This document shows positions 1-64,000 of a stretch of DNA of 64,000 nucleotides, in pieces. The notes under the pieces are model-generated. The model saw nothing but the letters and a program-made list of their open reading frames with translations. It did no database searches and was not told where the DNA came from. Both the position numbers and the translations under genes were made by a program. The stretch comes from Fomitopsis serialis (Eukaryota; Basidiomycota; Agaricomycetes; Polyporales; Fomitopsidaceae). The stretch spans positions 42,432 through 106,431 of the forward strand of contig NW_025955106.1 in the NCBI RefSeq assembly GCF_022376445.1, written 5' to 3'. Positions within the stretch are counted from its first letter, which is position 1, and every line of letters begins with the position of its first letter.

Positions 1-44
1 GTACAGCAGTCCGCGCACACAACCAAAAAGCCCCCATGATGCCC

Positions 45-407
45 TCAGTTGGGCAGCTCATACTCCGGGCTACCGAAACACGTGTCCTGCACGACGTCCG
101 CGTCCGCGATCTCGCGGCCAAGCTCTACGAGTTCTGCCGTCTCGCGATACAGAGGATCTGCGCGCGTGTCCGTGTTGATTCCGGTGCGATCGCCCTTTCT
201 GTGCGCGATTCTGACGGCCATGCCCACCTCCGTGCTGTCTGTGACCGCCCAGACGACGGTGTTTCCAACTCTGAACCAGGGCCCCTTCTGCTGACCAGCC
301 TCGGCGAATCCCATAGAACCGATCCCGGGCCCGCCCTCCAGGTGCTCCGAACATCGGGTGTTGCCTTGCTGGCCGTTCGTTGTTATCTGTCCTGGACACT
401 TTTTCAA
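45..407 (-). CDS. possible 3' exon of an unrecognised gene
   Basis: An open frame of 120 codons on the minus strand ends in a stop near the left edge. The translation has protein-like composition, with stretches such as GPWFRVGNTVVWAV and ELGREIADADVVQDT, and differs from the arginine-rich or serine-rich shadows in other frames. That suggests a terminal exon of a gene entering from higher coordinates. I do not recognise a family. I could not find a convincing upstream exon between 408 and 2331, so the gene may be truncated or decayed. A plus-strand ORF of similar length (36-413) overlaps it and looks less protein-like. Confidence is low. Confidence 0.3.
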   Translation of the reverse strand: MKKCPGQITTNGQQGNTRCSEHLEGGPGIGSMGFAEAGQQKGPWFRVGNTVVWAVTDSTEVGMAVRIAHRKGDRTGINTDTRADPLYRETAELVELGREIADADVVQDTCFGSPEYELPN

Positions 408-2331
408 GTGTAACTCACCGGTCTGAGATGATCCCCGTCCGCTTCAGAGGCTGTCTCGCCATGACGCTGCTCATTGCTCCCAGTGCATCGCGTGCGATTT
501 ATTTCGTGATATTCTGGCATATGCGGTCATGCCGATGCTATAAGCCATGTCAATACAGGTGCTTGGAGTGGGGGTCTCTTTCGTATGCAGGCCTTTATGG
601 CGATCGGGCAGTCCCGCGGATCTCGCGTCTCAATTGCGCACGGTGCCGATACTCGACTTAGGTATGTTTGAGCGTATACCTGAGATCATGAGGCTGACCG
701 TGTGATTGTCCTCTAGTCTTGGTGTTTTCGGCGTGGCAAGTCCTGGTACGCACTGTTATCGTACTAGTTCTCTGCGTAAAAGAATACATTAGAGCGAGTG
801 GCGCCTTTTATCACCTCAACCAGCTGTGCTCACAGTATGCGTACGCTTGTTCATTTGACACATATGAAGCACTCTCAAGCTGCCGGATACACATGCTTGT
901 GACTTCGATGTACGTGGTGTTCCTGACACATTTGTTTCGGTCGTTGCACTAAGCAGGGAATTCAGTCAGATATGCGCCGTGCTCGGTCGCTCAGTTGGAA
1001 TGAAGTTTCAATCGGCTGACCAGAGAGGCGGAGTCTGTTGAGTTTGTGCAACGGGACTCGAGCGAGTTCGTTTGAGTACGAGTACGCAGATCTGTCGATC
1101 CAGGGCAACAATTGAACACCGTCTCTGAACTGTAAGCATGACTCGCGAGTTCACCCCGGCTGGCATTCGTCAATCATGTACTAACGTGATATGGGATGTC
1201 TCTGCTGAAGCTCTGGAGGCGCGATTTCGTTATTGCGACCAAGAACAAGATGATCTGTATTCTATTAGCTTCGCAGTCTTCGCCGCACCCATCACCGGCA
1301 ACCCCGATCATGTATGTGGTACTTTCAGCTTAATCACTGCCAAGGACGAAACACGATTCGAAACAGAATCAGGTATGCCCTTGTGTGCTATCGATGTCCA
1401 GGGGAGCCTGAGCTTGTGACGTCAAAACAATTTTCCTAGGAACAATAGGTTACAATGATATAGCGAATGGAGGTATCAGCCACGTCCCGCGGACACGACA
1501 AAAAGAATGCAGTATTGTGTTCCGCGAGAACAGCGCCCACTGGCACATCCTACCGGTGAGCTGTTGCCCAGGCTTTGGTTTCTTTGGTTCAGGCTAAGGT
1601 TTGGAGCGTTCAGGCATTGTGGTTCAGGCTCTTTCCCTTCAACGCTGCGAGACCAGAGCACCACACCCAAGGGCTACCACGTATGCATTCTACATCAAAC
1701 AACAGTTGACGAGCAATATGACGTGTGATTGAAAGTGCATTTCGCGTATATCCTGTAAGTACCATTCACGGCATCAATGCCCGTGGTGAACGTCCACGCA
1801 TATAACATGTAGTTGCGCGACGCCGTACAAGCGCGGGAAACTACTATTGTCCTTGGGTTAGTGTGTATGCTACGATACTTACCGCAGCCGACGTGAGTCT
1901 TTCGTAGCATCTTTCTGTCCAACGTGAACAATAAAGTCACGCCCTTAGGACGGGCTCAAGATGATAGCGCGCCTTGGCTGGTCCTCGCCGGTGGTGCCGA
2001 GCGACTGGTATGTGTTATACCGATGCATACTATGTCACAGCACAAAACACCCTGTTGGGCAATTGTATCGTGATACACGCTACCTACAGGTGCTGCACAC
2101 TGATGGTTGTGAGATCGCGTTAAGGATGCTACATCAAGACCGCTCGACACAATTAGCGAGTCACTTGTAAGCGGCTATAGCATCAATACGAGGCAGTGTA
2201 ACGACTGACATTACCAACAACTACCTTAACCCTCTGACTTTTCCGCGATTATCCTTACGCCACAACACTCAAGAGGCATAGATATATAAACGAGTGAGTG
2301 TCTCGATGTCTACACTACTGACTTCTGAATC
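408..2331. other. gene-poor stretch upstream of the first Crinkler-like gene
   Basis: No ORF here has recognisable domain content. The longest plus-strand frame (1138-1419, 93 codons) shows no family signature. A TATA-like string, atatataaa, lies at about 2280-2290, some 45 bp before the ATG at 2332, and is the likely core promoter of the next gene. Confidence 0.5.
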
Positions 2332-5300
2332 ATGGCGACGTCTGCTAGTCTCTCTCAAACGCTCAAAGCTCAGAAGTCTGAATCTCCCAAAGCTCCTCGC
2401 ACGCTGTCACATATGAACGATGGTCTGCCTGTCTTGACGCGGAAGATTCTGGACGACATCAACAGCGACATGGCACAAGAATTGAAATACTTCATTGAGA
2501 AGGTTAATGGAGATAATCTCGGATGGGAACCAGACATGGAGGACGTTGCCCGTGTCTTACGCAGCGCTGCCGCAGTGCTCATATCCATAGGGCATGCCGA
2601 CACTGTGCAAGATATATGGTGCAAGCCAATTGCTACTCGGGGCTATAAGGACGAATTTGATTTTCTCGGCAAGCAAGGTCATTGGTATGATATGTGCCGT
2701 ACGAGTTGTGTGGGCTGCGCCTCAACTGGGAACTGGGAGGAACTGATGTCACATTGTGCGTGCTTTAATTTGTCGTGGCGATACTGGACAATGGTACTCA
2801 AGCCTGTATTTGCATGGCTTTCCATCTTAGCACTTCTACGAAAGACTCTAGGTGCGTCACCCAAAAGAGGCCATTGGTAATCTGACTTATCACTCTTTCA
2901 GTGCATATGGACGATAATTTGCCGGAATCAGAGACACTTGCCGTAATGAGTGCATGGCATCAGCCTTATCACGGACAAGCCCACGAGGCTCTCTGGGATC
3001 ATATGCATACTCACTGCGAGCCGAATGCGTTCACTCGCTACGCTCATCATATAGTGATAGTGCAGTCAAATGGGACGGGCAAATCTAGGATGATAGATGA
3101 GCTCGCAAAGAAGCACTTCGTAATCCCGATAAACACTAGGAGTACCATGAGCGCAGAACATGGACGGCACGGTAGATGTTGATGACTGCTTCATGCCATG
3201 TCTCGCTACTGACTATGGTCGCATTTTATGATACAGGTCTTGCGCATCCTCCGCCAGACGGAGCAGTCCTCACGTGGCTGACTGCACAGTCCGAATCAAG
3301 AGAGAACACACATCAGAGATGCTGTGCTTTCATACAGGCCTTGTTCGAACACATACTCTACATCATTGACAATGACCTCGCTGCTCAGAGTGCTCAAGGC
3401 ATTCCCAATCTTTCTTCTGCATTCCGTGATAAGATGCAAGAAGGAATGCAATACGGCAATTATGGAGGATACCATGTGAGATTCTTCCAAGATGTTATCT
3501 CGCGTGCTACGGACAATCTCAAAGTGAGCATCTGAGTTCTGTACGATATCCACCTGTGCCTGTTGATAACCGTTACGGTGACTAGACCAACCACTATGAA
3601 TATTCTAGTCCCAGTAGTAATGCTCTGGTGATTGCTCATCGGACAACAAGTCAATCTCATGGCGAGAGCTCTGAAGACTGGCTGTTCCCGCCGGAAATTC
3701 CGTGCCACAAACTCATGGAACGATTGAGCAGTATTGCCACATCTCGTGGTGCCGGCTCCCGAACTCGCCATGCAGTTGATGCACATTATCCTTTACTGAC
3801 CTTGGCATTTGACGAGGCACATACCCTCACTAACATAGAAGTGAGCAATCAAGATATCCGAGTCAAACCAGTTGAGACCAGAAAATGGTCCGTGTTCAGC
3901 GAGATACGTTCAGTCTTGCGCAGTCTTAAGAGACAGCCCGTCTTTGCTGTGTTCATGGCAACCACTGGTGATGTTGGAAAGCTCGCAACCTCTCGGATGC
4001 AAGACCCATCAAGTCGCATCCTCCAGGGAGCGCTGTCTCAAATCCCTTCGTTCAGTGACCTTGGACTTGATCAGCTTGCACGGAAGATCTCTCTTGAAGA
4101 TGGCTTCGATCTCTCCGAGGTCACCAGCAACGAGTATATGTCTCATCTCGGCCGCCCATTGTGAGCAAATGTCTGTGTACTAGTGTAACGGATATTCCCG
4201 TTACGGTATATCTTATCTTGTACGCTTGTTCATGTTTGTTCGAGGGCTCGTATGGCGCGCCAGCGCACCTACGAGACCTCAGTCCTTTACCATCCTCATC
4301 GCCCCATGTATGCTACGTGTAGACAGTCCCTCTGAATAGAGACTGGGTACAGCGCATACCGGGCCCGAGGATTAAGGGACGCCACACTTTTTTGCGCTCC
4401 AGAACAGCTTCTGTTCTGGGGACTATCTACTCTAGGCAACAACCTGGAAACTTCGAATTTCTATGCTTTACATCAAAATCTAGTCGACTTCGCAACCACT
4501 CAAGAAGATGGCTGGATCGACAACCCACTCTCCCAAGCACTCGCGTAGTACTCGGAAGGCCCACCGCGCGAAGGTCGATGCGAAGGTGGATGGAATTCTT
4601 GGCAGTTTTGCGAAGTTCTTGAAGAGTATCCCGGTCGAGACACGAGCCACCCCCGATAGGCGGTTCCGGACACTCGATGACTCGATGAAGCATCTAGAGG
4701 ATGCTATTACATCGCTCAGATGCTCCGTGGAGCAGGACAACGAGTCCAGACGTCACCGTCGCACGACCTGCCAGACTGAGCTCTCCGACCCCGAGAACTC
4801 GTCCGGAGCACTCGCGGAGCAGGCACCGTCCGACCGCGAGGTCGAACGCACAGCACACGCAGAACTGTTCGAGCCCAAGGTCGAACCCATTCAGAGCTGC
4901 CAGGAGAACCCGACTCCGCCTGTTCCAATCGAGCCACAGGAGCTGGAAAGCTCTCCGACGAGTGGTGCGCGCAAAGAGATCGACAGCGCTGCCGCTGTTG
5001 AGCCCGCGTCTGAGCCCAAGGGGCCGCGTCCTGAGCAGATCGAGCCCGACATCGAGACTGCTCAGAGATGTCCGGAGACTCCGTCTCCGATTGCTCCCAG
5101 TGAGCTGACCAAACTCGGTACCACCATCAAGAGTGGTGCACGCACCCGGTTCGACGACGCCGCCGTCGCCGAGACCGAGCCCAAGCCCCAGTTGTCCGAC
5201 AAGGCGACTCGGCCCTACGCCCGGGAAGGCATAGGGACGCGACCTTACGTCGCATCCCGGGATGTAGGCGAGCTTCTGCTCGTAGATCCACATGTCGCGT

Positions 5301-8300
5301 GCTCAGAAATGAGCCGCGACTCAAAATATATGATCGCGCCGGACGACGTGCCCGACGCGGCAAGCATCGAGCTCGACACTCAACGCGTCGAGCGTCACGC
5401 GCCCGCGCCGAGAGCGAGCACTCTCAGCGTTAGCGCTGGAAGTACTCCTCACCATGCTAACCGCCACTTCGACCTTCACTCTGGCCGCCACCGCCCGCGT
5501 GCAACCGCGTTCCAACCCGGTTCGCACTTCCCAACGGAAGTGCGAGCCGCGGACTGTCCTTGGACAGCTGAACCCTTCGCGGTTCAGCTGAAGGATCGAC
5601 CGGTCAGTACCGACCGCCACCTCGCGGTCGGCAACCCCTCCGACGACCTGGCACCTCACGGTACAAGACCGCCAGGGCCTTCCTCTCCGATCCTTTCCCT
5701 CCGCCCTCGCGTCTCGCATCTCGACTCGGGAGACTCTCCTCTCGAGTCTCATGACTCTGGCGACACCCATCGCGGCTCTGGCGACACACAACCCAGTCGC
5801 ACGATCCAGGATTCGCACGACCTGCGTGCAAGCCCAGCACCAGGCAACCAGGCTGCGCGAAACGCGGGAGACACGGAGCGAGGAGAATGCGAGGAAATCA
5901 GGAAAAGGAAGGAGGGGGAAGGGTGCGGGGCGAGCATGAAAGACGAGCAGAGAGGCTCAATAAACGCAGGTACGCCCTTGGTGAACGTATCCCACTCGCC
6001 ACCGCCTCCTTCTCCAATGCCCACACCGGCACACGTATCGACGACTACAGAGGTCGTCGTGCGTGTCGCAGGCCATGAAGACGGCACGTATGCGTTGCGG
6101 GACGACCTGAGGGTTGTACCCTCCGCTTCTCGAGGCGGTATGCCTGTAACACGGGATGACCTCGCGGTCGTACCGTCTATTCCGCTAGGCGGCACGGCGG
6201 ACGCGCAGCATTGCACGTCCGAAGTGCCCCATCGAGCATTCACCAGCCGTCGCGTAGCGAACTCGAAGCTCGATGGTATGTCCATACTGGACGCACCCAG
6301 TCCTTCCCCGGTTCTCTCGCTAGTACCCGAGCCAGTGTGCATGTCGACGAACGAGAAGGCCGTCGTGCGCACTACTGGTCACGGAAACGGCAGGTACACG
6401 TTGCGGGACAACCTCGCGGTCGTTCCGTCCACTTCGCAAGACGACACGGCGGATGCACGGTGCTGCGTGCCCGCCTTGTCCCGACCTGTCATGACCGACC
6501 CACACGAAGGATCGATCAGTGAAGGTACGCCCTCGACGGAAGTACCTAGATCAATACGTCATGCCATGGCGCCCACGCCGGCTCACGTATCGACAACCAC
6601 AGAGGTCGTTGTGCGTGCCGCAGGCCATGAAGACGGCACTTTCGTGTTGCGGGACGACCTGATGGTCGTACCCTTCGTTTCACAAGGCAGCACACTGGCA
6701 CTACGGGACGACCTCACGGCCGTACCGTCTATGCTACAAGGTGACACGGCGGACACGCCGCAATACATGTCCGACGTGCCCCGTACAGCCTCCACCCGCC
6801 ATCGGGTAGCAGACTCAGACCTCGAAGATACGTCCATGCTGGACGTATCCAACTCTCCGCATATGCTATCGTCAGTACCCTCGCGAACGGGCGTAGCAAC
6901 GAACAACAACCTCGTCGTGCGCACTGTAGGCCACGACAATGGCATGTATGACCTAAGGGTCATACCCGCCACTTCTCGAGGCAGTACACCTGCGATACGG
7001 GACGACCTCGCGGTCGTACCATCCAACCTGCAAGGCGACACGGCGGACGCGCAGCGCTGCACGTCCGACGTTTCCCAGACAGCTTTCATTAGCTGTCGAG
7101 TAGCGGGTTCGAAACTTGAAGGTACGCCCATACTGGACGTACCCAATGCCCCACCAGTTATATTGCCATCGCCTGAGCCAGCGTGCGTATCAACGAACAC
7201 GGAGATTGTCGTGCGCACCGCTGGCCACGAACACAATACAATCATGCTCCAGAACGACCTTCAGGTCGTACCCGAGCGTTCGAGTTCCTCGCTACCGTCT
7301 CCACTCCCATTACGGTACGACCTCGCGGTCGTACTCTTCAAATGGCAAAGCGAGACGACGACCGTGCGCCATCCCACAATCTACGTACCCTGCTCGGTCA
7401 CGAACGACGGTCGCGACGTAGAGGGTACGTCGAACTCATGGCTCAATATACACGCTACCGGCAAGCCTGAGCACTGGTACAGAGGGTCGAGAAGTACAAG
7501 TACGCCCTCGGCGGACGTACTTACCTCGACGCCTGCTGCAACCGTACTCGTGTCCGTGCCCACGCTAGCGAGCGTCACGGTGAACGAAGAACCTGTCGCG
7601 CGCAACACCCACGGCTCGTCGGGCCACCGTCTCCTCATCTCCGCCTTCATGATCACAAGTGATCATGGAGAGGACAGCACGATCACATCTCGGGACGATC
7701 TTCAGGTCGTACCGGGACCCGTCATTCGCCAAGGCGAAGCCGGGTACGCACAGCGCTCTGAGCAGCCCGAGACCGCCGTCGGGTCTGCTCAATGCCACCT
7801 GGAGGCACTGCCATCCCGAGGTGCCCCGGCCCAAGCGACGAAGCTAGGCATCACCCCGAAGGATGATGCACGCGCCGAGCTCGAAGACACGTCCGTCATC
7901 GAGCTCGCATCCGAGCCGAACGAGTGGTGCGTCGAGTCGACGCATCTCCGCGCTCGGGAGGGTATAGGCACACAGTACTACAACAGTACTGTGTACAGCG
8001 GGAACGAGCCCGCGTGCGTAGATACACTCGTCGCGAGCTCAGAAATGAGCCGCGACACAAGAAATATATTATTTGTGTCGATCGACGTGCGCGCCATGAC
8101 GAGCAGCCTGCTCGACGCGACGCGCGACGTGCTCAACGCTACAGGCGTTGGGTGTCACGAGCCCGTGGAGAGCGACCCGAGCGCTAGCGCCTACCGCACT
8201 ACGCTCGACCGCCACCACCGAACCCTCGTTCTCGACCCCTTCCACTCTCTGGGCAGCCACATCGAGCGCCCGTCTGGCGAACCAGACGCGCGTGCCGTCC

Positions 8301-11300
8301 CAACGCGAGTGCGAACTCGCGTTCGCGACTGCCTGGCTGAACTGCTGCCAGTTCAGTCAGAGGCGACCAACGAACTGGTACCTCGCGGTACCAGATCACC
8401 ACCCTATTCTTCCCCGGCTCCTCGTCTCTTTCCCCTCGTCTCGCGCCTTGATTTTGGCGACCACTACCGCGACTCTGGTGACACGCAACCCAGCCGCGCG
8501 ACTCAGGACTTGAACACCGCGCGTTCAAGCCCAGCGCCGAGCCGTAAGACCGAGAGGACCACGAGGAACGCGAATCGTGGAGGCTGCGAGGAGATCCCGA
8601 AGGAACGAGAAGGGTGCGAGGAAGGCACGAAGGGAGAGAGGGAGGAAGGGTGCGGGGCGAGTAGAGAAAGCGAGCAAGAAGGCTCACAAATCGCAGGTAC
8701 GCCCTCACTGGACGTACCCGACTCGCCTCCGCCTGTGCCAGTACCCCCGCCAGCGACAGCAGCCCTAGGGAACGACCCGCGGGTCGTACCCTTGTCAGTG
8801 CACAACAGCACGACGGACGCGCAGCACGGCACGTCCGACGTGCCACACTCGCCGCCACCTATGACCGCGCCAACAGGCGTATTGACGAACGTGAAGGTCG
8901 TCGTACGCTCTGTTGGCCACGCACATCGCACGCACAGGCCCTGGTACAACCTACAGGTTGTACCGGGCAGTACGCACGGCGACACGGTGGACACGCAGAA
9001 CTGCACGTCCGACGTGCCCTGCGTAACAACGGACGTGCCCAGAGCTGCAGCGACAAACGGAACGTTTGTCGTGCGCATGGGAGGCCACGAAGATGGCGTT
9101 GCTGTCCCCAGGTACGACTGCAAAGTCGTACCGTCCGCTCCGCAAAAAGGTACGACTGTGCTAGGGAACGACCTCCAGGTCGTCCACGGGCTCCCCATCT
9201 GGCAAGACGACACGGCGGACATGCAGTCTCGCACGTCCGACGTGCCCCACCCATCCATCACCGACCATCGGATAGCGAGTATGCCGAGCTCAAGGCTTGA
9301 CGTACACGCTACCGACCAGCACGAAGGATCGAGAAATGAAGGTACGCCCCTGATGGACGTACCCATCTCGACATCCTCCTTGCCCGGGATCAGGCCCGCT
9401 CTGCAAGAGAGCATACCTACGCTAGGGGACGACCTCGCGGTCATAACCTCCAATTCGCAAGGCGGCACGATGGACATGCAGCGATGCATGCCCAACGTGC
9501 CCAATTCAACCTTGACTGCACGCGATGTGGCGTGTACGTCTAGCCCGCCGCTTGACGTACACGGCGTCAGTGATCACCATCCTCCGATCATTACTGACCT
9601 CCCGTTGGCTAGTCGCACGGCGCAGGACAGCCTGTACGTCCCCGCGGAAGTACGGGTCCCTGGCTGCTTCAGCGCAGTTGAACCACCAGTGGTACAACTG
9701 GCCGAGCTGCGGGATGACCCCGACGACCTCTTCCGTGAATTCCTCGACCTTCCGTCTGGCAGCGACAGGTTACGCCCGGCCCCGCATCAAGACGGTCCGC
9801 ACTACATCACGGAAGTGCGAACATCCGGTGCAGTTGAACCCGCAGTAGTTCAACTGACAGGGTCGTGGAACGGCATCGCTTCCGTCCCTGATGGTACCCA
9901 CTCACGCGCGGCTGCCCGTCCAGAAGACTTGCACTCCCAACAGGAAGTGCAAGCCCCCGGTCCCGTCAAGACAGCTGAACCATTCACGGTTCAGCTGGGA
10001 AGCCTGCGATACGACCTCGACCTCGACCGGTTGAGCGACCACCACTCTCGTTGTGAACCAAGCGCCCCGGCGACGGCGCAGCTCGACGATTGCGTAGCCC
10101 TAACGGACGCGCGAGCTCAAGACCGTGACCGAGTTGCTGCACTAAGTGTAGTGCAGCAGCCGGCGCCTACGGACCCCGACCGACCAGAATGGTTTTCCGA
10201 CCCTAAACTCGGCGAGAAATTTACAGTTCTCGCCGAGGATTCGCTCCCAAGGACCCACACTTTAACCCCTATCGACCTCCCCGCGGCCCTCGACACCCAT
10301 GGCGACTACGACAGGCGCCACGAGTCGGCGACCTCGCATGCACCCCGGAGATCGCGCGAGGAATGGAAGGATGGAGGAAATGTGGACGAGGATGCGGAAC
10401 CAGGAGAATCAGACGAGGAAGGTCAGGCAGAAGGAGAGGAGGAAGGGTGCGGTGTAGGCGAAGAAGACGAGCCTGCGAGCTCGAAAAGCAAAGGTACGTC
10501 CTTATTGGACGTACCCTCGTTATTCGTGCCACCATTCCCCACCCCGCAATCACCACCCGTGATGACCACGACAACCACATTGGTTGTCGTGGCAGTCACT
10601 GTATACAACAGTGGTACAGTCGGCCCGGGGGATGACCTGCGAGTCGCACCCGGCACGACGATGCATCGCGGTACAATCGGCGAGTTTGCCTGCTCGACCG
10701 ATGTATCCGGTCGGTCTGTAGCCCACGCACAGACGTTGGGCCTCTCCGTCGACGTCCATGATGAGGAGGTCGACGGTGATTTGAGAATCACGTCGGTCGT
10801 GTCCAGCATGGTCGCGCATCGGGCTCATGGGGCATATTAGAGATCGAGCTTCATGCTTGAGGTACATCCCTATCACCATCGTCCGCGATGTGTCTGGAGA
10901 ACTTCACAGTTCTTCGACACAGTGACAGGTCACCATTTTCTCGTTGCCGACAGCTGTCGCCATCACTATTGCAGGCTGCATAACTCCATCGAGTTATGTA
11001 TGACGAGAGTGGACGGCCATGCTGCTCACTGACACGAAGTAGTTTGTCGTTGTCTACAGTATGGCACCACCCTTGTATTGCCAATCACTACCACCGTTGT
11101 GTTGTCGTGTGTACAATTCCTTCTTTCTTTTCATTTGTCTGGTTATCTCTGGGACCCGTGGTCGTGTCCAGTGGGGGAGGGTGTAACGGATATTCCCGTT
11201 ACGGTATATCTTATCTTGTACGCTTGTTCATGTTTGTTCGAGGGCTCGTATGGCGCGCCAGCGCACCTACGAGACCTCAGTCCTTTACCATCCTCATCGC

Positions 11301-12805
11301 CCCATGTATGCTACGTGTAGACAGTCCCTCTGAATAGAGACTGGGTACAGCGCATACCGGGCCCGAGGATTAAGGGACGCCACAACTAGGAAGCTGCACA
11401 GTCAACTAACGAAGTGTGATTGTACTTCATTAGGTTCGGCAGCATGTGGGACACTCGTGATCCTGGCATACAGGCGGGAATCATAGACTTCGCAAGGACC
11501 AAGCTCATGCGCTCTCAGCTCATCAATTCAGCAGATACAATTCAACACTGGCATCCGAGCCAGCTATTTGCTTGCCTTTCTCAGCGCCTGGCATTGGAAT
11601 TTCAATGTACAACATATGCTGCCCAGCAGTATGAGCGAGAGCAAGTACAGGGACATATGCGGATCTGCCTACAGATGGATGAAAGTTTTGAATCAATGCA
11701 CTCAATCACTGGGTCAGAGCCAATACTGGCTGAAGCAGCATACAGTGTCATGGCCAACCCATCATTCAATGCTCCAGAAGCTTTGAAGCTCATACTCGAT
11801 GGATTCTCTGTCCACAAAGGCGATCGGGGAGAACTATTAACACTTCTTCTTCTGACACTGGCAAGGGATGCAACAGTAGTAGAGGCAGCCACACACCTCA
11901 TAACTCCCAGTGATGCTCGCAGCCGCATACTTGCGATCCCTGACTTCTTCGGAAACCTACTGAAATGCACTGCGAAACCCACCAAAATCGTGAGACAGTT
12001 CATAGACGAGTTCAAGGGATGCTTCATGCACTTCAACCACTTCATCAAGGTCCATGAATGGGCCCTGTTACGTCAAGACTACTTGTTAGGCTATATGGCC
12101 CGCGGAGCAGCTGTGCTATGTGCAAACAATCAGCCGGGAGTGGACATCGTCTTGATGGGCATGCATGGCACAAGAGCGCACACATCCAATCTGATTCCCA
12201 TTTTGGTGCAAACGAAAAACGATGCGACATATACTGCACAGCCTGACGATGCCCTTTTCGATGCAATGGATCCTTACGCATTGAAAATATGGGATCATGT
12301 CACCGCGAAGACGACCAAGCCAGTCATTCGCATTGTTTTTGCACTCGCCGTTCAACGGGAAGATGCCCGGCTGACAGTGGTCAAGAAGACAAAAACATCA
12401 GTTATCAATGGCGTTGAGGCGAAATTTGAGGCTTACGACTTCTGGGTTGCAGGTCTAGCATCCGGAGTCCTCACTCCAATACCACCCCAAGCAGAGGATT
12501 TATGGGATGCACTGCTGCAGGCATCGTATGGCTGGAACGAGCCGTACAAGGGTCTTAATGCCCGTCCAAAGGCCTTGCGAAGGTCGATGAACGCCGGCGG
12601 TGGAACTCACCCTGACCACTGGGATTCCTGGGTGTTACCCCGGTCAGCAAGTCATGACATCGCCACTAAAACAAAAGGAAAGGGCCAAACCGACTCGGAG
12701 GATGTATTCGGACTCAAGAACCCGAATCCCTCCGTTCCACCTCCAGCAAGGAGCTCGGCTAGTACAGAACAGGCGTCGCGGTCACGGAACACTGGTACCA
12801 GGTGA
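2332..12805 (+). CDS. Crinkler-like P-loop NTPase / nuclease-fold protein, gene 1 (intron holds an LTR element)
   Basis: My splicing joins 2332-2851, 2902-3171, 3237-3523, 3586-4160 and 11434-12805. It gives one 1007-residue frame with no internal stop, and all five exons agree in phase. The order is an N-terminal helical header (about 1-170), a Walker A string SNGTGKSR (about residues 229-236), a Walker B-like LAFDEAH (about 433-439), and a C-terminal region with VDIVLM (Asp about 788) followed by LVQTKN (Gln about 810, Lys about 812). The D...QxK pair resembles the PD-(D/E)XK restriction-endonuclease core known in Crinkler-type effectors. Family knowledge: such P-loop/REase proteins are multi-copy in Agaricomycetes and are thought to act in conflict or the nucleus; substrates are unknown. 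The last intron is 7,273 bp because an LTR element inserted in it; without the element and one target duplication it would be 67 bp. A tandem paralogue follows at 13275. The nuclease assignment is inference. Confidence 0.8.
4179..4183. repeat. left target-site duplication ACTAG
   Basis: ACTAG directly precedes the TG of the 5' LTR and is repeated right after the CA of the 3' LTR. Removing the element and one copy restores a 67 bp intron with donor GTGAGC, branch point CTAAC and acceptor TTAG. Confidence 0.95.
4184..4386 (+). repeat. 5' long terminal repeat (203 bp)
   Basis: It starts TGTAACGG and ends GCCACA. The first 21 bp contain a 7 bp inverted repeat, GTAACGG/CCGTTAC. An AT-rich stretch, TATATCTTATC, about 25 bp in is a possible TATA region. 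It reads identically to 11182-11384. Confidence 0.95.
4399..4419 (+). other. hairpin at the primer-binding-site position
   Basis: CCAGAACAG-ctt-CTGTTCTGG is a perfect 9 bp stem with a 3 nt loop, starting 13 nt after the 5' LTR. No tRNA-complementary TGG site is visible between the LTR and the ORF start, so this could serve self-priming or packaging; that is inference. Confidence 0.6.
4508..10840 (+). CDS. 2,110-aa repetitive ORF of the LTR element, no known domain
   Basis: A single uninterrupted frame fills nearly the whole interior. The first ~60 residues are basic (Lys/Arg/His-rich) and are followed by a short helical stretch; the rest is Pro/Ser/Thr/Asp-rich and looks disordered. I see no zinc knuckle, protease DTG/DSG active site, YxDD or integrase motif. 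Two large diverged modules recur about 2.73 kb apart: AREGIGT with SEMSRD near 5215-5330 and again near 7950-8065, each followed by an acidic GCGAS block, with a third partial copy ending near 10470. Inside them a shorter unit of about 300 bp repeats, with the motif DDLxVVP and GDTAD...TSDVP. The codons coincide with dozens of short inverted repeats, so the amino-acid pattern may be a by-product of RNA or DNA structure. Long antisense ORFs (up to 333 codons) are shadows of the palindromic content. Confidence 0.75.
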   Translation: MAGSTTHSPKHSRSTRKAHRAKVDAKVDGILGSFAKFLKSIPVETRATPDRRFRTLDDSMKHLEDAITSLRCSVEQDNESRRHRRTTCQTELSDPENSSGALAEQAPSDREVERTAHAELFEPKVEPIQSCQENPTPPVPIEPQELESSPTSGARKEIDSAAAVEPASEPKGPRPEQIEPDIETAQRCPETPSPIAPSELTKLGTTIKSGARTRFDDAAVAETEPKPQLSDKATRPYAREGIGTRPYVASRDVGELLLVDPHVACSEMSRDSKYMIAPDDVPDAASIELDTQRVERHAPAPRASTLSVSAGSTPHHANRHFDLHSGRHRPRATAFQPGSHFPTEVRAADCPWTAEPFAVQLKDRPVSTDRHLAVGNPSDDLAPHGTRPPGPSSPILSLRPRVSHLDSGDSPLESHDSGDTHRGSGDTQPSRTIQDSHDLRASPAPGNQAARNAGDTERGECEEIRKRKEGEGCGASMKDEQRGSINAGTPLVNVSHSPPPPSPMPTPAHVSTTTEVVVRVAGHEDGTYALRDDLRVVPSASRGGMPVTRDDLAVVPSIPLGGTADAQHCTSEVPHRAFTSRRVANSKLDGMSILDAPSPSPVLSLVPEPVCMSTNEKAVVRTTGHGNGRYTLRDNLAVVPSTSQDDTADARCCVPALSRPVMTDPHEGSISEGTPSTEVPRSIRHAMAPTPAHVSTTTEVVVRAAGHEDGTFVLRDDLMVVPFVSQGSTLALRDDLTAVPSMLQGDTADTPQYMSDVPRTASTRHRVADSDLEDTSMLDVSNSPHMLSSVPSRTGVATNNNLVVRTVGHDNGMYDLRVIPATSRGSTPAIRDDLAVVPSNLQGDTADAQRCTSDVSQTAFISCRVAGSKLEGTPILDVPNAPPVILPSPEPACVSTNTEIVVRTAGHEHNTIMLQNDLQVVPERSSSSLPSPLPLRYDLAVVLFKWQSETTTVRHPTIYVPCSVTNDGRDVEGTSNSWLNIHATGKPEHWYRGSRSTSTPSADVLTSTPAATVLVSVPTLASVTVNEEPVARNTHGSSGHRLLISAFMITSDHGEDSTITSRDDLQVVPGPVIRQGEAGYAQRSEQPETAVGSAQCHLEALPSRGAPAQATKLGITPKDDARAELEDTSVIELASEPNEWCVESTHLRAREGIGTQYYNSTVYSGNEPACVDTLVASSEMSRDTRNILFVSIDVRAMTSSLLDATRDVLNATGVGCHEPVESDPSASAYRTTLDRHHRTLVLDPFHSLGSHIERPSGEPDARAVPTRVRTRVRDCLAELLPVQSEATNELVPRGTRSPPYSSPAPRLFPLVSRLDFGDHYRDSGDTQPSRATQDLNTARSSPAPSRKTERTTRNANRGGCEEIPKEREGCEEGTKGEREEGCGASRESEQEGSQIAGTPSLDVPDSPPPVPVPPPATAALGNDPRVVPLSVHNSTTDAQHGTSDVPHSPPPMTAPTGVLTNVKVVVRSVGHAHRTHRPWYNLQVVPGSTHGDTVDTQNCTSDVPCVTTDVPRAAATNGTFVVRMGGHEDGVAVPRYDCKVVPSAPQKGTTVLGNDLQVVHGLPIWQDDTADMQSRTSDVPHPSITDHRIASMPSSRLDVHATDQHEGSRNEGTPLMDVPISTSSLPGIRPALQESIPTLGDDLAVITSNSQGGTMDMQRCMPNVPNSTLTARDVACTSSPPLDVHGVSDHHPPIITDLPLASRTAQDSLYVPAEVRVPGCFSAVEPPVVQLAELRDDPDDLFREFLDLPSGSDRLRPAPHQDGPHYITEVRTSGAVEPAVVQLTGSWNGIASVPDGTHSRAAARPEDLHSQQEVQAPGPVKTAEPFTVQLGSLRYDLDLDRLSDHHSRCEPSAPATAQLDDCVALTDARAQDRDRVAALSVVQQPAPTDPDRPEWFSDPKLGEKFTVLAEDSLPRTHTLTPIDLPAALDTHGDYDRRHESATSHAPRRSREEWKDGGNVDEDAEPGESDEEGQAEGEEEGCGVGEEDEPASSKSKGTSLLDVPSLFVPPFPTPQSPPVMTTTTTLVVVAVTVYNSGTVGPGDDLRVAPGTTMHRGTIGEFACSTDVSGRSVAHAQTLGLSVDVHDEEVDGDLRITSVVSSMVAHRAHGAY
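10841..11181 (+). other. 3' untranslated interior and polypurine tract of the LTR element
   Basis: This stretch holds the perfect palindrome CGACAGCTGTCG (10949-10960), the hairpin CATAACTC/GAGTTATG (10979-10998) and, at 11171-11181, the purine run GTGGGGGAGGG touching the 3' LTR. The last is the expected plus-strand primer of reverse transcription. Confidence 0.75.
11182..11384 (+). repeat. 3' long terminal repeat (203 bp)
   Basis: It has the same length and, as far as I can read, the same sequence as 4184-4386, which implies insertion too recent for the LTRs to have diverged. The target duplication ACTAG follows at 11385-11389. Confidence 0.95.
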
Positions 12806-13274
12806 TGATAGACAGAAACTTGCGTACGTCGAGCCTGAGTCTTTCGAGCACGTGCCAACATGCTAACCCTGTCCTTTACTGCTTCTGCTTTGAAGTTCTG
12901 CAGCTGTTCGCTCTGTCGGTTTGCCAGTGTCGGTCACGGTAGTAGCTGAATATGTATAAACGTATACAAACCCTTGCTGAACGTTGAATATGAACATTGA
13001 TCGTTGATTGGGTGTCGAGTTGTGTCAAGTCAAGTTGAGGAAGGGCTCGCCCAGTTCATTATTGCACTCTACACATCAAAATCAGCACAGCGGAGGTGTC
13101 GTAAGGCCGCAAATGCCAGTGCATGGCCCCCCCAGGACTCGGAAAGGGGAGCGGGTAACGACCATGTGACCATCGTTCGACGCGGGCGGCGGGATCCGCC
13201 TATTAGCTGGGCCACCCTGTGGTCCTACTTCAAGTTGCCATAACCGTTCGACTCCCAAACTTCAGTCAAAATCG
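12806..13274. other. intergenic region between the tandem Crinkler-like genes
   Basis: No gene is seen. A TATA-like string, atgtataaacg, near 12950-12962 may belong to the promoter of the downstream copy. Confidence 0.5.
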
Positions 13275-16200
13275 ATGCCTACCTCTCGAGCGGATGCCCT
13301 CGAATCTTCATTCTTTCCCGCGCCATTACCAGCTGAATATGATGTCTTTGAGCTGCAGCTCAATCGGCTTTTCAGTGGAACGGAACTTCGGGTCACCTAT
13401 ATGCGTCACGATCTCCCTCACACTCATGAGCAGGTTCTACCAGGTGCGAAGTGGGTTACACGGCTCCTGCTTCGTTATGTGCCTTCTATCAGAGATACAG
13501 TTGTACCGGAATGGACTGAATGCGACCCCGGGTCGCCTCGTAACGTTGCCAATCCTGCTGCACGATTTTCGGATGAACAACTCGGGGAATGGTTCCGTCT
13601 TATTTTCCGGGCTTGCGAGAGTGGCAAATGGGACATATTTATAGATCGAGGTGTGTTCTCTACCGTTGTGCTCAACACGTTGGTGACGCTGCTCGTAGCA
13701 CCATTATTGCGACGCCACCGAAGTACGTCTCAGAAGTGTAAACCCTACTGTCATTTCTGATACATGGTAGCGGTACACGAGTACGAGAAGCTGGGTATGT
13801 CGCTATTCTCGTGAATAATGTATGCGTCAAACTCACTATCCAACAGCCGTGCAAGAGGCTTGGGAGCAGCCATACAGGGGCCAAATCCATATGGACGTCA
13901 GGCGGCACCTACAGTACAATTGGTGGCCAGATCGCCCGACGGTCCATGACTTATCAATCGTCCAATCATCTAGGACCGGGAAGTCTCGAATGTTGGACGA
14001 GTTAGCAAAACAATACTTGGTCATTCCTATCAGTTTGGGCTCAGGTGTCGGTGCTCGAGATTACGGGACACGTACTATTTGTTCCTCCTTCTATAGTGTT
14101 CATAAGCTTACCTTCAACTCAGCTCCATACCCGCCTCCTGATCTCCATATCCTGAACTGGTTGATTGGATTCCATGCCGCAGATGCTGTCGTCGATGGAT
14201 GCAACGCCTTCGTTCAAGCACTGTTCGAACATACCCTGACTGTCCTTCAGCGTGACTTCAATAAGGAAGCGGACAGCGGCGTTGTCCATCTTTGTTTTGC
14301 TTTTCGCAGCAAAATGCAGGAAGGGATGAGGTGGGGTGCTCATGGGCCATATCGGGAGGCATTCTTCGGCGATGTCTTGAGCTTAGCGCGCAAGCTGTTT
14401 CTTGTGAGTGATCAAATTTGAGTGCTCTGATTTGTGATAAGTGCGGCGTATTGACGCAATCTTTAGGGTCACTGTCATCAAAGGCGCGCGAAGACAGTGC
14501 ATCACATATCTCCTGTGAAGATTGCTTGCGACCGCTTGATGCGTTACTTAAACCAGGTCACCGATGCTTCACACTCTGACAAAGCTCGGGCCGCGTCGCC
14601 GTCTCACGTCCTAGACGAGTATCATCCTACGTTGATAATTGCCTTTGATAATGCGGAGCACCTAACAGATGGCTCGACGGCGCTGAACCGTATCGATCTC
14701 GCTGAAACACCGAAGTGCAACATTGCAGTCGAGTTGAAACGAGTCTTCACCCAGTTGGCTTCGCGCTGCCCCGTGTTCGGGCTCTTCTTGTCAAGCTCGC
14801 CGTCGTTGTTGTCTGAGACAGTGCGGACAATGTCTTCGGTATATGTGGATGAAGAGACGGGCATACAGGTCGGGCCTCTGCCTCCGTGGATGGAACTCCA
14901 GTTTGATCTGGCAGCGACCAAGATCAGCATAGCCGACGGATTCTCCTTGACAGAAGTAGCCTCCAACGAATACATGTGCCATTTAGGTCGAATCGGGTGC
15001 GCTTTGAACTACACTTCGTGTCTGGTAGAACTGAACACCTTGTAGCTTCGGGAGTCTCTGGGACTCAGGCAACCAGCAATGGAGGGAGAATATCATTCCG
15101 CTCGCGGCGCAGCAACTCTTGCATGCACACGACCTCGGCCATAGCAACATTACCTCTGCGCAATTGCTAGCATGCGTCTCTCAGCGGCTCGCGCTCGAGA
15201 TCGACACCCGTGTCGGGGCCGAGCAGCTCGCTGCAATGAACCAAGTCCAGAATCACATGCGTCTGTGCTTCTTCCAGAGGGTGGATCGAGACGGAGCGGG
15301 CACGCAGGCGATATCGCAGTCCGGGTCTGAACCACTGTTCGCCGAGGCAGCGTACTACGCTGAACGACAGTGCGCAACTAATCTGCCCGCTGCTTTGAAG
15401 ACTATTCTCGTGGATACTCCGATCGCCGCAGCGGACGGTGACCGGCTGCTGGTTTGTCTGCTGCTGGTGCTGGCGCGCGACGCCACTGTCGGCGAGCCTG
15501 ACGCTCACGGCCATCCTGCACCTGGACCTGACGGACGCAGTGGGCGAATTATGGACGCAGTCAAATTCTTCCACGTCATGTTCCCGTTCATGGATGCTTC
15601 CCGCTCAGACCGCGCCATTTACTACGAGCCACCTGAAGATCAAAAGGTCCTGCTCACAGACTTCGAGCGAGAACTGATTGACTACCACATGTACTTCAAC
15701 CACTTCGTTGTTGTCCCTCGTGGCGTTCTACAGCTGAAATATCTGCATGCGCTGTTAGCCCGTGGTGCCGCGGTTCGTTGCGAGCAGCTCGATTGCCCGA
15801 TCGACGCTGTCCTGCCGATGGTCGAAGGTGGACGCGCGGAAAAGGGCAAGGCCAACTTGATCTTGTTGAAAGCGGTCACTTCGAGCGACGGACGGCCAGC
15901 AGAAGAGGTGTTCCGTGCTATGGATCCCTATGCCCTCGATATCTGGGCTCCCGACTACGCGCCAAACAAGCCGCTTATCCGCATCGTGTTTGCCTTTGAC
16001 GTGCCTCGGGAAGACAGTTGTTTCCGTATCGCGAAGAAGGAGAATGTCGATGACCAGCAGAGGATGTTCGTCTCGTATGACATCTGGATCGCGGGCCTGT
16101 CTCCAGCTCTTCTCGGCTCCGTGAACCCCGATACGGCACAGGAGATGCGAGAGATATTGCTCCTGTGTAGAGCGCAGAGGACCCGCCTTTTCCCGGACCC

Positions 16201-16306
16201 GCATAGCCGCGATCGGGTGCCAGTCATGTTGCAGTCATTCTCCTTGCGTGCCGGTGGGGGTGCACGGTATCAGCATTGGCAGGGTTGGACGGAGGACATG
16301 CTGTAG
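13275..16306 (+). CDS. Crinkler-like P-loop NTPase / nuclease-fold protein, gene 2
   Basis: Splicing 13275-13722, 13847-14071, 14123-14403, 14467-14996 and 15046-16306 gives one 914-residue frame with matching phases, so the gene is intact. The architecture matches gene 1: a header with YVPSIRDTVVPEW and an ACESGKWD motif, a P-loop string SSRTGKSRMLDELAK, then LIIAFDNAEHLTD where gene 1 has LAFDEAH, and the C-terminal repeat of LLACVSQRLALE and the nuclease-like region. Two active-site positions look degraded: the Walker B acidic pair (DEAH to DNAE) and the nuclease motif (QTK in gene 1, LLK here after IDAVLP). Gene 2 may therefore be a catalytically inactive paralogue, or use other residues. 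The remnant at 23132-24168 is much closer to this copy than to gene 1. Confidence 0.82.
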
Positions 16307-17398
16307 AGGGTTCGTTCGATACTTCTGGGATTTGCCGTGGAAATGATGGAGAGGGGGCGTGAGCGTGTTCGCGCCGCAGGTTTTCTTGAGACAGTCGTAC
16401 CATCGCAGCTATGTCATTATGCATATACTGAGATTTGGAACGTCGATGTGAGGCGGGCGATGTTTCGTAGCCAGGTCAAAAGCTTCTATCAGCATCGTTC
16501 ACGCACTGACAATCCGACATGTCCGTCTGGCCAGAATAACATCAATTTCACGCAGTCCCAAAACTCAACCATCCCCTAAAAGGGATACACGAGCATGCAC
16601 TTCATGCCGAGGTCCGCCGCGACCGCGACCTGGCGCGTCCGGCTGGACCCCCGATGAAGACGAGCGTGGCGTATGTACCTGTAAGCGCGTCGGGCACGGT
16701 GTACTCGAGCTGGCGTGTCTTGTTCCCGTGAAGGCCAGCCTGAGCCTGGGATTGCAGCGCTCGCGCTTGGCTTAGAGCTACACCTTCCCGCCGAGCGCGT
16801 CGGAAAGGCGTTTGAGATGCTGGATCGGTGTCGGACCGGAGAAGGTGAGTTGGTATTTGTCGAGCTTTGCATAGTGGCTGTAGAACCTATGGGGAGCAAT
16901 ATACGCTGTTCACCTTGCCGTCAGGAATATTGGAATGGTTGTATAATGAGGAGCGCATCGAGCCAGCTATCTGACTGCCCGATGGCACCTGCTCGTCGCC
17001 CTCCGGCAGCGGGAGGATGGCTTTCAACCCTCGGCCTTTGCTCGGCCTTGTCTTGGGGTCCGCGGGGCGCTTGAGGCGATGTCGCTTGGTTGCATACTGT
17101 ACCTCTGGGCGTGTTCTTGCGTAACTCGAGAAGTAGAGCTCGAGCTTCGGAGAGGGCCTGCGCACATAGTGAGTCGTCAGTCAACGACAGTGGGCTCAGT
17201 GTGACAGTTTAGCTGTGTGGAGAGTTTGTTTGGAAGTGATCCTGCTCTAAGTATGTGGGCCGCACAACATGTAGGTGACAACCAATCTGAGGATGGGGTG
17301 AAGTTGGGGTGAGGTAGTAGTAGTAGACGTGCCTTGGGTCTTCGTGACTGAGCCAGCTTCTTAAGTTAATGTGTGTCTTACAAGCTGAGCTTCCGAAC
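16307..17398. other. intergenic region with minus-strand coding remnants
   Basis: Apart from the minus-strand fragment at 16576-17184 (listed separately), nothing is recognised. The last 200 bp lead into the tRNA gene. Confidence 0.45.
16576..17184 (-). pseudogene. fragment of an unrecognised minus-strand gene
   Basis: Three pieces in different minus-strand frames look coding: YFSSYARTRPEVQYATKRHR near 17130-17080, then FYSHYAKLDKYQLTF and GPTPIQHLKRLSDALGGKV near 16890-16790, then TYATLVFIGG and QVAVAADLGMKCMLVYPF ending at the stop at 16576. They might be exons or a frameshifted relic. I could not find splice sites that join all of them, nor name a family. Confidence 0.35.
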
Positions 17399-17508
17399 GG
17401 CAAGATGGCCGAGCGGTCCAAGGCGTGTGACTCAAGCGAAAGCTTGCCTGCTCCTGCGGGTCTTCTCATCTGGGTATCCAGGCACGGGTTCGAATCCCGT
17501 TCTTGTCA
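17399..17508 (+). tRNA. tRNA-Leu (CAA) with a 28-nt intron
   Basis: The acceptor stem GGCAAGA/TCTTGTC encloses an A box (TGGCCGAGCGG) and a B box (GGTTCGAATCC), with a class II long variable arm CTGG-gtat-CCAG. The D-arm and anticodon arm align position by position with fungal tRNA-Leu(CAA). The anticodon is at 17433-17435. An intron begins after the base 3' of the anticodon (about 17437-17464); its GCTTG can pair with CAAGC of the anticodon loop, as in yeast tRNA-Leu introns. The lower anticodon stem has one mismatch. Confidence 0.85.
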
Positions 17509-17510
17509 TC

Positions 17511-17515
17511 TTTTT
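17511..17515 (+). terminator. RNA polymerase III terminator (T5)
   Basis: A run of five T residues starts 2 nt after the tRNA discriminator base. Confidence 0.75.
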
Positions 17516-17853
17516 GGTCTTCTGGCCGTCGGAGACCTTCCGCCTTGACCACGCTCAAGGTTTTTGAGGAGGGGATTGATGGCATTCACAGCGGTTCACG
17601 CCAGGTTCACGCTGCTTGCGGTCCCGGAGGCGGGGACGCGGGGCGCCGGGGATCGATGGATCTGCGGGATCTGCGGAGCGATCTCGGAAGATCGACGCGT
17701 GGCTAGGAGATAAGATGGAGGCGCCCGCCCCAGTCACGCCGAGGCCAAGGCGCGATGCTCCGAGTGCCCGTCCGCCACTCCCTCCCTCTTCCCTACCGCC
17801 AACGTCTCCCCCTTTGCACCATCCAGCGCAACCCTCGTCCACCCTGCGCGAGG

Positions 17854-19570
17854 ATGACCACTGCCGCGCCAGCAACTCACCCGGGCTTTGAGCCCATGCT
17901 CCTCGCCCTGCCCTCTCTGACGCCTTCGTTGGCGCTCGAGGTATGGCTTGCGCATCCTGACCCGGAACCACCATCTCACGGCATTCGAGGTCCTGCCATA
18001 TGGCTTGACACTGCACAGGCTCTTTGTCCAGGCAGACGGCAAGGTGAGAGCCCTCGATCACGCCCACGCCATCACGCCAACATGATCTACTCTTAGACAC
18101 ACGACATTCTCATCGGTCCCGAGACGCCCTCCGACCACCTCGTCCAGAAATACACCAACACTATCATCGGTCGCTACGCAAACCGCGTCCCCGCCGGCAC
18201 CCACACTGTCACGCGTAACGGCCTCTCGAGCTCCCTCACCGCCGCCTCCAACGAGTCCCCGACCGTCTCCCTCCACGGCGGAATCACAGGCTGGGACCTC
18301 CAGCCATGGGAGCCCCTCCCCGACCCGTACGCAGCGCAGCTGTTTACCCCTGCGGAGGTCGCGCGCCTCCAGAGCGACGCGCCGACGAGCGTGATCTTCA
18401 GTCGTGTGAGCGAGGACGGCGAGGAGGGGTACCCGGGCAAGCTACTCTGCGAGGTGCTCGTGGGCTTGACGCAGCCTAAAGGGAAGCCGAGCGACGACGG
18501 GAAGCTCTGGAAGCTTGGGAGCGTTGTGCTTGTATACCGCGCGAAGCTGCTGGACGAGGGCAAGGTCACGCCGATCAACCTTACACAGGTGCGTTCCCGC
18601 AGTCTTCTCGTGTAACGCAATGCACATTGGATCTCACGTCTTGTGTACTGGTAGCACTGGGGCTTCAACCTCGATGCGTCCCTCCAACAGGGCCAGACGA
18701 TCAAAGACCACAAGCTGACCATCAAGTCGGACAACACCGTCGCGCTCGGCCCGGACGCCAACTCGACGGGCACGCTCGCACCCGTCGGGGGCACGCACCA
18801 CGCCCACGCCGAGAAGTCGACGCGCAAGATCGGGGAGCGTTTCCCGGAGAATGGATACGGTGTGTCCCTGTCCACCCTGCACCACAGTCCGCAGCGACCC
18901 GTATGCGCGTTCGGACGATACTAATGCAAGGGCGCAGATGAGTTCTACCTGCTCGCACCGCGCAAGGTCATCGTGCCTGCGCGTCTCCCGGCTGCCGAGC
19001 TTACCCCGAAGACCGACCTCATCGCGCCCATCGAGGAGGACGCGGACGCCGTCGTCGAGCTCGAGAGTGGCAAGAGCGGGCTGAAGCTCGCGTTCTACAC
19101 GAACCGTGAGTGGTTATACTCCTCGCGCGTAGAGAATATGACTGAGCGGGCATGTGGCGCAGAGTCCGGCGTGCAGTTCTATTCCAACAACTTTTCGAGC
19201 CCGGCTGCGACGGCGCGGAAGAAGATCCACGGCGGCAGTGGTGCTCAGGGCGATGGCTACGAGCCCGGCTGTACGTCCCTCCCGTTCACTCCCTCGAATC
19301 AAATCGTACTAACGCTGATCGTCTCTTCTTCTCCGGCCCGCGATGTCCCTCGACGCCACCCCATATCTCCCATTCATCTCATCTCGACATGACACGCTAT
19401 GTATGCGCACGACAGCCGCCGCGTTTCTCGAGTTCCACGAGCCGCTCGCGGCGTGGCTCCACCCCGGGACAGTCGGCGCCTCGGGGAGCGACACGCTGCT
19501 CGCCTCCGGGGAAGTGTACAACAACTACGTGCGCATGGACGTGCTCTACCGCAGCGAGGAGGCGCTGTGA
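17854..19570 (+). CDS. aldose 1-epimerase (galactose mutarotase)
   Basis: The enzyme interconverts alpha and beta anomers of aldoses such as galactose and glucose in the cytosol. Seven exons join in frame: 17854-17940, 17990-18043, 18097-18588, 18655-18859, 18938-19105, 19163-19270 and 19416-19570. Family landmarks are the early NTIIGRYANRV, the HGG of VSLHGGITGWD, VYRAKLL, the catalytic-region string NLTQHWGFNLD (interrupted by an intron after Q), a short second-half EFYLLAP, and the diagnostic TNQSGVQFYSNN, which spans an intron. The start is the ATG giving MTTAAPATHPGFEP and leads directly into ALPSLTPSLALEVLPYGLTLHRLF. Introns of 49-78 bp plus one of 145 bp have good GT/AG ends. The gene looks intact and is the only clear core-metabolism gene of the window besides phospholipase D. 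Confidence 0.95.
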
Positions 19571-20378
19571 GCCGCGAGGTATGACACGATCTAACCGAGA
19601 GAAGGTGGAGCTGAAGAAGAATGGCTGGGAGGGTTGTCGGTATGCTGAGGAGAGAAGGAAGGAAAGTCGAAGGCTGTGCACTAATCGCATCTTATCCACC
19701 CATCTGTACTAATCCCAAATCGCAATGTATCCGTTCGAAGCTTGCTTCTTCTCAGTAGCGCGTTGTGCGGTTTGTTTGGTCGGAGGGGCTCTTCGGGCGT
19801 CGTGCGGTGGCCTCGCGGTCGGCTGCTTCGGAGGCGAGGGAGGTTAGCTCGACGGGTTCTCATCTTGGTTCCGCAAGTGGTAAGCCTTCATTCATCTGAT
19901 TCTATCATTGGTCGCAGATCGCTTCTTGCACAGTGGTCCTATTGTCATCTGAGGAGCGGCGCGGTGAGCGCCTGATCGCTGACTCGAACCGTATACAGCA
20001 CCAACACCAACACTGCTACAGATAGCCTGACACGTCGTATTCGACATTGCGCTCATGCGACATTGCACTGCACGTCTGTCGTCAGCAACCAAGGTGGGGC
20101 GGTACCACATACCGCAGCTACAGGATGGTTCCATAGCGGTAAGGTACTTGGCTATCGGTGTATCGCAAACGCTGCTCATGCTCGTGTTGACAGGGACGTA
20201 GGGTTCCACATACCAGCACTTGACTGTGTCTGGGTCTGGCGCACAGCCGTTCAGCTCCGTATATGTAGGGGCGTGCTGGAGACTTTAGTAATACTTCCAA
20301 GTCGAACGCCTCTGCAACGATTGACCCAGACAGTCTCCTCATTGGACTTACCTCCTACGAACAACATCCCCGTCTACG
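19571..20378. other. intergenic region
   Basis: No coding potential or repeat was recognised. The stretch separates the epimerase from the first gene of the membrane-protein cluster. Confidence 0.5.
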
Positions 20379-21269
20379 ATGCGTGGTGTCAAACACTACG
20401 TACACTCGACAGCGGGCTATACTCGCCTTCCCATCGACCTAGAGGCAGCAGAGACGACGCCATCTCCTCCACAATACTCTGTACTTCCGATGGGCGAGCA
20501 ATTGCCATTGCTCGCGGTCCATGGAATGCCTAGGCCTCAACCACCAACTCCTGTGGAGTGGTACGTGTGGGGTAATACCCCTGCGCCTTCGCCGGAATGG
20601 GGCTATCCTAATGCAAGCAGCCCGCCTTCACCAGCATCCCCCTCCCCAACGGACGTACTGGCGTCGGCGAAGCCACATCACGCTTCACGGAAGGCAGATT
20701 GGGGCACCGTCGTCAGCCTCGCCGCGGAGTACACCACCACATGCATAACCTATATCACCATCTGCTGCCTGTGGGAGAGCCTCTGCGTCCTCGTCGGCGG
20801 TGTCATCCTCTCCTCGCAGGAGCCCTACGCGACCCATTCGGACGGGATCGTCGACGCGGGTGTGCTCGGCACGACAGTCATCGCAGCGGCGTGCTTTACG
20901 GCGAGCTGGGTGTTCCTCAAGCTCGAGGCGCGATACGAGATCGCGCGGGGCTTGGTACTCCAGGACGTGGTCCAGGGGGTGGAGATACCGGGGCTTGAGC
21001 TCGAGGAGCTCGTTTGGCCGCTGCATCGGTATGGCGCGTCCGTCGCTGTATGTGCGATCTTGATTGCAGTCTTTGGGGGAGGCATTTTTGGGTCAGCGTT
21101 GGGTACGTGGATGTCGTTCGGGAAGGGCGAGCTCGTGGAGGGCGGGATAAATGCGGTGCATGCGCTGAAGTGTGGTGCAGTAGGGACTGGAGGCGTCGTC
21201 GTGATCCTTGCCATTGTCTGTGGACTCTGCCAGTTGTATGCCTGGCACATTTATTGTGGTCTATGCTGA
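20379..21269 (+). CDS. four-helix membrane protein of the clustered family, member M1
   Basis: A 296-residue single-exon frame. The N-terminus has the family signature SxGYxRLPxDLExAE, also present in members M7 and M8. A proline-rich cytosol-like segment follows (about 50-95), then four hydrophobic helices, roughly at residues 110-145, 160-185, 220-245 and 265-290. Between helices 2 and 3 lies LEARYEIARG, equivalent to LExxYExxHGIY in other members. Helices 3-4 carry GGGIFGSALG and CGAVGTGGVV, matching GGLLGPLLG and CGAVGTGIVI of M4. EPYATHSDGIVDAGVLG corresponds to EPYTNNFNIVYAGPLG. I know no described function; topology suggests a small multi-pass membrane protein. It is the most divergent clear member and the first of the plus-strand group. 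Confidence 0.75.
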   Translation: MRGVKHYVHSTAGYTRLPIDLEAAETTPSPPQYSVLPMGEQLPLLAVHGMPRPQPPTPVEWYVWGNTPAPSPEWGYPNASSPPSPASPSPTDVLASAKPHHASRKADWGTVVSLAAEYTTTCITYITICCLWESLCVLVGGVILSSQEPYATHSDGIVDAGVLGTTVIAAACFTASWVFLKLEARYEIARGLVLQDVVQGVEIPGLELEELVWPLHRYGASVAVCAILIAVFGGGIFGSALGTWMSFGKGELVEGGINAVHALKCGAVGTGGVVVILAIVCGLCQLYAWHIYCGLC

Positions 21270-22063
21270 TACAACGAACAGAATGGACTCGGACGTGTCT
21301 CGCACTGGTAATACACCAAGAAATGTCCCATACCCTCATCGCATGTGTATGCAAAGTTTCGAATCATGACGAGGATCTAAGATATTGGTGTAGTGAACGT
21401 CGCGTCAGTCTGAAGGCAGAAGCAAGCATTGGTCCTGTCTCGGTGTCCAGGGGTTTCAGAGTGCAGCTGAACAAGGTACAATGAAGATTTGGCCCTTCTA
21501 CCAAGCCTGAGGACTATGCCTGGAGGAAGCCTAGTACGACTAGGGGCGCAGCATCAATGTGGCGGAATTGCATACGGGGCATAATCGAGAAGTAGAACGC
21601 CGCAGGGGAGGATACATCTGTATAACTGCGCGCCGAATATCTGCGCGGTGGGTCCGTGTAGCCTCGTATCGCCCAAGCCGGCCGAAGCTGAGGATGACAA
21701 GGATATGGGTGATGATGCAGACAGCGGACGCATACGAATAGTCACGATCTATTGTTCGTGGCCTAGCGCGCTCCGGACACGATTCATCTTGTGGTTCTTG
21801 ACTCGTACCGGCGGAGAACACAGAAGATATTGGGGTCCGTCTTATTGTTGAGACACGAGAAGCTAGAACAATAGCGGTGGTTCAGTCAGCGGCTAGGGGC
21901 GGGCGTATCTGCGTTGTACACAGCCTATAAAGAATCGTATGAGCTGCGGGATCTCTGCAGGTTGATCGAACCCGTACCAGCTGAGACGCCCCGTCAACTA
22001 GTAAGTTGCGACACTCCGCCAAATTGCCGTCGTATGATATGAACCATTTCCCCAGCACCTAGT
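21270..22063. other. intergenic region
   Basis: No gene is recognised. A TATA-like cctataaag near 21924 precedes the next ORF by about 135 bp. Confidence 0.45.
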
Positions 22064-22738
22064 ATGCCCACTGCCAGCGAGCCAGCCGAGAAATCTCTGC
22101 CTGCCAGAGGCGCAGCCAGACCTGCAATTATGACGGCGACGACAGAGAAGCAGCAGGACGTAGAGGCCCAACGTGACGAAGATGCAGATTCCTGCACAAG
22201 CTCCGGATGCAGTTGGACTTTCAAGTCTATGCTCGGATACCTGCAGTGTGGGGGACTGCTGTTGGGAGCTTTTGGTGTATTGCTGTATGATGCAGCAGTC
22301 ATCGCGGGTATGTTCGCATTCATTGGCTTCGCCGGCCTTACTCTCGGCCACGGGGTCCTGAGTGCGATCTACCCTGGAGACTTGCGCTACGCGGCGAGCA
22401 TTCGCTCCACGATGCAGGTCGGCGCGGTCGGAAGTGCCGTGCTCGGTGCAGCAATCGGCATCGTTTTCGTCTTCGTGCTGATTGTCGGAGACGTCGACGT
22501 CAAGAGCTTGAACGCTCCGGGAGCAAGACGGGTGACACTCGTGTTCTACACCGCTATCGGAGCCGCCAGCGGTGCTCTGGGCGTGGCGATACTGGAACAC
22601 AACAAAGGTGTGATGGAGCGTGGAGATATGTTGAATCGAACGGGTGCGGCGAGGGCAGGGGCATTCGGATGGTTCCTTCTGGCAGTGTCAGTAGTTTTGA
22701 GCTCTGAGCTAGCGGCTATAGCGGCCCTGCTTACTTGA
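22064..22738 (+). CDS. putative four-helix membrane protein M2
   Basis: A 224-residue single-exon frame with a charged N-terminus (about 1-55) and four hydrophobic segments, roughly at residues 65-105, 120-147, 158-182 and 197-222, the second rich in Gly/Ala/Val. Size, topology and position within the cluster fit the same family. The EPY...VYAG, LExxYE and PPPP signatures are absent, so membership is an inference from context. No function recognised. Confidence 0.55.
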   Translation: MPTASEPAEKSLPARGAARPAIMTATTEKQQDVEAQRDEDADSCTSSGCSWTFKSMLGYLQCGGLLLGAFGVLLYDAAVIAGMFAFIGFAGLTLGHGVLSAIYPGDLRYAASIRSTMQVGAVGSAVLGAAIGIVFVFVLIVGDVDVKSLNAPGARRVTLVFYTAIGAASGALGVAILEHNKGVMERGDMLNRTGAARAGAFGWFLLAVSVVLSSELAAIAALLT

Positions 22739-23131
22739 ATACAATTGTTGCGAATTCGTGCATGGGTTCGAGAGTCAGGGTGAAGTCACCTGCAGACGCA
22801 GCTGCAGTAACAGCATGACTACTTACGTAGCACTGTACTAACTCACTTAGTATACTGTGAGTTCTTCGAAGAAGCACTTTGGAATCTTGGATGTACTGTA
22901 GGTCTGTACCAGTCGCCGGTAGTAGGCCGTACAGTATAAGTAACAATGTACCGTACAGGCGATACTACGCGCGCGTCGGCGTTTGCCGAGCGCCTTCCCC
23001 CAATCCTCAAACTCGTCTCCTCTTCTGAGCCTCCTCCAACTCAAAGTGCTGAGTGCTTTTTCTTCACAGCACAGTAAGTACTCTGTCTTCCGGGATTGAT
23101 GACGACGTCAACCGATACGTTTCTAGATCCT
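22739..23131. other. intergenic region
   Basis: Nothing recognised beyond flanking sequence of the Crinkler-like remnant. Confidence 0.4.
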
Positions 23132-24168
23132 ATGGACATTCCTACGCCATTGGAAGCCCAATACGATGAGTTCGAGTCGCAACTAAATCAATATCTCAGC
23201 TGACGGAGCTAAGCTTCGCGACAAGTATCTGACACGCCTGAACATGTCCAAACATGTACGGAAATTGACATGCACTTTCTGCCACTTTATGCTCCTTCTG
23301 TCCGAGACACGATGGCACCGGCATGGATTCAGCACCATGACGACGCGCCTGACGTGGAGAACCCGGCTGAGCGGTTCACGGGCGAGGAGCTCGAAGAAGG
23401 GTTTTGCTCTTATGGCCTCTGCTTGCAAGCGTGGCAAATGGGTGAATTCATCAACAGAGGTACCGTCTTCTGGTATCGCTCAATGAGTCAGTCGGTGACA
23501 TGTACACTTCCTACTTGGCAGCACCGCATATGCGACGAGACCCTGGTAGGTCCCAACCCCATTGTTCGTTGCCAAACTGATGGTACTGGTTACATATCAC
23601 AGTTGTATCTGACTGCCAGAACCAGGATCACATGTGTCTGTGCTTCTTCCAGCGAGCAGCTCGATTGCCCGATCGAAGCTGTCCTGCCGATGGTCGAAGG
23701 TGGATGCGCGGAAAAAGGCAAGATCAACTTGATCTTGTTGAAAGCGGTCACTTCGAGCGACGGACAGCCAGCAGAAGATGTGTCCCGTGCTGTGAATCCC
23801 TACGTCCTCGATATCTGGGCTCCCGACTACACGCCGAAAAACCCGCTCGTCCGCATCGTGTTTGCCCTCGACGTGCCTTAGAGGGCTAGCTGCTTCCTTA
23901 TCGCACGGAAGGAGAATGTCGGTGACCAGCAGAGAACGTTCGTCTCGTATGACATCTGGATCGCGGGCCTGTCTCCATCTTTTCTCAGCCTCATGAATTT
24001 CAATACGGAGCAGAATATGCAAGACATACTGTTCCTGGCAAGATCGCAGAAGGCCCGCCTTTTCCCGGACCCGCATCATGGCGATCTGGTGCCAATCATG
24101 TTGCAACCATTCTCCTTGCGTCCTAGTGGTGGTACGTGGCATGAGCATTGGCGTAACTGGATGACTAG
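23132..24168 (+). pseudogene. decayed third Crinkler-like copy
   Basis: The header region is recognisable: PTPLEAQYDEFESQLNQYLS, then after a frameshift YAPSVRDTMAPAW and NPAERFTGEELEE, as in gene 2. The P-loop and Walker B regions are missing. A sharp junction near 23652 joins sequence equivalent to gene 2 position 15277 with 15781, a loss of about 503 bp. Downstream, 23655-23875 is close to gene 2 at the DNA level (IEAVLPMVEGG, LILLKAVTSSDG). A TAG at 23879-23881 replaces the arginine codon of VPRE, and the frame then resumes as DIWIAGLSP to the end. The copy cannot make a full protein. It shows that the family has been duplicating and decaying here. Confidence 0.85.
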
Positions 24169-24960
24169 GGGTAGGTCTTATGGGTGCTGTCATATAAACC
24201 ACAGAGGGCGTCGTGAAAGCATCAAGCCAAGGTGGAATGTCGCGAGGAGCATGGTTATGTTGACTGGCCTAGGGACGAAGGCCTCGATGGGCTCCCGTGG
24301 TTAGTCGCCGATGTGACAGCATTGGTTCGGCGTCGATGTTACAATCCGTGGTGTGGTTAGTGAACAGGACTATACCTAGGTATGTGGCGTTCGCGATTCT
24401 CATTGAACAGGGCTCACTGACTGACTATTGTCTCGTGGCGGCTCCGCCATAGCCCCTATACATGGAGTTTCCTTCACGACCAGTGGATAAAGCGATACTC
24501 CAAGATACTCCAAATCTTCTGTGGCGACTCCTGCAGTAGGACCTAACATACGGTTTGAAAGGCTTATCTGAAGCTTGTAGAACATCCTGGGAAAGGTACT
24601 CGAGACAGCGACGCGACCTCTGGCCCGCGATACGTTCAGCAAAAGGATCGACGTGTCTGTGGCCGTGCACGCACTCGATGACAAATCTGCTGTACACATT
24701 TTCTGTGGCCACACCGCAACCACACCGTCTACCGCCCATTGTGACAATACGTACGTGCTTTGACTCACGTCTTAGGGTGACCTATTGTTGCCCGCATGCA
24801 GATTGCTTGGATCCTCTTGGACCAACACAGTCGGTCGACTTGGCAAAGCGCGCAAACGGTTCGCTTTGACCAACGTCACTGGTTACCCCTCAATTTCACC
24901 GCATATGGCGCGTCGCAACGTGCATTCGTCGCTCGGATCCTGTGCACCTCGGCCTACAGA
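24169..24960. other. intergenic region
   Basis: Only low-quality ORFs. No recognisable gene, repeat or RNA was seen. Confidence 0.45.
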
Positions 24961-24972
24961 GGTATAAATACC
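24961..24972 (+). promoter_or_regulatory. TATA box of cassette S1 (GGTATAAATACC)
   Basis: The same core, GTATAAATACC, occurs upstream of cassettes S3, S4 and S5. It lies 41 bp before the S1 ATG, inside the normal range for a fungal core promoter with a short leader. Confidence 0.7.
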
Positions 24973-25012
24973 CCTGCTTCATTCCCTCTGTCCTCCCATC
25001 AACACACCGAGA

Positions 25013-25229
25013 ATGTCTTCGACGAAGCGCAAATCTACAGTACGACAAACCGTGTCACCACCGGCCTCTCCGAATGGAGCAGTCTTTCCGTTATCATTCC
25101 TCCTAACCAGCACTTCCGCCCTGCACAGAGGGTCAGGAGCCTGCCAAGGTTCCTCCGCACGCTTACACCGACGGGCGTCGAATGACGCCCCGTCGACGTC
25201 GCCAAACAGAGACGGCGCTAGCCTCGCAC
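25013..25229 (+). CDS. first exon of small gene S1 with the SFLLT motif
   Basis: The first ATG after the TATA box opens a frame MSSTKRKS... that contains SFLLTSTSALH at about residue 28, encoded by CATTCCTCCTAACCA (25095-25109). The frame reaches a good donor GTGAGT at 25230; an acceptor CTACTACAG lies near 25290. Downstream, 25291-25311 and 25331-25351 carry the same 21 bp, giving two alternative continuations, one reading RAIEDAVRHLYEAVYEV. I could not settle the rest of the gene. Segments at about 25650-26130 recur in the right inverted arm (about 48780-49300) and might be its 3' exons. No function known. Confidence 0.4.
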
Positions 25230-26358
25230 GTGAGTGCTTTTTGGCCCCGATCTGTTGTGACTCCGTTTCTGACTTGGTGTACTACTACAGAGAGCCATTG
25301 AAGATGCCGTATGGAGTCTGTTGAAGCCGCAGAGCCATTGAAGATGCCGTACGCCATCTGTACGAGGCTGTGTACGAGGTCACGCGACAACTGCTAAACG
25401 GATGGGACAATCATTGTGGTACGTCTCATTCCTCCACTCGTTGACAGCACATTCTTATTTGTGGGTACTTCCTTCTGTTAGCCGATGAGCATGTAGAACA
25501 ACCGCACTCTGAGCCTCGACGTTCGCGGCGATCGACTGCGGCGGCACAGAATCCATGATGACATCGAGGCGGCACTGTCACATCGAGGTCACTGCCCGAC
25601 CATGGGGTTGCGGTAGGATGCTCTGCGCGAGCATGGGATGTCCTTCCATCCTACATGTTGTCGTTTCGGGAGAGTACTCCTGCGAGAGACCGTGTAGGTT
25701 GCAATGGATATCTTGTGATCATCGTCATACATGTGCGAAGCCGGGCAAGGACGCAGTCACCGTTCGCTGGGCATCAACGCGGCCGTGTTGTGATTGAAGC
25801 TGGCAAACGCAGGGCCATGCCAGACCTCAAATTCAAACCTATCACCTTGTCTCATTTCCTGCAGAGGTGCACAATGACGAGACGAGTGACTTTGAGTAAG
25901 GTTCTAAGACAACTTGACTACTACACTGGCAGACACCGAGCGTCGGAGCATGTTCACATCGGGGTATTCCTGGGCACATTTGCCGTACACTGAACAACAA
26001 AAGGTACACCAGTACAAGGACGATGATACTACACAACGGCATCTCCGAGGGAAGCATAGCAGAGAACAACGAGCTTCTGTGGTGTCTTCAAGTTGTGTTG
26101 TAATAGCACTTATGATGAAGTACTGGCTGTGACGATAACGTCAAATATACACTCTCCTAGCAACTGTCAATTGTGTCAACCATCAAACAACGCGCATTGC
26201 ATTGGAGCTTGAAAACAAGGACACTTGAGAAATCGTCCGCGCATCGCGTCCCACGTACATAAATATAGAGGCTCAGAATCGACTGTCGAGATAGCACCGC
26301 GCAACTCTGTTCAACTTGAAGCCTATATACACGACAGCGTACTTACGACCAGCAAATC

Positions 26359-27321
26359 ATGGCCGAAGTCAACGAGGGCCTCGACGTCGTCGCACCGCCA
26401 GGCTACACCATAGGTACGAATGACATATGCTGCGCAACATCGGCTCTGACAACTTCGATCTCAGGCGAAATCGAGATACCAAGTGAACCACTCGCAACCC
26501 TATCGTTCGACGGCATCGAGACGGATCCAATGAACGGGGCCCGCTCATGCTCGATCCACGAAACCCGCTCAGCAGACCCATCCAACGAGACCTGCGCATG
26601 CCCGCGTCGCGGAACTTACTACGTCCAGGACCCATTCCGGGATTCCGACTCGGACAGTGTAGAGGAAACGCCCACGATCGAGTTCTCGCAGCGCGAGGAC
26701 GTCGCAGCTAGGCTCTTCGGACGCCATGCTCGCGTTTTCCGCGTCGCCTTCTCCGCACTTCTATACCTGATATCGTGCGTTGCGTATACGACGATGACCA
26801 CCTTCATCGGTTGGAGTACCATGACGGTCGGGCTGGATAGGTCCTCCGCGTACGCCTTCGAGAATATCTCCTCCGCGGCGACAGTCGGCACCATGATCCT
26901 CGTGGCCATGTCATCCTGCGTCTGGACGATCGCAAGGCGACTCATGGAGGAGAGCCAGAGGCTGCAGGATCACGGAATCGATTCTTTTGGAAGAAAGGTG
27001 CCGAGGTGGTGGAGGGAGCCGCGGACCGGGACACTCCTTCCTGCGCCGCCTCAGCAAATCCAGCGTCATGATTGGGCGCAATACCCCGCGCATCCAGTCT
27101 ATATGGCGTTGGCATTCTTGCTGAGCGGCTTGTATGGTCCTGCATTGGGCCTGTCGCTGCTGTACGGAGGACGGAACGCGCCAGAGGGGATGCCGACTAC
27201 GACGGACGCGCTGGCGTGGGGCGCATTCGGAATGGCATTCAGTCTCGCGCTGTTCGTTATGATGGCCATGATGACGACGGCTTTGAGCATCCTTAGGCAG
27301 AAGATTCGGTACCGGGTGTAG
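26359..27321 (+). CDS. four-helix membrane protein M3 (subfamily A)
   Basis: Exon 1 (26359-26413) and exon 2 (26465-27321) join across a 51 bp intron to a 303-residue protein, MAEVNEGLDVVAPPGYTIG... The same intron position occurs in M9. An acidic, Cys/Ser-rich N-terminal half contains CSIHE, CPRRGTYYVQDPF and a DSDSDS run. Four hydrophobic helices follow from about residue 110. The loop VPRWWREPRTGTLLPAPP aligns with IPEWWTWQRETYVPPPPK of M4, showing that subfamilies A and B share ancestry. LYGPALGLSLLYGG and GAFGMAFSLAL correspond to the glycine-rich helices 3-4. The start ATG is preceded by conserved sequence shared with M9 back to about 26175. Function unknown. Confidence 0.82.
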   Translation: MAEVNEGLDVVAPPGYTIGTNDICCATSALTTSISGEIEIPSEPLATLSFDGIETDPMNGARSCSIHETRSADPSNETCACPRRGTYYVQDPFRDSDSDSVEETPTIEFSQREDVAARLFGRHARVFRVAFSALLYLISCVAYTTMTTFIGWSTMTVGLDRSSAYAFENISSAATVGTMILVAMSSCVWTIARRLMEESQRLQDHGIDSFGRKVPRWWREPRTGTLLPAPPQQIQRHDWAQYPAHPVYMALAFLLSGLYGPALGLSLLYGGRNAPEGMPTTTDALAWGAFGMAFSLALFVMMAMMTTALSILRQKIRYRV

Positions 27322-28492
27322 GGAGATGTAGGAGGCAGGGGGAGTCTGCAGGTAGTTTGGTTGAATGTGCGCCTGGAGTGGCAGAAAGCAGGGGCGGACT
27401 TACGTTTTGGAATACATGTTGTCAACATTTGCGTACTCAAAGGATCAGTGTTGCCCTCTGCGCGACTGGCCTCCAGGTCGTCGAACACGCCAGTGTTCGC
27501 CATATCTACTGTAAGCTTGAGACGCGCGTAAGCCAGCAGTAGCCTCCCAGTACCAGTACCAGTACTGGGCACAAGGAGACAAGAGTGAGATTTGGTAGAG
27601 TGGTCGATATGTTGTACGCTTGAACTGGCGGCGGCGAACTGCATGCTCGTGGCGTGACGGAATGTAAGAAGGGGGCCCGGAGGGATGGATCAATCGGGGT
27701 TGGGATCTGGCCGCCACAAGCGCGTCCAGAACGGCAGACCCGCTGCATGCAGATTCATGCAGCACACCGTACGCACATATCACGCGTGGCACGGACCCAC
27801 TCACTCTGATCAATCGCTGCATTAGGTACTGTCTCACACAAACCAGAGTCCTCGTGCAGTGGGCACGATGTCTCCCGGGCCGAGTCGGTAGTACGGAGGT
27901 GTCACCAAGTGAGTACCTACCACTAATTGAATACCATAACTCCACAGCAAAGCCTTGTAATCACGGTGTAGGTGATCAGATTTCCAAGTGACGGCGCACG
28001 AGACAATAAGTGGTCGCGAGGGACACAGATGAGTACAAGCACTGACGCTGAGGCTCAGTCAAGGATGACAGCTTCGACTCGGGCGGTCACTGAGCGCTAC
28101 GAGCTCATCAAAGTTATGTAACTGCGAACCCGACCAATTTCGGTGCGTCTTCTCTTGCCGTTGACGCGTTTGTCCACTGAGAAGGGCGACTTGGACTCTT
28201 CAAAGAGACCCCCAGGTACAATGCGATATACAACGGAGTCGGGTCCGGGACTCGTGGCTGTCCGAACCATCTCCGAGTCCCCTGGTGACTGTCGGTTGAA
28301 CAACACAAAAAGCACTTACGTACGAAGAACAAGTGCGACGCAGACAAGAGTGCGGATGCATGGTACACAGCATTGATGCCGTGCATCCGTATATCAGAAT
28401 CCAGCATGAGGCTGGAGATTCAGTACCTCGCCCTTTATCACTCAGTGAACACTACAGCTCTCCATACCTCACTCGAAATCGCATCGCAAGCC
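27322..28492. other. spacer between M3 and M4 inside the left arm
   Basis: It includes a short (CAGTAC)n-like microsatellite at about 27545-27570, also present in the other arm. ORFs of 72 and 97 codons around 28097-28407 translate identically in both arms, showing near-complete DNA identity there. No independent gene is supported. Confidence 0.55.
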
Positions 28493-29418
28493 ATGCCCGG
28501 ACCCATCAGTCTGTCGGAAGACCCGTTGCGTACAGACCAGCCATCGCGCTCGGAGGGAGCATCGCAGCCGGAGGGGACGTCACACCAAGAGGGGACATCG
28601 CTCCCGGAACGCTCAGCGCGGCACCCACGTACAGAGCGGACCTCGCGTTCCGAGCGAGAGCGAGCACCACGCTCACACGGAGCATCGCGCCCCAAGCGAG
28701 CGCCGCGCCCACAGCGGACCAGCTCAACCGCTCTGCTCGAAAGAGGTGCGTCCATTGCAACATGCCTTCCCTGTTGTCTCTGACCGAGAGAGCGATAGAG
28801 CTTGACGCCCTTGAAGGGCGCACTACCGACGAGCCAACGTCGCGCCTCGAGAAGATCGGCCTCCTCTTCTCCAGCTACTTCTTCACTTGCGTCTTCTTCG
28901 CCGGTGTCTGCGCCGTATACGCCGGCATTTCCACCTACGCAGCGTGGTACTTCCTTCAGACCAACGAACCCTACACCAACAACTTCAACATCGTCTACGC
29001 CGGCCCGCTCGGCGCGGCGGTCCTCTCCTGGGCGTTCTCCACGACGATGTGGGTGTACCACAAGGTGGAGGCGTTTTACGAGAAGAAGCACGGGATATAC
29101 GAGCCCCCGAGGGAGATCCCGGAGTGGTGGACGTGGCAGCGCGAGACATACGTGCCCCCGCCGCCGAAGCTCGCTCGCCGCTATGCAGGCTATGTCACTG
29201 CGGCGGGCACGATTTCGGGGCTCCTCGTGGGCGGTCTGCTTGGACCTTTGCTGGGGGCGATGATGCGGCGCGGGACGCTGACTAGCGCGATGAATGCGTC
29301 AGCAGAGTTGTGGTGCGGTGCTGTCGGTACAGGCATTGTCATTGGTGGTATACTCTTCGCCCTATCCGGTACGTATGGGATCTGGATGTGGTATGGGGGC
29401 AAGGAGGGTGAATGTTGA
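28493..29418 (+). CDS. four-helix membrane protein M4 (subfamily B)
   Basis: Exons 28493-28745 and 28799-29418 join in phase to 290 residues. The start is the ATG of MPGPISLSEDPL; the upstream-extending frame is a readthrough shadow. Residues 10-80 are a Ser/Arg/Pro/Glu-rich low-complexity tract built from short imperfect repeats (EGASQ-PEGTS-HQEGT-SLPER), ending LLER, then ELDALEGR across the intron. Four hydrophobic helices follow. Family motifs: NEPYTNNFNIVYAGPLG, VEAFYEKKHGIYEPP, IPEWWTWQRETYVPPPPK, GGLLGPLLGAMM and CGAVGTGIVIGG. The same intron, with an AG just before AGCTTGACGCC, is shared with M5 and (as AGCTGGACGCC) with M8. No known function. Confidence 0.85.
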
Positions 29419-29515
29419 GGGTTTCCGATTGTGAGTGTCGATCTGCCTGCTCACGAGAAATGGCAAGAGATCTGAATGTCTCCAGATAGTTCTATTCACG
29501 ATGGACATCATGGAC

Positions 29516-30718
29516 ACTTTTGTGTTGGGAAGAGTAGATTGACCACGGCGCATGTATCGGACTGGCGCGCCTCTATGACAAGTTCTCGAAACTGTTCCGT
29601 TAAACATGCACGTCAAGACCTATGCGGTCACATTCATCCTTGCAACGTCGAACAACCTCTGACTCCAGTGAGTCATTCTCGCACGCTTCGGCGTTCTTCT
29701 CATTCCGTGATACGCCCGAAAGAGCTCCGACGAGGGTCCCTCGCTCCACGGTGTTGCGCCGCTCAGTCGAGCGGGCAAGGCGCGGACCGCCAGAGCCTTC
29801 TGATACTATGATCAGCCGTGAAATTTATATCGACAAGTCAGCGATACGGCCGCCGCAATGTCTTAGATCTATTGGATGATTGAGACGAGGGGAACTTGTG
29901 ACCGCTGGGTAGCCCAGAGCTGAACCTTAGCACGAGGTCTCGAGACGGCTTCAATGAGGCATCTCGAGACGTCCGACTTGAAAGTGCCGACTTAAGCTAG
30001 GCGTCATTGTGTTCGAAGTGTGAGTGGTTATTGCCGGTCACAATCCAAGTGCACGCCCTCACTCAGGTTCTTATAACGAGCAGACGCAGATGACCTCGCG
30101 GAGTGTCAAGCACAGTGAGGCTCGTATATGTCGAGTACAGCGAGTGTCATTGCGACTGATCCTCTCGGACATTGTGACTTCAAAAATTTGCCAAGGATAT
30201 GACGAACGGGCATGCTCTGGCTGAAGATATCTGTTGCCAGACGACTGTCTGGTCCCAGATTATCCCCAGCGAGAGGGGCCTTTGGTCCCACTGCTTAGTT
30301 GGTTGTCTTTGACACCACACGCTGGTGAAATCGGGGACTCGCCGCGCGATGCCGCCGGCGACGGCGATGTTTGGTGGACAAGGCAGGATAGGCGTTGTTG
30401 CGTTGAACCATCGCACGAGGGTTGACAACCTTCGAACTTCTCGTCCACCGCTTCGAGGGAATCATGTATCCCCTCCCTGGGCGCACACCGGCCTGAAAGT
30501 TCTCATGCAGCCTCTTGGTGCAGCTGTAGACCGCAATGAGTATACAATAATCGGTCCGTTAAAGAATCAGACGCTCACCTAGATCCGTTCCTAGGCCAAT
30601 TCTGGAACCCTGCACGTCTGCAACGATCTCCGACGTGTCCAGTTCGCAGGGCTGCGCACCATCTGTCGTGCACAGGTCGTCAGCGCGTTGCACGGCCGTT
30701 CGTGGACCGTGTGCCGCT
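29516..30718. other. intergenic start of the segment between the inverted arms
   Basis: No gene recognised. Overlapping ORFs at 30180-30582 on both strands lack signatures. Confidence 0.4.
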
Positions 30719-30886
30719 TTAAAGCGGCCGTCGTGCTGGCCCGCTTCGACGGCTCGACGGGTTCGGCGAGCATCGGAGTCCGGAGGCTCGGACATGGCTG
30801 GTTAGGAGGAATGGTAACGACGCCGGATGAGAGTCCGGAGGGCGGCAACAGCGTTGAGGTGAGCAAGTGTCGAATCGTCTCATCAT
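30719..30886 (-). CDS. small gene S2 with the LPFLLT motif
   Basis: The minus-strand ATG at 30886 opens a 55-codon frame, MMRRFDTCSPQRCC..., with SLPFLLTSHVRA at residues 23-34. The underlying DNA on the minus strand is TTACCATTCCTCCTAACCA (30799-30817). A TATATAAAG lies about 50 bp upstream (about 30935-30945). It may be only a first exon; a second frame reads on with TIPPNQPCPSLRTP. No function known. Confidence 0.38.
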   Translation of the reverse strand: MMRRFDTCSPQRCCRPPDSHPASLPFLLTSHVRASGLRCSPNPSSRRSGPARRPL

Positions 30887-31598
30887 GAGGAAGAGGGTTT
30901 GTTGAGATCGTCGGTGTGCATTGGCACCCTTTATATATCATGGACCCTCGCAGCCTGTGGCGGTGACCTTGCTTCGACGCTTTGACCATGCCACATTGCC
31001 CCTGTTCTGTGGCCTGGCGCCGCGCGTGGCTCCGGGTCTCATTCGCTTTGGCCAAGCACTTTGTTCAGGTGATGGGATGCTTCTAGCACTGTGTCGCTTA
31101 GTACTCTTTTTGTCTGCTTACCTTGTTCCGTTGACAATGGGTCGGCTCCAATGGTCGTCCCCATCGAGCGAGGGATAAAGCGTTGTGGCCACCTGGTATG
31201 GCTATTATGAAGTGTGAGAAGTCGAATTTCAACGCGTTGTAGGCATCAGCTTAGGCAACCGTCTCCCGCTACTGACGGGATTCCGAATGGGAAAAGTGGT
31301 CACTGAAACAGGAAGTAAAAACGGAGCCTACCTGTTGATGTCTTCGACTGCTTCAAACAGTCAGTCGATGTAATGTACCATAGCAACGTAAGCACAGATC
31401 GCCGTCTCGCAGAACAACAATAGCTGTGCATGTGCCGCCACCAGTACGCAGTAATGTCAACTAGTGCCGCTTGGAGAAGGCAGTCATCTGGCAGCACATC
31501 TGCATTACAACGTCAACAACGATACATACATACCATATTCATCGCCTACTACATCGGAAACTTTTCGACACAGGGATGCCGCCCATATGATGCCGCCC
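30887..31598. other. S2 promoter region and phospholipase D 3' flank
   Basis: It contains the TATATAAAG of S2 on the minus strand. Nothing else recognised. Confidence 0.45.
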
Positions 31599-34500
31599 TC
31601 AGATATAGATTGGCAGTGTCGGGTTCAAGCCCATCCAATCTATGCCCTCCACGAAGTCCTTCTGGTCAATCAAGAAGTCCTAAAATGATCTCAGTGCCTT
31701 GAAACACGCAATGCTCCGGATTCCGAATTTTGGACTCACAATGGGACATTCCACCAGGGCACCCCTCACTCGAGAGAGACGGTCCTTCAGATGTTCGAGT
31801 GACACCTCTGGGACGACATGTCCGGGCATGACCTTCGGCACATATTGCTTCGGTCGTAGTCAGCACTTCTAGGCCATACACGAATCAGGGGATGAACGTA
31901 CAGCATATTCATCCCAGTTCTTAACCCAGTTCGTTGGCACAGTACGGAAGATCTCGGCAAAGATCGCGCGGTTTCGCCTTGCAGTCTCGTTCCACAGGCT
32001 CATGGTGAGATCCGCGAGAGGATCGGCGACAATCTTGTCTTCGCCCTCGTCGGTCTCGTCGTCGTTCGGGTGGGGCGCAGGGCGCATGAACGAAGTGACT
32101 TGCTCTTTGCCTGCGCAGTACTGTGGCGGCATGAGGCCGAGGTGCTCTGTCCGGTGATGTATGAAAGAAGCGAAGGAGCATTTTTAGGCTTAGACATACC
32201 TCTGTAGAGCTTCCTACGGAAGGTGGCGGCGAAGCGTGCCGCCATGTACGGTTTCCCGTCCATGGTGGTTTCAATCATGTCCTCGTCTTCAATCACTAAG
32301 GCGATTTCGGAATCACCATTGCCCTGCACAAGACCGTCAGTGCGCATTCCGCTCCAATCGATATGGCCTTACCTTCATACTCCGATCATTAATATTCGCA
32401 GAACCCATCTAGTCGTAACCATCAGCTAGTCACTTATCAGAGTTGTCGACAGCACATACGACGACTCTCCGGTCATCCACGATCATGACCTTCGAATGAA
32501 TGTACACGAGGTCAGACACATACGCAGCCTTCTCTTCCTCAGGCGTGCCCAACCATCCCTCCTCGTTCAGGTTCGTCCGGTCCTCCATGACATGCTGGAC
32601 GACGTTGTCGGAGATATCTCCACCTTCTCGGAGGCTGACCGCAGCGCGGTGCCATTGGTCGACGATCTCTTGTGCCTCCTCGTACGTCTGTGGTAGCGCG
32701 TACGTCTCGGTCTTGAGCTCGGGTTGCTGCCCGGACGCACTCGGCTGGTCGACGATCTTACCCGTTGGGAGGACGACAGTAGTTTCTTTAGGTGCGTTGG
32801 CTTCCTCGTCCCTTCCAACCCAGAGACGGGCGAGAGCCGTCATGGCCTGGTGGAACTTGATGCCGCTACGTTCTTCGATGACTTTCATGAAGGATTCTAC
32901 GAGCCAGTTGAGTAAGGCGATATAATCCAGATAGATAGACTCCTACCGTACGGAGCGTTGATGCGATCGTAGGTTCGCAGGTGGTAGAATCGAATATAAT
33001 CCATTCTAGCACACCGTGTGAGAAGGTTCAGACTGGTGGAACATCAACAACTCACGGCTCATATCCTGCCTTGCTGATCTCCTCATAGATGCTATGACCT
33101 CCACGATTCATGGTACGATATTGAGCGGCCATAATAGTCCTGATGGACGTCTCGTCCTTGACTGGACAAGCACATCAGACTGGGTTGAGGCATGGGGTGC
33201 ACGACGGGTGTTACCTGGTCCTGCAAAGCCAGGAACTTCGGGAATCACTATGACCACCTATCGCCAGGACAGTTGTGAGAAATCTAGATCGTCATGGTAG
33301 ATAGCGCGATGAGCGCTGACCTTGAACTTCTGGTTGCTTCGAGCTGCTAGGAGGATTCGTTCAACGAGTGCGGCTGCGATTTGGTTCTTCACGGGATCGT
33401 CTTTCTGCTGTGTACTCGAAATGCTGCAAGAGTTCAGACAGACGAACAAGAGGTCATGATATGGGTATAGGCACTCACAAGAACTGGTTCTCTACGTTGT
33501 GAGGAGATTGAGGTGAGTCGAAATATCACGCATCCAAGCCACTTACCAATATATATGAAATGGTTCGCCTCCATGATCAATTGACAGTCTAAAAGGACTT
33601 AGTCAATATGGCGCATTCTCGATGGTTAATACACTCTTACAAGCGTTCTGGACACTGTGCTCTGTCAGCACACCGTTACTCCAGTCGCTGACGCTGCGCA
33701 CTGCCTGTACGCGGCACGTCCCGTTCGGCGGTCGCGGATACAACTCCGGATCGTCGAGGTCGTCGAACTGCCGCGCAGTGAGGTGTTCACCATGGAATCG
33801 TTGACGGAAATGCCGGCCTATCTGGTGCCACTTTTCGCGGTAAGGATGGACTATGGGATGTTCAAGATTAGGTGATGGGATAAGGGACAGGACACGTCGG
33901 AAACTTACGCACGACAGCTTCGTCGGGAGCTGCTTCGACATCATGCGGGAGTGCGAGCCAATCGTAATGTCTAACATCACGATGCGTGAGCTTCTGATGA
34001 TTGTAGTGATGCAGAATGTCTTCCACCCACGTATCATGACTGTACTGTGAGACTCATTAGCCCTTGATCACAACCTGCCTTGCAAGGAGGATACACACCT
34101 TCCTTCGCTTGATTTCATTCCAGCGCTCCATGAAGTGCTGTACCAAATCAAGTACCGACGGCCCGCAGATCGTCAAATGGACCTTTATGCGATGTGTTGA
34201 GTATCAGGTACCACTTGGAGAGAGCTACATAGCCACATACATCGTGCCACGGCATCCGCGCAGACTCGAGCACGCTCAGGCCATTGCTCACATAGTTCTG
34301 AACGTCCTTGAAGTCCATGATACGCGCGTTGTTGTAGTCCTGCCCCGGGAAAAGCGTGCGCGTCAGGTCTGTAGGGTGCACATCCCCGAGCGGGTGCATG
34401 TGCGTGTCCCAGCGCCCGAAGCTGAGATCGAGCCCGCCAACGCCTGCGCGGTGGTTGTCTACTATCACGAGCTGTGTGGATGGTAAGGAAAGGACTTCGT

Positions 34501-35396
34501 AGAGTATGGAAGGAGACAGACCTTTTCGTGGTGCGACCAGAACTCGACGTCGTCTGGGAAACATCAGTACAGGCGATAGAAATGACTGTATGTGTTTCAC
34601 ACCTTTACTCCCGATGTGATCGGGGTGACGCATGCACGCAATGTTAGGGTGCAGCGCTTCAAGAGCGTGCTACCAAAGCGATTCAATTTCGGCGACGGGA
34701 AGCGACACCGAACTGCTTACCTTAGTATGAGACGAATCCATGGACATTTCTTGAGTGACTTCCTTGTATACGACGACATAGATCCGGACGCCCTCTTCCG
34801 CCTTGCGTTTCAGCAGGCGGTCCAAGCGCCATTCCTGATTGAAAGCGGGCGGGCGGCGCAAGTACACTTCGGGAGTCAACCACCAATCCTGAGGTACGAT
34901 CGTGAACCGTTGAACAAGACGAGGCAGAGAATATCACACACCAAGATGAAGATGCACTCGCGGGCACTATCCAAGACTTCTGAAACGGCATAGAAGTAAT
35001 CATGTCCGTCGATGTGCCTGTCAAGAATGTCAAGGTCACAAGCGTGTAAGCGACGACGGGGCCCACCATTTTACAGCATTGGATGGACGCTGCTCTGCGA
35101 AGGACTGGAAACGGTGGCCGTCATTGATTTCGGTCCGTAGCGCATCAATACGCTTCTCTTCTGGGGTATCATGCCGACCTGTAAGGAGTATTACGAGAAG
35201 ACATCACTCGACACAAGGAAAGACACACGGTTCGGATTCAAAACCCCTACGCATGATGACACACATCGCTATAAGCTTGTCACAGGACCAATGAAGCAGT
35301 AGGGTACGCACCATCGATGGTGTCCCAAGCGCCTTCGATGCCCTTGGGGATATCCTTCTCAATCTCTTCAACGGCGTGCTCGAGTTCCGCAAACAT
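31599..35396 (-). CDS. phospholipase D (Spo14/PLD1 type), two HKD motifs
   Basis: The enzyme hydrolyses phosphatidylcholine to phosphatidic acid and choline at membranes. The minus-strand ATG at 35396 starts MFAELEHAVEEIEKDIPKG, and the gene has many small exons. First catalytic half: DGHDYFYAVSEVLDSAREC, ILDWWLTPEVYLRRPP, HHEKLVIVDNHRAGVGGLDL (HxKxxxxD, split by an intron after HHEK at about 34460-34540). Second half: LIMEANHFIYIENQF (33550-33480), VVIVIPEVPGFAG, then YIHSKVMIVDDRRVV (about 32460-32500) and MGSANINDRSMKGNGDSEIA (about 32410-32330). The C-terminus runs through NWDEYA and VPKVMPGHVVPE to the stop at 31599. I saw no PX or PH domain, so it is a shorter form. Every junction I checked is in frame, so the gene appears intact. 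It lies between the inverted arms. Confidence 0.93.
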
Positions 35397-36936
35397 GGCT
35401 GTAGCAAAGGGTATATCTAGCCTCCGATGAACCCGCAGCCGTTATTTATATGCAAATAGCACGCGCCCATCAGCGCTCCCAACACAAACTTTGAGGAAAC
35501 GTAACTACGGATACGGTGGGAGTAACCGGACATACTGCGCCGCCCGCGACAGGCACTGCCAACGAGATGTACACTGCAGACGCTGCCATGGAGCTCGCCA
35601 CCGGTGTTCTATCCTTCGCTTGATGGATGGAAGCTCCACAACGGCGTAAGTACTTGCAGTTACAAGCTTAAATGAGCCGCACCTAATACTGCGCCGACCA
35701 ACTATCGGCGGACCTCGGGGGGCACCCCCAAGCCGATGCAAAGCTTAGCAGGGCGACCCAAACGACAGCGTTTGATCCTGGGACTAGGTCAGGATCTGTT
35801 GCCCCTCGGTCGCACGAGGACCTTGCTGTGCGGCAAACGCGAGGCAAACGCAATGTCCAAACATAGCTATAAGCGTCTGTTCTGACATGGACGCTCGGGC
35901 TCAACTCGGGCTCGTGGAGGAGGAGGAGGGCGTCTGGGATTTGTCTGGGGTGGAATCTCTCACACTTCGCGCTCGCTGCGATGGCTTGCGCTATGTACTG
36001 TGAAGTATTGGAAACGGAGGTTACCTTCTCGTTCGTCGACGTCATTAAACTCCGCCAGTCACTCACCTGTACGATTTTGCATAGCCAGAAACACTGTGGT
36101 CGTGGAGTATGACCAATGCATGGTGCGCAAGTGAGTCACAGTGAGTACTGTTCCAAGGCTGCGTATGAACTTACAGATTGAAGGGATTCTCATTTGAGAG
36201 TATAAGTAGTGCCGTGGCACCAGTGGATGACACCGTGACGGCTACCGCGTTTCGCATTGACAAGCCCGGCACAATAGTAATATTGAACACCAAAGGAGGG
36301 AACCGCGGTGGCAGGGTACAACGTCGCGGAATGACTAGTACTGTGAACGTCCTGCAGCAACGTTCAGTCTGACTTGAACGTGGTCGCGAGGAGGAGGAGG
36401 AGTGCATACGGACGTCACGTGCACATCTATTCTTGGCAGCGCTTCAGCGCTTAACGCGTTTGGCGAGGAGGAGGACAAGCTCAACGTGCAACGTTCAACC
36501 ATTACGACGCAACTTGCTGAACAACTAAGTACTACAGCAAGTAGAATATTCTCAAACGAGCGGATCTGTGTAAGTCGATATGTACACAACTTCCAGCTGG
36601 TTCGCGCTCATGAGATCCTTTCGACGTGATCGTCAGTTCTTCCCACTGTTCCAGTGGACTTCGGAATCATTGTCAACTAGTCTCTACATCGTCGAATCGC
36701 TCAATGCCGTGATCTTCCCTTACGCCACGGTTAACTCAAGGCTATCAACTTCACGCACTTTGTGACTGCGCCGGTCCTTTGAGATGAAATCAAGGTACGC
36801 ATGTTCCATGGTTTCGCATACTACATATAATCATACTCACGGTCCATTGTTGCACTTCGTACGAGTCCATTGGAGATCGTCCCTGGCTCCCTCCGCATTC
36901 AGAACATAGCACGACCACAAACTCGCCAAGCGACAT
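35397..36936. other. intergenic region with GGA microsatellites
   Basis: Several short GAGGAGGAG runs occur (about 35925, 36390, 36460). ORFs of up to 127 codons lack signatures. No gene supported. Confidence 0.4.
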
Positions 36937-37752
36937 TCACCAGTCCCATGTAACGTGCATCACCGCCACGCCGATCAGCAGAATAGCAAAGACCACCCCG
37001 GTCCCGACGCCACCGCATATCATCGCTTGCACCAAAGTCAGCGTGCCATCCATGACACCGTGCTGGATCAATATCGCTGTTCCCACTACAGGTCCGAGCA
37101 GCCCGGACGTGAGCAGGCCTGCCACGACGCTGTGGAAGAAGACTGTGGATCCGTAGCGGCAGGCGAGCTCCGGTGGTGGGGGGTCATTCGTCTCCGTCTC
37201 GTGCTGCCATCGGTATCGTCGGCTTGGCTCCTGGTATATGCCGTAAGCAGCTTCGTATAACTCCTCTAGCCGATAGAATCCCCAGTGGACAGTGGTGAAC
37301 CCGACCGAGAGGATGGATCCGCCGAGGGCACCCAGGAAGATCACGTTGGCGTCGCCCGCGTACGGCTCTTCAGGGATGAATGCCAACGGGACCAGACCCA
37401 AGAATGTCGATGCGCCAGCGTACGCAGCGAACACTGCAGCATAGAAGATACACTGCAGCGTGTAGTCGACGAGGAGTGTCATGGCCTTCTTGCTGTGCAC
37501 GCTTGGTATTTGTGGCGCTGTGAAGTGGAGGCTGGGCCATTTCTGGAGGAACACATTCGATAGGCTTGTCCACTTTGAGGGCTGCTGCATTGAATGGCCG
37601 CCGATCGCTCCCTCGACGAGCGTGTCCGTCGATCCTGTCTCGCACGACTCGAGCAGGTATGTGGCGTCTTCATTGTCCTGGTGGGATTGTTGATAATAGG
37701 TGTCGACGCTACCAGACGCTAGACTCGGATGCGGCAGAAGGATGCCTATCAT
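36937..37752 (-). CDS. four-helix membrane protein M6
   Basis: A 271-residue single-exon frame on the minus strand; I chose the ATG at 37752 (MIGILLPHPSLASG). The variable N-terminus is about 85 residues. Four hydrophobic helices carry the family motifs EEPYAGDANVIFLGALGG, LEELYEAAYGIYQEP, a shortened WQHETETNDPPPPELACRYG, SGLLGPVVGTAIL and CGGVGTGVVFAILL. The end, HVTWDW, is compact. It lacks the low-complexity Ser/Arg tract of M4, M5 and M8. Like M7 and M8 it points left and sits between the inverted arms. Function unknown. Confidence 0.83.
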   Translation of the reverse strand: MIGILLPHPSLASGSVDTYYQQSHQDNEDATYLLESCETGSTDTLVEGAIGGHSMQQPSKWTSLSNVFLQKWPSLHFTAPQIPSVHSKKAMTLLVDYTLQCIFYAAVFAAYAGASTFLGLVPLAFIPEEPYAGDANVIFLGALGGSILSVGFTTVHWGFYRLEELYEAAYGIYQEPSRRYRWQHETETNDPPPPELACRYGSTVFFHSVVAGLLTSGLLGPVVGTAILIQHGVMDGTLTLVQAMICGGVGTGVVFAILLIGVAVMHVTWDW

Positions 37753-38617
37753 GGCCTGCAAGGTGGACTCGGGATCGAGGGCAAGTGCTCTTGGCTCTGT
37801 GGAGTGGATGCAGAAGAGGTGATGGGCTAGTAACGCTCGCCTAGCATTCTTTTTATCGTTGAGCGGCGAGAAGGCTGTGTCCAGTCTGTCACTGCAATTG
37901 GAACGCGTACTCAGGCTCGAGCTCTTGTTCTGCCAGAGCTTCTATGTGGCGTAGCCTGCGGTTTCCAGGACAGCCATTGCTTTCAGCTGCGGCTGTTCTG
38001 CGACCATATATCGCGCTTTGGCCTGCGCTGTTCTTTCATGGCAAAGCGAGGCTGGCCCGCGCGCACTGCTTCAGCCTCGTCCTCGAGTACTGTCGCACCG
38101 CCACGCGAAACCTGGCTGTCCGTCCCACGTGTCTACCGCATGCCTTCTATGACTGTTGCCGCTGCATCGGGTCTCGAGGGCGATGCGCCATGCGCCACGC
38201 GTATGGGAACTTCGTGTCGCTACTTTGTTACCTGAAATTGCTTTATCGGGAGCCGTTGCCGAGCCACCGCTAGCTGACTATACTGGAACCTGAGCACCGA
38301 GTTGCTTTGTTTTGAATTTCAAGCCGTCCAAAGCGCCTCAACGTGAGTGAACCCCGATACAAATATTATGCTGACGACGGCGGCTAATTTCTTCGCGAGG
38401 ACAGCTGCCACTCGTGCATGCTCTATACACCGATCCCAATCATGTCGCAAACGATGAACGAGGATCTGTCTGTAGGCATCGATATCGCGCCGTCGCGGGA
38501 CTCGGTCACTGAGGATCTATGCTTGTCTGCGACCACCGTATTGTCTCTTTGAAGGTATGTACATATCACAATAGAAGTCCATCATTGTCCTACACGAATC
38601 CCCTCCGCATCCCGGGA
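37753..38617. other. spacer between M6 and M7
   Basis: No gene recognised. Confidence 0.4.
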
Positions 38618-39478
38618 CTACAAGACTATATACCGGTGCCCCGATTCCAACAACAACCTCTGTCTTGCACAGGATATGCCGAAAAGTGCGACAGCAGCCA
38701 CGACCCCAGTACCAGCGGCGCCGCATCTCAGAGCATGCAGTGCCGTCATCGTGCTATCCATCAAGCCGTGCTGGATGATTATCGTTGCTCCCACCCAAGG
38801 TCCGAGCAGCCCGGCGACAAGCAGACCCAAAACAAAGCATGCCTTCGCTACAGACCACGCATGACGGCCCGCGAGTTCTGGCTGCGGAGGCATGTCCGTC
38901 TCGCATTGCCACGTCCGCGGATCCTGAAGGTCCGGTTGCTTGTATATCCCGTGGGCCTTCTCGTACCACGCCTCCAGCTCTCTGTACGCCATAAGCGTCG
39001 TGGAGAACGCCACGGAGACGATGGCCCCGCCGAGCGCGCCAGCGTAAACGACGTTGTCGGTGAAGTTGCTGGCGTAGGGTTCCTGATCCGAGAGAAGCCA
39101 TCCTCCCAGCCAAGTGCAGGTGCCAGCGAAAACGGCGGAGACGGTCGCGAAGAAGACGGCGGCGCAGTAATAGTTGAAGGTGAATATCACAATCTTCTTC
39201 AACCACGTCGTGGGCCTTTCCGTGTGCCCCACGGGGATGACAGTTCCTACTAGATTGACCTTTAGGACGATGTGTGAAGGACTGGTGGCGATGCAAGACT
39301 CACCGTCGTTCTCTGTGCCCGATATCGGTTCCGTGTGCGATTCCTCCTTTGAGGTAGCGGCGTCCGACTCCAACTTGAAGAAAGGAGTGGCGTCTTTCGC
39401 GGCCCCTTCGAGATCAAACTGGGGCAAGCGAGTGTACCCAGAGTGCAACGTCAGGAAAGGAAGACGGAAGAAGGCCAT
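38618..39478 (-). CDS. four-helix membrane protein M7
   Basis: Exons 39478-39304 and 39246-38618 join in phase across a 57 bp intron (GTGAGT...GTAG) to 267 residues. The intron is in frame, so the readthrough frame stays open. I start at MAFFRLPFLTLHSGYTRLPQFDLEGA, which matches the N-terminus of M8 (MALHLPFLTSHTGYARLPQSDLE). Family motifs: QEPYASNFTDNVVYAGALGG, LEAWYEKAHGIYKQP, TWQCETDMPPQPELAGRH, AGLLGPWVGATI and CGAAGTGVVAAV. The C-terminus (RQRLLLESGHRYIVL) is more basic than in other members and could hide a further splice. Function unknown. Confidence 0.83.
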   Translation of the reverse strand: MAFFRLPFLTLHSGYTRLPQFDLEGAAKDATPFFKLESDAATSKEESHTEPISGTENDGESCIATSPSHIVLKVNLVGTVIPVGHTERPTTWLKKIVIFTFNYYCAAVFFATVSAVFAGTCTWLGGWLLSDQEPYASNFTDNVVYAGALGGAIVSVAFSTTLMAYRELEAWYEKAHGIYKQPDLQDPRTWQCETDMPPQPELAGRHAWSVAKACFVLGLLVAGLLGPWVGATIIIQHGLMDSTMTALHALRCGAAGTGVVAAVALFGISCARQRLLLESGHRYIVL

Positions 39479-40472
39479 GGCTTGCACGGAGCGGTAGGAG
39501 GCCACTGAGATATGGGAATGTACTGGATGGAACTGTAGTGTGCGGAGGTGGGTGAATCGTATTCGATGCCCTGCTCTCATTTATAACCAAAGGACGAGAA
39601 GGCTATGTTCAATCTGCTATCGTAAGCATGTATCCTGCCTGCAATTGTCTCGGTGTCAGTGAAGTTTGGAAGCTTGAGGCATAGCTTGCGGTTGCCACGG
39701 CTGAGGCCTGAGGTATTGAGGCTGAAGCTTCCACACAATACCAACGAAGCTGCATTGCATCTCCTATCTGACGGGCAATTGTGGCGCAAACACCGTGTAC
39801 TACTGCAGGCTATGGCCAAATCGTATTCCGCCGCGCGATCTGCTCTGCCTTGTTGTACTTGAACCGTATCGGCCGAGGACTCGTGGGCCGTAGTCAAGTG
39901 CAATTGTAACAACAGGTTGGGTCAAAGTGCCACACTGGCAACAAGCGAAGGCCCTGTACGAGTATCCGTATACCTAGTATTGTCAGTGACTTCGCACACA
40001 GCCTCCGCCTATGCCAGTGAGCGACTCCGACAGAGCCATCCTATCGTGAGCTGCCCGCGTCGCACACGCCTACAGTCCACTTGGCGTCGTGTGTAGGAGG
40101 TCGTTTGAACGATTATTGTCGCCTTCACGCTTCAGTACGATGGCCATAGACGCTGAATATGAGCAGATGTACTATCGCTGAGCGAGGCGTACTCTCAGTG
40201 TCCCTAAGAACGGAGTCGCCGGTTTCGTCACGATATTTATCCGTGCCTCGCTGAGCGACGAAGCATGAATGCAACCAAGGAGGTCTCTCGCCACATGTGA
40301 AACTCATGACCATAGATAAATTGACGGAGGCGCACTATGTAGGTCTGTACTAGGTAGCTATCATAGGTACGGCCCACTGTTCTTGGCTATACAAGTCCAT
40401 AACCACTTGGGTATCCTCTCCCCATCTCGCGGGCGCGCATAGACCCAGCAGTAGACCAAACCTCAACACGTA
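39479..40472. other. spacer between M7 and M8
   Basis: No gene recognised. Confidence 0.4.
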
Positions 40473-41408
40473 TCAACACTCGGCGTCCCTTCCCCCATTA
40501 CAGAGCTTCATCCCATAGGTACAGGACAGGCAGACGAGTATACCGCCAATGACAAGCCCTGTACCGGCCGCGCCACATCCCAGCGCCGCAGACGCAGTCA
40601 TCGCGCTAGTCACGATACCTCGCCGTATGACCGTTCCGAACACAGGTCCCACGAGCCCGCCCATAAGCAACCCGGAGATCGTACAAAAAGCGGTGACGGA
40701 GCCCGCGTAACGGCGGGCGAGCTTTGGTGGCGGAGGCACGTACGTCTCGCGCTGCCACGTCCACCACTCCGGGAGCTCGCTCGGGGGCTCGTATATCCCA
40801 TGGGCCTTCTCGTATATCTCCTCGAGCTCGGCGTAACACCACATGACAGTGGTAAACATCAAGGACAGGATGGTCGCGCCAAGCATGCCGGCGTAGACGA
40901 TGTTGAAGTTGCTGGTATAGGGTTCGTTCGTCTGGAGGAAGTACCAGCTCGCGTAGGTGGAGGCGCTGGCGTATACGGTGCAGGCTGCGGCGAAGAGAAT
41001 GCAGGAGAAGATGTAACTGGAGACCAGTTTGCCGATCTTCTCGAGGCGCGTCGACGGCTCTTCGGGAATGCGCCCTTCAAGGGCGTCCAGCTCTGCCCCT
41101 CCCTCGTCAGAGGCAACGGGAAAAGGGACGATAAAGACCATCTACACACCTCTTTCGAGCTGAGCGGTCAAGCCGGTCCGTTGTGTACGCCGTATCCGGT
41201 TCGAGTGCGATGCTCTGTGCGAACGTGAGGCGCGCTCCGACCGGGACGTTCTCTTCGTGTGCGATGTCGGTTCCACGTCGATCGTCTGCTCTGAGCTAGC
41301 GTTGTCCGGCTCCAACAGTGGAGTGGCGTCCTCTGCCGTTTCGAGATCGGACTGGGGCAAGCGAGCATATCCAGTGTGCGACGTCAGGAATGGGAGATGG
41401 AGGGCCAT
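40473..41408 (-). CDS. four-helix membrane protein M8 (subfamily B)
   Basis: Exons 41408-41150 and 41092-40473 join across a 57 bp intron to 292 residues. The protein starts MALHLPFLTSHTGYARLPQ, has a Ser/Arg-rich low-complexity tract (TKRTSRSERASRSHRAS) and then QLER|ELDALEGR across the same intron position as M4. The membrane half is very close to M4 and M5: NEPYTSNFNIVYAGMLG, LEEIYEKAHGIYEPP, WWTWQRETYVPPPPKLARRYAG, GGLVGPVFGTVI and CGAAGTGLVIGG. It therefore combines the N-terminus of M7 with the membrane domain of M4/M5, linking the subfamilies. Function unknown. Confidence 0.87.
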
Positions 41409-44230
41409 GGCTTGCATGGAGGGGTCGAGGGTCGCCGATCTGACCGGACTGGATGCCAGTGGAGCTGCGGTGTCCGGAGGTGAGTGACCAGTATTCTTCC
41501 CTATCCCCGTTTTATGGTAAACGTACGGGAAGTCCATGTTCAGTCTGTTGATGTAGAGTCAAGCATGTATCCTGCCTATTGTTTCGATGCCAGTAGAATA
41601 CCATAAGCATAGCTCGCGGTTGCCAGGTCAATAATTGTGAGGCTGAAGCTACCACAGAATCAGGCTGTGACCTCTGGGAGATGTCACTACGGCGCTTTGT
41701 AGTGACACAAATGTTTTGCCCTATTACTATGACTAAATCGTCCTGTGCGATATGCGGCTTCACATGTTGTGAAGTGCCAGTAAGGATGTCGCCTTCCGGG
41801 CACAACGCGGAGTTCAGCAGAAGTAATTTCTGAGGAGGAGGGTCCAACTTGATGAGACGCGACGCGACACACTCAGCAACGCGACGAGGAGGAGGAGGAG
41901 GAGATTCCCGACACACGCGTATTGGTCATCGGGCGGAGATCTAAGCGCCGGGATTGAGCGCGCAGCGCTGACGGCGGAAAGCTCGACGACCTGCCGCTGT
42001 CCTTCATGCCAGTCACGGTGGCAGCCGTGTGCAGGACGAGACGAAACTACATAGGCTGCCCTCCAAGAACCACCTTTCGCCCTGTGTTGATGTCTTTGGT
42101 CACGCTGGAGCCAAGTCCCTCCGGATCCTTGACCAACGGCCCATGAAACATCGTGTACGCCCTTTTTGTACAGTACGCGAACCTTTCCATTGTTCATCAT
42201 ACGTTGCCCAGCAATTCCACACTACACGCCCACGTAGCGCGCTATTGTTGATATCCAGTTGTATCACCAAGAGGCTCCGACGTAGCTGTGATGGTCCTCT
42301 TTGTTGGCCGCGCCGCGAATGGCTGTACTGCTGGTACGTACCTTCTCTGTCTGGCTTCTCAGCCTGTGCTGCAGCATAATGAAGTCTTTCCATCCTCTTC
42401 GTACTTCATGAACATCTCCGTGTGCGCGCAACTGGGGGCAAGCATGTTCTCGTCCGATCGTGCACTTCTCTCTTGCGAGAAGGGCTGAGTCTAATCCCAA
42501 GATGACGCAGTTGCTCTCCCATCTGAGAATGCGCATATGTCCTTCACTTTCGCAGCGAGAGCGCCGCACTGCATCGATATCTCCTGCTCCGGAGCGTTGA
42601 ATGGGCAAATCTTTCGCTGATATCAGTTGCGCTGACACTCTTCTGGAAGACCTCGGCCCATGGCGTGCCCTCCTTCAGGCATCCTTCCTCTCCCGCGTTG
42701 AGCAACTAGAGAACGACGAGTACTTCAGTGAGCTCCGGGAAAACCTGATAACGGAGGTTCCCGCGCACGACTATATGCGCCTCCGGGACACCGTAGAACT
42801 CACAAAAAGCCGGGAACTGGTGCGAGAATGCCACAAGCGCGTACGGCGGTGCGATGGACTATGGCCTGGCTGCGCTCATCAAATCCTGTGCGTTTGCCGC
42901 CGCCTCCCGTTTATGCAGCAACCAGAATCAAGTGCGTAAGCACGGAGTAGGCGAAGTTGTCCCCAAGCGGCCGCCGCAGAATGAGTCAAACTCTTTGATC
43001 TTTCCTCCCCGGTGCGCACCACGTCGCCCACCGTCATGGCGTAAAGAAAGCTGACGTCGAATACATTGAAGACGGCGATACCGAGGACGCCTTTCACTTG
43101 ATCGCCGCTTTTACGACTGTAGCGAGAGGCCGGCATACTGCAAAACGTGTCAGATGTAGCTGTGGCAGATATCATAGTATGTAGCAATAGTCAAGGAGTC
43201 AGCCGGGTCTCGGACGACATAAATTATCCCGCCTCAGGCGTGGCCACTAGGACATTCTCAAGGAGCAAAATGTTCTTGCGTGGCTTCGCCATGTACGCCA
43301 GGGCCAACCTTGGATATCCCCGCCCTCCTCGATCAGAGTGCGACTGAACATAGGCGAGGATACACCATCGTAGTAGCGAGTTCGCACTGGCTCCTGGACG
43401 TCGCCACTCGCTTCGTTCAAGCAGAGGACAAAGCTGATCTGACCCAAGTACGTCTGGATTGTCGTACACGCATGCTCCGCCACTAGGAACAGCTCACGCG
43501 TCGCTTTGAGCAGATCACGTAACAGCGGGAGAAACACTCGGCCTGGGTCAAGATGTGTTCTCTCGTGTGTACAGCCAGAAGTTTTCGGAAGAGACACGGC
43601 GGGACCGACGTATTTTGACGAGTCAGTGGTGATAACGTCGTAGGACACGCATTCTCTTTCCAAGATGTAAAGTGGCCGCTGATATGGACACAGAGATCAG
43701 AAACGACCGCGAACGCGTGAAGGAGATATTCCCTGAAAACTCGCATGACGACCTGACGTGTCAGTCATGGCTGTACTATACGGACTATCTGCGCAGAGCT
43801 CTGTCAACGTTCTCGATTGTGTCGTCCTTGAAGACTGCGCACGTCTCCATCGTCTCCATCGATCACGAGGCTCCTTTGCGAGTCAGAATGACTCGCGAGT
43901 AGAAGGTGAGCGACCATATCCTGCTAACTGTGGTTCACTTTTCTCATAGGCCACAGATTCCAAGACGAGGACGTATCCGCATGGCCAGAGACCTGATCTG
44001 CTGGTGCCACTGAGAACGCGTGGGTAAGTCCACCGATTCAAAAAGAAACCCGAGTGCGAAGCTAACAATGTCACTTAGCTGTGTGGGCAGGGGCATTTTC
44101 GAGGCGATGTGGCAACGTGTGGCAATGCGGTCATTGTTGTCATACAGGGGTCTTCACTACCGCTGACTTGGCTTGAACGGGTCCAAGCGAAACTCAAAGC
44201 GGACCAAGCCGCATACTTCGCGCGTCAGAA
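41409..44230. other. gene-poor stretch between M8 and cassette S3
   Basis: It contains a GAGGAGGAG run near 41880-41900 and scattered ORFs. A 112-codon plus frame (42601-42939) is listed separately as a weak candidate. A 76-codon frame at 43672-43902 has no signature. Confidence 0.4.
42601..42939 (+). CDS. hypothetical small ORF
   Basis: 112 codons from an ATG. The first ~80 residues look helical and protein-like (WRALLQASFLSRVEQLENDEYFSELRENL); the tail is Cys/Arg-rich and may be readthrough past a donor. No family recognised and no context supports a role. Confidence 0.25.
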   Translation: MGKSFADISCADTLLEDLGPWRALLQASFLSRVEQLENDEYFSELRENLITEVPAHDYMRLRDTVELTKSRELVRECHKRVRRCDGLWPGCAHQILCVCRRLPFMQQPESSA

Positions 44231-44241
44231 GTATAAATACC
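44231..44241 (+). promoter_or_regulatory. TATA box of cassette S3 (GTATAAATACC)
   Basis: The 11 bp core is identical to those of S1, S4 and S5. It lies 57 bp before the S3 ATG. Confidence 0.7.
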
Positions 44242-44297
44242 CAGGTCGATTTTCCGGGTCCTCAGTATCTCTCCGTCCAGGCCACTGAGTTCTTGCC

Positions 44298-44460
44298 ATG
44301 AATCACTCTGAACGCCTTATCGCTCGCATCTCGCTACCATTCCTCCTAACCACAAGTGCCATCCCATACATCGCTTCGGTACAGATCCGCAGGGGAGTCA
44401 CTGACGCTCTCAGCCAAGAAGCGCAGGGAATCGAAGCATCCCCCCGTAAGGCTCTCTGCG
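44298..44460 (+). CDS. first exon of small gene S3 with the LPFLLT motif
   Basis: The ATG opens MNHSERLIARISLPFLLTTSAIPYIA. LPFLLT starts at about residue 13 and is encoded by TACCATTCCTCCTAACCA (44335-44352). The N-terminus resembles a signal peptide. The frame runs to a donor GTACGT at 44461, after SPRKALCG. Further exons are uncertain; near 44790 a frame reads RRAAEDVDDARGKW, loosely like RAIEDAVRHL of S1. Function unknown. Confidence 0.4.
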
Positions 44461-45419
44461 GTACGTTCCTTCTAGCACTCCTTCATACACTAACATGTTG
44501 TACTGATGTCCGCAAGATAGTGTCGGCCTATCGCTGACACACTCACATCCGACGCCCTCCACGATGCAGACAAAGACCCTCGTGGGTTTCGGCGAAGTGA
44601 CTCTTGCTCGCGCCACATGCCTCCTGGGTCCCAACCTCAGTGATGTTCGCATCGTACCGCGAGCTGTGTAAGGCGATTCCGTGCTGTTCAGCCCATACCG
44701 TACGTAGCCATCTGTCCGTCTTTTTACGGGTGTTCTGATCGCTATCTCAGAACGATTACTATCCTCGTAGTTGATCTATCCGGCGAGCAGCAGAGGACGT
44801 GGACGATGCCCGCGGCAAGTGGTCGGACAGCTAGCCAGCCGGGCTCGCAACGTCTCTGGAGGGCCACCTCTCTGGGCTACCTCCCTGAAATGCGCGATCA
44901 TCGAAATTACACGAAGGCTCATCAGCGCGGATGCCTATCCTCCGCTGGGAATGTCTATCACGTCGGGGCAGTCGCCCTGTACGGCGAGCGGTCTCAGCCG
45001 AGTAGACTTGGGTTTCGGAAAATCAAGTAACATACCATTATTGGGAGCTGGTACAAGCAAGACATGTCAATTTTGTGTATTCTTATGCGAACGGATACTC
45101 AAGCTGGCGTGCCAAGAGTAGATTCGAACTCGTAAACTTGGTCTTCAGTTCGGGCTCGATCCGACGCACCCTCCGAAGTCATCTTGTGGGTGACTAGGAA
45201 GGTTGAGACTAATCATCAGGTTTGCCTTGCAGTTGCTCAATTGCTGCTGCTTGCCATGGCTTAGCTAGGGTAGGTGCGATACAGTTGCGGCAAAGAAGGG
45301 ATCATCAATGCCTTCAAGCGAGAACGATGTGAATCCATATGTACATTTGCGAGCCGTTCAGTCTGTCCGTTTCGTAAGCAAGGTATGTACACGTTCAAGC
45401 ATATGAATAAAAACACAGT
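44461..45419. other. S3 downstream region up to the right inverted arm
   Basis: Possible later exons of S3. No other gene recognised. Confidence 0.35.
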
Positions 45420-45517
45420 GCATGATGTCTATCGTGAACAGAACTGCCCGGAGACCTTCAGATCTCTTGCCATCTCTCGGGAACAGGCAGATAGAGACTC
45501 ACAATCGGAAACCCCTT

Positions 45518-46448
45518 TCAACATTCACCCTCCTTGCCCCCGTACCACATCCAGATCCCATACGTACCGGACAGGGCGAAGAGTATACCACCAATGACAA
45601 TGCCCGTACCGACAGCACCGCACCACGACTCTGCCGACGCACTCATCGCGCTAGTCAACGTCGCCCGCCGCATCATCGCTCCCAGCAAAGGTCCAAGCAG
45701 ACCGCCCAGGAGGAGTCCCGAGATCGTGCCTGCCGCAGTCACATAGCCCGCATAGCGGCGGGCGAGCTTCGGCGGCGGGGGGACGTACGTCTCGCGCTGC
45801 CACGTCCACCACTCCGGGATCTCCTTCGGAGGCTCGTATATCCCGTGTTTCTTCTCGTACAACGCCTCTAGCTTGTGGTACACCCACATCGTCGTGGAGA
45901 ACACCCAGGAGAGGACCGTCGCGCCGAGCGGAGCGGCGTAGACGATGTTGAAGTTGCTGGTGTAGGGTTCGTTGGTCTGGAGGAAGTACCACGCCGCGTA
46001 GGTGGAAATGCCGGCGTATACGGCGCAGACACCGGCGAAGAAAAGGCAGGTGAAGAAGTAGCTGGAGAAGAGGAGGCCGATCTTCTCGAGGCGCGACGTT
46101 GGCTCGTCGGCAGTACGCCCTTCAAGGGCGTCAAGCTCTATCGCACTCTCGGTTAGAGACAACGGGGAAAAGAATGACGATGGCACTGGACGCACCTCTT
46201 TCGAGCAGAGCGGTTGAGCTGGTCCGCTGTGGGCGCGGCGCTCGTTTGGGACGCGATGCTCCGTGTGAGCGTGGTGCTCGCTCTCGCCCGGAACGCGACG
46301 TTCGCTCTGTACGTGGGTGCCGCGCTGAGGTTTCCGGGAGCGATGTCCCGTCTTGGTGCGACGTTCCCTCCGGCTGCGATGCTCCCTCCGAGCGCGATGG
46401 CTGTTCTCCACGCAACGGGTCTTCCGACAGACTGATGGGTCCGGGCAT
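45518..46448 (-). CDS. four-helix membrane protein M5 (subfamily B, twin of M4)
   Basis: Exons 46448-46196 and 46137-45518 join to 290 residues, the same length as M4. The protein starts MPGPISLSEDPL with the same short imperfect repeats. The membrane half differs from M4 by scattered substitutions (for example NIVYAAPLGATVLSWVF, GLLLGGLLGPLL, MMRRATLTSAMSAS). Reading-frame integrity is kept in both twins through the same 58-versus-53 bp intron, which argues that both are functional. An upstream-extending frame to 46609 is a readthrough shadow. Function unknown. Confidence 0.85.
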
Positions 46449-47619
46449 GGCTTGCGGTGCGATTTCGAGTGGAGGTATGGAGAGCTGTAGTGTTCACTGA
46501 GTGATAAAGGGCGAGGTACTGAATCTCCAGCCTCATGCTGGATTCTGATATACGGATGCACGGCATCAATGCTGTGTACCATGCATCCGCACTCTTGTCT
46601 GCGTCGCACTTGTTCTTCGTACGTAAGTGCTTTTTGTGTTGTTCAACCGACAGTCACCAGGGGACTCGGAGATGGTTCGGACAGCCACGAGTCCCGGACC
46701 CGACTCCGTTGTATATCGCATTGTACCTGGGGGTCTCTTTGAAGAGTCCAAGTCGCCCTTCTCAGTGGACAAACGCGTCAACGGCAAGAGAAGACGCACC
46801 GAAATTGGTCGGGTTCGCAGTTACATAACTTTGATGAGCTCGTAGCGCTCAGTGACCGCCCGAGTCGAAGCTGTCATCCTTGACTGAGCCTCAGCGTCAG
46901 TGCTTGTACTCATCTGTGTCCCTCGCGACCACTTATTGTCTCGTGCGCCGTCACTTGGAAATCTGATCACCTACACCGTGATTACAAGGCTTTGTTGTGG
47001 AGTTATGGTATTCAATTAGTGGTAGGTACTCACTTGGTAGTAGACACCTCCGTACTACTAGCCGACTCAGCCCGGGAGACATCGTGCCCATTGCACGAGG
47101 ACTATGGTTTGTGTGAGACGGTACCTAGTGCAGCGATTGATCAGAGTGAGGGGGTCCGTGCCACGCGTGATGTGTGCGTACGGTGTGCTGCATGACAGAA
47201 TCTGCATGCAGCGGGTCTGCCGTTCTGGACGCGCTCGTGGCGGCGAGATCTCAAACCCGATTGAACCATCCGTCACGCCACGAACATGAAGTTCGTCGCC
47301 GCCAGTTCAAGCGTACAACATATCGACCACTCTACCAAATTGCATTCTTGTCTCCTTGTTCCCGGTACTGGTACTGGTACTGGGAGGTTTCTGCTGGCTT
47401 ACGCGCGTCTCAAGCTTACTACAGTAGAGATGGGAACTCTGGCGTGTTCGACGACCTGGAGGCCAGTCGCGCAGAGGGCTTCACCAACAAGGCTGATCCT
47501 TTGAGTACGCAAATGTTGACAACATGTATTCCAAAACGTAAGTCCGCCCCTGCTTTCTGCCACTCCAGGCGCACATTCAACCAAACTACCTGCAGACTCC
47601 CACTGCCTCCTACATCTCC
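46449..47619. other. spacer between M5 and M9 inside the right arm
   Basis: Near-identical to 27322-28492 in reverse complement, including the GTACTG microsatellite near 47365-47387. No independent gene. Confidence 0.55.
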
Positions 47620-48585
47620 CTACACCCGGTACCGAATCTTCTGCCTAAGGATGCTCAAAGCCGTCGTCATCATGGCCATCATAACGAACAGCGCGAGACT
47701 GAATGCCATTCCGAATGCGCCCCACGCCAGCGCGTCCGTCGTAGTCGGCATCCCCTCTGGCGCGTTCCGTCCTCCGTACAGCAGCGACAGGCCCAATGCA
47801 GGACCATACAAGCCGCTCAGCAAGAATGCCAACGCCATATAGACTGGATGCGCGGGGTATTGCGCCCAATCATGACGCTGGATCTGCCGAGGCGACGCAG
47901 GAAGGAGTGTCCCGGTCCGCGGCTCCCTCCACCACCTCGGCACCTTTCTTCCGAAGGGATCGATTCCGTGATCCTGCAGCCTCTGGCTCTCCTTCACGAG
48001 TAGCCTTGCGATCATCCAGACGTAGAGTGACATGACCGCGAGGATGATGGTGCCGGCTGTGGCCGCGGAGAAGATCTCGAAGACGCACGCGGAGGACTCG
48101 TGTGGCTCGACCATGACGGTCATGGTCCTCCAGCCGATGAAGGTAGTCATCGACGTATACGCAACGCACAGTACGAGGTATAGAAATCCGGAGAAGGCGC
48201 CGTGGGCAATGCGAGCATGCCGTCCGAAGAGTCTAGCTGCGACGGGCTCGCGCTGACAGGACTCCGTCGCGGGTGTTTCTTCTCCACTGTCCGAGTCGGA
48301 CTCCCGCAATGGGTCCTGGACGTGGTATGTTCCGCGACGCGGGCATGAGCAGGCCTCGTTGAATGGGTCTGCTGGGTGGGCCTCGTGGATCGGGCATGAG
48401 CGGGCCTCGTTCAACGAATCCGACTCGATGCTATCGAACGACGGGGTTGCGTATGACCCATCTGGTATGTTAACTTCGACTGGGATTGAAGTTGTCAGAG
48501 ACAATAGTGCGTGTTATATAGTCCTCGTACCTATGGTGTAGTCTGGCGGTGCGACGACATCGGGGTGCTGGTTGACTTCGGCCAT
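47620..48585 (-). CDS. four-helix membrane protein M9 (subfamily A, twin of M3)
   Basis: Exon 1 (48585-48531, 55 nt) and exon 2 (48479-47620) join across a 51 bp intron at the same position as in M3, giving 304 residues: MAEVNQHPDVVAPPDYTIV... The first ~200 residues differ from M3 at many positions (for example CPIHEAHPADPFNEACSC and HARIAHGAFSGFLYLVLC). From about HDWAQYPAHPVYMALAF to the stop the proteins, and even shadow frames, are identical. Function unknown. Confidence 0.83.
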
Positions 48586-50097
48586 GACTTGCGATGCAGC
48601 GGCCGGTCTAGGGTCGGCGTCGTGGATGGCGAAGAAAGTTGCGTTGTGATGTCTCGGCAGCTGAATGCGAACCTCCATACTTATGTTGGATGTGACGCGC
48701 GGGCGGTTTCTCGATACGCGTCTCCCATGGAGCAGTGCAGTGCGCGTTGTTTAATGGTTGACCACTTGTCAGCAGGACAGGCTACGTAACTGAGAATACA
48801 AGGCACACGGAAGCTCGTTGCTGTACTCCTTCCAGCAGGTACCGTGTACGTAGCTGTACGTAGCCGCCTGTTTCGAATTCGTTCGGCACAAATACACTGC
48901 CGCTGTCAGCCTGAGCCGGACACCATCGTCCTTGTACTTGCGTACCCTTTGTTGTTGAGAGTACAGCATCCTGGCGACGAAACGCCTTGATGTAAACATG
49001 CTTCGATGCCTTGCTGTCTCCGGACTTACATATCTCCATATAGCGCAAAGGCCCTCGTCTATTGATAGTGCAATGCCTCAGCGGAGAACAGGTTAAGTTC
49101 GAGTTTGTTGTCTGACCTCTTCCATGGCATCGCCTTGGCCGGCTTCGGCCACAAATCAGCCTCGTCAGCGCCACAAATGATGACTGCGTACCTTCCCGGA
49201 CCTCCCAAAGACTTCCTGCGTGTACGAGAATGAGCACGAGAAGTACGTTGCAGCCTATATGGTCTCTCGCAGGAGCACTCTCCCGGGAGACGACTTCTCA
49301 TGCACCGCGTAACAGCGTTCTGGTACAGCCTACAGCTGTGCTCGCTTCAGCCTGGAGATAAGTTGCTTCCGAACACTCAGTATTTGTTCAGTCCCTTATC
49401 TTGCTATGTGATAGTTGGTGCTGCGCGCTGAGCGGTGAGAAGTGAGGAGAGCACCGTTTCTGGCCTGCATTGATTCTGAACCTGCCCAGTCATTAGTCGC
49501 TGAAGTTTTCTTGAATTTACGGCAGGATGTCGCGTACCTTCATGGCCATAGCAATCATACTGAGTCGGACCGAGCGTTCACTCCGGTTACGTTCTTAATG
49601 TACAGTGCTTGTGTGCATGCACGGTCCTCGCCGACAGGTTGCATGATCTGGAATTATGGGGTATTGAGCCTTACCCATCGGGCGCGGCGTTGTGGCGAGA
49701 GACGGTCTATACTTAGTGGTGATCAAGTGAATGATTGTTCAATAAGTCCCGGGGTAGCGACCATAGAGGGTAGAGTGGTGGGAGGTCCGTGGAAGCATAG
49801 AGTCATGAAGCGGTGGTCCAGCAGTGGAGGCCGTTATAGGCCGTAAACGCGTCTGTGGCTAGATCGGGCACCGATCTTGCGCTACATATCGGTGACGCCG
49901 GCTGGCACGCAGTCACAGTTGAACTTACATAGCGTAGGTTAGCCTGCTCGGCGTGATCCATCTGGTGACGGTCATTGCTGAAGAAACCAAAATGCTCATC
50001 TAGAGGGAGATGACGAGATGGCTTGTTTCGACATACGATCGACATAGGGTCAGGCTCGACGGTCTAGGAATTCATCGCGCTCAGATACAAAGGTGTG
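48586..50097. other. right-arm upstream segment and spacer before the caspase-domain gene
   Basis: 48586-49300 matches 25650-26358 in reverse complement and may contain old coding exons (a minus frame at 49059-49301). 49301-50097 shows nothing recognisable. Confidence 0.4.
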
Positions 50098-52263
50098 TCA
50101 CATCCTACCATCGATTCGTTCTCGAAGGTTAGAGGAAGCCATCTGCTTTTCCCCGGAAAGCGGTCGCATACGGTGTACGACTGTGACGAGAGAGGTGTCC
50201 CACAGTGACTCGTGAGTAACATTTCGCACCATCCTTGCTTCCCGATGGTCCCCATGAAACGGCGATTCTTGGGAAAGGTGCGACAGATCGACGTACTCTG
50301 TCGACAGGAAGAGCTTCAAAAGCCCAACGTCGAGTTCCTGATTTTCCCACAGGTAGTAGTTGTACGGAGCTGAGCCAGCTGTGCCGTATCCGATGGTTAC
50401 GGATCCGTAGGGCTCAAGAGGTGGGTCCACTCGCACAGAGCCTGCTGATGGTGGCTCATAATACGATGCTAGCGTCATACGGTAAGTAATAGCTATTCTA
50501 TGACTGCAGAGCACTCACTGATGCTCAAATCGCTGCTACTGAAGTAGAACAGCGAAAGATAGAGCGGGAAGTGGCTCTCGTTGACGAGATTGATTCCATA
50601 TATGGCATCCTCGTCGACGAGAAGGTCGACCATGCCCGCGATATTTAGATCTGGCCCATATGGCTCGTAAGTCGGATCGTCGAACTCATCCTCCGCAGGG
50701 ACCTCTCGCAGTCTTCTGAACTCTATCCTCACGCTCCCTGCTAATGACTGCTCCGTGGTTGTCCGCTTTAGGTGCCAGAAGAAGTGCGACGCTGCGTGCA
50801 GCGTCTCGCAGACATCATCGGTTGAGACGTCGAGGTGAAATGGTAAGTGCTGCACACCGCACGCCGCGATCAGCGGATGCAGGATGGTCAGATGCATGAT
50901 CGACGCCTCCATGACCGCCTCGAGGTCTGCGGAAGCCTTATCCACCAGCTGAACCTTCGTAGGCCTCGATAAACCATCTCGCGTATGGTTTGCTATGGCA
51001 TTCAACACGAACGAGCGGCAGGTCTCCGTTGCAATGTGGAGTTGTAGATATTCGTCAGTACCGGCCTCCGTCTGCAGGGCATACGCTGACTGTCCAGGAG
51101 CCAATTCTAAGGTTGGGTGGGCGGATGTGGCCACGAGCGTGCTCTCGACTGAGCGCACCTCCGAAACGCGAAGGATTGTGAGAGGAGGTGCCCCAACGAT
51201 CGGATCGTCTCTGGCCCGGTAAACGGCATACGGAGAGCCAAGGGCCACTCCGTTAATAGCACCTGCTGCGAGGATTACCCCTTGTGTCTCGGCTGACTAT
51301 GTGGAGGGGTCGCGACGCCGAGAGCTTGGAATTGAAGAGAATTCGGTCTTGAAAGTAGCCTTCACACTGCGGATTCTGTCTGGCGAAAGGAGGTATATCA
51401 GTACGCATCGCCGAACTCGAAGTTCACTTGATACCTCACCCTGGTAGTGCGTACATCTGTCGCAGTAGATCCCGGTAGGTCACTCGGTGTGCACCGACAG
51501 TCGAAAGTGTACGTAGTAAGGCGACAGTGAAGATACCGCGTTCTTGTTGTTCCATCGCCAGCTCTTTCGAGCCACATGCGGCGAGAAGGACATGCGAGCG
51601 CAGACCTCGGCGAAGAAATCCCGGGGCGATCTCTGCGTGACGCGTGCCTCCGTGGAGGCTTAAGATGGATGAATCCAAGCCATCGGGTAGGGTTCTGTCA
51701 CATTGAGACCTCGAGCCAACCTAGTAGGATCTGAAACAGTCGTCCGCGTCCCAGACCCAGAGTGACAGCAGTCCAATATGACTGTCTGTAACTATAATTC
51801 AAAGCTGCAAATCGCAAGGTGGAATGCCAACGCACAATGTTATCCCCTTCACCTCAGCTAGGCGTGCCAGCAATGCTCCTAGGGTCCTATCGGGAATACT
51901 ATGGACTGTCTGGCTGTTAGCCGCGATCCATAGTCGTAGGAATAAGGGTTTGGATGCTGGCCGTCGACCATGTCGACGGAGGTTCTGCTTCGCCGCCATG
52001 CCCAGCATAGTACACAAGAATAGGATCTCCGGGTTCGATGCGTGGATCATCCCGCATCTGTAATAATTGATCAATGATAGCAGTACGCGTCGCAGAATGA
52101 TCGAGAAGACATCGAATATGATCCGTAGGAACCTGCAGCTGAGCATGTAGATATTCTACGACTGCTTTCGCATCAGGAACAGCTCCTCGCAACGAGGTAC
52201 TGTCGAATTGCTGTAGTTATTGATCCCGACAACGAGGGCGAATATCCGTTTCAACCTGTTCAT
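50098..52263 (-). pseudogene. caspase-domain (peptidase C14-like) gene, frameshifted
   Basis: Read leftwards from the ATG at 52263: MNRLKRIFALVVGINNYSNST, then LRGAVPDAKAVVEYL, ILVYYAGHGGE (catalytic His region) and, after an intron, VILDCCHSGSGTRT (catalytic Cys region near 51750). There follow HVLLAACGSKELAMEQ, YRDLLRQMYALPG|QNPQCEGYFQDRILFN and a long C-terminal part typical of fungal members (GVALGSPYAVYRA...), with a clean intron before TSYYEPPSAG and a stop at 50098. Two breaks spoil the frame: near 52205, between NNYSNST and SLRGAVPDA, and near 51690, between GLNVTEP and PDGLDSS. I found no splice that repairs either. Neighbouring multi-exon genes read cleanly, so this looks like genuine decay, though assembly indels cannot be excluded. 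Both catalytic motifs survive. Confidence 0.8.
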
Positions 52264-53004
52264 CGCATGAGAAGCTAATACTGTACTAATATGGTGTTGG
52301 AGTACGTACTCGGGAGATACTGCATACACGGGTCTATCCCGGTAAGACAGCTTGAGTTATAGTCACCATACTAGGTAAAAGGAACACGACTCACCCTCGA
52401 TCTATGGAGCGGCCGACTGGTCTGAAGTTGTATGACCGCCGACATGCCGAGATGTTCGACGGGTGGCACTACATAGTGCATGTCACGGTTGACCGACACG
52501 GATCGTCATGGTTAGACCACCTTTGAAGGCTGTTCGTACCAGAGAAAACGAGAAGGGAGTCGGGACACCCGGCTTGAATGTCTGTATCGCAGAGGACGCG
52601 TGATGATCGGTAAACAATGAGGACGAAGGGGAGATAACTGTGTGTCTGCGCCGAGCTACTATGTAGACACTGGTAACTTAGTGAAGCAAGTCGGATTCCG
52701 TGTTCAAGTTGTTGGGTGCGCGGACTCAAGCTATGCTCGAGACTCTGAGTAAGTAAAGCCCCGTGCTGTGCGCTGCGCCGGTGACAGAACTGATCGGTTC
52801 CCACCACCGACCGTGCGATCGATTACGGCATGGTGCCGCTCTCTCAGTGAGACTCTCAGTCCTACAACTCATGTACTAGCTGGATTCCCATACGAATCAC
52901 TCATCGCTACGCCCAGCCTGGGATTCATCACACTGGACCTGGTTGCGCAAGGGCAAAGAGACGTAAACCTAGAAAACGCACCGCTGCCCGCCGTCGCTCT
53001 CATA
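52264..53004. other. divergent promoter region between the caspase-domain and TPR-CHAT genes
   Basis: The two start codons are about 740 bp apart and face away from each other, so this interval would hold both promoters. No clear TATA was identified. Confidence 0.45.
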
Positions 53005-56000
53005 ATGCCTGCTACTCAGGAGATGGAGGATTCGGCGACCGTGCCAACGGAGCAGTCGTCGGAAAGAGTGCGTTTACTATCCTTTATTATTGAATATGTT
53101 GTCCATACTTCACCGTATCAGAATGCCGCGCTCGATACCCAAGTCAACGAGCTGAAAGAGGTTCTTCTGCAGAACCCCGAGGGAAGCGAGCCATTTCTGG
53201 ACGCCATGGAGGCAATGATTTGCCTCTACGACACATCTTTCGTGTCTTCGCCTCACCAGCATGTCTATCGCGACGAAGCCATTGACTTGAGGCGCGAGTG
53301 TGCTGGCGTCTGTCCAAAAGGCAGCTCGAGACAGCTTGAAGCCCTGTATCAACTCGCTATCACCTTGCAATATCGTTCATTTCCAGAGCACTTGCTCGGG
53401 ACCATATCGTCACCGAAACCTGTAGCGAGACGCAGAGCTACGCGGAAGACGACCTCGACGAGATGTGCCACACAAAGGCCGCGCTCGATATATGCGACCC
53501 AACCCATGATCTGTATACGCCACTGACTGGCCAGCTGGGGCTTCTAGTGCATAGGCGTAACACTGCATCGGAGCTACAGCACTCCATCCTCTTGCTTCGA
53601 TCTGCATGTGTGTCATGGCCGGCGGGCGACACTCAGAGGACCCCAGTCCTCAAAAATCCGCCCATGCGTTATACCCTCATCGGCGCAAGTGACAAGACAT
53701 CTGCCATACGGAGATGCTGGAAGCAGTCGACGTGCATAGGGAATGGCCGATGCTACCGCGCAACTCAGCACTTCGCATTCAGACTCTGGTGCAAATGCGA
53801 AGTCTTAGTTTTCTATGTGCTCACCGTCAATCATCTCGAGTGATACCGTCGCTGCGCGACGCAGCAGATGAGGTCTGCAAGCCGGAGAAAACAGTGGCAA
53901 CGGGCTATGGCTCAGGACGATGGCCGACGCATGGATAGTGATGCCGAGACTCTAGTGGTTGCATGCAATTATGGTCTCACTGAACGTTGTGTCTGACCAT
54001 ACCTCAGTTCCGAAGAAACGGTCAACCCTCTGGTCAACTGCCGCCTTGAGCGCATGCTCATATTGCCCGATCCGGATCCATTGGGTAGCGCCCGATACCA
54101 CAGGGGTTCGCTCCGGGTTCGGTACTCTGCGGATCCAACACACGCTTGATGACAAGACGTGAACTCTACAGCTATATCAACTATCTCCTGCAGCATGATC
54201 CCTCCTGGACAGACCGCTAGGCGTGAGCGATACCAGACTATCGGTGCGCTATTTCGCCACCGATATGCCAACTGCAAGGAGAAGCATGACTTGGATGCAG
54301 CTATCGAGTACCAACAGGCAGCGTGGCACATCACCGACTCCCATGATGATCACTTTCCTTTGTTAACTCAAAACCTCGAGGACGCATATCGTGAGCGGTA
54401 TCACACGAGTCACGACATGAGGATTTCAAGCGTTCGCTTAAGCTGGGAATATGGCCTATGGAGGATAGCCTGGTTACCATGGGTCCTCAATTACTACCGG
54501 CACCCATGGGGAATCTTCCTCCTCCCCCCCTCGCCAGCTAGAATCGCGAGCCGAGCATCGGGAGTTCATGATACAGTATCACCGCGACACAATTTCCAAA
54601 GCACACGTACCTAGCGCGGGCATGTACAAGGACCTGGCATCCCACCTCTTTGAGAGTTTACTGCAAATTTCCTACGATTTTGCAGTTCTTACGGAGGTTC
54701 TCGATCTTCTCGACAAGATTGATGCAGCTGACGATCCTCATCGTTCGCTGGGCATATGGTTATCCCCACGCGAGCCATGATCTACTCAGCCTGGTACAGG
54801 AGAACAGGCGATGAGCAGTATCTGGCTGCTGCAGTGAGACATCTGTCCACAGGAACAATCGCGGATCGGATGCAAGTGCTCTGGGAGCGCTACACACGGA
54901 ACGGCTCCCTGGCCGATCTGGACAAGGCATTGCGATTGGACGGCTGGCTCGTAGCAGGTTCCCTACGGGCAGCGACCAATGGAGTTTCTATCAGATGCCA
55001 CTCACACTATGCCTGAATACACGATACGGTCATGGAGGCGATCCCAGCGATATAGACGAAGTCATCGCTTTGCCTGACGCTCCCTCTACTGAAGTGGTCG
55101 AAGCGTACCTGCTTCGCTACGAACGTTACGGCCGTATAGAAGATCTCAATATTGCCTCCCGCATCGACGCGCTTAGTGTCAAACATGATAATGAAGATCC
55201 AGACAAGGAGGTCTTGCATAACGCCTCCGGCGATGTCCTGTTTGCTTTTGTCCGGCGAGCAGTTGTTCATTGCCATGCATTGCTTGCGCTGTACGCGCTG
55301 AACGGGTCTGCCGACGTAGTGCAGTCTGCACGGAAAACGCTCGTCAGCGTGGAACACCGTTGTCCATATTCTTTACGGGCAAGCCTCTCCATTGCAAGCA
55401 AGTCTAGTCATGGCCCCCGCGTCGCCGAGTATGCCGCATTGGATGAAGCTATCACCGCAGCGGTATCTGCCCTACAATCCATACCCGCAACCGATGTCAG
55501 AAGACCGGGACTGAACGCGATACTTGGTGAGGCGTATCGCAGCCACTACGGACTCACCGGAGAGGCGGAAGACATCGAATCCAGCATAGAAACGCTTCAG
55601 ACCTGCCTTGCTGGCATCTCCTTCACCAATCCGTATTGGGCTAACTACCGCGTCGCGCTCGGGAGTTCATTCGAGATACTCTCAAAAGCAAAACCAGATG
55701 CCTCACTTGCTACGCAGGCGATGACAGCTTTCCGCGATGCTGCACAGGCGCCGGCGGCGTCCTTCGCGTTCGATACAACGGTGCGCTCTCCTGGGCTCGT
55801 ATGGCCGATACGCACCATGAAGCGGACGCACTACTGGCCTATGACACCGTTATGGAGATTCTCCCCCAGTTTGCTTCGCTGGGACTTGACATCCGCGACC
55901 GCCATCGATCACTTGTCCGCAGCGCGTCCGGGGTGGCCTCAGATGCTGCCGCGTGCGCAATCCGCTACAATGACATCCGCAAGGCCGTCGAGTTCCTTGA

Positions 56001-57454
56001 ACGCGGGCGGTCCGTATTCTGGCGCCAAGCTTTGCAGCTCAAAACACCTATGACCCGGCTCGAAGAGAGTGAGCCCGAGCTCGCCCGTAGGCTGGCGGAG
56101 CTGGCCCGGGACCTCAATATTAGCGCATTCCGCACCAGGATGGACGGGGATGTGAGTGCGCGAGACGCTTTCATTATCCGCGAAGGGGCCAAGCGTCGTG
56201 CACTCGCTGAAGAATGGGAGCGGTTGCTCACAGACGCGCGGCATGTCGAGGGGTGCGAGGACTTGCTGCTGCAGCCCTCTTACCATCGACTCGCACAGGC
56301 TGCATTGTCTTCCACAATCGTCTTGCTCGCCAGTACTGAACAGTCAGGCTACGCGATCATCATCGAGGGCGAGATGCATCACCGAGGTATCTGCCTCTTT
56401 CGGCCATCCCATACAGTCGAGTCTCGGGCTGGGTCGATCGACTTCGCGTCACTTTGAAACAAGCCAACAGAGGGGCCCGCCAGGCATTTGACACTCAGGA
56501 CCGATACAGTGGCCCTGCTCGCCAGCGGAAAGCACAAGGCGAAGAGGCGACTCTCATACGTTTACTGGGTGCGATCTGGCGCGATGTTGTCCAACCGGTC
56601 CTGGACTACCTCAAATTCACAGAAGTACGTCAGTGAGATGCGGAATCGTCAGACACTCGCGACTCACCTTTCTATCAGGTCCGTGAGGATCCTCCGCGCA
56701 TTACATGGTGTCCTACGGGTGCTCTCGCGCTGTTACCCATTCACGCAGCGGGAATATATGACGGGAAGCTCGGACCGTGTGCAGCTGATTACGCTGTTTC
56801 GTCCTACACACCGACACTGTCCGACCTCCTAACGACGTCGACATCATCTGCCATTGGATCACCGATCAAAATCCTCTTGGTTGGTCAAGCCGACTCACCT
56901 GGCCACCCTTCTATCCCTAATGTCGATGTTGAACTCAAGAGTGTCGATGCAGTTATTCGCTCAGTCGCCAAGATGCACTGTGTTCAAAGCTCAGACGCGA
57001 CAAGCCTCACAGTACTCGCCGAGATGGCAAAATCTCACATCACTCACCTCGCTTGCCACGGAATCGCATCCCCGACTCCTCTGGATAGCGCGATAGTGCT
57101 CCACGATGGAATTCTCCCAGTCCTTAGGCTCATGCGCACTCCGTTGCCCGACGCCAAGCTTGTGTTTCTGAGTGCGTGTCAGACAGCACGACTGAGTGCG
57201 TCTGAGCCGGACGAGTCTATCAACATCGCGTCAGCTATGCTATCTGCCGGGTTCCAAACTGCAGTCGCGACTATGTGGTCTATCAGTGATCGTGACGCAC
57301 CCCGCATTGCCGAGTTGTTCTACCGGCACTTGCTACAAGACGGTAGCATCAATTTCGGCGGTGCAGCTCGCGCACTTCACGCAGCAGTCAAGGTGTGCCA
57401 ACAGTCGAGGATGTCTCCTCTACAATGGCGGCGTTCATACATGTTGGAGTATGA
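53005..57454 (+). pseudogene. TPR-CHAT caspase-like gene, multiply frameshifted
   Basis: The CHAT domain (caspase HetF associated with TPRs) is clear near the 3' end: ITHLACHG (catalytic His, about 57035-57062), FLSACQTARL (catalytic Cys, about 57165-57195), then FQTAVATMWSISDRDAP and a terminal AAFIHVGV stop. Upstream are TPR-like helical repeats in many fragments (LDTQVNELKEVLLQ, HRYANCKEKHDLDAAIEY, EAYRSHYGLTGEAEDIESSIETL, YNDIRKAVEFLERGRSVFWRQAL), then PRITWCPTGALALLPIHAAGIYDG before the protease part. Frame changes without plausible introns occur near 55780, 56455 and 57430, and stops interrupt 53500-54200. One real intron (56614-56680) is in phase. Family knowledge: fungal TPR-CHAT proteins are expanded and are thought to act in regulated cell death. 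Confidence 0.82.
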
Positions 57455-58748
57455 TTTGCCAAAATCGACGGGCCTGTTCTGTCCGAGTTGTGTTTATGCC
57501 ACATTAGGATTTAGCCAGAATTTCAAAGCATCGCACTCGTCTCGCCCTACGGAGGAGAAGCCGCGTGAAGACAGCGATGTTGATCAGCGACCAGAACCAG
57601 TCAGAGTTGCGATTGCTAGAGGAAGGACAGTTCAAGTTCGTGACGCGTCTGTGGCTGTCAGATCTGTGCTCGATCCCGCAGACGCCCGAGACGCACCGGA
57701 CGAGCACTGGAGAGTTCTCGAGTCCCAGGCTACTTACCTACGATGCGACGTGCGACGTAGTGCGGAATTGGGCGGTGAATCAACTGGTGCGTTTTGTGCG
57801 AGACAGTACTCCAGTGTGCAACGTACTGGCTGTGCCATAGTTGCGTAACTTTCCTCATGGTCACGGTTTCCACGCGTGGACCACTCTCGGCTGGCAGCGC
57901 ACCCGTGAGCAAGACGACTGTCTTGCTTCAGCAGTGTTCCAGCGAAGGATGACCCTCGTTGTCGTCGCAGAGATCGCGCATTTCGCACTACGGCATCTCG
58001 TACCACCGCGACTGTGGAGCCGGTTTGGCGACTCGTTCGAGACCTTTCCGGACGTTGCTCCGTCAGCGAGCCTTCGGTTCAATGGGAGTAACGGAACTCA
58101 CCGATGGATGTAGTCTTGCAGCGTGTGTTAGTGGCTCTCAGGCATACGTCTGGTCGCCATGCTGGCGCGTTATTCACAAGTCCCTCGCAGAGCTGCGGTT
58201 CCACTCAGGATTATACACAGGAGGCGGAGAGACGGGCACCGGGCCTGCATCTTCGTATATAGTCGGTCCAACGGCCTGTCGCGCCGCCGGTTGTTGGCGA
58301 GAGCATGGCGTCGCGTCGGTGAGGGAGAGCCGGGGGTCTGTCCCCGGACTAAGGCGCGACGGCCACATCCATCGAAGACGTCCTCGTTGGCGTGTGTAGC
58401 CTGGTTTGTATCAATGCACCTTCCCCTGTATTCGTTGACCCGGACGACCTGGGTCTCATGAGGCGTAGGAGGCGTCGCCGCGCGGAAGGTGGCCGGGTGG
58501 GGTTCGTTCCAGCTCGCCGATCTTCCGCGGCCAGAGACATGGCGGACTCTGCAACGCGGCGCAGGGCGGTTGCATCGCAGCTGCGTCGACTACGGGCAGT
58601 CGATCAAGTCAGTATGCCAAGCTACAGGTGGGAGGAGACGTTAGGCCCGGGGCCGCCAAGTCAGGATTCAAGATAGACTCACAAGTGCGGGGCGGCGTTG
58701 GCGACCTGAGCACCTGTCAGCTAGCACCGCTGACCAGTCATTTTCCTG
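57455..58748. other. intergenic / possible S4 downstream exons
   Basis: Short overlapping ORFs on both strands, none recognised. Confidence 0.35.
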
Positions 58749-58832
58749 TCAGAGGGCGATAGATGGCTGGTTTAGGAGGAATGGTAACGGCGCGATGGAG
58801 CGGGGCGGTAGTCCTAGTCTGAAGGGATGCAT
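58749..58832 (-). CDS. small ORF S4 with the LPFLLN motif
   Basis: The minus-strand ATG at 58832 opens 27 codons, MHPFRLGL...APLPFLLNQPSIAL, then stop. The motif DNA, TTACCATTCCTCCTAAACCA (58768-58787), carries one extra A compared with the other copies. It may be a first exon or a decayed copy. It is included because it keeps the same spacing from the TATA box and the same frame relation to the ATG. Confidence 0.32.
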   Translation of the reverse strand: MHPFRLGLPPRSIAPLPFLLNQPSIAL

Positions 58833-58878
58833 CGGAGGGTCTCGCTGAATTTAACAAATCAACCGAGGCCGCGCAGGG

Positions 58879-58890
58879 TATTTATACCTG
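58879..58890 (-). promoter_or_regulatory. TATA box of cassette S4 (GGTATAAATACC on the minus strand)
   Basis: A perfect 12 bp match to S1, 47 bp upstream of the S4 ATG on the minus strand. Confidence 0.65.
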
Positions 58891-60750
58891 GTGCTGATCG
58901 CTTAGGCTATTGTTCCTGAGGCGGCGTCGCGTGGGCGACGGATATGTATGTGGCTTTGTGGTACGGCAATCTAGACGGGCTTCTAACACGTTCCTAAGCA
59001 TCATGAGTCCGCACAAAGAGGAGGCAAGGCACCCGCGCTGGGGCTTTGATCGGTCGTCCTCGCTCTGATTGAAGAGTGAAGAGCCACCCATAACCGCCCC
59101 AAAACGGACCGCCGACAGTGTGGAAGCTTTTCGCAATTCACGATACTGTATTACAACTCGAAAGAAAGCTGACAGAGTATCCATGTCATGCGCTTCCCAG
59201 GAAACATGAGACAAGAATGGCGAACGCTTTGACATATGACGTACCTGCATACGACCACCTGTGGCCTCCGTTGCTATGTAGCCTTGACCCTGAACACCTC
59301 CCGCGCACAAACACGGACACGCTACATGCGATAGCTCGATGTTGCGGGTCAATCGTACCCCCATTGCGATCCAAGTCATGCGGTAGCGCGTCCTTTGCCG
59401 ACTTCCCGAATGCCCATCGGCTTTTGTTACGCACGGTACCATTCTTATTGACCACTCCGCGGAGCAATATCCGCGGCCACCGCACCGACGACGATCTGAT
59501 CTGGTCACAGGGGTTTCTGATGCCAAAGGACAGCGGAGGCGTTACTGGCACGATGTGTATATGAGTAGACAGTCTCGTCCGTCTTCTTTCAACACCATAC
59601 TCACGCGATGTGTTGGCCCGTCGAAGCTGCATGGAGTCCACTACCAGCATCCACCACCGGATCTTCATATGCAGCGCGGAGAAAGCCAACCATGCGCGGC
59701 GAGGCTGGTGATTGGGCTTGGTTGTCAGACTGCGAGGGGGCATTGTCAGCATCAGCAAACCCTGAGTGAGTGGCCCTTTCCTCACCGCTTTCGTCTCAAA
59801 TATGAACATTCGCAAAAGATTGACAAGGAACATCCGGAAGCCAAGACGCGATCAAGACAGGTGAGTCTCTTCTGCAGTCTCATCACGAAAAGGCTAGACG
59901 TACTCACACGACCTGAAAGGCCCACCCGGCATGGAGAAATCATTGGGTATGCACTGGTGGGGCATGAGTTGCAGCTCCAGTCTTCAGAATGGCACTGAGC
60001 GGGACTATGGCAGATTATAAAGTCAACCAGGCTTCCCTCGTTGACTCATTAGGGCGTTCGGTCTTGCAAACGGCCCGAGAGGTCTTCCGACTTGTATGGT
60101 CCCTCCAAGAGAGTCCTCCCGCGATAGGCATGTGAACCGCGAGGTGCGCTCCAGCTGTGTTGAATGGTTGAGGACCCATGAATGGTAGTGATGAGCTGGC
60201 TGCTCGTGCTCGTCGACGCGTAAGCACTTGTGAGCGGCGATGGAGGACGACGCGTCTGTGGCGGGAAGATCGGGCAGCAATCTGGCTGACGCCCGCAAGG
60301 TCGACCTTCTCTTCCAAGTCACTCAACTTGTGCAAGTACTGGTGCATATTTCGCTGAGACCTCTTATAAACTTTTCATCGCCGTTATGTCACCTCTGTAT
60401 GCGTTTCCTGACAGGATGAAAAGTCACCAACGACGCGCCGCTCATTCAAGTTGGCACGGACACTGTTGCGACGACATCCTGACTGACCCTATCGCTCACC
60501 CGGACCACGGCAGACAATGCGCTTCAATAAGTACGCGAGTAATGCCGCGGCTACGTGGCCAATGGTGAGCATTCTCGTCGACCAATGGCTACTGAAAGAC
60601 ATCCAGTCTCACAGCAATAATGCATGAAGTCGATCGCGACATGCGACCTCGCCAGACAATGACTTGTACGTGCCATGCATTGTTTTGACGATGTCCACTT
60701 CCTCCATTAGAGACCTTTGTCTCTAGTTAACTTGCGTGTTCCTACTTCAG
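58891..60750. other. gene-poor stretch
   Basis: Long overlapping frames on both strands at 59118-59833 and a minus frame at 60015-60347 have no domain signature. Nothing firm. Confidence 0.35.
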
Positions 60751-60761
60751 GTATAAATACC
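60751..60761 (+). promoter_or_regulatory. TATA box of cassette S5 (GTATAAATACC)
   Basis: Same core as S1, S3 and S4, preceded by CAG and 62 bp upstream of the S5 ATG. Confidence 0.7.
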
Positions 60762-60822
60762 CCCTCCACCGCTCTCCATTTCCTCTCATCAAAGCCGCCT
60801 CCCCACTCTTGAGCCACCCAAC

Positions 60823-61095
60823 ATGTCGCCTCACTTGCTCTGTCGTCTATTGACGGAGCCTCCTCCTCTTGCTTCTGCGTCGTGGCGCTGTCTGCGCGCG
60901 ATACCATTCCTCCTAACCGCCACATACGCCAACGCTCAATCCCTCGACGGGCTCACCGGCCGTCGACACAAGGAGGCGGTGATGGAAGCTCCTCAGGCAA
61001 CCTGTCTTGAAAGAAAGGCCCGCTCGCGGAGCAAACTGAGCCCGGCACCGTATCTCCCAAGAGGCTGCAATTTTTTGCGCAATCATCCCGTCTAG
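60823..61095 (+). CDS. small gene S5 with the IPFLLT motif
   Basis: A 90-codon frame, MSPHLLCRLLTEPPPL..., with RAIPFLLTATYANAQS at about residues 26-41. It is encoded over TACCATTCCTCCTAACC (60902-60918) and looks like a signal-peptide core followed by an A-x-A cleavage site. The rest is Arg/Lys-rich and may be readthrough or a second domain. No family recognised. Confidence 0.4.
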   Translation: MSPHLLCRLLTEPPPLASASWRCLRAIPFLLTATYANAQSLDGLTGRRHKEAVMEAPQATCLERKARSRSKLSPAPYLPRGCNFLRNHPV

Positions 61096-63755
61096 GAGGC
61101 GTTGATGACACCGGCGAGCGACGGGGAGCCTGAGGAGACCTGAAAGACTGTCTGAGACTTGCGCGGAGCCACGTTTCGTACACCCGTGAGTACCCTACAT
61201 CCCCGTTTGACCATGTACTGACGCACTGGTGATCGCATTAGGGACTCGGGCCAACCCTGGAGCGGCGCTGATGCTTCGCGGGGTCTCGTTCAATCTTGAG
61301 GAACAACATGCATGGGACCATTATATCTCAGCGGGGCGTGGGCGGGATATTCAGGGACGTCTTCAGTGAGTACTGACTGACTAGACATCCGTTACTCACA
61401 TGCTAACTTGCACTCACTGCAAGCTGGTAGTGAGGGCCTCAAGGACTCGGGCGGCCCAAAGGTGGACGCGGCAACCCGTAGGACGGCTCTTTTACCTTGA
61501 ATGACCTATGGTACAAGCACCGGCAGTCCGCGTTCACTGACACGCGGGATTTCTTACCTGGCCCGATCGTCGCCCGAGGCCTACCTCTATGGCTCATTTG
61601 CATCGTCTATCAGTCATGGTGAGTGTTCGGAAATCGGGTGCTTTGCGTCTCATTATTGAATGCTCGATTATCCAGATGCTCCTGTGTACCCTCTCTGCCG
61701 CCCCCAGTCATCCCGTCGCATCCAGACCCCTCAACTTGCCGACTACAGCATGGATTCGAGAGCGATCGGCATGACGACGGTCAAAGAGATAATCAACACG
61801 CTCGCAGAACAAAGTGTCTGTTTTTGTCGGTCGTGGTCGTAACCTCGTCACTAACAACCGACTGAATACGATATAGTCGATGCGCACCCTTACTCCCTTG
61901 ACGAAAAGGGGTGCCTAAGAAAACAAAAGAGTCAGTGGCGAAGTCTCCCGACCAATGCTCGTCGTCCCCCTGGTGGTGGATCGGCGAATGGCCAAAACCA
62001 GGGCTCCGGTACACGTTCCGGACAGGTGGGTCATACGAACATCACTCCCTCGCTTGTCTCTGACAGGTCTCGCAGCAGGCCGCTGTAGAGCTTGCGATGA
62101 AGTCGGCAGACGCCGTCCTTCTTCGCCCAAAGACAGCTGTGGGCTGTGGCTGACCTTATACCCCATCGCCACTTATCGCAGCGGAGAGTGCTCGTCATGG
62201 ACCGACAACTCTTCTGCGGACCGCAGTACAGGTGTGCCCTTCGAACGCATACCCTGGCCGTCGGCACATCCATGTCGCGTGCACTCGTACACTGTAACGA
62301 CGAACCTGCCATCCGCGCGAGATACCCTGGGGGGTCCGAGTCATTTCGAAGCCACATCTCGACTCAGACGAGGATACAGAAGACCTCGAACATCGAAGAC
62401 ACGGGTGTAGCCACTCTTCCATGCCGGCGCAGTAAGGTGGGAGCACTCGCGCACGATCGCGGAGATCATCAGTGAGCTAACCGCGGACCTCAACTGGACG
62501 TTGCTTCAGATTTGCAGCGGGTTGGATTCCGCTCCCCACTTCGGCTACCGGCTCTAGGCCACGTTTACGCACTGCGCCAAGGCCGAACATACCGGCGATT
62601 GGATGTCGGCCAGCAGAATGCCTTTCCCGGAGCTATGCCCCCGAGTCGGCGGAGACCAGGTAGTTACTGCATTCGCATTCGCATTGCTCGGTCTGCTGAT
62701 GTCCGCCGACAGGATACAGCCCTGAGCGGCAGATCTAGGACATCGCAAAGTCTTCTTGCGATAATGCGGACTGCAATCCCTGCTTCTGCACACCAAAACT
62801 CGCCATGGCGCAAGACGAGGACTAACGCATACGGTGCATCGGAGCGCAAGTGGTAGCCCGGGACTCACGCCCGCACCTGCGCTTCGATGAGCGTCGGTCC
62901 AGCCTGATTTCGATCTCAGGTAGGCCGATGGCCTCGTATCACTGCGCGAGAGGGCACAGGTACTGCAGCACTCGCCTGGTCGTAAGTCCCCCGTCGCCGT
63001 CTGGCTATCGCGAGACTGACGTGCAGTTGCTGTAGACGCGGGCATGGTCGCATGGTTTCACTGCACCAGTTGTACGCGAGCCGACAGTGGTGTCTAGCGG
63101 ACGCGACTCGACGCGGGCTGTTTCAGAACACGCTGAGCTCCGTTGGAGCTCGCCGTGGCCATGCTAACTTAGGGATGATGTAGAGGATCCCTGCGGATGC
63201 TTCAATCACCGGTATCCATCAAGGATGGACTGGCACCGAAGACATCCAGGATCCTTTCGACGAACCCCTCAACGTGTAATGGTCGTGAGGTGCTCACACG
63301 CGCGGTAGCAGCTCATGGGCGGGTCGCGAGCCCGTTGGCTTCTCGCACCACCTAGCGAGGGTTAGGACATCCATTCGACTGGTGCGTCGTCGACGGGAGA
63401 GTTCTCTCGTGCAACGCGTAGCGGTCGTGTGATTGTGCCTGTATGTGGAGGTCGCCAGGGGATGTGTCGAAGAATTGGTCGACTGATGTCGACGCTTCAT
63501 CATTGTATTTTACAAACCATCCACGCGCTTACTCGCCTGTGCCAACACTGTACGGCCTACTTGCTGGCGAGTCTGCCCGACCTTGTTACACCTCAGTGCT
63601 CGACAGTACGTGGTCAAGGAAAGCCCAGGTCTCCCACCAAGGAGCATCACCTATCGCGGGAGTGAGTCGACTCACGTACATGAGGTCGTACAATGCAGAC
63701 AAACTCACTCGGTTCGATGCGCAGAAGTCCACGGGCTGCCGCGTCTGGTAAGCAC
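61096..63755. other. gene-poor right end
   Basis: Many short ORFs in all frames (for example 62146-62475 plus and 62554-63045 minus) without recognisable content. Possible later S5 exons cannot be excluded. Confidence 0.35.
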
Positions 63756-63991
63756 CGTCGCACTTCTGCATGATACTCGTCTACGCCAAATATGGACCGC
63801 TTGTGACAGAAGACGAGTTCCCTGGGGTTCAAACGATGCTGCGCGACGATCTCGGCAAGACGATCTAGTCGCAGTAGACGCAGACTCTCTTCGTCCAAGA
63901 TCTCCTGGTTCGAGATCCTCAGTGCCAAGAAAGGCCGCGGTTCAGAGCGCGAGCTCGGAGAGCATGGGACGATCCATTCGCCTCGGTTCAT
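63756..63991 (-). CDS. edge exon of an unrecognised gene
   Basis: A protein-like minus-strand frame starts at an ATG 10 bp from the window edge. It contains EILDEESLRLLRLDRLAEIV and NPRELVFCHKRSIFGVDEYHAEV, and reaches a donor GTGCTT at 63755. The true start may lie outside the window. No family recognised. Confidence 0.35.
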
Positions 63992-64000
63992 GGAAATGCA

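Follow-up and report, generated by a model that had tools for sequence, protein, structure and literature searches.

The window, the whole stretch of 64,000 nucleotides of Fomitopsis serialis DNA that was analysed, holds a young LTR retroelement with a single 2118-aa open frame between its LTRs; stranded features are given on the forward strand. The 5′ LTR of 203 bp with TG...CA ends (4184-4386), whose first 20 bases include the 7-bp hairpin GTAACGG...CCGTTAC, is identical to the 3′ LTR (11182-11384), its paired direct repeat, and the two are flanked by the target-site duplication ACTAG, identified by eye (4179-4183 and 11385-11389). Directly after the 5′ LTR, the leader (4387-4507) carries a conserved TTTTTGCGCTCC block and a 9-bp hairpin (4399-4419), with no TGG start of the canonical tRNA-type primer site. 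The open frame runs for 2110 codons from the first ATG (4508-10840; 2118 aa stop to stop from 4484) and holds most of the hairpin array, and a tract resembling a polypurine tract (11160-11181) precedes the 3′ LTR. The direct TG...CA LTRs, short target-site duplication and polypurine tract before the 3′ LTR that mark an LTR retrotransposon were thus all found. The purine tract is the same 22 bases, ending GGGGGAGGG, in each of 16 complete copies of the family. All 16 have 5-bp target-site duplications (by eye) and 15 have LTR pairs without mismatch, showing that the family is mobile now or was so recently.

The Pfam search of the window ORF returned no family above the cut-off, and that of its two database relatives no domain above the cut-off; furthermore, none of the 147 RVT_1 matches in the genome lay between the listed paired LTRs of this family. 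The reverse transcriptase, integrase and protease expected between the LTRs of an autonomous element were thus not found by these searches, and the family is pol-less as far as tested. No pol-bearing partner with the same LTR appeared among 40 scored LTR matches of 82 candidates. The protein search (7999 candidates scored) returned two proteins, both from F. serialis, and no relative outside the species, and the C-terminal part of the protein (4299 candidates scored) returned the query itself alone; both searches depend on shared 5-residue words and limited length, and remoter relatives could escape them. Constraint on the protein is weak (omega 0.57-0.79 over 10 copy pairs). Many copies have long frames (1.6-2.5 kb-codon), and the frames of others are broken. 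The copies at L036, L037 and L034 share the same frame break at three different genomic places, so that an intact frame is dispensable in cis, and the insertion of broken-frame copies at different places makes the hairpins look cis-acting. Intact LTRs, 5-bp duplications, a purine tract, no detected pol and many young copies are shared with non-autonomous LTR retroelements, from which this element differs in that its internal region is a long open frame with a hairpin array instead of plain non-coding DNA. Non-autonomous elements of this sort include the large retrotransposon derivatives (LARDs); the 2118-aa frame here and the long frames of many copies do not fit that class, whose long internal region is non-coding.

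The alignment comprised the 16 complete copies (the window copy, L031, L032 and L035-L047), excluding the C257 copy (L033, L034), whose LTRs lie 13.9 kb apart, and the partial loci L048-L050; stem counts for L033, L034, L048, L049 and L050 were 9, 13, 0, 11 and 20, respectively. Rate, covariation and inversion statistics used 11 representatives, the near-identical L031, L037, L038, L040 and L042 being dropped. L054-L056, with 22, 17 and 30 stems, were counted for stems only.

The hairpin array

Between 4387 and 11181 there are 38 perfect stems of at least 7 bp with loops of 3-15. The array of dozens of perfect hairpins described in an earlier note on this DNA was thus recovered, including the stems quoted there at 5565, 6946, 8337, 8943, 9111, 9831 and 9972, as were stems of 11-12 bp at 10208 (11 bp) and 10566 (12 bp). 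Two other quoted stems were recovered in part: there is pairing at 7002, where the quoted 6 bp form the core of a longer stem (9 bp, one G.A mismatch), and that at 8772 has 6 bp with a 4-nt loop and reaches 7 bp only with a 2-nt loop. The ORF has 22 perfect stems of at least 8 bp with loops of 3-12, compared with means of 1.52 (maximum 4), 1.98 (maximum 7) and 1.02 (maximum 5) in 40 dinucleotide, 40 synonymous-codon and 40 codon-order shuffles, respectively, so that the excess over codon-preserving shuffles, the control that the note had proposed, is large. For ORF stems of at least 10 bp, the count was 8 vs 0.05, 0.23 and 0.10 in the same three kinds of shuffle. A codon or repeat artefact was ruled out by the synonymous shuffles. 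Each of the 16 complete copies has 17-33 stems of at least 8 bp vs 0.7-1.7 when shuffled, and in the window the stems number 24 (3.33/kb) in 4179-11389, 13 (0.25/kb) in 11390-64000 and 0 in 1-4178. The folding energy of 120-nt windows lay 14 to 22 SD below that of synonymous shuffles on both strands of two ORFs. For comparison, three of the 147 RVT_1 matches in this genome, RT-bearing loci of 3483 bases each, carry 2, 0 and 0 such stems, a weak control because they are constrained pol sequence. No match reached the Rfam gathering score, two matches with E values of 0.7 and 0.96 falling far below it, and a known RNA family was thereby ruled out.

The array extends over the open frame, with further hairpins in the leader and at the 3′ end, and part of it sits in amplified repeat units. 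Two 10-bp hairpins (5522-5545 and 5565-5590) are followed by a repeat block of DDLxVVP-type hairpins (6039-7334; e.g., 6946-6965 and 7315-7334), an 8-bp hairpin (7648-7667) and the most conserved stretch among those looked at (7960-8400; mean column identity 92% over 12 copies), which holds the hairpins at 7970, 8053, 8271, 8302, 8337 and 8375. Further downstream lie three 9-bp hairpins (8943-8964, 9051-9071 and 9111-9132), the hairpins at 9928-9953 and 9972-9997, a 10-bp hairpin (10135-10158), an 11-bp hairpin (10208-10237), a 9-bp hairpin of the GGTACGTCC family (10493-10515), a 12-bp hairpin (10566-10592) and, 3′ of the open frame, an 8-bp hairpin (10979-10998). Hairpin centres occupy all three codon phases, and the stems belong to many sequence families, 35 of which have no 6-mer in common. 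Among 213 unique hairpins (loops of 3-19), a loop of 4 nt is the commonest (77), and 126 have loops of 3-5. The longest perfect stem in the copies examined is 13 bp; Dicer substrates are longer than this, making the feeding of Dicer, one role suggested by the note, unlikely.

Changes in stems and loops

Because a stem-defining copy that shares a lineage with the measured pair could cause ascertainment bias, stems were defined in one clade of copies and rates measured in the other. Relative to other columns, stems changed at a rate of 0.47 (95% 0.36-0.62) within clade a and 0.56 (0.42-0.72) within clade b, whereas loops, at 0.97 and 1.28, were not slowed; with labels from L043, the stem rates were 0.42 (0.29-0.56) and 0.66 (0.46-0.85). 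Fourfold sites summed over three pairs were also slower in stems (25/320 vs 160/1040), though not in the close pairs L035-L032 (9/111 in stems vs 47/570) and WIN-L035 (4/173 vs 19/724), and this result is counted weaker since the stem labels share ancestry with the measured pairs.

Across 623 hairpin column pairs in 11 copies, 37 showed at least two Watson-Crick states vs 24.6 ± 3.0 in shuffles that ignore the relatedness of copies, and none of 500 shuffles reached 37. On one 892-column stretch in 12 copies, 5 pairs changed on both sides vs 3.2 when shuffled, a count reached by 81 of 500 shuffles, and the covariation score was reached by 5 of 500. The excess covariation thus appears significant, modest overall and marginal on the 892-column stretch, as measured against shuffle nulls without phylogeny. 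The earlier note had named uncompensated one-sided decay of stems in other copies as evidence against its reading. One-sided mismatches are indeed common (316 distinct mismatch states, compared with 38 of 890 column pairs with at least two Watson-Crick states); however, two-sided changes in hairpin pairs were 4.6 times the independent expectation (288 vs 62) and those in control pairs 1.4 times (2600 vs 1844). The selection on pairing proposed there is supported in so far as stems are better conserved than other parts of the element and show some compensatory change, but the covariation of the DDLxVVP series quoted for it is not significant alone (P = 0.06, 0.13 and 0.20 by three measures over 16 paralogous copies).

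Loops also turn. Exact loop inversions between orthologous hairpins occurred at 5 of 51 multi-loop loci (distance-preserving null: mean 0.39, maximum 3 in 5000) and near-inversions at 9 of 22 testable loci (same kind of null: mean 1.65, maximum 7 in 5000); a cruder null, in which loops are drawn from other loci and 45.5 loci become testable vs 22, gave 9 vs a mean of 5.24 (P = 0.06). Inverted windows numbered 16, vs 0 in five displaced-control runs. The loop of the 7648-7667 hairpin, CAAG here, is exactly inverted to CTTG in the C77 and C128 copies, and at 9928-9953 the loops of several copies are at most one base from the inverted form (AACA or CACA vs TGTC). Between the window copy and the near-identical L031 there are 19 difference clusters, and the sole 3-base cluster is an exact loop flip in the 10566-10592 hairpin (CAT here, ATG in L031), which is recent. 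Hairpins of this type occur at 22 genomic places, with both orientations of two loop types. Four pattern searches at flip hairpins gave 22, 19, 47 and 14 matches vs 0, 1, 1 and 0 for backward controls, an illustration rather than a test, the patterns having been picked where flips were already seen. The direction of arm replacement showed no bias (14 vs 10 loci), and the stem at 8053-8080 is an apparent arm gain in the window copy relative to L032. According to PMC8794818, template switching leaves loop inversion and compensatory change as footprints, and the loop inversions here are the exact in-place reverse-complement replacements by which a switch is recognised. Loop inversion between copies suggests that part of the apparent compensation may be mutational, beyond selection alone, through template switching, which would take place as a polymerase copies the strand.

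The mismatches differ between strands. On the sense strand, G.T mismatches numbered 344 vs 672 for A.C, a ratio of 1.95 (family bootstrap 1.22-3.19; control 1.08); sign counts were weaker, with an A.C excess at 36 vs 20 loci and in 18 vs 8 stem families. The bootstrap is preferred to a tally of 185 unique one-mismatch hairpins (A.C 63, G.T 16), in which related hairpins are counted repeatedly. The tolerance of G.U wobble expected of conserved RNA structure was thus not found on the sense strand. On the antisense strand A.C becomes G.U, and wobble tolerance would fit there.

Maintenance of the hairpins and related systems

That stems are retained while loops change and sometimes turn suggests that the element keeps an unusual structure for its own cycle of copying. 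The explanation that we favour, and regard as moderately probable, is that the hairpins are maintained by selection in replication intermediates and that template switching both repairs and flips them; their exact function is what we infer. The hairpins would act in cis, as structure in an intermediate that is single-stranded (genomic RNA, antisense RNA or cDNA), and selection for mobilisation in trans would keep them. As the element is copied, most simply by reverse transcription, a switch of template at a hairpin may restore a mismatched stem from the opposite arm and occasionally flip the loop, rewriting that the weakly constrained protein would tolerate. More tentatively, the main conserved content of the element may be distributed hairpins that act in minus-strand cDNA or antisense RNA and are needed in cis for mobilisation by partner machinery. 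The polymerase would then switch template at every hairpin, repairing stems and flipping loops, which would make the array self-maintaining, and the open frame would be continually rewritten at loops with its frame kept.

That the stems are a pure mutational by-product, produced by repeated template switching in tolerant disordered coding sequence with pairing unselected, is rather unlikely. The loop inversions with their one recent flip, the weak protein constraint and apparent arm gains such as that at 8053-8080 would all be expected, and perfect stems are reported in PMC8794818 to be created and maintained by template switching. However, the stems change at about half the rate of other columns, whereas unbiased arm-to-arm copying should, by our reasoning, leave neutral divergence unslowed, and the RT-bearing loci, weak as they are as a control, are nearly free of such stems.

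Selection on sense-RNA hairpins in genomic RNA or mRNA, as dispersed packaging signals, translation control or a silencing shield, accounts for the sense-strand folding excess, the prevalence of 4-nt loops and the occurrence of hairpins in the leader and at the 3′ end as well as in the frame, but is quite unlikely given that sense G.T is half as frequent as A.C, which argues against simple sense-RNA pairing. The RNA packaging raised in the earlier note thus gains no help from wobble. Furthermore, the loops, where proteins usually make contact, show no slowing, and the many stem families point to no single motif. Double-stranded DNA palindromes, as cruciforms or dimeric host-protein binding sites, are very unlikely: perfect inverted repeats with short spacers, whose palindromic form survives loop flips, would suit them, but they predict no asymmetry between A.C and G.T, the loops cluster at 3-5 as for folded single strands, and the stem sequences are many and unrelated. 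That amino-acid repeats or codon usage alone produced the array, as the amplified units might have suggested, is hardly credible when the excess vanishes in synonymous shuffles and the hairpins lie in every codon phase and outside the frame too.

Double-hairpin and palindromic mobile elements, with short palindromes multiplied inside genes, occur in fungal mitochondria; those elements are individually mobile, whereas the array here sits in nuclear DNA within a single LTR element. A close likeness is to the template-switch RNA hairpins of PMC8794818 (Monttinen and Loytynoja 2022), in which loops invert without stem change, perfect stems show compensatory change and most inverted loops are 4 nt long, the commonest length here. 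Those hairpins belong, as described there, to rRNA and other RNA genes and arise in host DNA replication, whereas the present array lies in a retroelement coding region, with loops free to change; the word start 'retro' is absent from the text of that paper. Quasi-palindrome mutations in yeast, attributed to template switches, extend the arm identity of imperfect inverted repeats (PMC3820800), but those described there are at single reporter sites, neither in an array nor in a retroelement. Local secondary structure in transposable elements is shared with maize, where genes and transposable elements carry miRNA-like structures with a link to small RNAs (PMC10760457); the stems here reach no more than 13 bp in any copy examined. 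No description of such an array in an LTR element was found in the accessible parts of the open-licence PubMed Central literature. If the favoured explanation is true, the family would be an LTR element whose cis-acting structure, spread over a long open frame, outlasts its surroundings in conservation, and one could measure in a single system how far perfect stems depend on selection and how far on template switching, an open question of RNA evolution. The dozens of hairpins would also make up a naturally repeated record of such switching within a single mobile family, in which both orientations of the same loop occur within one genome.

Structure and number of the hairpins

The window copy, an LTR retroelement at 4184-11384, comprises two 203-bp LTRs (4184-4386 and 11182-11384), a flanking 5-bp target-site duplication (ACTAG), a purine tract directly before the 3′ LTR and, between the LTRs, a single open frame of 2118 amino acids. 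A Pfam search of this frame found no family above cut-off, and the LTR family is, as far as tested, pol-less. The hairpin array in this young family is real and conserved. Where the earlier note had described an array of perfect stems, 38 stems of at least 7 bp were present, and the ORF contained 22 stems of at least 8 bp compared with means of 1.98, 1.02 and 1.52 in synonymous, codon-order and dinucleotide shuffles, respectively (40 of each), so that the density exceeds that of the codon-preserving controls the note had proposed. All 16 complete copies carried 17-33 such stems each, against 0.7-1.7 after shuffling (ten shuffles each), and the window outside the element showed 0.25 stems per kb downstream and none upstream. 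Loops were most often 4 nt long (77 of the 213 unique hairpins whose loops measured 3-19 nt), and 281 stems were counted for spacers of 3-12 nt versus 12-29 for ranges of 21-30 nt or more. Furthermore, windowed folding energy was 14.2 to 22.0 SD below that of synonymous shuffles on both strands (two ORFs, 12 shuffles each), hairpin centres occurred in all three codon phases, and the leader and 3′ end of the element also carried hairpins.

Stem conservation and covariation

Judged from the aligned copies, the stems are conserved. With stems defined in five copies of one group (clade b), divergence among five copies of the other (clade a) was 0.0669 in stems and 0.1426 in other columns, a ratio of 0.47 (block bootstrap 0.36-0.62), and the reverse test gave 0.092 and 0.1656 (0.56, 0.42-0.72). 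Labelling stems from the single copy L043 gave ratios of 0.42 (0.29-0.56) and 0.66 (0.46-0.85), while the loop ratios were 0.97 (0.57-1.53) and 1.28 (1.04-1.54). At fourfold sites, for which labels share ancestry with the pairs compared, 25 of 320 had changed in stems versus 160 of 1040 elsewhere in three pairs summed, and stems did not differ from elsewhere in the two closer pairs. Mean column identity was 92% over 12 copies at 7960-8400 (441 bases) versus 69% in the 3′ stretch at 9920-10600.

Some covariation is indicated by the same alignments. Hairpin pairs showed 288 two-sided changes, 209 of them Watson-Crick, versus 62 under independence, and control pairs outside hairpins showed 2600 versus 1844 expected (1223 Watson-Crick). 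The claim of covariation among stems was thus borne out in part: 37 of 623 column pairs had two or more Watson-Crick states, versus 24.6 ± 3.0 in shuffles (0 of 500 reaching the observed value), but the DDLxVVP series of repeat-codon stems quoted in its favour was non-significant alone, and the two-sided count in A1, a single stretch of 892 columns in 12 copies, was marginal against shuffles. The uncompensated one-sided decay that the note had set against its reading was common as mismatches, yet two-sided changes were still in excess.

Loop inversions, candidate acting strand and probable selection

The same stems bear reverse-complement loops in different copies. Among 105 hairpin loci, 51 had more than one loop and five of these showed exact inversions, compared with a mean of 0.39 and a maximum of 3 in 5000 draws from a null preserving forward distances; of the 22 loci whose loops differed at no fewer than three positions, nine showed inversion to within one base (null mean 1.65, maximum 7). 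A cruder null gave P = 0.06. With related pairs counted repeatedly, inversions for loops of 4, 5 and 6 nt numbered 11/27, 7/26 and 12/76 in hairpins and were lower, 43/731, 19/1552 and 16/2422, in matched non-hairpin windows. The clearest example comes from the 12-bp hairpin at 10566-10592, whose loop changes exactly from CAT to ATG between the window copy and copy L031. Otherwise this pair of copies is separated by 16 single changes, a segment exceeding 600 columns and a 6-bp indel; the flip is their only 3-base cluster of differences. The hairpin occurs at 22 genomic places with element-sense loops AATGC (8), GCATT (3), ACATT (2), AATGT (2), ACATC (2), ACACT (2) and GAGGC (3), two loop types being present in both orientations.

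Template switching, in which a polymerase briefly copies the nascent or complementary strand, has among its footprints described in PMC8794818 loop inversion with an unchanged stem and compensatory change. We interpret the loop inversions as direct traces of this process, which would have acted at the element's hairpins, most simply during reverse transcription; switching during host replication would be the less simple alternative to reverse transcription. Because unbiased arm-to-arm copying would not slow neutral change, yet stems change at half rate, our reasoning suggests selection on the stems besides template switching. In copies L036, L037 and L034, at three genomic places, the long frame terminates at a shared stop, with 122 of 123 bases identical, and the duplications of L036 and L037, the two read, differ from each other; a lineage with a broken frame thus kept inserting, so that the selected thing is probably cis-acting, and we infer that the array functions in cis.

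On the sense strand, A·C mismatches exceeded G·T mismatches 1.95-fold (672 versus 344; 1.22-3.19 by family bootstrap), against a control ratio of 1.08, and all four A·C-producing changes had rates above each of the four G·T-producing changes, the asymmetry being weaker by sign counts over loci and families. The asymmetry is consistent with stems that pair on the antisense strand or in minus-strand cDNA, or with G·T hairpins being repaired faster during plus-strand DNA synthesis. An Rfam search of the hairpin element matched no family. Many unrelated stem families argue against a single protein-binding motif. Stems of 13 bp or less are short for Dicer, and the element's stems, at most 13 bp in the copies examined, are unlikely substrates for it.

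Genomic setting and family

The F. serialis database protein P0001 matches two places in the 66-Mb genome (806 contigs) at 99-100% identity, and the host is accordingly taken to be that species or a strain very close to it. The genome holds at least 40 LTR matches (40 of 82 candidates were scored) and at least 109 matches to ORF residues 1-450, many within long open frames. All 16 complete copies had 5-bp duplications, read by eye, and because 15 LTR pairs lacked mismatches and that of L031 had one, all 16 insertions are recent. Pairwise identity was 66-100%, and since young copies differ at up to a third of bases, several lineages have been active in parallel. Protein constraint was weak (omega 0.57-0.79 in 10 pairs of intact frames). 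Amplified units (window 6019-7164; L036/L037; L039/L040) vary in number between near-identical copies, in 60-base steps and longer segments, so the frame also lengthens and shortens by their gain and loss.

The window copy appears to sit inside an intron of a gene in the same orientation; coding pieces at 3586-4164 and 11420-12805 read by eye as one protein across GT...AG signals. A paralogue lies at 14467-16306, and a Pfam search found no family in either pair of pieces.

The C257 copy (L033/L034) has LTRs 13.9 kb apart and thus probably carries a nested insertion; its stems are fewer (9 and 13). A more divergent relative, L055 (G000:C41:83500-90700), has a 2524-aa frame and 17 stems that reach 8 bp or more; its stem sequences are different, and several of the loops span 9-12 nt. 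P0001 and P0002, which are annotated in F. serialis as 'uncharacterized proteins', are relatives of the ORF, and the matches of P0001 lie at genomic places of this family; these are retroelement frames recorded as host genes.
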